Source: a virus
Direction: 5' to 3' (one strand)
DNA length: 29,688 nucleotides
Virus record (IMG/VR): IMGVR_UViG_3300046538_000107
Location: 1 to 29,688 of that record
Part shown: positions 1-29,688 of the stretch, piece by piece
Position numbering within the stretch: the stretch's first letter is position 1
How the letters are laid out: each line of letters begins with the position of its first letter
Notes under the pieces: generated by a model
The model's database searches: none
What the model saw: only the letters and a program-made list of their open reading frames with translations
What the model was told of the DNA's origin: nothing
Made by a program: the position numbers and the translations under genes

Positions 1-172
1 CTGGGGCTGCACCTACACGAAGGACGGCGCCATCAGCATGTGGAAAAGCATGCTCGACGAGTTCGTTTCCGAGGTCCGTAGCATCAATGCGCAGAAGAAG
101 CGCAGCCAGTTGCGCCCGGACCCGATGCTTCGGCGCCGCGGCTACAACTATGTGACGGACGTCACGTCTTGA
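1..172 (+). CDS. C-terminal end of a virion gene, probably tail adaptor (partial)
   Basis: An open frame runs in from the left edge and stops with TGA at 170-172, giving 56 visible residues. The tail is charged and basic (for example SINAQKKRSQLRPDPMLRRR) and has no motif I can name. Its stop overlaps the TTG start of the tail hub gene (TTGA), so the two are translationally coupled. In P22-like podophages the gene just before the gp10-type hub is the gp4-type tail accessory or adaptor protein, and that position is the only reason for this call. The start and the catalytic or structural part lie outside the window. Confidence 0.5.
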   Translation, partial: WGCTYTKDGAISMWKSMLDEFVSEVRSINAQKKRSQLRPDPMLRRRGYNYVTDVTS

Positions 173-1614
173 TCGTCTCTTTTCCGCCGTTTGAGCCAGA
201 CAAGGCGCCTTACAACAGCAACGCCACGGCGACCGCTGTCAACGCGCTTCCGATCGCCGATGGCTGGGGGCCTATGCCTTCGCTTGTGCCGCTCGCTGAT
301 GCGCTCCCTACCGCGCCGCGGGGATCTATCACGGCCAGACTGTCGACCGGCGTGCAGGTGACAATTGCCGGCACGGCCACCGGCCTCTATCTGGTCAACA
401 ACAACGGGACACGGACGGATGTCTCGGGGCCGAGCGCGCCATATGCGGTTCCCGATGGCGATGAGTGGTCGTTCGACGTGTTCGGAGCCCGCATCATCGC
501 CACCAACCTGAACGACGTCGTGCAATATTACGATATCGGAACGAGCACGGATTTCGCAGATCTGCCGGGAACTCCGCCAAAGGCCCGCTTCGTCAAGGTG
601 ATAGGCGATTTTGTCGCGCTCTTCCAGCTTAACAACGACGCTGCGGCGATCCACTGGTCCGGCATCAACAATTCCGAGCAGTGGGTTCCCGGCGAGGAGC
701 TTTGCGACACCAACAGCTTTCCCGACGGCGAGGAGTTGCAGGCAATCAGCGTCAATGGCTCCGGCGCCACTCTGGCATTCCGCTCCGGCTTCCGTTCGAT
801 GATTTTCGATCCTTCGTCGGGCTATGTCTTTACATTCTCGCCCTTTGCCGAGGGCAGGGGCTGCGCTGCACCTCTTTCGCTCGTCGACATTGGGCGAGGG
901 GATTTCGTCTATTACTCCGATACCGGCTTTTACCGCGGCGCTTCGGCAACACCGATCGGGGCTGAACGTGTCGATCGCTGGATACAGACGGTCACGACAG
1001 ACGGGACGCGATCGAAGATCAAGGGCGTCTATGACCCATTCCGCAAGGTGGTCATGTGGCGCTATGAGGACGCAAGCGGCAACGGTTATATCCTCGGATA
1101 TGCCTGGCAGTTGGACCGCTGGTTTCAATCCGACACGATCGTTACGGGCCTCGGAGTGTTCGCCACCTCGGCCAAGACCCTTGAAGACCTCGATGCCATA
1201 TCGTCTTCGATCGACCTTCTGCCATTCTCTCTGGACAGTTCGGCTTATGGCGGCGGTCCTCCATCCTTTGCAGGGTTTGACGCCACTTTCCGGCTTGGCT
1301 TCTTCACTGGACTGCCGCAACAGGCAACGATCGAGACGGGGCAGACGGAATTCACGCCTGGCAGCCGCAGCTTCGTATCGGGGTTGAGGGCGATCAGTGA
1401 CAGCCCCGGGATTACGATTGCGATCGGCATACTGGACTCGCACGACGACACGCCGACGTGGACCGCGCAGCAGACCCGAAACAGCAGGTCGTTCATGTTC
1501 GATTTCCGCGCCGATGGCAGGCTGCACGCCTTCCGCGCCATTATCCCGGCTGAAGATGGCTGGTCGGCTCTCAGCGCCTTGAACGTCAACGGCATCCCGA
1601 GTGGTGGCCTATGA
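169..1614 (+). CDS. Podovirus tail hub / P22 gp10-like DNA stabilisation protein
   Basis: This 481-aa protein starts at TTG, overlapping the stop of the upstream gene. Its sequence is rich in beta strands and aromatic blades, with repeats of the type 'FDVFGARIIATNLNDVVQYY', 'FVALFQLNNDAAAIHWSGI' and 'FVYYSDTGFYRG'. This is the character of beta-propeller tail hub proteins that plug the portal/adaptor and stabilise packaged DNA, as P22 gp10 does. It follows the putative adaptor and precedes the ejection-protein genes, matching podovirus tail order. It has no signal peptide or membrane segment. A long reverse-strand open frame covers most of it, but that is only a by-product of GC-rich codon use. 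The family assignment rests on composition and synteny. Confidence 0.7.
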   Translation: MIVSFPPFEPDKAPYNSNATATAVNALPIADGWGPMPSLVPLADALPTAPRGSITARLSTGVQVTIAGTATGLYLVNNNGTRTDVSGPSAPYAVPDGDEWSFDVFGARIIATNLNDVVQYYDIGTSTDFADLPGTPPKARFVKVIGDFVALFQLNNDAAAIHWSGINNSEQWVPGEELCDTNSFPDGEELQAISVNGSGATLAFRSGFRSMIFDPSSGYVFTFSPFAEGRGCAAPLSLVDIGRGDFVYYSDTGFYRGASATPIGAERVDRWIQTVTTDGTRSKIKGVYDPFRKVVMWRYEDASGNGYILGYAWQLDRWFQSDTIVTGLGVFATSAKTLEDLDAISSSIDLLPFSLDSSAYGGGPPSFAGFDATFRLGFFTGLPQQATIETGQTEFTPGSRSFVSGLRAISDSPGITIAIGILDSHDDTPTWTAQQTRNSRSFMFDFRADGRLHAFRAIIPAEDGWSALSALNVNGIPSGGL

Positions 1615-1964
1615 GCGTCAATATCCCATTTATCGCCAACGTAAAGACGATCTGCAAGGATCTGACGACGACCGGCACGATCGGCATTTACACTGGTATC
1701 ACAAACCTCCGCGGCTCCCTCGATAGCATGTCCGTCTGCAACGACAGCGCATCGAGTGCCAATTTCACGCTGCAGATGACCGATGGAACGAACATCTACA
1801 AAATCTATGACGTCTTTCCCATCGCATCGCATACCACGCTGTTCATCAAGGAACACAACGTTCAACTGCCTGATGGGTGGACGCTGCAGGTAATCGCCGG
1901 CACGGCCAATGCCCTGCATGTCGTGTCTGTAATCGCCGAAGTCAGCCCGGTTCGCTCGCAGTGA
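1611..1964 (+). CDS. Small beta-rich virion protein, function unknown
   Basis: The gene encodes 117 aa. Its ATG overlaps the stop of the hub gene (ATGA) and its own stop overlaps the GTG start of the next gene (GTGA), so it sits inside a coupled virion operon. The sequence alternates hydrophobic and polar residues (for example TTTGTIGIYTGITNLRG, then DGTNIYKIYDVFPI), as expected of a compact beta sandwich, with a hydrophobic C-terminal strand. It has no signal peptide or transmembrane helix. Position between hub and ejection proteins suggests a minor tail or decoration protein. I do not recognise a named family. Confidence 0.6.
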   Translation: MSVNIPFIANVKTICKDLTTTGTIGIYTGITNLRGSLDSMSVCNDSASSANFTLQMTDGTNIYKIYDVFPIASHTTLFIKEHNVQLPDGWTLQVIAGTANALHVVSVIAEVSPVRSQ

Positions 1965-2365
1965 GGATCGCCATCGCGAATTCTGCAGAGGTTGATGCGG
2001 CTTGGCCGACATTCGGAGACCGGCTGCAGCAGGCATGCGACAGGACCGGCGGCGATCTGTCGTCCGGTGAACTCTGGCAGATGTGCCGATCTGGGAATGC
2101 CTTTCTCGTCGTCGTTTTCGATGTCAGCGGACTCAAGGCAGCGCTGATCATGCAATTCCAGAAATGGGCGAAGAAATACGTCATGCGCTGCTTGGCCATC
2201 GTCGGTGAGTCCGCTGACGAATGGTTGCCGATGGCCCGCGAATTCATCGCGCAAATGGCCAGAGACGGCGGCGCGACAAGCTTTATCGCAGAAGGCCGCG
2301 AAGGTTGGCCGAAATTCTTCCCGGAAGCCAAGAAACTGCGCATTGTCTATGAGGTCGAGATATGA
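1961..2365 (+). CDS. Small virion protein, possibly GNAT-like fold
   Basis: This gene encodes 134 aa. I place the start at GTG 1961 because it overlaps the upstream stop (GTGA) and avoids an 84-bp overlap. A hydrophobic strand (FLVVVFDVSGLKAALIMQF) is followed by a Trp/Arg-containing helix (DEWLPMAREFIAQMARDGG) and a C-terminal block with GWPKFFPEAKKL and IVYEVEI. The layout recalls the GNAT-like small proteins found beside internal virion proteins in podophages (T7 gp13-type), but the acetyl-CoA loop is not convincing. Its stop overlaps the next ATG. A structural role is more likely than acetyl transfer. Confidence 0.55.
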   Translation: MRIAIANSAEVDAAWPTFGDRLQQACDRTGGDLSSGELWQMCRSGNAFLVVVFDVSGLKAALIMQFQKWAKKYVMRCLAIVGESADEWLPMAREFIAQMARDGGATSFIAEGREGWPKFFPEAKKLRIVYEVEI

Positions 2366-3186
2366 CTGGTGGCGGAAGCAAAACCACGACGCAATCGAAC
2401 AGCGAGCCTTGGAAGGCGGCACAGCCCGCTCTAACGCAGGGCATCAATGCGGCGCAGAGCCTTTATGACAAAGGTGTAGGGGCCAAGGTCTATACCGGCT
2501 CCACCGTCGTTCCGTGGGATCAGAAGACCATCCAGGGCCAGAACGCGATCACCGATTCCGCCAACGCCAATCTTGGCGGCAATGGTCTATCCGGCCAGCT
2601 TCAAGGTGTCATCAACAATGGCGGCTACAATTCCGGCCAGCTTGAGGCGCTGAACAACACGCGGTCGGTTGCCAACGGCAGCTTTGACATCAATTCAGAT
2701 CCCGGCTTTCAGCAGGTCGTCGACCAAGCGCGCAACACGGTCAATGCCGGCGCCAGCGGGGCGGGCCGGTATGGCTCGGGCATCCACCAGCAGACGCTCG
2801 GCAACACGATCGGCGACCTCGGCGCGCGGCAGTATCAGGCGTTCCAGCAGCGCAAGGACGCGGCGAACTCGAACCTCTTCAATATGGGCAGCACCGGCTT
2901 TGGTCAGCTCGGGCAGGCATATTCCGGCATGAAAGCCCCAGCATCCGATCTCATGCAGGTGGGCGCCATGAACGAGGATCTTGCCACAAGGCAGATGAAC
3001 GACAAACTGCGCATCTTCAACGAGCAGCAGAACAAGCCCTGGGAGAACCTTTCTAGGCTTCAGGCCATCGCATCGGGCGCCGGCCAGCTTGGCGGCTCGA
3101 CGACACAATCACAGCCGGGGCAGAACCCGTTCCTCACGGCTCTTGGATATGGCGCGACCGGCGCTGGCCTTTTGGGGATGTTTTAA
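2362..3186 (+). CDS. Putative ejection / internal virion protein
   Basis: The 274-aa product starts at an ATG overlapping the previous stop (ATGA). The protein is rich in Gly, Asn, Gln and Ala. It opens with a disordered Thr/Ser/Gln stretch, followed by a long polar helical region (QVVDQARNTVNAGASGAG) and ends with a small hydrophobic segment (LTALGYGATGAGLLGMF). This composition and the position after the tail hub fit phage proteins packaged in the head and ejected with DNA (P22 gp7/gp20/gp16 role). It is the first of three consecutive genes of this kind. No enzymatic motif is visible. Confidence 0.6.
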   Translation: MTGGGSKTTTQSNSEPWKAAQPALTQGINAAQSLYDKGVGAKVYTGSTVVPWDQKTIQGQNAITDSANANLGGNGLSGQLQGVINNGGYNSGQLEALNNTRSVANGSFDINSDPGFQQVVDQARNTVNAGASGAGRYGSGIHQQTLGNTIGDLGARQYQAFQQRKDAANSNLFNMGSTGFGQLGQAYSGMKAPASDLMQVGAMNEDLATRQMNDKLRIFNEQQNKPWENLSRLQAIASGAGQLGGSTTQSQPGQNPFLTALGYGATGAGLLGMF

Positions 3187-4272
3187 ATGGCGCTTCCTCC
3201 CTTCGCATCCGGGTTCCGCCCGTTCCTCCAGAACAACAGCGATACGTTGCTTGCCGCTGGCGCTGGCCTCCTTGGTGGCCAAACAGCTCCGCAGCAGGTC
3301 GCCGGCCTCGCACAGGGCGTTTCCGGTGCCCGCCAGAAGAACAAGACGCTGGAGTTCCTTCGCCAGCAGAACCCGGAACTGGCGGCGGCCGTCGAGAGCG
3401 GCGCTCTGTCCGGTGGCGATGCCTACAAGCTGTTTTTCCAGCAGAAGCTTGAAGCTGAAAAGCCGCGCAACAACCTGCTCCCGGTCGGCAAGAACCTCTA
3501 CGACTTCCAGAACAAGGAATGGATCGCGCCGCCGGCTGGCATGGCCGCTGATCCGGCGGAATATGGCCTCAACCCGATCTACGGCACCGATGCCAACGGC
3601 AATACGGTCATCGGTCAGGTGGACAAGTCCGGGAACTTCCATCAGGTCAACACCCAAGGCTTCAAGCCGGTCGGCACAACGCATAACCTGAACCTCGGCA
3701 CCACCTACCAGACGCAAGACCGCGCCGGCAATGTCATCGGAAATGCCCCGATCGATAACGCAGGCAAGAACTCGCAGGAGGCGATCGGCGAGGCTCAAGG
3801 TAAGGCAATCGCTGCTGCTCCCGGCGACCTACAGGCGGCCCAGAACGCGCTCGACATGGTCCAAAGCCTACGCAACGACCCATACAAGGGCCGTGGTACT
3901 GGCTTCTCGTCGGTTCTCAACGGCATCCCGGGAACGGGCGGTTACGACTTCTCGAACAAGGTCGACCAAGCAAAATCCGGCGCTTTCCTCACGGCAATCC
4001 AGCAAATGCGCGGCCTCGGTTCTCTTTCGAACTCGGAAGGCGGCGCAGCGACTGCGGCCGTCAACCGCATGAACACGTCGACCTCCGAAGAAGAATTCAA
4101 CGCGGCGCTAGACGATTACGAAAAGATTGTTCGCCAGGGTGCAGCCCGCGCCCAGGCTCGCATCCAGCAGAGCGGCGGCCAAGTGCAGGCTCCTCCCGGT
4201 CTCGCGCCGCCGACCCAAGCTGCCCCAGGCACCGTTCGCCGCTATAACCCCGCAACCGGGAAGATCGAATAA
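3187..4272 (+). CDS. Putative ejection / internal virion protein
   Basis: The product is 361 aa, and its ATG follows the previous stop directly. The N-terminus has a Gly/Ala hydrophobic patch (LLAAGAGLLGGQ) and a helix-rich region (KNKTLEFLRQQNPELAAAVE). The last third carries a phage module seen in many virion proteins, 'KSGAFLTAIQQMRGLGSLSN' followed by a conserved EGG and a helix (SEEEFNAALDDYEKIVRQG), roughly residues 260-330. The C-terminus is Gln/Pro-rich. Its stop overlaps the next ATG (TAATG). It is probably part of the DNA-ejection apparatus; no catalytic residues are evident. Confidence 0.6.
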   Translation: MALPPFASGFRPFLQNNSDTLLAAGAGLLGGQTAPQQVAGLAQGVSGARQKNKTLEFLRQQNPELAAAVESGALSGGDAYKLFFQQKLEAEKPRNNLLPVGKNLYDFQNKEWIAPPAGMAADPAEYGLNPIYGTDANGNTVIGQVDKSGNFHQVNTQGFKPVGTTHNLNLGTTYQTQDRAGNVIGNAPIDNAGKNSQEAIGEAQGKAIAAAPGDLQAAQNALDMVQSLRNDPYKGRGTGFSSVLNGIPGTGGYDFSNKVDQAKSGAFLTAIQQMRGLGSLSNSEGGAATAAVNRMNTSTSEEEFNAALDDYEKIVRQGAARAQARIQQSGGQVQAPPGLAPPTQAAPGTVRRYNPATGKIE

Positions 4273-5909
4273 TGGCGGTCCAGATCCAAGCGCCCAACGG
4301 CGAAATCGTTGAATTCCCGGATGGCACGACCGATGACGTGATCGTCAAGGCCATGCAGGCCACCTATGGGGCTCCAGAGCAAGATCTGAGCAACGCGAGC
4401 GCGGATACTCAGGATCTCGCCTCCAGCATGTCGAACATGACGCAGAACCCGGGACAGGCGATCGACGCTCAGCGGGTGAACGACGCCAAGGCCAAGCGCG
4501 ACGAGTTCTACAGCAGCGGCATCTATGGTGGCCAATACAATCCTCTCGGCCCGATCGCCAAGTCCATCGACGCCGGGGCGAGTGCCGCACAGCGCAGCCC
4601 GCTCTTCGGCTGGGATGACGAACTGACCGCTCTTGCCCGCAGTGATGTGAACAAAGGCGACTATGGCAAGCTTCAGGCCGAGGCAGACGCCAACAAGACT
4701 GCCATGCGCCAGCAGAACCCCGGCGCATCTCTTGCCGGCGACGTCGGTGGCGGCCTCATCACGGCGCGCGCTCTACCGAACGTTCTTGCTGGTCGCAATC
4801 TTCCTGTCATCGGCCGCACCGGTGCCGCAGCTCTAGAAGCCGGAACATATGGGGGGATTACAGGGGCTGGAGAGGCTAAACCAGGCGATCGGACGACCGG
4901 CGCGGCTGTTGGTGCCCTCATTGGTGCTGGCACTGGCGCTGCTCTGTCAAAAGCAGGGGATATGCTCGCCTCTCGGGCCGCCCTGAAGGCTGCAAACACT
5001 GCTCCAAGCGCCGAAGAGTTGAAGGTCGCCTCGAAAGCTCTCTATGACCAAGCCTATCAGGCAGGCGTCGGCATCAACCCGCAGGCAACCGACAATATCG
5101 TGCAGAACATGACGTTCGCGGGTGGCCGGATCAACGAAGCGCTTCGCCCGAAGACGGCTGGGATCGTCGCCGACGTCCAGGCATTGCGCGGCAAGCCGAT
5201 GGATCTGCAGACGTTCCATGAACTGCGTCAGGAAATCGATCTGGCGATCCGCGGCGCCGAGCCTGGCGATGAACGGACTCTGACACGGATGCGCGATATC
5301 CTGACCTCGTTTGCCGAGAATGCGCATCCAGGCCAGCTTACCGGCCCGAAACAGGCGCTCGATACCTTCCGCGAAGCCGACAAGCTTTGGGCGAAGCGCT
5401 CCAAGACGCAGATGATCGAAGACCTATTTGACTTGGCTGACGTCAAATCCGGTCGGTATTCACAGTCAGGCATGGAAAACGCGCTGCGTGACAAGGCATC
5501 TCAGCTCTATACGCAGATCGTCAAGGGCAAGGTCAAGGGTTTCACCGGGGAGGAAGTCGGTCTTATTCGCAAACTGGCAAAGGCCGAGACAAGCCCCGCA
5601 CTGACAAAGTGGATCGCCAAATTCGCGCCACGCGGCCCCATGTCCGTGGGTATGGGAGCTAGCGTCGGGGGCCTCATCGGCTCGGCATTTGGCCCTGCCG
5701 GTGCTGCCGCAGGGATGGCAGTGCCGGGGATCGCTGGCTATGGGGCTGCCAAGGTCGTTGACCGGGCAGCGCTCCGCGCGATCGACGCTGTCAGAAATGC
5801 AGCTGCAAGCGGCAATGCTCCGGTGCTGAAGGCGATTTCGAATAGGGTGATGCCGCTGCTCGGCCCGATTGCGTCTGGCCTCAGTAGCCAAGCGCTGCGC
5901 GATAGATAA
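4272..5909 (+). CDS. Large putative DNA-ejection protein with glycine-zipper segments
   Basis: This 545-aa protein is coupled to the previous gene (TAATG). The N-terminus has a small beta motif, 'IQAPNGEIVEFPDGTTDDVI', that recurs at the start of many phage ejection proteins. Residues about 150-245 are Gly/Ala-rich and amphipathic. Residues about 245-410 form long charged helices. Residues about 455-500 form a glycine-zipper-like hydrophobic stretch (SVGGLIGSAFGPAGAAAGMA) suited to membrane insertion. Together with the two preceding genes it makes the expected trio of ejected proteins. Its last 29 bases overlap the 3' end of the convergent reverse-strand gene. Confidence 0.65.
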   Translation: MAVQIQAPNGEIVEFPDGTTDDVIVKAMQATYGAPEQDLSNASADTQDLASSMSNMTQNPGQAIDAQRVNDAKAKRDEFYSSGIYGGQYNPLGPIAKSIDAGASAAQRSPLFGWDDELTALARSDVNKGDYGKLQAEADANKTAMRQQNPGASLAGDVGGGLITARALPNVLAGRNLPVIGRTGAAALEAGTYGGITGAGEAKPGDRTTGAAVGALIGAGTGAALSKAGDMLASRAALKAANTAPSAEELKVASKALYDQAYQAGVGINPQATDNIVQNMTFAGGRINEALRPKTAGIVADVQALRGKPMDLQTFHELRQEIDLAIRGAEPGDERTLTRMRDILTSFAENAHPGQLTGPKQALDTFREADKLWAKRSKTQMIEDLFDLADVKSGRYSQSGMENALRDKASQLYTQIVKGKVKGFTGEEVGLIRKLAKAETSPALTKWIAKFAPRGPMSVGMGASVGGLIGSAFGPAGAAAGMAVPGIAGYGAAKVVDRAALRAIDAVRNAAASGNAPVLKAISNRVMPLLGPIASGLSSQALRDR

Positions 5910-6099
5910 ACTTCCCGATCTGGGACAGGACGATTGCCAGCACGAAGAGCGGCAGCGTCACATTGAAGAACCAGTAAGCCCCCGGACCCCAAAAGGGCTC
6001 CTTCTTCCCGGCCTTGGACCACTCGCTTTCATGCAGGTCCACGCGCTTCGAAAACTTGTCGTCCAATCCAATATCCTTTGATGCCCTCAGACGCGGCAT
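5881..6099 (-). CDS. Small single-pass membrane protein on the opposite strand (moron candidate)
   Basis: The gene encodes up to 72 aa. A charged N-terminal half (KFSKRVDLHESEWSKAGKKE) precedes one hydrophobic helix (WFFNVTLPLFVLAIVLSQIG) and a short basic tail, consistent with an inner-membrane protein. The ATG at 6099 has no good ribosome site. An in-frame TTG at 6066 has AAGGA seven bases upstream and may be the true start. It lies against the direction of the late operon and shares 29 bp with the end of the ejection-protein gene. Its codon use and clear topology argue that it is real. The function is unknown; surface exclusion or lysogenic conversion is possible but unproven. Confidence 0.65.
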   Translation of the reverse strand: MPRLRASKDIGLDDKFSKRVDLHESEWSKAGKKEPFWGPGAYWFFNVTLPLFVLAIVLSQIGKFIYRAALGY

Positions 6100-6126
6100 T
6101 TTACACGCAATCCATGGGGAATGCCA

Positions 6127-7515
6127 ATGGCTGATTTCGATTGGTCGCCCTATCGCGTTGGCGGGGCGACGAGGTCCGACGCGCTGTCTGGAATGAACGC
6201 ACAGTTCAGGGCAGCACTTCAGGGGCTTATCTCATCGGCTCCGCACGGTATCCGCGAGCAATTGCAGGTCTATTCCGGGTATCGGTCGCCGACCAAACAG
6301 GCCGAACTCTATAACCGCGCGCTGCAGAAATATGGATCTCCACAAGCCGCCCGCCAGTGGGTAGCGCCTCCGAACAAGAGCCAACACAACAAGGGCATGG
6401 CGGCCGACCTGAAATACCTCTCGCCACAGGCAAAGGCATGGGTGAGGGAGAATGCCCCGGTTCATGGGCTGTCATTCCCGCTGAAGAACGAGCCCTGGCA
6501 CGTTGAGCTGGCGACGGCTCGCAATCCAAATGCAGCCATGCCGCCAATGGATATCCCGAACGTCGCACCGTCTGACGTTTCCCCGTCGCTCCTCTCCTAT
6601 GACGCCGTTCCGACGCCAAAGCCGCAAAGCAGCCCGTTCGATTCCATCCTCGCGCCGTCCGCTCCCTCGGCCCCGACAGAGCAGATGGCTGCTTTCCGAG
6701 CCACGCCATCACCCGTCCAAAGGGAGGCATTGCCCGACGTGAGCCCTGTCAGCATGAAATCCTCCCGCCTCGGTTCACCCCCCACGCTGGCCGATATGTC
6801 GCGCCTTGGCCCCGCGCCTGCTGCAGCGCCTGCGTCGTCCTATTTCGACTATTCCGGCCTTCTCGGGGAAGATCCACAGCAGCCAAGTGCCTTAGACGCG
6901 AGGTTCGGTCCAACCACACCCGTCGCCACGACCCCGCAACAGCTCCAGCGCGGACTTCTCGATCAGCAACTCAACGCCGGGATACTGCCGGATCTGATGA
7001 CGCCCGCGACGAACTGGCCAGGTCAGATGGCCCCTGCCAATGCTCCGACTGTCGATCAGCCGGCCATGGGAGACTATGAGCCGGCGTCGATCAAGACATC
7101 GAGTGTCCAGCCTCCCGCAGTCCAGAACGGACTAATGTCCATGCCGGAATATCGGCAGGTCCAAGAACAGCAAAGCCTGCTCGGTGGCCCGATGCAGCAT
7201 TCGACGCCAGCAGAATTCCAGGCTTATGCCGACCGCACTAGGCAGTCTATGCAGAACAGATCTCTCGGCGGTGGCGTGCTGGGCGGGTTGCTCGGTGGCC
7301 TCACGCTTGGCCCGATCGGCGCCATCGCTGGTGGTCTCCTCGGGCGCAACGTCGCACGCGGCAGTTTCTTCCCGGAGGCGCCGCCGAAAAATCCGAACAG
7401 CAAGCAGCAACAGACAGGTTACGCCGGCCTGAACGAGTCCGGCCGCCGCTCATATTCGGAAAGCAAACAGTTCAGAGATGCCGTTGACGGCAAAATGAGC
7501 GCAGGGCTCTGGTAA
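6127..7515 (+). CDS. Virion-type peptidoglycan peptidase, M15/VanY domain with long tail
   Basis: The product is 462 aa. The ATG at 6127 is chosen because GGGGA lies six bases upstream, whereas the ATG at 6121 directly abuts it. Residues about 25-130 are an M15 D-Ala-D-Ala carboxypeptidase/endopeptidase domain: SQHNKGMAAD gives zinc ligands H87 and D94, and EPWHVEL gives H125. The rest is Pro/Ser-rich and disordered, followed near residues 375-410 by a glycine zipper (GGVLGGLLGGLTLGPIGAIA). A soluble endolysin would not need this tail, and the gene follows the ejection proteins. It is therefore probably a particle-borne enzyme that opens peptidoglycan during DNA entry. The separate GH24 lysozyme handles lysis. 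Confidence 0.8.
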   Translation: MADFDWSPYRVGGATRSDALSGMNAQFRAALQGLISSAPHGIREQLQVYSGYRSPTKQAELYNRALQKYGSPQAARQWVAPPNKSQHNKGMAADLKYLSPQAKAWVRENAPVHGLSFPLKNEPWHVELATARNPNAAMPPMDIPNVAPSDVSPSLLSYDAVPTPKPQSSPFDSILAPSAPSAPTEQMAAFRATPSPVQREALPDVSPVSMKSSRLGSPPTLADMSRLGPAPAAAPASSYFDYSGLLGEDPQQPSALDARFGPTTPVATTPQQLQRGLLDQQLNAGILPDLMTPATNWPGQMAPANAPTVDQPAMGDYEPASIKTSSVQPPAVQNGLMSMPEYRQVQEQQSLLGGPMQHSTPAEFQAYADRTRQSMQNRSLGGGVLGGLLGGLTLGPIGAIAGGLLGRNVARGSFFPEAPPKNPNSKQQQTGYAGLNESGRRSYSESKQFRDAVDGKMSAGLW

Positions 7516-7525
7516 GGAACAAAAC

Positions 7526-8254
7526 ATGGTTAAGCCGAATTTCCTTTCGTGGGACACCGTTGCCAACAACAACACCGACGTCGGCGGCGTCAACATCAAT
7601 GAAGGCTGCCCACCTTCGAACGTCAACAACGGCATGCGCGAAATTATGGCGCAGGCCAGGGCAGGCGTCGATGGCAAGATGGTCTACGCCGCAAAGTCCT
7701 CGGGCTACACTGCTGTCGCGGCCGACAACAATGCTTTCCATCGCTGCACCGCAACTCTGACAGTCGCATTGACGGCGGCGGCAACCCTTGCGGCCGGGTG
7801 GCATCTGCTGGTCTTTGCGGATGGTGGTGACGTGACGATCGATCCAAACGCCTCGGAAACCATCAACGGTGCTACGACCACGATTGTCCCGAACGGCAAC
7901 ATGGCCATCGTCATCTGCGACGGCAGTAACTTTTCTGCCACCGGCATCCCGTCGCTCTGGAGCCTGATTTCCAATGACGCTGGCGCTGCGATCGGGCCAC
8001 TGCTCTCCCTATTCCGCAACTCCGCGTCTCCGGCCGCGGCAGACGTGATCGGGGGCATCAGCTTTGACGGCAGGGACAGCGCCGCCAACAAGCAGACATA
8101 CGCCACGATCGAGGGCGGCATCACCGACCCGACCAGCACAAGCGAAGACGGCTTGATAAACATGCGTGCCTTCGTCGCTGGCGTTCTCACGACCATCATC
8201 TCCATGAACGGCGCTGCCGTGACGGTCAACGGCACTCTCACGGTTACGGGCTGA
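7526..8254 (+). CDS. Tail fibre protein with conserved phage N-terminal attachment motif
   Basis: A 242-aa protein with ribosome site AAGGA five bases ahead of the ATG. The N-terminus (FLSWDTVANNNTDVGG, then EGCPPSNVNNGMREIMAQ) is the conserved virion-attachment segment of many phage tail fibres. Residues about 55-130 are a beta-rich repeat (AATLAAGWHLLVFADGGDVT) of the kind used in trimeric fibre shafts, and the end is again beta-rich (GAAVTVNGTLTVTG). It lies just before a second, AT-richer fibre gene with a 2-bp gap, so the two may be stacked fibre parts. Confidence 0.75.
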   Translation: MVKPNFLSWDTVANNNTDVGGVNINEGCPPSNVNNGMREIMAQARAGVDGKMVYAAKSSGYTAVAADNNAFHRCTATLTVALTAAATLAAGWHLLVFADGGDVTIDPNASETINGATTTIVPNGNMAIVICDGSNFSATGIPSLWSLISNDAGAAIGPLLSLFRNSASPAAADVIGGISFDGRDSAANKQTYATIEGGITDPTSTSEDGLINMRAFVAGVLTTIISMNGAAVTVNGTLTVTG

Positions 8255-8256
8255 TC

Positions 8257-9048
8257 ATGACGTTACAAGCTTCAGGCTCCATGACCGGAGCGGACATAAG
8301 GGATGAGCTCCGACAGATCGGCGGCAATCTCGACTTTACGCCGACGGTACGGTGGCTTGCCGACAAGCCAACGGATCCTTTGACAATCCCAACTGATTTA
8401 TACGGCAAATCAGCAGTAAAACAAACAGATGCACAAACCGTTGTCGGGTCGGGGGCAACGTGGAACGTAACAGTAAACCTTGGAGTTGATTTTCCTGGGA
8501 GGCGCTTTGTTGTTTGCGTCATTGGCTATGCCGCTTCGACTGCATCACAGGTACTGGTGGTTGGGCCGAATACGTTAGGGGGGCAGACAATTACACTTGG
8601 ACCGGGACAAGCTCGGTTTAACGCCAGTACGAACGTATCAGGTGGTATTCTTTACTCGTCCCCAAGCGCAGTCACCGGAACATCTGGAACACTGCATATA
8701 GTCTTTAACCAATCGGTCATTCGGTTTCGGTGTGTTGTATATTCTATTTCAAATATTGGCACATTGTTTCATTCGAACTCTGTCGGATCAGCAAGTGCAA
8801 CATCACTAAACACCACGGTTAATGTAGACACCAATGGTGTTGTCGTGGCCATGGCTTTTAAAGACAACGCAACATCGATGACACTTTCGGGAGTAGTTGA
8901 AGATTCAGATGCAGGTTCTGGAGGAAATGTCAGAATGGTTACCGGTTGGCAAAATCGACTGGCGTCACAAACTTCCAGACCAATTGGGACAACGGGGCAG
9001 GGTGCGGCTGATCTTATGGGTTTAGCCGTCATATCTTTTGGGACATAA
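8257..9048 (+). CDS. Distal fibre or receptor-binding protein, AT-rich and probably acquired
   Basis: This gene encodes 263 aa. The first 50 residues contain the modular phage segment 'MTGADIRDELRQIGGN', then 'VRWLADKPTD', then 'DLYGKS', used widely as an adaptor at the base of fibres. After that the protein becomes a Ser/Thr/Val/Asn-rich beta domain with no recognised family. From about 8390 to the stop the base composition changes sharply to AT-rich, with many ATA, TTA, AAA and GTT codons unlike its neighbours. This points to horizontal replacement of the receptor-binding part while the adaptor stayed. It ends 8 bp before the stop of an opposite-strand gene. Confidence 0.7.
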   Translation: MTLQASGSMTGADIRDELRQIGGNLDFTPTVRWLADKPTDPLTIPTDLYGKSAVKQTDAQTVVGSGATWNVTVNLGVDFPGRRFVVCVIGYAASTASQVLVVGPNTLGGQTITLGPGQARFNASTNVSGGILYSSPSAVTGTSGTLHIVFNQSVIRFRCVVYSISNIGTLFHSNSVGSASATSLNTTVNVDTNGVVVAMAFKDNATSMTLSGVVEDSDAGSGGNVRMVTGWQNRLASQTSRPIGTTGQGAADLMGLAVISFGT

Positions 9049-9056
9049 CTCTAGGA

Positions 9057-9443
9057 TCATTCAGGGTGATCGCCAGACCACCCATTGCAGTGGCCGAGTT
9101 CGTGCCGCAGGACGGCGGCCGGCGTGGCGCCCATATAGGTATTGTCGATCGTGATCACGATGCAACTTTCAGGGAAAGCCTTCGCGCAACCATGCTGTTG
9201 AAAGCTGGTCGTATCTTTCAACCCGTATTTGGCAAACAGCCGCTGGCACGCCTTCTGCATCTGGGCTTGAGGGATTTTCGTCAGCGTGAGCTTGCCGCTG
9301 TAGGCATGGTCATAGCGAGCGGGGGGATTCCAGGTCGCGTCGTTCTTGCCCGCGTAGGACAATGCTGGGCAGAACAGCATAGCGGCGGCAACTAGACCGA
9401 CGTTGCATATATCAATGGAGCGTGCTTTGAATCGGGTAGCCAC
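9057..9443 (-). CDS. Exported protein with HELGH metallopeptidase-like motif (moron candidate)
   Basis: The product is 128 aa on the strand opposite to the late genes. The start is GTG with AGAAGGAGG five bases upstream, a very strong ribosome site. A signal peptide is visible at residues about 10-31 (VGLVAAAMLFCPALSYA). The mature part has Cys residues suited to disulphides and ends with RHELGHCNGWSGDH, an HExxH zinc motif followed by further potential ligands (D, H). Proteins with this short ending occur in rhizobial genomes and phages; I know no tested function. It has its own promoter and 5' hairpin (9471-9538), so it could be expressed from the prophage. Confidence 0.75.
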   Translation of the reverse strand: MATRFKARSIDICNVGLVAAAMLFCPALSYAGKNDATWNPPARYDHAYSGKLTLTKIPQAQMQKACQRLFAKYGLKDTTSFQQHGCAKAFPESCIVITIDNTYMGATPAAVLRHELGHCNGWSGDHPE

Positions 9444-9470
9444 TGTGACCTCCTTCTAAGGTTGCTGGCT

Positions 9471-9513
9471 AGAACCCGTCGCGGTGGTGGAACACCCGGC
9501 GGGTTCGCTATTT
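9471..9513. repeat. 43-bp hairpin cassette, copy 1
   Basis: AGAACCCGTCGCG and GGCGGGTTCGCTATTT flank 14 variable bases. The ends pair as AACCCGTCG with CGGCGGGTT, and the inner bases pair as GGTG with CACC. The same flanks recur at 12609-12651 with a different but again self-pairing inner stem. The element lies between a reverse-strand gene and a forward fibre gene. Confidence 0.8.
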
Positions 9514-9538
9514 ATACAACAATAAAGCGCAAACACAA
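9511..9538 (-). promoter_or_regulatory. Predicted promoter for the HELGH-protein gene
   Basis: On the reverse strand TTGTGT (9533-9538) and TATAAA (9511-9516) are separated by 16 bases. Transcription would begin near 9504, at the base of the hairpin, leaving a leader of about 60 nt before the GTG at 9443. The promoter of the reverse-strand HNH gene has the same geometry. Confidence 0.55.
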
Positions 9539-9607
9539 ATGCGAAGTGCAGTCGTCGTTAACGGCAACTCATAAGTGATTCATTCTGAATCGAAAACAGG
9601 TTTTCCC

Positions 9608-10396
9608 ATGAGCAGCATCGATTTGACGGGCGTCTCTGACATCATCCTGCCAGGCTTCAAATGGACTGGCGCCGGCCCGCTGTATCAAGGATACGGCGAT
9701 CCCGATAACCCGGTTGACGGGGCCACCTACGGCATCAAAGTGAAGACATCAAAGATGTTCTCACTGGTTGACCCAAACGTTTCTCGTGTTGCAAACGGCA
9801 TAGACGTTTCGCAGACACCCACCTGGCAAGACGGTGGGTCGATCCGAGGCGGACGCATCTCGCATTGCTTCCGCGGCCTTTATATCCACGATACAGGCGA
9901 AGGCGTCTTTGTCTCCGATATCAACGTTTCCGATTGCGTCTTCGGCGTCGTGGTGGACAGCGGCAACAGCAATATCGCCAATGGCCAGACCACACGCTGC
10001 TCTGTCGGCCTGCTGATCTCCGGCGGCACGAACAACGCTCACGCTTCGGTGGTGGGCTGGAACTCGCGCCACAACAACATCAACCTGTCATGCCAACAGG
10101 TGACGCTCGGGCATTCTCTCAACGGCTGCAATTTCATCGGTGGGCAAGCGGGTGCGGATCAAGGCCGGATCCAGATCCTCAATTCCAAAGGGATCATGAT
10201 CAACGGCGGTCAGACGGCCTATTCGGATATCACCGTCGATGCGACTAGCCAGCTTGTGCTTCGTGATGTGACGTTCAGGGGCCCGGTGAATATCACCGTG
10301 ACGGCCGGCGGGGTCTTCGATGCGAAGGGCTGCTACGCCATGACCGGCGCTACTCTGATGCTCAACGGCGTGGCCTTCAGCGGCAACACGCCCTAA
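9608..10396 (+). CDS. Beta-helix tail fibre/spike-like protein
   Basis: This gene encodes 262 aa. The start is ATG 9608, with CAGG seven bases upstream. Short repeated strands with Asn and Gly turns (for example SDCVFGVVVDSGNSNIANGQ, then CNFIGGQAG and GIMINGGQTAY) indicate a right-handed parallel beta helix, the fold of many phage spikes and polysaccharide-binding or cleaving proteins. No catalytic cluster can be assigned with confidence. It has no known attachment domain of its own, so it probably binds through another fibre or acts as a separate spike part. It ends tail-to-tail with a reverse-strand gene (4-bp overlap). Confidence 0.65.
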   Translation: MSSIDLTGVSDIILPGFKWTGAGPLYQGYGDPDNPVDGATYGIKVKTSKMFSLVDPNVSRVANGIDVSQTPTWQDGGSIRGGRISHCFRGLYIHDTGEGVFVSDINVSDCVFGVVVDSGNSNIANGQTTRCSVGLLISGGTNNAHASVVGWNSRHNNINLSCQQVTLGHSLNGCNFIGGQAGADQGRIQILNSKGIMINGGQTAYSDITVDATSQLVLRDVTFRGPVNITVTAGGVFDAKGCYAMTGATLMLNGVAFSGNTP

Positions 10397-10656
10397 ACGA
10401 TGCGGTCCATCTGCTCTTCGACGGTTTCGGGGTCTTGCTGATATTCCCAGCGGCCATCAGATTCACGGCGTCGGCGCCACAGGGTTCCGTTTTCAGACCA
10501 TGTTCCGTCTATCAGCCGGACTTTCGGCTGCCACAGCGACGTGACTTCCGACCAAAGGTAGTCGGATGGCCGCGGCGTCTCTGGGAAGAACACACGGAAT
10601 ACCCGGCGCGGGGTAGCGTCAACGAGATAAGCGGACCAGTTCAGAAGCTCTAGCAT
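10393..10656 (-). CDS. Conserved small phage protein, unknown function (opposite strand)
   Basis: This gene encodes 87 aa, with AGGA seven bases ahead of the ATG. The protein is rich in Trp and Arg (LLNWSAYLVDATPRRVFRVF, LWRRRRESDGRWEY) and has an acidic C-terminus (PETVEEQMDRIV). It has no signal peptide or membrane helix. The stop overlaps the end of the beta-helix gene, and the start lies 25 bp from the holin start, so any promoter must lie inside the holin gene. I do not recognise a domain. The Trp/Arg pattern suggests a small beta-barrel, possibly nucleic-acid binding. Confidence 0.6.
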   Translation of the reverse strand: MLELLNWSAYLVDATPRRVFRVFFPETPRPSDYLWSEVTSLWQPKVRLIDGTWSENGTLWRRRRESDGRWEYQQDPETVEEQMDRIV

Positions 10657-10681
10657 CCCAAAATCCTACTCGGAGACACCC

Positions 10682-10936
10682 ATGCTCGTCAACAACTGGC
10701 GCGTGGTCATGAAGCATGCCTGGTCAATCCGCTTCATGGTCCTGGCGCTGCTCTGCATCATCATCGAGCCGATCTATACTTTCGTCGCCGCAACATGGGT
10801 GGCGAAGAACATCTACATCCAACTCGCAATGTCGGCGATCACCGGCCTCCTTGCCGTCGCGGCTATCATCGCTCGCATCTTTGTTCAACAGAAAGTCTCA
10901 GGGGATTTGAATGGCAAACCGCCTTCAGAAGGGTAG
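10682..10936 (+). CDS. Holin
   Basis: An 84-aa protein with GGAG six bases ahead of the ATG. A short polar N-terminus (LVNNWRVVMKHAWSIR) is followed by two hydrophobic helices at about residues 18-40 (FMVLALLCIIIEPIYTFVAA) and 46-70 (IYIQLAMSAITGLLAVAAII). The tail is charged. This matches small two-helix holins that make inner-membrane lesions at the time of lysis. It overlaps the lysozyme start by 26 bp and begins the lysis cassette holin, endolysin, i-spanin, o-spanin. Confidence 0.85.
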   Translation: MLVNNWRVVMKHAWSIRFMVLALLCIIIEPIYTFVAATWVAKNIYIQLAMSAITGLLAVAAIIARIFVQQKVSGDLNGKPPSEG

Positions 10937-11375
10937 CGCTGCGGCTGCAATGGCCATTGCGCTCGTCGGATCGTTCGAGGGATTGCGGCAGAACGCCTAT
11001 CCGGATCCGGCGACTCGTGGGCAGCCGTGGACGATCTGTTACGGCAGCACGAACGGCGTCAAGCCTGGCGATCATAAGACGGTGGAGCAGTGCAGGGCGC
11101 TCCTGTCGCTCGAGCTGCAGAAGTATGCCGCCGGAATAGAGCATTGCGTCACGGTTCCGCTGCCGGACTCGCGCTTCGTCGCCCTGACCTCATTCGGCTA
11201 CAACGTGGGCATCAAGGCAGCTTGCGGCTCGAGCGCGATCAAGCTCATCAACGCAGGAAAGACCGCTGAAGGCTGCGAAGCGCTTTTGAAGTGGAACCGC
11301 GCCGCCGGCATCGTGTTCCCTGGCCTGACCCGTCGCCGGCAGAAGGAACGCCAGTTCTGCCTCGAGGGCATCTGA
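10911..11375 (+). CDS. Endolysin, GH24 lysozyme (muramidase)
   Basis: The gene encodes 154 aa. It hydrolyses the glycan strands of peptidoglycan at lysis. The glycoside hydrolase 24 signature is clear: E23 in SFEGLRQNAYPDP, D32 and T41 in QPWTICYGST form the expected Glu/Asp/Thr set, followed by GDHKTVEQC and the conserved C-terminal LLKWNRAAG and GLTRRRQKE. The Ala-rich N-terminus (AAAAMAIALVG) is weakly hydrophobic and could act as a signal-anchor-release segment, as in P21 lysozyme, though it is short. It overlaps the holin at the 5' end and the i-spanin at the 3' end (TGATG). Confidence 0.9.
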   Translation: MANRLQKGSAAAAMAIALVGSFEGLRQNAYPDPATRGQPWTICYGSTNGVKPGDHKTVEQCRALLSLELQKYAAGIEHCVTVPLPDSRFVALTSFGYNVGIKAACGSSAIKLINAGKTAEGCEALLKWNRAAGIVFPGLTRRRQKERQFCLEGI

Positions 11376-11743
11376 TGTTCGGGATCCTCGATTATCTCAA
11401 GCTTGGGGCAGGCGTGGCCGCTGGGCTGATGCTCTATCACCTCTATGCAATTTCGATCGGCTACCCTTCCGCAGCTCGTGAAGCCCGCGCCGGCTATGTT
11501 CTCCTCGCTGAGAAGACGGCCGCCGACGCCCGCGCCGCCGAGATGGAACGGCAGGCGAGTGCCAACAAGATCGTCGCCGACGCCTATCAGGTTCAATACC
11601 GCAATCAACTCCAAAAAGACGAACTCGTCGACGCTCAAGCCGAGCAGGAGAGGAAGGCCCATGCAGCCGATAACCTCGCTAAGGGCCGTGATGACGGTCT
11701 TGACGATAGCGATATTCAGTTCCTCTTGCGGAAGCGACCTTAA
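11375..11743 (+). CDS. i-spanin (Rz-like)
   Basis: This gene encodes 122 aa. Its ATG shares one base with the lysozyme stop (TGATG). One N-terminal transmembrane helix (about residues 8-30, LKLGAGVAAGLMLYHLYAIS) is followed by a long charged helical or coiled-coil periplasmic domain (residues about 37-105). This is the topology of the inner-membrane spanin, which joins the outer-membrane spanin to fuse both membranes in the last step of lysis. The last 83 bases overlap the o-spanin gene in another frame, the classic Rz/Rz1 arrangement. Confidence 0.85.
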   Translation: MFGILDYLKLGAGVAAGLMLYHLYAISIGYPSAAREARAGYVLLAEKTAADARAAEMERQASANKIVADAYQVQYRNQLQKDELVDAQAEQERKAHAADNLAKGRDDGLDDSDIQFLLRKRP

Positions 11744-11975
11744 GCAGTTGAAGGACGCGGCACGCAGGCAGGGCGTCATCAATGCGGGTGTGAACATCGG
11801 CCCCCAGCCAGTCGAATGCGGGACTGATACCCCGCACGCAGCGCTGATCAAGGGGGAAAGCAAGCTGAACACCCTCGACCGTGAGCGCAGCCAGCTAGAC
11901 AAGGCAAATACCAGCAAGCGGCGCTGCTTCAATTTCAACAATGACCAGGCGACAGCTTTGACTGGGACACGCTAA
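11661..11975 (+). CDS. o-spanin (Rz1-like lipoprotein)
   Basis: A 104-aa protein from ATG 11661, with AGGAAGG just upstream, inside the 3' part of the i-spanin gene. A hydrophobic signal (VMTVLTIAIFSSSC) ends in a cysteine at residue 23 that fits lipid attachment, although the lipobox is loose (Ser at -3). The mature part is polar, with charged helices and two more Cys residues. A start at the in-frame ATG for MTVLTIAIF is possible. Overlap, order and lipoprotein signal together support an outer-membrane spanin. It stops 2 bp from the convergent HNH gene. Confidence 0.8.
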   Translation: MQPITSLRAVMTVLTIAIFSSSCGSDLKQLKDAARRQGVINAGVNIGPQPVECGTDTPHAALIKGESKLNTLDRERSQLDKANTSKRRCFNFNNDQATALTGTR

Positions 11976-11977
11976 CG

Positions 11978-12580
11978 TCACGTCACTGGCTCAAGCCAAC
12001 CCCAATTGCGGCCGGTGTGGATGCGGGATATCGTTGACCGAGACACCGAGAACCGCTCCGCCAACTCGGCCAGATTGGAATTCGGCTCTTTGCCATGAAG
12101 GTCGATGATTTCGCGGACGTCGGCCTCACTTAGTTTGGCGCGCCCATGACTTTCACCCCTGGGGCGTGTGCCGTGTAGTAGTTCGTCGTCCTTGTTCTCG
12201 AACAAGGTTTTCCAGTCCAGATGCCCAGGTGCGATGCAGCCGAGATGGCCCTTGCCGCATGAATGCGCCGCTTCGTGCTCTGGCGTAGGAGGCGAGCCGT
12301 GGACCAATTCGCAGACGTATCGAGAAGCAACGACGTATTTACCATCTACCTTGAGCTGCCCGTAGCCGCCGCCGCTCTTACCGAAAGGCCACGTCAGGCA
12401 GTCGTTGCCAGTGTGGTGAAGCGCAACTTCGTGGATGAAGTTCAGGAGTTCGCCAGGAGATGCTCTGCCGCCCAGGGGGTCTCCGTGCCTCAGGAGGCGA
12501 TAGTAATGCGCGCTGCAGTAGCCCTTGGAGTCGTGGGGCTTGCCGCAATCTGGAATCGAGCATAAACGGGGTTTAGCCAT
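11978..12580 (-). CDS. HNH homing-type endonuclease with C-terminal HTH
   Basis: This gene encodes 200 aa. The start is ATG 12580, with AGGA six bases upstream. Residues 7-25 form a zinc cluster (C7, C12, C22, H25). Residues about 60-130 are an HNH-type core with H106, C108, H112, C115 and H120 (AHSCGKGHLGCIAPGHLDW). Residues about 150-195 are a helix-turn-helix (LAELAERFSVSRSTISRIHT) for DNA recognition. It lies against the late operon between the spanins and the fibre gene, 2 bp from the o-spanin stop, as free-standing homing endonucleases often do. Promoter and hairpin at 12609-12677 would drive it independently. Confidence 0.85.
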   Translation of the reverse strand: MAKPRLCSIPDCGKPHDSKGYCSAHYYRLLRHGDPLGGRASPGELLNFIHEVALHHTGNDCLTWPFGKSGGGYGQLKVDGKYVVASRYVCELVHGSPPTPEHEAAHSCGKGHLGCIAPGHLDWKTLFENKDDELLHGTRPRGESHGRAKLSEADVREIIDLHGKEPNSNLAELAERFSVSRSTISRIHTGRNWGWLEPVT

Positions 12581-12608
12581 TATTGATCCTTTCACGATCA
12601 TTTTGGTC

Positions 12609-12651
12609 AGAACCCGTCGCGAGCCTGCAAGCTCCGGCGGGTTCGCTATTT
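12609..12651. repeat. 43-bp hairpin cassette, copy 2
   Basis: It has the same flanks as 9471-9513 (AGAACCCGTCGCG and GGCGGGTTCGCTATTT). The inner 14 bases differ and pair as GAGC with GCTC. Both copies keep the total length at 43 bp and lie between a reverse-strand cargo gene and a forward fibre gene. Confidence 0.8.
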
Positions 12652-12677
12652 GTACCCCAAACATCAAGGAATCACAA
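12649..12677 (-). promoter_or_regulatory. Predicted promoter for the HNH endonuclease gene
   Basis: On the reverse strand TTGTGA (12672-12677) and TACAAA (12649-12654) are 17 bases apart. Transcription would start near 12642, at the hairpin, leaving a leader of about 62 nt to the ATG at 12580. The -35 box lies directly beside the start of the forward fibre gene. Confidence 0.55.
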
Positions 12678-12678
12678 T

Positions 12679-15210
12679 ATGATGCTTGGAATCGGCTTGG
12701 CCCTCACACAGCAGAGGGGCGGCGGGGGCGGTGCAGCTCCATTCCCGTCCTTCGCCTACCAGACGGAAACCAACACGCTCGCCGCGGCTTTCGCCGTTGC
12801 CCCGACCACGGCCCGCAAGCGCACCATGGATCGCGCTATGCGTCGGCTGAAGACGAGCGGTCTGCTTGCAAAAGCTCGGTGGATCAGCTTTGTCGGGGCG
12901 GATCTGGATGCTACGCTCACCAACTGGAAAACGCCCTCAGAGAAGGCGACCGCTGTAGGGACGCTGCCTTTTACGGCGGACCAGACCTATTCCGGCAACG
13001 TTGGGCTAAACTACATCAACTCAGGCGTACCGGCTAACGCGCTATCGCAGAACGATGTATCGCTTTTCACCTGGTATCAGACCGGCCACATGAAGCCAAC
13101 GGCAACGCAAGCTGGCTCAACGATGGGCGTTATCAATGCTTCGAGTCAAGGTCTAGCTCTCGTTCCTTTCGCCGCTACAAGCGGCATCACGGTACGGTGT
13201 GCCAGCGCAAGCGTGGTTGTCACGAATGTCAGCGACGGTTTCGGTTTGATCGGGGCGTCGCGAAACAATTCAGCTAACTTCGATATCTACTACAACGGTT
13301 CCCTCAGAAGCACCAGCACCAGCACGAGCGTCGCGCTACCGGCCCTTAACATCTATTTTGGCGGTCTGAACAACAACGGCTCTATCACCAACGGCAACGC
13401 CGTTACGATGGCGTTTCAGTGGCTCGGCCAAGCTTTGACGCAAACCGAGGTCAAGACGCTTACCGCCATCGTCGGTGAATATCTCGAAAGCATCAGGTAC
13501 GGGGAATATTATAACGAAGAGCCGGGGATCGGCACCGGGTCGATCAGCAAGCAATGCATCGCCTATGGCCTCACTGGTCAGGCCGTAACCTTCGCCGTCC
13601 AGGCCGCGAGGCAGGGGAAAACCGTCGCCATCATCGGCGGCTGGCGTGATCGCTTCTCGTTCGGCATGGCCGGCGGCGGTCTCGGCTATACCGACTTCGA
13701 CAGCCCGACCGCTCTCGGTGGTCTCCCCCGTTGGATCATCACCGATTGCAACAGCCAGGAAGGCACGAGCGATACAGCGAGCGGCACGAATCCCGCCGCA
13801 TACAAATTCAACCCGAAGCGGTTCAACCGGACCTGCAAGAAGCTACTGACGCAGTACAATATCCCGGTCTATCTCGCCAACGGCGTTGCATCCGTTAGCA
13901 AGACTGGCGCTGCGATCACCAGCATCACCACGACAGATGGGCGCACGGTTACGGCCAGCCAATGGCATGACGGCAGCTACGAGCAAGACCTTATACGGCA
14001 CACTACCGGCATAGGCTGGACCAAGGGCCGAGAAGCTGCTGGCTCAGGAAACGAAGCGAACAACGGCGTTCGCGATGCTACGACCGCAGCTCAACCGCTC
14101 GATAGCCTCGGCGGCGTTGTCGTCACTGATCCTTGGACAACGCCCGGTGTTACAGCCAGTGGATTGCTCCCTGGCATCCAAGCCATCAAGTCGACATTTA
14201 CGCCAGCGCTAGACAACTACCCAACGGTCGGATCTGCGGACACTCGCCTTCCTGCCTACAACTTCCGCCTGACCTTCACGAACAGCGCGCTTCTGCGCCT
14301 GGCTCTACCGAACACTCCGCCCGCTGGCTTCGACGCGGCAAACTACGAGACATATTTACGTTGGATGGACGGCGCCACCACCGCCGGCAACCCAATCGGA
14401 ACGGGCGATGTCTTCAAGCTGGACGAACTACAGGGTACGGGCCGCTATGACCTTAACAAGCAAGGAATTCTCTCTACAAACCTGGTCGGCGTGAACCACA
14501 ACTACCCAACCATGACGTATGCCGAGCGCGAAGTGTACTGGAAGCTGCAGTGGAACCACATCATGGGCCTCTGGTATCTGCTGCAATACCACGCAGACGC
14601 TCGCGTTCCCGCCGCCCTGAGATCGGCCGCCCTTGGCTGGGGCATGTGCCCCGATCACTATTACTCACATCATGAGAACGATGAACCTTTCTTCATGCCG
14701 CAGATGTATATCCGCGAGGCTATCCGTCTGTCGGGATCGGTGGTGATGAACGGCATCAACATGGGGCAGACAGACGGTCAGGTTCCAACGCTCGGCGACC
14801 ATACGGTCAGCGTGGCGAGCTACAATATGGACAGCCACTCGACGCAGGTCATCGCCCACGAAACCAGCGCCGGCGTTTGGCAGACCCGTCACGAGGGCGG
14901 CATGTTTGTTTCGTCTGGCGGCAGCAACGGCGTTTCGCCGCTGCCCTATGAGATCTTCGTCCCGAAGGTCGCTGAGTGCACCAACGTCTCGTGCTCGTTC
15001 GGCGGCTCGCTGACGCACGTCGCCTATGGTGCTAGTCGAATGGAGTTCACAGCTATGCAGACGGCGCAATCTATGGGCCTGGCCGCTGCTCTGGCGATCG
15101 ACGGCGACAACATCATCCAGAACGTCAGCTACTCGACCCTGAGAACGGCATTGCTCGCCAGCGCCTCCCTTAGCGGTGAGGTTGCGCCGGTTCTGCCGCA
15201 GACGACCTAA
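12679..15210 (+). CDS. Tail fibre/spike with lectin-like domain fused to FAD-dependent oxidoreductase-like domain
   Basis: The 843-aa product starts at ATG 12679, with AAGGA eight bases upstream. Residues about 1-30 are a short virion-type lead with a Gly run. Residues about 120-275 look like a concanavalin/LamG beta sandwich (FDIYYNGSLRSTST, AFQWLGQALTQTEVKTL). Residues about 289-835 match the FAD-dependent oxidoreductase family PF12831 along their whole length: YGLTGQAVTFAVQAARQGKT (nucleotide-binding turn, G297 and G300), GGGLGYTDFD, DGSYEQDL (431-438), GREA (449-452), ERE and YIREAIRLSG, MDSH (717-720) and YGASRMEF (783-790). The first Gly of the usual GxGxxG and the acidic residue ending strand 2 are not conserved, so FAD binding needs testing. 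It is the last gene of the fibre block. Presumed role: binding and modifying a host surface glycan. Confidence 0.8.
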   Translation: MMLGIGLALTQQRGGGGGAAPFPSFAYQTETNTLAAAFAVAPTTARKRTMDRAMRRLKTSGLLAKARWISFVGADLDATLTNWKTPSEKATAVGTLPFTADQTYSGNVGLNYINSGVPANALSQNDVSLFTWYQTGHMKPTATQAGSTMGVINASSQGLALVPFAATSGITVRCASASVVVTNVSDGFGLIGASRNNSANFDIYYNGSLRSTSTSTSVALPALNIYFGGLNNNGSITNGNAVTMAFQWLGQALTQTEVKTLTAIVGEYLESIRYGEYYNEEPGIGTGSISKQCIAYGLTGQAVTFAVQAARQGKTVAIIGGWRDRFSFGMAGGGLGYTDFDSPTALGGLPRWIITDCNSQEGTSDTASGTNPAAYKFNPKRFNRTCKKLLTQYNIPVYLANGVASVSKTGAAITSITTTDGRTVTASQWHDGSYEQDLIRHTTGIGWTKGREAAGSGNEANNGVRDATTAAQPLDSLGGVVVTDPWTTPGVTASGLLPGIQAIKSTFTPALDNYPTVGSADTRLPAYNFRLTFTNSALLRLALPNTPPAGFDAANYETYLRWMDGATTAGNPIGTGDVFKLDELQGTGRYDLNKQGILSTNLVGVNHNYPTMTYAEREVYWKLQWNHIMGLWYLLQYHADARVPAALRSAALGWGMCPDHYYSHHENDEPFFMPQMYIREAIRLSGSVVMNGINMGQTDGQVPTLGDHTVSVASYNMDSHSTQVIAHETSAGVWQTRHEGGMFVSSGGSNGVSPLPYEIFVPKVAECTNVSCSFGGSLTHVAYGASRMEFTAMQTAQSMGLAAALAIDGDNIIQNVSYSTLRTALLASASLSGEVAPVLPQTT

Positions 15211-15217
15211 AGCAAGC

Positions 15218-15252
15218 GGCCGGAACAACCTGCGTCAACAGGGTGTCCGGCC
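15218..15252 (+). terminator. Strong hairpin after the fibre gene, possible late terminator
   Basis: GGCCGGA (15218-15224) pairs with TCCGGCC (15246-15252), with further inner pairing of CCTG to CAGG around a short loop. No U-run follows, so this may be a Rho-dependent site, a processing signal or a 3'-stabilising stem rather than an intrinsic terminator. Confidence 0.4.
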
Positions 15253-15350
15253 TAACCTTCACGATTTCACTGGATCGCGACGGCTGGAACGCATGTTCCC
15301 AGATCGACCTTTCCTATCGGTTAATGGCATGAATACGGGCAGCGGGATTG

Positions 15351-15779
15351 ATGACCTCAAATGACGATATTCTCCGAGCCCTTGGGCGTGTCGAAGGCAG
15401 ACTTACCGGCATAGAGGAGAATGTTTCGCTTCTCCGCAATGAGTTGAGCGATGAGAAGGACAATGCTCACCAAAGCCGGGCTGTAATCCACCAGCGCCTC
15501 GACGAGCAGATGCGGCAGATCAACTTCCTCGACAAGGTGGTGGAGATCAGCAGCGGAGTTGACGTTACTCTTCGCGAGGAGATCAAGGGGCTAAAGGCTA
15601 CGGTGGAGAAGAACCACGATGCCACACAGCCGGCCTTGGAGGACTGGAAAAGAATGAAATCGATCGGTTACGGCATATCCGGCCTGATCGCGTTTGCTGG
15701 GCTCACCGTAGGCGCTGTGGCCACATGGGCGAGTGACGGCGCGGTCTCAGCCTTGAGGCATTGGCTGAAAATAAATTGA
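15351..15779 (+). CDS. DUF1515-like coiled-coil membrane protein
   Basis: The gene encodes 142 aa. The start could be ATG 15351 or TTG 15348; GCGGGA lies close upstream. Residues about 5-95 are charged heptad-like helix (GRVEGRLTGIEENVSLLRNE), and residues about 102-125 form one transmembrane segment (YGISGLIAFAGLTVGAVATW). This resembles DUF1515, a short family known mainly from rhizobia and their phages with no assigned function. The topology also resembles proteins in lysis or structural positions. It ends the rightward late block, 3 bp from the next convergent gene. Confidence 0.65.
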   Translation: MTSNDDILRALGRVEGRLTGIEENVSLLRNELSDEKDNAHQSRAVIHQRLDEQMRQINFLDKVVEISSGVDVTLREEIKGLKATVEKNHDATQPALEDWKRMKSIGYGISGLIAFAGLTVGAVATWASDGAVSALRHWLKIN

Positions 15780-15782
15780 CGG

Positions 15783-16142
15783 CTAGTGGCCTTCCTGTTC
15801 CTTGAGGGTGGCATTCGTCATTTCAACGATGGATGTCGCGATCGATATCTGATGCGGGGTGCTTGGCGGTTCTTCGTTTAGGGCTGCATCGATCATCAGG
15901 TTGAAGCGCCCACGCACTTCCCAATGGCTCCACCCCGGCGTTTTGCCTGCCTCCACCATCGCATCGGTAGGCTCGCGTAGGGATTCGATCACCGTCATTA
16001 CTTGATTGACGAAGAGATACCAGTTGCCATCGACGTTGGTCATGACAAGAGCGGCATCCTCGGGGAGCCTGAACCTGTCTGCGTAATGCTGCGCTGCCAG
16101 CTTCCTCGCGCAGCGCTCGATCATGCTCATTGCTTTCTCCAT
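15783..16142 (-). CDS. Conserved phage protein of unknown function
   Basis: This gene encodes 119 aa, with AAGGAG eight bases ahead of ATG 16142. It is soluble and helical. Its C-terminal half has a pattern often seen in alphaproteobacterial phage proteins, 'REPTDAMVEAGKTPGWSHW' then a helix with FNLMIDAALNEE. It lies between the late block and attP and is transcribed leftward, convergent with the DUF1515-like gene (3-bp gap). After integration it would sit next to the regenerated tRNA junction. I cannot assign a role. Confidence 0.6.
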   Translation of the reverse strand: MEKAMSMIERCARKLAAQHYADRFRLPEDAALVMTNVDGNWYLFVNQVMTVIESLREPTDAMVEAGKTPGWSHWEVRGRFNLMIDAALNEEPPSTPHQISIATSIVEMTNATLKEQEGH

Positions 16143-16178
16143 CCTCAGTGCTCCTTATAGAACATCGTTAGAACCCAT

Positions 16179-16388
16179 TTTGCAAAACGCGACGGAAAAG
16201 CTGCAAAACATTCTCTTGACGAATCCGCTCAAGTCGTTGATCTGAAAGTAAAGCGGGCGTGGCGAAACTGGTAGACGCAAGGGACTTAAAATCCGTTAGA
16301 AATACTGCGTTTGCTGGATTTCTACTGCAAAACATACCATATTTTACTACCGAAAACGATGGAACAAAGCGAGATTTGCAAAACATTT
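16179..16388. other. attP: attP: tRNA-Leu core flanked by arm-type integrase sites
   Basis: Four direct copies of TGCAAAAC lie near 16181, 16202, 16326 and 16378 (the last three read CAAAACAT), two on each side of a tRNA-Leu fragment at 16253-16294. This is the layout of P and P' arms around a core. The integrase gene ends at 16388, inside the right arm. Crossover is expected in or near the anticodon loop, about 16284-16294, where identity to a tRNA gene ends. Because phage genes flank both arms, the site has not been split by integration. Confidence 0.75.
16253..16294 (+). other. 5' half of tRNA-Leu(UAA) carried in attP (not a complete tRNA)
   Basis: The fragment begins GCGGGCGTGG (acceptor stem), continues through a canonical leucine D arm (GCGAAACTGGTAGACGC) and the anticodon stem-loop AGGGA-CTTAAAA-TCC with anticodon TAA, then stops matching a tRNA. 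The 3' half is absent. A TTGACG hexamer lies at 16216-16221, but no clear -10 box follows. Confidence 0.8.
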
Positions 16389-17458
16389 CAACGTTTCTTT
16401 TTGCTGTTGAAGGCACGGACAACCTTGCTTTCATTCTCGACGTGCCGGGTATAGTGAGCGCCCATCCGCTCTGACCGGTCACCAAGCGCCGCGGCGACAT
16501 CGCCGATCTCCACGCCCGCCCGCCTCAGGTCGGCAGCATAGGTCGTTCTCAGGCCGTGCAGCGTGGTCCCCGCGCCAATCTTCCCATCCCGCTCCAGATC
16601 CCGCAGGTAGTGGCTGACCGCCGTCTGCATCTGCTTCTCGCCTTCCCATGGCGTGCCGTCCTGGCGCGTGCAAATCTCCAAAGCAGTCTTGTCCAGCTTG
16701 TCGATATATTCCTGCAGTTCCTCGACGACAGGGACCATCGTGTTTTCCTGATTCTTCCTCGCCACCTTGCGGAAGCACTTCCACCCATGCTGCGGGTGAG
16801 GGGCGTAGTCCGACCAGCGGAGCTTGACGAGCGTCTGCCCGCGGTAGCCGGCGTGTCTGGCAATGATCATCGGAGTGAGGAGGTATCGAGGCGCGTTGTC
16901 CCGCACATATGCCCATTCCTGAGCGAACCATTCCCGATTGGCGTTGGGATCTGACGTGTGGGCCTTGTCGAGCCCCTTGGCGGGGTTGGCGCGCATCTTG
17001 CGGCGCTTGACGGCCTGGCTGAACATCGATGACAGCGCGGCGACCATCTGGTCAGCGAATCGGGGCCATTTCTCTTTGGCGCACCGATCGCGGATGTCGT
17101 AGATATCGGCCTGCTCTATGTCGTCGAGGGGGTAATCGAACTCAGGACGCAGCCAGCCGAAGGCGTCGGTATAGTCCTTCTTCGTGGCGGCGGCGAGCGT
17201 CTGGTATTTCGGGCAATCGTTTTCGAACCAGTAGACGAGGGCTCCGAGCGTGCCGTCAGCGTAGGTTCTCTTTTCAGTGAGCTTCCGGCGGCCATTGTAG
17301 GCGCCTATGAAGTCCGGCATAGCCATGCGCTTTTCGAGATCGGCCCGCGTTCCATCGAAGCCGCCAATCAGTTTCTCCTTCGTAGCGCGCACATAGACGT
17401 ACCACTTCCCGCGCGCCTTGATGACGTTAAGCCCTTCCAGCTTCACTTTGACCACCAT
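16388..17458 (-). CDS. int: Tyrosine-recombinase integrase
   Basis: The product is 356 aa, starting at ATG 17458 with GGGGAG seven bases upstream. It joins attP and attB and, with an excision factor, reverses the reaction. Residues about 1-60 form an arm-binding N-terminal region, about 65-165 the core-binding SAM-like domain (KDYTDAFGWLRPE), and about 170-350 the catalytic domain. R206 (HAGYRGQTL), H301 and R304 (LHGLRTTYA) and nucleophile Y336 (GAHYTRH) are visible. The usual second His/Trp before the Tyr is replaced by Asp (LGDRS). The gene lies directly beside attP and at the end of the leftward operon. Confidence 0.92.
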   Translation of the reverse strand: MVVKVKLEGLNVIKARGKWYVYVRATKEKLIGGFDGTRADLEKRMAMPDFIGAYNGRRKLTEKRTYADGTLGALVYWFENDCPKYQTLAAATKKDYTDAFGWLRPEFDYPLDDIEQADIYDIRDRCAKEKWPRFADQMVAALSSMFSQAVKRRKMRANPAKGLDKAHTSDPNANREWFAQEWAYVRDNAPRYLLTPMIIARHAGYRGQTLVKLRWSDYAPHPQHGWKCFRKVARKNQENTMVPVVEELQEYIDKLDKTALEICTRQDGTPWEGEKQMQTAVSHYLRDLERDGKIGAGTTLHGLRTTYAADLRRAGVEIGDVAAALGDRSERMGAHYTRHVENESKVVRAFNSKKKR

Positions 17459-17687
17459 AGAGCCGCTCCCCGAATTTCCGCTTCGGGGCGGCATCCTGCT
17501 TGTTTGGATCGAGAGACGCCAGCCATTCGTCAAGGCGCTGGCGAAGATATCTTTCGCCCCTTGTGGATTCCGTGAACTTCAGCGGCCGAACGGGGCAAAC
17601 CTTCTTGAAGGTCTCGACACAGACGCCGCAATATGCAGCGGCTGATTTCTGGTCCATGGCGGCCGGCCAATATGGGATGTCAGCCAT
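17427..17687 (-). CDS. Excisionase-like DNA-binding protein
   Basis: An 86-aa protein with an AGGGAGGGG ribosome site just before ATG 17687. The centre reads as a winged helix-turn-helix of the MerR/AlpA/excisionase type (DQKSAAAYCGVCVETFKKVC, then RYLRQRLDEWLASL). The C-terminus is basic (PKRKFGERL). It overlaps the integrase start by 32 bp and lies immediately upstream of it, the normal place of a recombination directionality factor. A general regulator is the alternative. Confidence 0.75.
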   Translation of the reverse strand: MADIPYWPAAMDQKSAAAYCGVCVETFKKVCPVRPLKFTESTRGERYLRQRLDEWLASLDPNKQDAAPKRKFGERLYGGQSEAGRA

Positions 17688-17873
17688 CTACCCCTCCCTC
17701 TCTGCGGCGGCCTTCATCTTTTCAAGCTCATGAACCGCCAAGACCAGCCCGCGCTCGACGATCGTTGTCATCGAAGGCGGATAAGGCATTGATATGCGAA
17801 GGGCCTCCACGCGGCTTTTCAGTTCTGTCGTGAGGCGAATGGTGATTGTCTCTTGTTTCGCTGTATGGGCCAT
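17688..17873 (-). CDS. Ribbon-helix-helix (Arc/CopG-like) DNA-binding protein
   Basis: The gene encodes 61 aa. I place the start at ATG 17873, where GGGAGGGG sits just upstream. The N-terminal strand ETITIRLTTELKSRVEAL is the DNA-reading ribbon and first helix of RHH proteins, followed by a second helix (SMTTIVERGLVLAVHELEKM). Its stop touches the start of the excisionase-like gene (TAGATG). It may control the int-xis module. Its last codons (EREG) and the ribosome site of the next gene share a 16-bp repeat with the gene upstream. Confidence 0.75.
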   Translation of the reverse strand: MAHTAKQETITIRLTTELKSRVEALRISMPYPPSMTTIVERGLVLAVHELEKMKAAAEREG

Positions 17874-17874
17874 C

Positions 17875-18240
17875 CTACCCCTCCCTCTCTGGGATAAGCG
17901 CGCGGATGGCTGCGGCAGCACAGGACTCGCAATCCTCCCAGCCGAATTTGCCATGGGCGCACGTGTCCTGCTTCTTGGCGATGCCTGGGCGGTCAAAGCC
18001 TTCCTCGATCAGCTTCGCAGCTTCCTCAAGCGCAGCGGCTCGGGTCTCCGCTATCCTGTCCTGAAGCTGGCCGACTGCCCTGAGATATCCAAGGGCTTCC
18101 GTCTCCTTGGCCGCCAGTTCGGCACGGAGGGCTGCGATGGCTTTGGAGCCTTCAGCGCAATCGGCCGGCAATGTCGGCATATTCCGCGGCGGACGGCGTT
18201 TCGCTCCCCACCATTTTAGGCGTTCCACGATATCAGCCAT
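17875..18240 (-). CDS. Coiled-coil early protein, unknown function
   Basis: This gene encodes 121 aa from ATG 18240 (TAGATG overlap with the upstream stop). The central part is a charged helix (AALRAELAAKETEALGYLRA), followed by four Cys/His residues in DTCAHGKFGWEDCESCAA that could bind zinc. It ends in PEREG, encoded by the 16-bp repeat at 17875-17890. It resembles the poorly conserved Ea22-type early proteins of temperate phages. The function is unknown. Confidence 0.6.
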   Translation of the reverse strand: MADIVERLKWWGAKRRPPRNMPTLPADCAEGSKAIAALRAELAAKETEALGYLRAVGQLQDRIAETRAAALEEAAKLIEEGFDRPGIAKKQDTCAHGKFGWEDCESCAAAAIRALIPEREG

Positions 18241-18810
18241 CTAGGTCGTCCCCTTGCGATATTGGGAGAGGGCGGCGCGGGCGTGCTTTTCAGCGAAATA
18301 TGCCGCGATACATTCCTCAGACGTAGGCGATGGCAGGCTAACCGTCATGTCGCCATTGTCGTTGAAAACCGCATCGGCAAGTGGTTTGAGCGCACGCTCT
18401 GCCTCCTCCAGCGCCTTGACCAGCTCTGCGCATCTGGATTCGGCGGCGATCGCTTGGGCAGTTGCAAAAGTTGCGGCGCTGTCAGCGTTATCCCGTTCCG
18501 CCTCTGCCTTCTCGCATCTGGCGCGGAGTTCGGTGATCTCGTCACCCAACTGACGATCTCTGTCCGCCTTCATTCCAGCGATATTTGAAAAGCAGGGATC
18601 GCCGCTGTCGTCTTTGGCCTCCCCTTCGTTGCCGGGATCGTCCTTGAGGGTGGCGCCTCGAAGCTTGTCGGCGAGATCCTTCCACCTCTTCCTTTCGGCC
18701 TCTGAATATGGGCGGAAATCTGCGCCGGGCTCAGAGAATTGCAGGAGTTGGGTGCGTTCCCATTCTGTTAGCTCCAGCGCCACAGCCGGCAATTCCGTCT
18801 CTATGGTCAT
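18241..18810 (-). CDS. Coiled-coil early protein (Ea22-like), unknown function
   Basis: The gene encodes 189 aa, with AGGAGA eight bases ahead of ATG 18810. The protein has a polar N-terminus followed by a long coiled coil (EITELRARCEKAEAERDNAD) and a C-terminal pattern (ALKPLADAVFND, ECIAAYFAEKHARAAL) typical of small variable early proteins in leftward operons of lambda-like phages. No enzymatic signature is present. It is tightly packed with its neighbours, overlapping the previous gene by 4 bp. Confidence 0.6.
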   Translation of the reverse strand: MTIETELPAVALELTEWERTQLLQFSEPGADFRPYSEAERKRWKDLADKLRGATLKDDPGNEGEAKDDSGDPCFSNIAGMKADRDRQLGDEITELRARCEKAEAERDNADSAATFATAQAIAAESRCAELVKALEEAERALKPLADAVFNDNGDMTVSLPSPTSEECIAAYFAEKHARAALSQYRKGTT

Positions 18811-18998
18811 GGGGTGGTCTCCTGAGGGGTGAGACGGTTACGCGAGCCATGCGAACGGTTGATCTCGCGGAGCTTCGCACCGAAGCGCCTATTCGCCTCT
18901 TCCTGCGTTTCGGCGTACTCGACTGCGCCGCAGTTGCAGAATTCGGGTTGAGTATGGAAACGGGTGCATGGGCAGAAATCGTCGTGCTTAATCTTCAC
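18807..18998 (-). CDS. Small Cys-rich, probably zinc-binding protein
   Basis: This gene encodes 63 aa. The start is GTG 18998, preferred because AAGGAGG lies six bases upstream; longer readings lack one. CPCTRFHTQPEFCNC forms a C-x-C...C-x-C pair able to hold a zinc ion or form disulphides, followed by a charged helix (EEANRRFGAKLREINRSHG). It overlaps both neighbours in the leftward operon. The role is unknown; a small regulatory or anti-host protein is plausible. Confidence 0.6.
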   Translation of the reverse strand: MKIKHDDFCPCTRFHTQPEFCNCGAVEYAETQEEANRRFGAKLREINRSHGSRNRLTPQETTP

Positions 18999-19209
18999 GT
19001 CTAGCCTCCTTGAATGTCTCCCAAAGACCGTTGGCGATGATGAATTCATCTCGGCGCTCAACCATTCGCCGCAACCGCTCCACCTCTCCTGTCTCGGCTT
19101 CCTTGAGGGCGGCATCGATCGCCTTCCTCAGCACCGGCTTCGTTATCTTGCCGTCCCATGCTGAGCAGATTTTCCAGGCGGATTCGAGAGCTCGTTCCTC
19201 TGGGGTCAT
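18988..19209 (-). CDS. Small helical early protein, unknown function
   Basis: The product is 73 aa, with GGAGG six bases ahead of ATG 19209. Two helices are visible (EERALESAWKICSAWDGKI and EVERLRRMVERRDEFIIANG). The stop overlaps the start of the next gene by 11 bp, and the start overlaps the previous stop. I recognise no family. Its codon use and packing in the operon support a real gene. Confidence 0.6.
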   Translation of the reverse strand: MTPEERALESAWKICSAWDGKITKPVLRKAIDAALKEAETGEVERLRRMVERRDEFIIANGLWETFKEARRED

Positions 19210-19514
19210 GCGTCACCTCCGCATCCCTGCATCAAATGGTGGCGAGACTTTCGCTCCCACTCAGCTAGATCAGTTTGATATTGTTCTTCGAGCCACAAGG
19301 CGACGGTTCCGCTTCGCGTGGCGATAGGACGGTCTGGCCGGTCGATATTGTGGCGTTCAACATATTTGTCGAAAAGCCCGCTCTCTACCCACTCCTCGGC
19401 GCAAGAAGATGCTGCCAATGCCGAAGCGCGCCTATCCATCGCGTCCATCTGGCGAGCGCGGACGCAAAGGTCCAAGCCTTCCGACAGAAGCGTTCTGCAG
19501 GTTTCGCAACTCAT
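19206..19514 (-). CDS. Early phage protein with N-terminal Cys pair, unknown function
   Basis: This gene encodes 102 aa, with GAGGAG a few bases ahead of ATG 19514. It opens with SCETC, followed by helices (LLSEGLDLCVRARQMDAM) and an aromatic, acidic second half (VALWLEEQYQTDLAEWERK). The gene overlaps both neighbours by 4 bp. No named domain is visible. Confidence 0.6.
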   Translation of the reverse strand: MSCETCRTLLSEGLDLCVRARQMDAMDRRASALAASSCAEEWVESGLFDKYVERHNIDRPDRPIATRSGTVALWLEEQYQTDLAEWERKSRHHLMQGCGGDA

Positions 19515-19924
19515 CTCGTCTCCTCAATCGGTTTGAACAGCGCCCTCGGCGCCAGCGGGATCTTAGTCTGTCGCTTGGCTGCGCTCTGCGATACCGGGAA
19601 GCCGGCGGATTTGATCTTCTGCTTGGGAGCCGTGCGGATGCCGAGGTGCTTCTTCCGGACAGCCGCAATCCTCGCCTTCTCGGCTACATCGGCCGCTGTC
19701 TTTTCGACATGGCATTTGCGGTGTGCCGGCTTCAGGTTCGATTCCCGGTTTTCGCCGCCGTTGATCAGAGCCTTGACGTGATCGAGATCCCACTTCTTGC
19801 CGTCGATCGCGCAGCCGCAAAGGTGGCACCGGTTTCCTTCCCGTGCCATGATGCGGTCGCGGACCCTACCAGGGGCTCGGTGATCGTCTGACTTGCCGAT
19901 CCATTCTGAGACAGAGCGCGTCAC
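19511..19924 (-). CDS. HNH endonuclease
   Basis: A 137-aa protein starting at GTG 19924 with GAGGG upstream. Residues 33-72 hold a compact HNH fold: C33 and C36 (CHLCG), D48-H49 (LDHVKALINGGEN), N63 (ESNLKPAHRKCH), then H68, C71 and H72. The C-terminal 60 residues are basic and may bind DNA. It lies in the early operon near the recombination genes, where HNH proteins can act as homing, nicking or recombination nucleases. Compared with the HNH protein of the late region (11978-12580) it lacks both the N-terminal zinc cluster and the HTH. Confidence 0.85.
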   Translation of the reverse strand: MTRSVSEWIGKSDDHRAPGRVRDRIMAREGNRCHLCGCAIDGKKWDLDHVKALINGGENRESNLKPAHRKCHVEKTAADVAEKARIAAVRKKHLGIRTAPKQKIKSAGFPVSQSAAKRQTKIPLAPRALFKPIEETR

Positions 19925-20121
19925 TGGCGAGCCCTCAGCATCCGGGTCATCTCGTTCCGCTGCTCAACCAAAAGCGCACGGTTCCGCCTATGCCGCCTGC
20001 GGTTCTTCTCGATCAGCTTTTTTCGCTCGATAATGTCAGGCATGACGCGGGCCATTCGCTTCCGGTCGTTCCAGGCTGCCCAGGCGCGGAGGAATTTGGT
20101 GATGAGTTTTGCAAAGGTCAT
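19921..20121 (-). CDS. Small, very basic helical protein, unknown function
   Basis: The gene encodes 66 aa from ATG 20121, with GGGGAAGG seven bases upstream. The sequence is one long basic helix (LITKFLRAWAAWNDRKRMAR, KNRRRHRRNRALLVEQRNEM), able to bind DNA or RNA. It overlaps both neighbours by 4 bp. The function is not recognised; a recombination accessory protein is possible from context only. Confidence 0.55.
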   Translation of the reverse strand: MTFAKLITKFLRAWAAWNDRKRMARVMPDIIERKKLIEKNRRRHRRNRALLVEQRNEMTRMLRARQ

Positions 20122-20459
20122 GACGCAACCTTCCCCATAGCCCTGAAGTTGGACTGGCAGGTGCGCCACGCCTCGATGATCGCCTCGCATTTGCTGCGGG
20201 TGTTGCGATATTCCTCGTCGGCCTCGATGGCCGCGTAATAGGCTTCGCACGCGATCTGGTAGTCTTCGGCCAGGATCGCCAAAGCATCGCGCTCTGCAAC
20301 GCTACCTGTGGCCTTCAGGAAGGCGCGGGCCTTGGCTGCCTTGCGCTGGTCTTCCCGGCGTTCACGCATAGCCTTCGCGGCTGCAGCGGGTTGCGCCTGT
20401 ATTTCCAGCGTATCGAAAGCAGCATGCACAGTTTCGTCTCGGATGAGGAATGTCGCCAT
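20118..20459 (-). CDS. Conserved early protein beside the exonuclease, unknown function
   Basis: This gene encodes 113 aa. Helical, Ala- and charge-rich sequence (QPAAAAKAMRERREDQRKAA), then an acidic, aromatic half (AILAEDYQIACEAYYAAIEA) and a short Cys-containing end (WRTCQSNFRAMG). It follows the exonuclease gene with a 3-bp gap in transcription order, so it probably belongs to the recombination group. I recognise no domain. Confidence 0.55.
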   Translation of the reverse strand: MATFLIRDETVHAAFDTLEIQAQPAAAAKAMRERREDQRKAAKARAFLKATGSVAERDALAILAEDYQIACEAYYAAIEADEEYRNTRSKCEAIIEAWRTCQSNFRAMGKVAS

Positions 20460-20462
20460 AGC

Positions 20463-21119
20463 TCAGCCCGCCATCAATAGAGCGCCGGCCTCGTCGATCG
20501 ACTGAGGATCATAAGCGCGCTGCAGATCGGTGATCTTTTCCCGAACCTCCTTCAGGAAGGCGACGACTTCGCGCTCCAGTTCGAGGATCGTTTCATCATC
20601 GCGCTCCACGCGTACGCAGAAGAAGCGCATGGATTCCGGCATACGCGGGTCGAACGAGACGAAATCGCACCATTTCCTGCCGGTGCACGCCATCTGCCAC
20701 ATCATCTGCGTGACATACTTGCCGGGGACGACGCGGCGCAGGAGGGTGTCAATGTGGGTCGCGGTAATGGGACACTTGATTTCTATGAGACCATCCTCTC
20801 CGACCAGACCGTCAGGAGAGGCGCCCGTATCGCCGATATCAGGATGGGGAACGAAGCCGACCTGATCAACCTCGCAAGCCCGGTAGAACTCATAGGCGGC
20901 CCGAGCTTCCGGCTCCATATCTGTTCCCCACTGCATTGCCGCATTGGTGAAGGACTCGGTAGGAACACCAGTAAGGCGCTCGACGATGAGCTGCGCGGCG
21001 TAATTGTCCCGCGAAGTGGAGTAGCCGGATTTCGTCTTGGCAACGATATCGGCAACTCTTGACGCCGTCACGCGCCCCAGGCGCTCCATGTGCCATTCAG
21101 TGCTTCCCTGATCAGCCAT
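20463..21119 (-). CDS. YqaJ-type viral exonuclease (recombination)
   Basis: The product is 218 aa, with GGAGGAGAAGG ahead of ATG 21119. It is a PD-(D/E)xK nuclease of the lambda exonuclease/YqaJ group, which resects double-stranded ends for strand annealing. Visible motifs are VTASRVADIV near the N-terminus, E69 in GTDMEPEARA, D103 in GASPDGL, E113 and K115 in LIEIKCP, and a conserved Gln/Met-rich region (YVTQMMWQMACTGRKWCDF). It is directly downstream of, and overlaps, the ERF annealing protein gene. The pair forms a two-component phage recombination system. Confidence 0.9.
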   Translation of the reverse strand: MADQGSTEWHMERLGRVTASRVADIVAKTKSGYSTSRDNYAAQLIVERLTGVPTESFTNAAMQWGTDMEPEARAAYEFYRACEVDQVGFVPHPDIGDTGASPDGLVGEDGLIEIKCPITATHIDTLLRRVVPGKYVTQMMWQMACTGRKWCDFVSFDPRMPESMRFFCVRVERDDETILELEREVVAFLKEVREKITDLQRAYDPQSIDEAGALLMAG

Positions 21120-21915
21120 TGGCCTTCTCCTCCGCTATCTTCGCAAGGTGGTCGATGCGCCGACGCAGCGAAGCGACGACTTCGTTGAACTTATTCAGGG
21201 GAATGTCGGTGATCGCCTCGACCTTCCAAAGCTCGCAGAATTTGGCGATATCGACTTGGCCATTTTCGATCAGTTCGCGAATAACTGAACCCTGGGCTTC
21301 CGTGATAAGCTTCGCTTCTTCCTGCGACTGATCGGCCTTCCCGCCATCGTCATCAGCTGCAGCGGCCAATCCGAGGGCAGCCTTGAGCGTGTACCGCTGC
21401 AGGTAGGTGACGGTCGATCCGATCTGTTGGATGCTGTTCTTGTTGCCGCTGTCGTCTCGGCCGGCCATCAGCGTGTTTTCCTCGCTATGGCCCATGCGAT
21501 GCGATACGATGCAGGTAACGACGATCGGCTGGTTTGGCTCGGCTGTCGTGCGGTAGCGGACGGAAAGGCCATGCCTTGAGAGTATCGGCGAGATAACCGA
21601 CATGATCGACGCGAGGTCTTCATACTGGTAGTTCGTCCGGCCCTTTGACGTGGTGAAGTCGACCTTGCGGCCCTTCTTGATCTCGGGAATATCAGCCTTC
21701 GCCGCAGACATAGCTTCTTCGAAAGCCTTGCGGGCCTGGTTGGCTTCCCAGCGCTCCTGCAGCGCAAGAAGCTTGCCGAGGGTGTCAGGGTCGGCGTTGC
21801 TCGAAAGAGCGCGGTCGAGCATGTCCATAGGCGTGATTGCCGTCGACCGCTCGAAGTTGGATACGGTGGCCGGGACGCTCTGCGTATTCGGAGGCATGAT
21901 TTCAGCGGTTTGCAT
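21112..21915 (-). CDS. ERF-family single-strand annealing protein
   Basis: This gene encodes 267 aa from ATG 21915, with AGGAG seven bases upstream. The central region (FEEAMSAAKADIPEIKKGRK, NYQYEDLASIMSVISPIL, then the GSTVTYLQRYTLKAALGL block) is diagnostic of the ERF superfamily, phage proteins that anneal complementary single strands. The Asp-rich stretch (AAADDDGGKAD) after it is typical, and the C-terminal 60 residues form a separate helical domain. It pairs with the exonuclease downstream (8-bp overlap). The start overlaps the end of a small membrane-protein gene. Confidence 0.9.
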   Translation of the reverse strand: MQTAEIMPPNTQSVPATVSNFERSTAITPMDMLDRALSSNADPDTLGKLLALQERWEANQARKAFEEAMSAAKADIPEIKKGRKVDFTTSKGRTNYQYEDLASIMSVISPILSRHGLSVRYRTTAEPNQPIVVTCIVSHRMGHSEENTLMAGRDDSGNKNSIQQIGSTVTYLQRYTLKAALGLAAAADDDGGKADQSQEEAKLITEAQGSVIRELIENGQVDIAKFCELWKVEAITDIPLNKFNEVVASLRRRIDHLAKIAEEKANG

Positions 21916-22087
21916 GATATTGCTCCTGGTTGATTTTGTCCTGTTCGCCGAATTTCCGATCTGCTTCTGAAAGCGCGACAATCCCGGCGACAGCAAGAAG
22001 GCCGATAACGACGATTGCTTGATTGATTGCATGGATCTGTCGCGCGACTTCGGCGAAGTACCGGTGCTTGTCGGGGCTCTCGCTCAT
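21902..22087 (-). CDS. Small single-pass membrane protein, unknown function
   Basis: The gene encodes 61 aa, with AAGGAG eight bases ahead of ATG 22087. One hydrophobic helix is present at about residues 23-42 (QAIVVIGLLAVAGIVALSEA), with a polar N-terminus and a charged C-terminus. It overlaps both the ERF start (14 bp) and the upstream stop (4 bp). Small early membrane proteins of this kind can alter host physiology or exclude other phages, but nothing here identifies a role. Confidence 0.6.
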   Translation of the reverse strand: MSESPDKHRYFAEVARQIHAINQAIVVIGLLAVAGIVALSEADRKFGEQDKINQEQYHANR

Positions 22088-22416
22088 GATGCGTCTCCTT
22101 CCAAGGCGGCGCGGGCGCGGACAATTGCTTCACGATCCATTCGGATCATCGGCTCATAGTCCGGGTTGGTTCCGATACCGATGTTCGCGAAAGGCCTCAG
22201 CAACTGGCGAAGCCTCTCGTTCTCTTCCCGCAGCCGGTCACGTTCCTCGGTGAGGGAGGCGCGGGAGTTGACGGCCAGCGCGATAATCTCAGCATCGGCA
22301 TCTGAACTGGTTTCGCAGATCAGCCATCCCTCTGGAGCTCGAACGGCCGATGGGCCTTCCTCGATGTGCCAGGGGACGAAACGCCACGGCGTCGGAGTGT
22401 GCTTGATCTCGCTCAT
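22084..22416 (-). CDS. Early phage protein, HTPTPWR N-terminus with coiled coil
   Basis: A 110-aa protein, with GAGGG seven bases ahead of ATG 22416. It begins with the widespread phage segment HTPTPWRF and a short beta region containing DAEIIALAVNS, followed by a coiled coil (TEERDRLREENERLRQLLRP). Such proteins are common in leftward operons of temperate phages, with no proven function. The last bases overlap the next gene. Confidence 0.65.
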   Translation of the reverse strand: MSEIKHTPTPWRFVPWHIEEGPSAVRAPEGWLICETSSDADAEIIALAVNSRASLTEERDRLREENERLRQLLRPFANIGIGTNPDYEPMIRMDREAIVRARAALEGDAS

Positions 22417-22426
22417 CGTTTATCCC

Positions 22427-22636
22427 TCACGCGTACAGTTGGTGTTCATCGAGGATTTCAAGCTGCTCGCGAGAATATGCGGCGTAGCGCTCCGCCCAGA
22501 TCTGGTGCTCGATCGTCCGATCTTGGATGGCGACGACAATCGCCGGGTGGCGGCTGAGCCCATAGCGGACGCTGCCGGCTTCTTCGGCGGCGCTGGCCTG
22601 ATGGAGAATTGCAAGGCGGAGAGCATTGTTACGCAT
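22427..22636 (-). CDS. Small early protein, unknown function
   Basis: This gene encodes 69 aa from ATG 22636, with GAGGAT nine bases upstream; an in-frame ATG at 22651 lacks a ribosome site. The sequence is helical and polar (LRLAILHQASAAEEAG, RTIEHQIWAERYAAYSREQL) and ends in DEHQLYA. The preceding gene ends in a similar DEDQNYA, so the 3' ends may share ancestry. A second frame over the same bases is less likely. Confidence 0.5.
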   Translation of the reverse strand: MRNNALRLAILHQASAAEEAGSVRYGLSRHPAIVVAIQDRTIEHQIWAERYAAYSREQLEILDEHQLYA

Positions 22637-22895
22637 AATTCTGATCCTCATCCGTGATGTTCATTTGCTGGCGTGCATAGCGGTAGTGCTCGACGACCGA
22701 GGCAGTCGCACCGCGCATCCAAGACGGGCCACGAAGACGGTGCTGCGGCTGGCGGATGAATTCGAAGCCATGAGCGCCCATGCGCTGAGCCTCGATCGCC
22801 ATGTAGGCGTTGCAGTCGTCGATCGAACTAGCTGCATTCCAGCGGGCGTCCCGCCTGCTCTGCTCGGTCTCGATTTTGCGAATGTGCTGCATCAT
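22629..22895 (-). CDS. Small early protein, unknown function
   Basis: The product is 88 aa from ATG 22895, with AAGGA five bases upstream. It has an N-terminal charged helix (IRKIETEQSRRDARWNAA), a middle with CNAYMAIEAQRMGAHGFEF, and an Arg-rich stretch (PQHRLRGPSWMRG). It overlaps the next gene by 8 bp. No family is recognised. Confidence 0.5.
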   Translation of the reverse strand: MMQHIRKIETEQSRRDARWNAASSIDDCNAYMAIEAQRMGAHGFEFIRQPQHRLRGPSWMRGATASVVEHYRYARQQMNITDEDQNYA

Positions 22896-22930
22896 CGTCT
22901 TCCTTCTCGACACCCGTTTAGAGGTGGGGG

Positions 22931-23101
22931 TTACGCGTCTAAAAGCGGCTTCGACGGGAGAGATTTCTCCATCTCCTCAAGCCATTCGTCGGCGGCATCC
23001 GTTGCCTTCTCGAAGCATCGATCTATGTCCCATCCGGATTCGTTCGCCTGCGTCATGATCCCTTGGATGGCGACGTAAAATTCGTTCTCACTCATCTTCA
23101 T
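22931..23101 (-). CDS. Small acidic helical protein, unknown function
   Basis: This short gene encodes 56 aa (54 if it starts at the in-frame ATG 23095, which has GGGA five bases upstream). The translated protein is NEFYVAIQGIMTQANESGWD followed by a helix with CFEKATDAADEWLEEM and a short tail ending LLDA. It fills a gap between two operon genes and follows the operon strand. About 80 bp upstream of it have no recognisable gene. The function is unknown. Confidence 0.5.
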   Translation of the reverse strand: MKMSENEFYVAIQGIMTQANESGWDIDRCFEKATDAADEWLEEMEKSLPSKPLLDA

Positions 23102-23183
23102 CCCGTCCCGTTGTTAGATCGTCGTGATCTTCTTGAATGGCCCCGGAGGACCATGGGGGAGGTCAGGCGGCTGTCGGGATGGG

Positions 23184-23720
23184 TTAGTGAAACCGAACAG
23201 CGCCGTTGTCCGAGGCCATCTCAAAAGCCTTCCGAAACTCGCTGTAAATGTGATAGAAATTCGGGTAGTCGGAGGCCTTGGCCGCATCGTCGAAAGCTGC
23301 TAAATCAGCGGCAAGCTTCTTGCTTGTCTCGGGGCCGATCACGCCTTCGCAGTCCGAGAAGTTGATGATTTCCCAGAAGGACCCGGAGGTCACCTTCCAA
23401 GCGGAAGCTGAATAGCTTTCCCAATTCTTGCCGTACTGCTCGTAGGAGCTGAGAGGCCATCCAGAGAGCTTTGCGAGCTCGTCGCGCCAGCGATTGTAAC
23501 TGCCGTACGATCCAGCACGGAAGCCAAAGCTGTCCTCGGCTGAATAGGGCGTCTTGTTTTCGATGCCGTCATTCCGCCCGGGGAAATCATCGTTGATGTA
23601 AGCCAGGAGATCGTATTCGGCATACTTCCTCGTTTCCGCATCGATCGGCTCGCCGTCCGCGTCGAAAACAATGCCACTCATCTTCGAGATTTGGCGGTAT
23701 GCCGTGATATCCAGTCCCAT
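23184..23720 (-). CDS. MGLDI-type phage protein, unknown function
   Basis: This gene encodes 178 aa from ATG 23720 (MGLDITAY), with GGAG eight bases upstream; a GTG nine bases earlier is less well placed. Proteins beginning MGLD(I/V) with an aromatic, Gly/Ser-rich middle (FGFRAGSYGSYNRWRDELAK) and a later GPETSKKLAADLAAF segment occur in many phages and prophages. The function is not known to me. The middle has regular Tyr and Trp placement suggesting a ligand-binding fold. It is coupled to a 16-codon mini-ORF upstream. Confidence 0.65.
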   Translation of the reverse strand: MGLDITAYRQISKMSGIVFDADGEPIDAETRKYAEYDLLAYINDDFPGRNDGIENKTPYSAEDSFGFRAGSYGSYNRWRDELAKLSGWPLSSYEQYGKNWESYSASAWKVTSGSFWEIINFSDCEGVIGPETSKKLAADLAAFDDAAKASDYPNFYHIYSEFRKAFEMASDNGAVRFH

Positions 23721-23725
23721 CGGCT

Positions 23726-23776
23726 TCACTCCGGTTTCCAGATGATCCGCAGTGGCGGGTGTCTGGGTTCGATCAT
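23726..23776 (-). CDS. Sixteen-codon mini-ORF (possible leader peptide)
   Basis: MIEPRHPPLRIIWKPE is encoded from ATG 23776, with a strong GGAGG nine bases upstream. Its TGA stop lies 5 bp before the ATG of the next gene. It could be translated to couple or pace expression of the MGLDI gene. It is too short to judge by codon use, so conservation is the key test. Confidence 0.35.
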   Translation of the reverse strand: MIEPRHPPLRIIWKPE

Positions 23777-23817
23777 TTTCGATATCCTCCGCAGTGAAGG
23801 GAGGATGCCGAATGCGA

Positions 23818-24477
23818 TCAGGCGGTCATCGCTGCGATGCGCTTGGCCGAATAGATCGAGTTGTTCGTGATCTTCCGCTGCCAAGCGCCGTTCTTCGGCG
23901 ACCAGTTCCAGGCAGCGCCCTTCAGCTCGGAGATGATTTCCGGTGCAGGCTTGCCGTCGAAGATGAGCTGCAGGCGCTCGATGTCGTGATTTGTGACGAT
24001 GAGAACAGCGCCGACAGTGAACTCTTCCTTGCCGGTCTTGGCGCCTTCAGGCTTGGGAGGGGAAACATAGCCAACGGCCTTGATTGCCTTGATCGCGGCG
24101 CTGAGAGCGCGCTCCTGCCAAGCGTAGAATTCCTTCGCCTTGTTCTCGTAGGACCGCCACGCCTTCTCCTGCCGCTGAACCGGGAAGTTTGCGGGGCCGG
24201 TGATCATGGTGGACATCATGCGGCTGCGAGATGCCCAGATATCCGACTGGCGCTTGATGTAGTTTTCGCGGTAGCGCTCTGACTGTGCGACGGCCTCGAC
24301 GAGGCGCTCTTCGGTGTCAGCGACGGCCTCCAGAGCAGCATTGAAGTTCTTGATGGTCGCGACATAGTCAGCAACTTCGCTTTCGCCACGACGCTCCGGA
24401 ACATGGCTGGTGCCAGCATGAGCGCGGATTGCCATCTGAAGATTTACGTCTGTGCTGAGTGGTTCGCGAAATTGCAT
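23818..24477 (-). CDS. First gene of the leftward operon, phage protein with WSPxxxAWQR motif
   Basis: The gene encodes 219 aa, with AGGA seven bases ahead of ATG 24477. The N-terminal half has a helical region (AALEAVADTEERLVEAVA). The C-terminal half contains IERLQLIFDGKPAPEIISEL, then GAAWNWSPKNGAWQRKITNN. This ending, a small domain that reads as a helix followed by W-x-W-S-P...AWQR, recurs in many phage and plasmid proteins, including large antirestriction-type polypeptides, and is presumed to bind nucleic acid. As the first product from PL it is made immediately after infection or induction, which fits a host-takeover role. The exact function is unknown. Confidence 0.65.
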   Translation of the reverse strand: MQFREPLSTDVNLQMAIRAHAGTSHVPERRGESEVADYVATIKNFNAALEAVADTEERLVEAVAQSERYRENYIKRQSDIWASRSRMMSTMITGPANFPVQRQEKAWRSYENKAKEFYAWQERALSAAIKAIKAVGYVSPPKPEGAKTGKEEFTVGAVLIVTNHDIERLQLIFDGKPAPEIISELKGAAWNWSPKNGAWQRKITNNSIYSAKRIAAMTA

Positions 24478-24532
24478 CGTCTCGTCCTGCCGTGTTGGAG
24501 ATGTTCGTCTCGGTTCGTTTGCTTGCCTGCCG

Positions 24533-24561
24533 ATTATGGGAAACTCATAACGAAATGTCCA
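24533..24561 (-). promoter_or_regulatory. PL, promoter of the leftward early operon
   Basis: On the reverse strand TGGACA (24556-24561) and CATAAT (24533-24538) are separated by 17 bases. Transcription would start near 24526, about 49 nt before the first gene. The operator at 24534-24550 covers the -10 box. Confidence 0.75.
24534..24550. promoter_or_regulatory. Operator OL1
   Basis: TTATGGGAAACTCATAA has perfect 5-bp inverted arms (TTATG and CATAA) and overlaps the PL -10 box. It matches the operators at 24569 and 25794 in arms and spacing. Confidence 0.75.
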
Positions 24562-24568
24562 GCACTAT

Positions 24569-24585
24569 TTATGGAAAAGTCATAA
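24569..24585. promoter_or_regulatory. Operator OL2
   Basis: TTATGGAAAAGTCATAA is the exact reverse complement of the operator at 25794-25810 beside PR. Its centre is 35 bp from that of OL1. Confidence 0.8.
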
Positions 24586-24622
24586 AAATATTTGACGGGA
24601 GATAATCCGAGGACTAGAACGG

Positions 24623-24653
24623 AAAAACCCCGCCGGACTAGGGCAGGGCTTTT
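24623..24653 (-). terminator. Intrinsic terminator, read leftward
   Basis: On the reverse strand AAAAGCCCTGCC pairs over 12 positions (two G-U pairs) with GGCGGGGTTTTT around a 7-nt loop, ending in a U-run. In the forward direction two pairs become mismatches, so it acts mainly on leftward transcripts. It would stop repressor or leader transcripts before they reach PL. Confidence 0.65.
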
Positions 24654-24833
24654 GAGGTCTGGTTAAGTGAAGTCGGCGGCGGGCCTCGCCACGTGGATGT
24701 GGTAAATGTATACCGTTGGGTGCGCAGAATTACAATCCCCACTCCGAAAGATCGAAGGGGATGCGCCGTGACCTACCAGGGTTCACGAAAAAGTGCGATC
24801 GAGGTCTGTCGCTGGTGTCGAGCAGATCGGATG

Positions 24834-24937
24834 GGGTGACGGGCGGCTCCGGCGGTCAAGATCATTTCCAGCATAGGGGCTAACCTCGCTTTGTCGCGGG
24901 GCTTAGTCCTCCTATGTCCGGAGTTCGGGGCTCACCA
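24834..24937 (+). ncRNA. Candidate structured RNA element (compound hairpin of about 104 nt)
   Basis: Nested pairs in order: GGTGA (24835) with TCACC (24932), CTCCGG (24847) with CCGGAG (24918), CATAGG (24872) with CCTATG (24911), CTAA with TTAG, and CCTCGC with GCGGGG around loop TTTGTC. One U-G pair in the inner stem is a mismatch on the other strand, favouring forward RNA. No promoter is certain; TTGACG at 24592 and TAGAAC 17 bases on are a possibility. Confidence 0.4.
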
Positions 24938-25135
24938 TCAGTCAAGAGCTTAAAAAGGTAGAAAGATTCTTCTACTACAACCGCAGAGATTTTCTCTGAA
25001 AGGCACTGTACCAAAACGCACAGAACGCAATTTTGGCGGTCGCGGAAAATTAAGCAATCAACATCTTCACGATTGCTAACGCAACCCAGCGCCGTGTAAT
25101 GGTTTGGGTCTAACCTAAAAAATGGCTATTCATCT

Positions 25136-25172
25136 GGGGAAATATTCCCAACAGATGTTGCAAATGTTCCCC
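25136..25172. promoter_or_regulatory. Inverted repeat upstream of the Tat-signal gene
   Basis: GGGGAAATATTCCC (25136-25149) is nearly self-complementary, and a reversed half copy (AAATGTTCCCC) follows at 25162-25172. It lies about 45-80 bp before the start of the small Tat-signal gene and looks like an operator for a regulator other than the TTATG-type repressor. Confidence 0.4.
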
Positions 25173-25216
25173 CTGTGTTCCACGATAAGAAATAAATCCT
25201 AAATGTGGGGTCTATC

Positions 25217-25438
25217 ATGACGGGCAGACGTGCATTCCTAAAATCGCTCGCTCCGGTCGCAGTGGCGGCCATCGTCCCGGCTCGTGCCGAGGCAAAGTCA
25301 ACCCCTGATATGTGCGAATACTATGCTGAATGCCTTGCCTCGGCCATGAAGAGCCGTCACGGCGGGCAATGGAAAGTTGAATTAAACCACGAGAAGAAGA
25401 GCATTTTCGGGCGCGGCGTCACGCAATCTTCTTCTTAG
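25217..25438 (+). CDS. Small Tat-signal protein next to the repressor
   Basis: This gene encodes 73 aa from ATG 25217 (GGGG six bases upstream); an in-frame GTG at 25205 is possible. The N-terminus TGRRAFLKSLAPVAVAAIVP followed by ARAEA is a textbook twin-arginine signal with a cleavage site. The mature peptide is only about 45 residues, with two Cys residues (CEYYAEC) and a basic end. A protein this small would normally not need folding before export, so it may ride with a partner or form a disulphide dimer. It lies in the immunity region and its 3' end overlaps the repressor gene by 20 bp, suggesting expression in lysogens. Confidence 0.65.
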   Translation: MTGRRAFLKSLAPVAVAAIVPARAEAKSTPDMCEYYAECLASAMKSRHGGQWKVELNHEKKSIFGRGVTQSSS

Positions 25439-25745
25439 CGAATTCGACAGCCTGCTTGATGTATTCAAGGTCTGCCGGCGCCAGATCGGCCATCTCCAGA
25501 TAAATCTCCCACGCCAGGTTATCATGCTGAGAGGGGCCGCGCCCCTTCCCAGTCACGAGCCAATCCAGAGAGACCTTGAACTTCCTCGCATACTTGACGG
25601 CTGAATCGAGCTTGAAGCCGTCCGTGCCATTCTCATGAGCTGCATAGGTAGGGTATGGCACGCCAAGCGATGTCGCCGCCTCTCTGACGGTCATGTACCC
25701 GGCGGCAAGACGCGCCTCTATCAATCGCTCGTTCACGGTTTTCAT
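25419..25745 (-). CDS. CI-like XRE repressor without protease domain
   Basis: The product is 108 aa from ATG 25745. Residues about 7-65 form an XRE helix-turn-helix (RLIEARLAAGYMTVREAATS, LGVPYPTYAAHENGTDGFKL), followed by DWLVTGKG and a helical C-terminus (DLEYIKQAVEFAKKKIA) likely used for dimerisation. There is no S24/LexA autoprotease domain, so RecA-triggered self-cleavage is not expected and induction must use another signal or an antirepressor. The gene reads away from the PR operators, as lambda cI does. It has no good ribosome site, so translation may be weak or depend on a short leader. Confidence 0.8.
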   Translation of the reverse strand: MKTVNERLIEARLAAGYMTVREAATSLGVPYPTYAAHENGTDGFKLDSAVKYARKFKVSLDWLVTGKGRGPSQHDNLAWEIYLEMADLAPADLEYIKQAVEFAKKKIA

Positions 25746-25747
25746 GA

Positions 25748-25764
25748 TTCTGACGTTGCCATAA
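25748..25764. promoter_or_regulatory. Operator-like site OR3
   Basis: Read on the reverse strand, TTATGGCAACGTCAGAA matches 13 of 17 bases of OL1 and keeps one perfect half-site. It lies a few bases before the repressor start, a place where binding would limit repressor synthesis. Confidence 0.45.
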
Positions 25765-25768
25765 ATAA

Positions 25769-25785
25769 ATATGAGAAACCCATTG
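25769..25785. promoter_or_regulatory. Operator-like site OR2, with the likely repressor promoter -10
   Basis: ATATGAGAAACCCATTG matches 12 of 17 bases of OL1. On the reverse strand its CATATT (25768-25773) could be the -10 of the repressor promoter, with no good -35, as expected for an activated PRM. Transcription would begin about 16 nt before the repressor start. Confidence 0.4.
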
Positions 25786-25811
25786 ACCTTTTGTTATGAC
25801 TTTTCCATAAT
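25783..25811 (+). promoter_or_regulatory. PR, promoter of the rightward early operon
   Basis: TTGACC (25783-25788) and CATAAT (25806-25811) are 17 bases apart. The expected start of RNA is about 25818, which is the A of the ATG of the first gene, so the message would be leaderless. Confidence 0.8.
25794..25810. promoter_or_regulatory. Operator OR1
   Basis: TTATGACTTTTCCATAA has perfect TTATG/CATAA arms, overlaps the PR -10 box, and is the exact reverse complement of OL2 at 24569-24585. Confidence 0.8.
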
Positions 25812-25817
25812 GGCACG

Positions 25818-26015
25818 ATGGAACACGAACTCGACATCCAAGCTATTCGCAAAGACCTCGGCGGCATCACCCAGGCGCAGCTCGCCGATGCCATGGGCGT
25901 CGACCAGAGCACCGTTTCAAATTGGGAGAACGGGCAGCGGCCTCGCGGCCCAGCTCGGAAGCTCTTGCTTTCCCTGAAGCGCGAAGACTTCGCAAGAGCG
26001 GAGAGCGCAGCATGA
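25818..26015 (+). CDS. Cro-like XRE regulator
   Basis: The gene encodes 65 aa. It is a single helix-turn-helix domain (ITQAQLADAMGVDQSTVSNW, then ENGQRPRGPARKLL), close to the size of lambda Cro. It is the first gene from PR and is divergent from the repressor. The ATG lies 6 bp after the -10 box with no ribosome site, so translation probably starts on a leaderless mRNA. The stop overlaps the next ATG (ATGA). A Cro role, competing for the TTATG operators, is inferred from position. Confidence 0.8.
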   Translation: MEHELDIQAIRKDLGGITQAQLADAMGVDQSTVSNWENGQRPRGPARKLLLSLKREDFARAESAA

Positions 26016-26524
26016 CATCCGGCTACGTCTATGCCGTCGAGTGCGGCGAAAGGATCAAGCTCGGCTTTTCGGAGAACCCCGATCGCCGGTTCAACAAGAT
26101 CGCATCTGATGCGCCCTATCCCTGCTCGATGCTTGGATACTGGCCAGCCTCCAAAGCTGACGAACTGGACATCCATTCGAAGTTCAGCGGCATCAGGGTT
26201 CATGGTGAATGGTTTCTGTCGACGCAGGACCTGCTGCAGTTCATCTCCGATAATGCCATGGCGGTCGTTTCCCCCACCGACAAGCGGTTCGAGATCACCA
26301 AAGACGACACTGCACTCGCAAGGTGGCGCAAAAGCCAGAAAAAGCCCGCGAAGCATTTCTGCGGCCCCTTCGGCGTGACGCAGGCCACATGGTCGCGGTG
26401 GGAAACGGGAAGGCTCAACGTCAACACGACCAAGCTGAAGCGCCTGATGGCGCTGACCGGTCTGACGCTGGAAGAGCTTCGCCCTGACATTTTCGGCACT
26501 ACGGCAAACGAGGTTGCGGCATGA
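26012..26524 (+). CDS. GIY-YIG-like (T5orf172/MUG113) domain fused to HTH
   Basis: This gene encodes 170 aa, its ATG overlapping the previous stop. Residues about 4-75 read as the T5orf172/MUG113 branch of the GIY-YIG superfamily: GYVYAVECGERIKLGFSENP, DRRFNKI, then HSKFSGIRVHGEWF with the conserved final acidic/aromatic pair. Residues about 115-160 are an XRE-like helix-turn-helix (FGVTQATWSRWETGRLNVNT, LMALTGLTLEELRP). The union suggests a sequence-guided nuclease or a regulator that reuses a dead nuclease fold. It sits in the position held by cII-type regulators. Confidence 0.7.
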   Translation: MTSGYVYAVECGERIKLGFSENPDRRFNKIASDAPYPCSMLGYWPASKADELDIHSKFSGIRVHGEWFLSTQDLLQFISDNAMAVVSPTDKRFEITKDDTALARWRKSQKKPAKHFCGPFGVTQATWSRWETGRLNVNTTKLKRLMALTGLTLEELRPDIFGTTANEVAA

Positions 26525-27066
26525 TCAACCCCACCGAAGAAGACATCGCGGCTCGCAGGCAGGCAATGAACGGACCTCTTGAGGAAATCGCTGGATACAT
26601 TCCAGAGGCTTTCCCTCAGGGCAGCGAAGAGCCAGTCGAGGTTGGCTGTTACTATTGCGATCAACCGGTTGATGCAGAAAAGGCCGAGCATTGGGTAAAT
26701 GACAGTTATCCGTGCTGCGAGGATTGTTTCGATGCGTCGTTCGATAAGCTCATCGAGAAGATCCTTTCCGACAACACACCTGTCGAGCCAAATTCTACGG
26801 ATGTCCTGATCGCTAAGCTTGGCATCACCCAAGGCCAGAACAGGATGATGGCCGATGCCCTCGAAAAATCCCTTCACATTATGCGCTCCTACCGGCGCCT
26901 AGGGTATGGCGACGACGTCTATATGAGCACGCTGTGTGACGCGATTTGTCATGCAGAACGAGCCATCGACTATTTCAAAGTAGACCTCCCCGCCAATCCA
27001 AGGACTCTCTCCAACACCACCCTAGACGAGCAGGAGCGCGCGCCGAGGACGGGAGACGCAGCATGA
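26521..27066 (+). CDS. Early protein with zinc-finger-like Cys cluster
   Basis: The product is 181 aa, with an ATGA overlap at its start. Residues about 43-75 contain CYYC and CCEDC (VGCYYCDQPVDAEK then YPCCEDCF), a likely zinc-binding pair. The rest is helical, with NRMMADALEKSLHIMRSYRR and CHAERAIDYFKVD. The last residues, NTTLDEQERAPRTGDAA, recur in the next gene and are encoded by a direct repeat that also supplies that gene's ribosome site. The function is unknown. Confidence 0.65.
   Translation: MINPTEEDIAARRQAMNGPLEEIAGYIPEAFPQGSEEPVEVGCYYCDQPVDAEKAEHWVNDSYPCCEDCFDASFDKLIEKILSDNTPVEPNSTDVLIAKLGITQGQNRMMADALEKSLHIMRSYRRLGYGDDVYMSTLCDAICHAERAIDYFKVDLPANPRTLSNTTLDEQERAPRTGDAA
27011..27030 (+). 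repeat. Direct repeat at gene seam, copy 1
   Basis: CCAACACCACCCTAGACGAG recurs unchanged at 27325-27344. In both places it is followed by AGGAG, GGGAGACGC and an ATGAGCGA start within 25-40 bp, so it encodes the end of one gene and lies just before the next. Confidence 0.85.
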
Positions 27067-27368
27067 GCGACTGGCAAACAATCGACACGGCTCCGAAGGA
27101 CGGCACGACAATCCAAATCACAGACGGACGAACTGTTTATGCCGGAGCATGGGCGCCGTCGATTCACGGGAGCAAATACCCCTGGGCTTTCATCGAAGTC
27201 TTCGCGAGCGATCCTCATGGGTGCTGCGACAATGAAGATAGCACGCGGATCGAAAGCAATGCCTTTCCGCTGTCTGGGCCAACCCATTGGCAACCACTCG
27301 CTGAACCTCCTCGCTCCCCCACTCCCAACACCACCCTAGACGAGAAGGAGAGGGGAGACGCCGCATGA
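27063..27368 (+). CDS. DUF551-like phage protein
   Basis: This gene encodes 101 aa from ATG 27063 (overlaps the upstream stop). It opens DWQTIDTAPKDGTTIQI and contains THWQPLAEPP, the start and end signatures of DUF551-type proteins, common in phages and of unknown function. It has a related paralogue at 28213-28452 in the same operon. The tail NTTLDEKERGDAA matches that of the preceding gene. Confidence 0.75.
   Translation: MSDWQTIDTAPKDGTTIQITDGRTVYAGAWAPSIHGSKYPWAFIEVFASDPHGCCDNEDSTRIESNAFPLSGPTHWQPLAEPPRSPTPNTTLDEKERGDAA
27325..27344 (+). repeat. Direct repeat at gene seam, copy 2
   Basis: This is identical to 27011-27030. The sequence after it lacks about 12 bases present in copy 1 but keeps the ribosome site and the ATGAGCGA start. 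Confidence 0.85.
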
Positions 27369-27544
27369 GCGAAGAGCGCAAAATCAAGATCGTCCAAGAC
27401 GGTGACCTGGCTATGGCGGTCTGCATCGCCTTCATCCTCTTCTGGGCTCAAAGCGGCTGGTATCGCGTCGACTGCGCTCTTGGCATCCAAGCCGCGTGCA
27501 ATCGCATTGCTGCCGAGAAGGCCTATTCGGAGCCAAAGCCATGA
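27365..27544 (+). CDS. Small single-pass membrane protein
   Basis: The gene encodes 59 aa from ATG 27365 (ATGA overlap with the upstream stop). A polar N-terminus (SEERKIKIVQDGD) precedes one hydrophobic helix (LAMAVCIAFILFWAQSGW), then a short domain with two Cys residues (VDCALGIQAACNRI). The stop overlaps the next ATG. Size, topology and place in the early operon support a real gene. The function is unknown; the Cys pair would face the periplasm if the N-terminus is cytoplasmic. Confidence 0.6.
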   Translation: MSEERKIKIVQDGDLAMAVCIAFILFWAQSGWYRVDCALGIQAACNRIAAEKAYSEPKP

Positions 27545-27789
27545 CCACCATTCCCGAAGACGTAATGCAGACAAAGCCGAAGGAGCTTCTCATGACTGAG
27601 TTCCCAATCCAGATCGAGACAGACGAAACCGGCATCACCATAAGCCAAGCGTGTCCTTCGCCTGAGTGGTCGATCACCGGCAAAGGCGGACGCGCCGACA
27701 CTGTCTTCATCGCCAACGCTGACATTCCAGCCGTCCTCAGGGACTTCCAGCGTCGGATGAATGAGATCAACGAGAGGGAAAGCATATGA
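27541..27789 (+). CDS. Small early protein with possibly chimeric N-terminus
   Basis: This gene encodes 82 aa from ATG 27541, which overlaps the upstream stop and has GGAG eight bases before it. An alternative ATG at 27592 has AAGGAG six bases before it and would give 65 aa. The extra N-terminus, TTIPEDVMQT, resembles the usual start of a different phage protein. The remainder (FPIQIETDETGITISQACPS) is a small beta domain with a helical end (IPAVLRDFQRRMNEIN). No family is assigned. Confidence 0.6.
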   Translation: MTTIPEDVMQTKPKELLMTEFPIQIETDETGITISQACPSPEWSITGKGGRADTVFIANADIPAVLRDFQRRMNEINERESI

Positions 27790-28049
27790 GCGTCCAGTTT
27801 CACGTCAATCAAAAGGTCGTCTGCATCGATGCCGGACCGTTCAGTGATCGGATCACCAATGGCTCGATCTACACAGTTTCTGCAGTAGGCGAGAACATAG
27901 GCAACCTTTACCTCGGCCTTGAAGAAACGACGCTTGTGAAGCCGCTGCAATGGCGCGCCAAGCGCTTCCGACCGGTCGTCAAGCGCAAGACCGACATTTC
28001 CATTTTCACCAACATCCTGAACACCCAACGCGTGAGGACAGACGCATGA
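27786..28049 (+). CDS. Conserved alphaproteobacterial phage protein, unknown function
   Basis: An 87-aa protein, with an ATGA overlap with the previous stop. The sequence begins as a small beta barrel (VNQKVVCIDAGPFSDRITNG, SIYTVSAVGENIGNLYLGLE) and ends in FRPVVKRKTDISIFTNILN, a pattern found again and again in rhizobial phages. It may be a compact SH3-like fold. No activity is known to me. Confidence 0.65.
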   Translation: MSVQFHVNQKVVCIDAGPFSDRITNGSIYTVSAVGENIGNLYLGLEETTLVKPLQWRAKRFRPVVKRKTDISIFTNILNTQRVRTDA

Positions 28050-28216
28050 CATACGCTCTTGCAGCAATCGCAGCCCTGGCCTTCGCATCTGCCCTCGGCA
28101 AGCTCCTGAAGCGCAATCTCGACCGGAACTATCCGAACGTGGATTCCGAAGGAGAGGTCGAGAACTTCCTTGCTGAAGGTCTCGCTGTCTGCCTGGCGAA
28201 AGAGCTGGCGCGATGA
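28046..28216 (+). CDS. Small membrane-associated protein, unknown function
   Basis: The gene encodes 56 aa from ATG 28046 (ATGA overlap). A hydrophobic Ala-rich N-terminus (TYALAAIAALAFASALGKLL) is followed by a charged linker and an amphipathic helix (VENFLAEGLAVCLAKELA). It may be a membrane anchor or an uncleaved signal. It is coupled to the following DUF551-like gene. Confidence 0.55.
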   Translation: MTYALAAIAALAFASALGKLLKRNLDRNYPNVDSEGEVENFLAEGLAVCLAKELAR

Positions 28217-28452
28217 GCGAGTTCAAGCCAATCGACACGGCTGACAAGGACGCCCACCGGCTTTTGCTCGGCATAGTCAGGAAGGGCGTCTTGGAAGAGA
28301 CCCACATCGGCGGCTTCCGGTACGCGATCAACTATGACGAGGAATCATGCTGGTGGAGCGACCAATGCGACGACGAGATCGTGCCGACGCATTGGGCAGA
28401 GATCCCATCAATCACCCTTACCAACCCCGACAGCGCTCCCACCCCTCCCTGA
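28213..28452 (+). CDS. DUF551-like phage protein, second copy
   Basis: This gene encodes 79 aa, with an ATGA overlap. It begins SEFKPIDTADKDAHRLLLGI and ends with EIVPTHWAEIP, so it shares the framework of the 27063-27368 protein while its middle has diverged (CWWSDQCDDE). Two paralogues in one operon suggest duplication followed by functional divergence. It ends 9 bp before the stop of a convergent gene. Confidence 0.7.
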   Translation: MSEFKPIDTADKDAHRLLLGIVRKGVLEETHIGGFRYAINYDEESCWWSDQCDDEIVPTHWAEIPSITLTNPDSAPTPP

Positions 28453-28461
28453 GTGAGCCTG

Positions 28462-28734
28462 TCAGGCGCTGGCGTCGTCGACCTCCCGCGATGACGCCAG
28501 CAACCTTATACGCGGCAGTTTCCATTCTGCCACAAGACGAACTGCCAGCTCGCCGATCGTAGGCGGAACTTCCCAATCGGGCGAGCTGGCTTCTTCCAAG
28601 GCCATCGAGGCGGCGGCGTTTCTGGCCTGGAAACTGAGAATTACGGGCTGACCCGAGCGGCGGGCCGGCGACGAGGCGGAAACGCCGGCAAGCGAAACTG
28701 CCTCGTCGTCTTTGTTTTGAGTGCTGTGTTGCAT
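28462..28734 (-). CDS. Opposite-strand protein of unknown function
   Basis: The product is 90 aa, with AAGGAG eight bases ahead of ATG 28734. A low-complexity N-terminus is followed by PVILSFQARNAAASMALEEA and a helix (PTIGELAVRLVAEWKLPRI). It has no signal or membrane helix. It is the only leftward gene within the rightward early operon and is convergent with the DUF551-like gene. Its ribosome site falls within a dyad (28738-28758). It may be an independently expressed cargo gene or an antisense-acting regulator. Confidence is moderate because no family is recognised. Confidence 0.5.
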   Translation of the reverse strand: MQHSTQNKDDEAVSLAGVSASSPARRSGQPVILSFQARNAAASMALEEASSPDWEVPPTIGELAVRLVAEWKLPRIRLLASSREVDDASA

Positions 28735-28737
28735 CTC

Positions 28738-28758
28738 GTGGGCTCCTTAAGCACCCAC
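28738..28758. promoter_or_regulatory. Dyad between two divergent genes
   Basis: GTGGG and CCCAC flank an 11-bp centre that includes the palindrome CTTAAG. It overlaps the ribosome site of the reverse-strand gene and could be an operator or a translation-blocking hairpin. Confidence 0.4.
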
Positions 28759-28816
28759 AGAAAAACACAGGAGATTTGTTTTGCGTGACAAAAGTCAGGG
28801 CAAGGAAGACAGAAAA

Positions 28817-29137
28817 ATGAGCGCTGAATACATAAGCACGGCGAAGGGGATGGCAGATTTCCTGCTTACCCGCGAGCACCGCGGACCCGGCGATACTATC
28901 GAGGCTGCCGCATATCGGCTCCAAACAAAATTCGGAGTGCCTGTAACGGTGCTCATGAGGCTTCGTCATCGCGAGGTCAAAGACATGTTGATGTCTAACT
29001 TCATGGCGCTGGCGGGCGCCTACAGCAAGGTATCCCAGAAAATCGAGGACGCTTACGAGCGTGAACGGGAGGTGGCAATTGATCCGAAGATTCTTCGGTT
29101 GGCTGATTTTGTGGCTGGCAAGAAAGTTGAGGGGTAG
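28817..29137 (+). CDS. Conserved rhizobial phage protein, unknown function
   Basis: This gene encodes 106 aa from ATG 28817 (AGGAAG eight bases upstream). A TTG at 28781 with AGGAG seven bases upstream is also possible and would add 12 residues. The sequence is helical: AKGMADFLLTREHRGPGDTI, then QTKFGVPVTVLMRLRHREVK and a charged coiled-coil part (VSQKIEDAYEREREV). The GPGDTIEAA...KFGVP pattern recurs in rhizobial phages and may be a small DNA-binding helical domain. The stop lies directly before the next ATG. Confidence 0.6.
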   Translation: MSAEYISTAKGMADFLLTREHRGPGDTIEAAAYRLQTKFGVPVTVLMRLRHREVKDMLMSNFMALAGAYSKVSQKIEDAYEREREVAIDPKILRLADFVAGKKVEG

Positions 29138-29688
29138 ATGACGCACTATCACTCTATCAGCGGAGGGGCCGGCTCTTGGCTGGCCGCAAAGCTGGATATG
29201 TCGTCCTACCCGAATGAAGAGCACCGCTTTCTCTTCGCTGACACTCTATATGAGGACGCCGACTGCTACAGGTTCTTGATCGAGGGAGTTGGCTATCTCA
29301 TCGGGCGGGACGTTTCCAACTTCCTGCCGCGAGCGGATGATTTCCCAGACTATAGGGTTAGCGGCGAATTCGATATCGCGACATATGCAGGCAATCCAGA
29401 ATGGCGTTCTTTCCTTCGCCAACTCCGCGCCGACGTCGCCGAGGCAATGCCAGAACTGACTTGGCTCGTAGAGGGGAGAGATCCGTGGGAAGTATTCCGC
29501 GACCGAAAATTCCTCGGGAACAGTCGCATTGACCCATGCTCCAAGCACCTGAAGCGCGACGTACTTGACGCTTGGCGCATGGAAAATGCCGACCGTGACG
29601 AAGATGTGTTCTCTGTCGGCATCGGGACGCATGAGAGCCATCGTTACGATCGGCTTGCCGTGCGCATGGCGGAAGACGGATGGCGGTA
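29138..29688 (+). CDS. PAPS-reductase-like nucleotide alpha-hydrolase (partial)
   Basis: The gene begins at ATG 29138 (GAGGGG a few bases upstream) and is open to the right edge, with 183 residues visible. The N-terminus HYHSISGGAGSWLAAKL contains an SGGxxS ATP-pyrophosphatase loop (Ala in place of the usual Asp), as in PAPS reductase and related phage proteins. Further on, NSRIDPCSKHLKRDVLDAWR supplies the Cys and basic residues typical of this branch. Phage members are linked to nucleotide or DNA sulfur chemistry and to DNA modification in some systems, but the reaction here is not known. The stop is outside the window. Confidence 0.7.
   Translation, partial: MTHYHSISGGAGSWLAAKLDMSSYPNEEHRFLFADTLYEDADCYRFLIEGVGYLIGRDVSNFLPRADDFPDYRVSGEFDIATYAGNPEWRSFLRQLRADVAEAMPELTWLVEGRDPWEVFRDRKFLGNSRIDPCSKHLKRDVLDAWRMENADRDEDVFSVGIGTHESHRYDRLAVRMAEDGWR

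Follow-up and report, generated by a model that had tools for sequence, protein, structure and literature searches.

The enzymes that phages direct at the sugar coats of their hosts are, to our knowledge, hydrolases, lyases and esterases. What a phage would do with a flavin-dependent oxidoreductase domain fused to a lectin-like domain is the question raised by one gene in an IMG/VR virus record of 29,688 bases (the whole stretch analysed here, hereafter "the window"; Table 1). The left part of the window is filled with virion protein genes, including matches to a PHROG virion structural protein and a DNA ejection protein. Further rightward follow a VanY-like gene, a fibre-like gene, a holin-lysozyme-Rz-like cassette (the Rz-like name is given by position and composition, without a family match), an HNH-like gene on the minus strand, the gene in question, a DUF1515-like gene and an integrase gene on the minus strand. 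The gene under study therefore belongs to a temperate phage, as the integrase indicates, and it ends the late block right next to that integrase. The host is probably rhizobial; the nearest named relatives are Rhizobium phages. A first-pass annotation had placed the gene in the fibre block, which our map shows to be wrong, since the holin, lysozyme, Rz-like and HNH-like genes separate it from the fibre-like gene.

Table 1. Features of the window and of the 843-aa protein (residue numbers refer to this protein).
Feature	Position	Strand	Basis or remark
Fibre-like gene	7526-8254		
Lysis cassette, upstream border of the slot	10682-11975	+	holin 10682-10936, endolysin 10911-11375, Rz-like 11445-11975
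HNH-endonuclease-like gene between Rz-like and slot gene	11978-12667	-	sequence motifs
Shine-Dalgarno-like AAGGA 5' of the ATG, a fair ribosome-binding site	12666-12670	+	sequence
Slot gene: tag, helical/jelly-roll lectin-like domain, PF12831 flavoenzyme domain	12679-15210	+	sequence, hmmscan, AlphaFold
N-terminal tag, residues 1-19, MMLGIGLALTQQRGGGGGA	12679-12735	+	pLDDT; like tags on other slot proteins
Helical and jelly-roll (ConA/LamG-like) domain, residues 26-279	12754-13515	+	model, structure matches, PHROG
Dinucleotide-binding beta-alpha-beta unit, residues 288-321 (AYGLTGQA ... AIIGG)	13540-13641	+	alignment, model
PF12831 FAD_oxidored domain, residues 296-825	13564-15153	+	hmmscan, model of the C-terminal domain
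RDRFSFGM, residues 323-330	13645-13668	+	alignment; one residue shorter than closest relatives
DUF1515-like coiled-coil/TM protein, conserved downstream border of the slot	15351-15779	+	below Pfam cut-off
Tyrosine integrase	16388-17533	-	Pfam

In two related contigs (L010 and L013) the start codon of the corresponding gene overlaps the stop codon of the Rz-like gene (ATGA), which supports its expression as part of the late transcript. No promoter-like site was seen 5' of the gene in the window. A terminator-like hairpin (12619-12646) lies just upstream, with hairpins being no more numerous than in shuffled sequences. The HNH-like gene is absent at that place in both L010 and L013; it is 42% identical to an ORF in a Paracoccus methylarcula contig (L020) and yields only weak HTH matches in Pfam. 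A further minus-strand ORF (9057-9443), antisense to the late genes, lies between the fibre-like gene and the lysis genes and is 71% identical to an ORF at the same place in contig L011.

The protein consists of three parts. The N-terminal tag combines an alternating hydrophobic stretch with poly-Gly, and its residues 1-16 are predicted to be disordered (pLDDT <50). An AlphaFold2 model built on a 72-row alignment otherwise shows one confident fold for the full-length protein (mean pLDDT 90.4, pTM 0.93). The lectin-like part forms a beta sandwich in the model, as previously proposed, and matches jelly-roll/ConA-like structures both in the PDB (including domain 4 of the arabinanase AbnA, 5hon) and among predicted viral structures, along with a weak PHROG match (1.3e-5). 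In the viral structure library the neighbours of residues 26-279 are "YapH" (Sinorhizobium phage phiN3; rmsd 1.9 over 253 columns) and further phage proteins. The PF12831 assignment of the first-pass annotation was likewise confirmed nearly end to end (hmmscan E 6.1e-39, profile positions 5-416 of 416, 134.9 bits at a gathering cut-off of 27). Residues 285-843 modelled alone reached a pLDDT of 93.4. Their matches to solved FAD enzymes have a probability of 1.00, and most of the PDB hits are flavoproteins. The Foldseek matches mainly cover the FAD-binding core (~190 residues, TM at most ~0.3), and no solved structure in the PDB covers the rest of the domain well. Neither coiled coil, beta-helix nor known fibre anchor was seen in the window protein, and no tail-fibre PHROG matched. 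Searches of PDB sequences with phmmer and profiles returned no relative, cellular PF12831 members found chance-level matches only, and NCBIfam gave no match. Neither PDB sequences nor the literature yielded a solved structure or a characterised protein from this PF12831 subfamily, and the literature search found no paper on the window protein itself. Scanning IMG/VR with the single sequence retrieved nothing; relatives were retrieved by alignment-based scans.

Is the flavin site intact? The beta-alpha-beta unit is, in the model, complete (strand 288-296, helix 300-311, strand 316-319). An alignment with 50 cellular proteins gives VYGxTxxG, not GxGxxG, as the consensus turn of the family. The window protein (AYGLTGQA) keeps G297 and T299, and its third Gly is replaced by Ala302, which also occurs in cellular members. 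It had been suggested that the first Gly and the acidic residue are lost and that the altered turn might mark an inactive module. The first Gly is G297, however, and the usual acidic position (Gly320) is Gly in nearly the whole clade; even the cellular PF12831 members do not consistently have an acidic residue behind the second strand. The GGWR motif with this Gly is shared by nearly all of the phage clade and by its Tat-exported cellular sisters, so the turn does not speak against the putative activity. The motifs DGSYEQDL, GREA, YIREAIRL, MDSH and YGASRMEF, already listed in the first-pass annotation, turned out to be the most conserved columns of the family.

An explanation which we consider unlikely is that the PF12831 fold merely serves as scaffold or adhesin and has lost FAD binding or catalysis. 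The window copy carries two uncommon changes that point this way: Q525P, and G328F together with a one-residue deletion, by which residues 323-330 lose one Gly of the family GGM motif. A branch formed by L104 and L109 points the same way; it lacks the D-[AG]-SYE-x-D-L motif and keeps 11-12 of 41 conserved positions, so decay does happen in this clade. Against a binding-only module, 39 of 41 near-invariant family positions are kept in the window protein, including the SYE..D, GRE, Y-[VI]-RE, MDSH and RME motifs, and the Gly at the acidic position is common to the exported cellular sisters. Moreover, the FAD domain evolves under strong purifying selection: omega is 0.05-0.11 between close relatives, values that are approximate because synonymous sites are near saturation and that are about as low as in the lectin domain. 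Conserved positions and low omega argue that a function is likely maintained in the lectin-FAD group; the window copy itself could be altered, given the deletion at G328 and the change at Q525.

The position between the lysis genes and the DUF1515-like gene proved to be a slot with exchangeable content. A scan with the DUF1515-like protein fetched 70 contigs, and on ~50 related contigs similar tags were found at this place. Among slot genes of at least 400 aa, 50 of 55 open with a tag that resembles MMNAISLALT / MSMMLGLSLGIT, counted by a pattern that was written after the tags had been seen; the window tag, MMLGIGLALTQQRGGGGG, is of the same kind. The bodies behind the tags comprise one SGNH/GDSL-like cluster (47 proteins), two beta-helix proteins, two FAD proteins and single others, among them GDSL and fn3 proteins. 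FAD is thus a minority body, and one of its two cases is the contig of L010. RHEph01 was considered as a further carrier of the window's tag and dropped; its N-terminus reads MINRRSLLWSTYLSSGGGG.

The same arrangement was found in named phages. Full-length relatives are encoded by RHph_Y55 (QIG68875.1), RHph_I72 (QIG76482.1) and RHph_N3_19 (QIG73101.1), all deposited, two of them already annotated as FAD dependent oxidoreductase without a proposed function. They share the three-part architecture over 97% of the length at 38-44% identity. Unlike the window gene they carry unrelated tags and lie among terminase, portal and head genes instead of after lysis genes, at three different places in the head region. 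In sister phages whose portal genes are 83-98% identical, a different protein occupies the very same place; it resembles its counterpart over the first 20-35 residues and differs in the body. In the Y55 lineage a FAD body (Y55, MGSLASPLVTQKLGRKL) faces an SGNH-like body (Y17/I36/RHEph04; Y17 tag MGSLGSALTQKLVKKL) and a BNR_4 plus lectin body (N17, MASLASALTKKLARK), the SGNH-like call being based on motifs and on the NCBI name "lysophospholipase L1-like esterase" of relatives, with Pfam silent. In the I72 lineage the lectin-FAD body (I72, MGKNAGALAYGSPPFRIGAGGQLR) is replaced by a body that is GDSL-like by motif (I65, MGKKNAGALAFGSPSFRIGAGGRLR) or by that of TM26, and in the N3_19 lineage FAD (N3_19, MTIYKGLSAITNMYYGSTAISGMYVG) alternates with BNR_4 plus lectin (N3_13/I3_11; N3_13 tag MTIYKGSSSVSNVYYGSTAISSMYVG). 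Local tag alignments gave E 1e-8 (N3_19/N3_13) and 3e-4 (I72/I65), and every pair scored above the best of 500 shuffles, I72/TM26 narrowly (34.5 vs 32.5). The converse also occurs, in phages that are not related to each other: L013 and N3_19 share 86% body identity and L010 and Y55 74%, in both cases behind unrelated tags. Thus, tags follow the phage and bodies travel. The jelly-roll domain that opens the FAD proteins also forms the C-terminus of the BNR slot proteins (E 4e-23). As a stand-alone gene it was seen with its own tag just before a FAD gene (L104:7148-7945) and as the gene that immediately follows the portal gene of Microcystis phage Mwe-JY13 (L019:2343-3254).

Where did the FAD body come from? 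In a tree of 70 FAD domains (quick search, SH-aLRT support only) the 19 phage proteins of the lectin-FAD type fall into a single clade (90), whose sisters are eight Tat-type proteins (99% SH-aLRT for both together) from Agrobacterium, Rhizobium, Methylobacterium, Sphingobium and Sphingomonas. Their twin-arginine signals, e.g. MVSRRSFLGG and ISRRHFLAGT, were read from the sequence; such signals are expected for proteins that are exported folded with their cofactor. These cellular relatives (L021-L028, WP_209160096.1; Agrobacterium, Rhizobium, Methylobacterium, Sphingomonadales) belong to the same clade and have the same GGWR motif, but they are single-domain proteins with a twin-arginine signal instead of tag and lectin domain. 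Four other fibre-like phage proteins (L110, L111, L114, L115) also carry PF12831 as C-terminal domain; they differ in their N-terminal parts, show no detectable shared lectin domain and form a separate clade (100) elsewhere in the tree. The L111 protein has tail-fibre PHROG matches before its FAD domain, and L110 a fibre-like coiled-coil stretch, as judged by eye. PF12831 has consequently entered phage proteins on two or more occasions, with L105-L107 as a possible additional case. Among 298 Rhizobiaceae genomes 16 matched, none of them over the full length, so this is not a general host gene. The genes next to cellular relatives comprise 91 Pfam families over 83 neighbours, none occurring in more than three; TonB receptors, SusD, GH3, fucosidase and sulfatase appear in one or two cases. 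With no strong functional theme in these neighbours, we do not claim that the cellular relatives are parts of polysaccharide utilisation loci.

On balance, we favour the interpretation that the window gene encodes an exchangeable, tag-anchored surface enzyme which acts on glycans of the host of a temperate, probably rhizobial phage and uses a flavin as catalyst. The short lineage-specific peptide would dock the protein on the particle, the jelly-roll domain, judging from its fold, would bind envelope or extracellular polysaccharide, and the PF12831 domain would hold FAD and chemically alter the glycan. The simplest change would be oxidation of a sugar hydroxyl, by which the phage may attack the sugar coat without cutting it; a redox-neutral flavin reaction is the other option. 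To work on a virion, a flavin oxidase has to pass its electrons to an acceptor such as O2; here O2 or an envelope carrier might serve, and a redox-neutral reaction would avoid the need. In its slot the protein stands where sister phages have an SGNH/GDSL-like esterase, a beta-helix protein or a BNR protein. The earlier view of a tail fibre with an enzyme domain survives in part: esterase-like, BNR and beta-helix proteins stand behind the same or similar tags in the slot, and other phages fuse PF12831 to tail-fibre-like N-termini, which strongly, if indirectly, favours an analogue of tail enzymes. The fibre itself is not supported: neither a coiled coil nor a fibre anchor can be recognised in the window protein, and the three named phages have the gene in their head regions. 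A virion-anchored location is probable. The head-gene location in Y55, I72 and N3_19 and the changes G328F and Q525P count against an enzyme on the virion. In a more specific scenario, which we put forward as a tentative possibility only, phages of rhizobia and related bacteria would bear on their virions a flavin enzyme that opens or marks the extracellular or O-antigen polysaccharide of the host by oxidation. A plug-in tag would make this enzyme interchangeable with esterases and with BNR or beta-helix proteins, and adsorption proteins of phages would have acquired flavoenzymes on two or more occasions.

Alternatively, the protein could be a soluble enzyme that acts at lysis, off the particle, and strips or alters the glycans of neighbouring cells, the role suggested for additional depolymerases in some KP36-type phages (PMC6872550). 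The gene does lie 3' of the lysis cassette in the window lineage and is coupled to it in L010 and L013. However, bodies that are exchanged behind a short conserved tag are the hallmark of docking, and the gene stands among head or tail genes in several phages, so that we regard release at lysis as improbable. Lysogenic conversion, i.e. expression from the prophage of an enzyme that alters the surface or metabolism of the lysogen, appears very improbable. A place between lysis genes and integrase is a usual one for such cargo in a temperate phage, and the upstream hairpin would fit, its kind being no more frequent than in shuffles. By contrast, the window protein shows no signal peptide, its gene lacks an upstream promoter-like site, lies on the strand of the late genes and is coupled to these in relatives, and full-length relatives have their copy inside the head operon.

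The favoured tag-anchored enzyme has a described counterpart. KP34-type Klebsiella phages encode, past their endolysin gene, an enzyme body that is preceded by a conserved MALxxLV-type peptide, and SP6 and K1-5 show the same pattern of peptide plus swapped body (PMC6872550). With the second receptor-binding proteins (RBPs) of KP34-type phages and the SP6/K1-5 tailspikes the window protein shares a short, conserved, hydrophobic N-terminal peptide and a swapped body, putatively enzymatic here, as well as a gene that interrupts synteny and can lie beyond the endolysin gene. A lineage-conserved short peptide with a changing body was found in the three named lineages and in the window lineage, the bodies being SGNH/GDSL, BNR_4, beta-helix and PF12831 overall. 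In contrast, the known KP34/SP6 bodies are mostly beta-helical hydrolases and lyases, and the window protein combines a jelly-roll with a flavoenzyme fold and has no beta-helix. By analogy it may work like a second RBP of the KP34/SP6 type, and we do not file it as a member.

Phage enzymes described for host sugar coats are hydrolases, lyases and esterases (PMC6872550), and a FAD-dependent oxidoreductase in alphaproteobacterial phages is mentioned once, for T4-like phages and without detail (PMC10783043). The FAD domain had already been named in Rhizobium phage annotations; the slot, the swapping of tags and the repeated recruitment are new here. If true, a flavoenzyme in an exchangeable slot adds redox chemistry to phage adsorption. 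Our results also provide a lead on the exported cellular PF12831 family and a set of tag-plus-body proteins encoded by rhizobial phages, which lend themselves to simple gene-removal tests of their role.

Several further PF12831 proteins were encountered. In a phage protein of 2427 aa (L109:3327-10610) a PF12831 domain is combined with Ig-like, jelly-roll and GH16 (E 2.6e-15) domains. The SYE-D-L and GRE motifs are no longer present in its FAD domain, which may therefore be inactive. The phage proteins L105:7926-10040 and L107:7926-10052 start with MGxLDAPGxxxxxADxLYA followed by PF12831; L107 has a golvesin C-terminal domain as well, and L105 branches apart from the lectin-FAD clade. In the Paracoccus methylarcula contig a 1526-aa protein (L020:10639-15219) with glycosyltransferase, pyruvyl-transferase and FrhB domains, possibly a surface-glycan gene product, adjoins the FAD gene. 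On plasmid pAtAB2-73d of Rhizobium sp. AB2/73 a Tat-type PF12831 gene (L005:9905-11653) lies between a virA-like sensor kinase gene and virB1-virB11.
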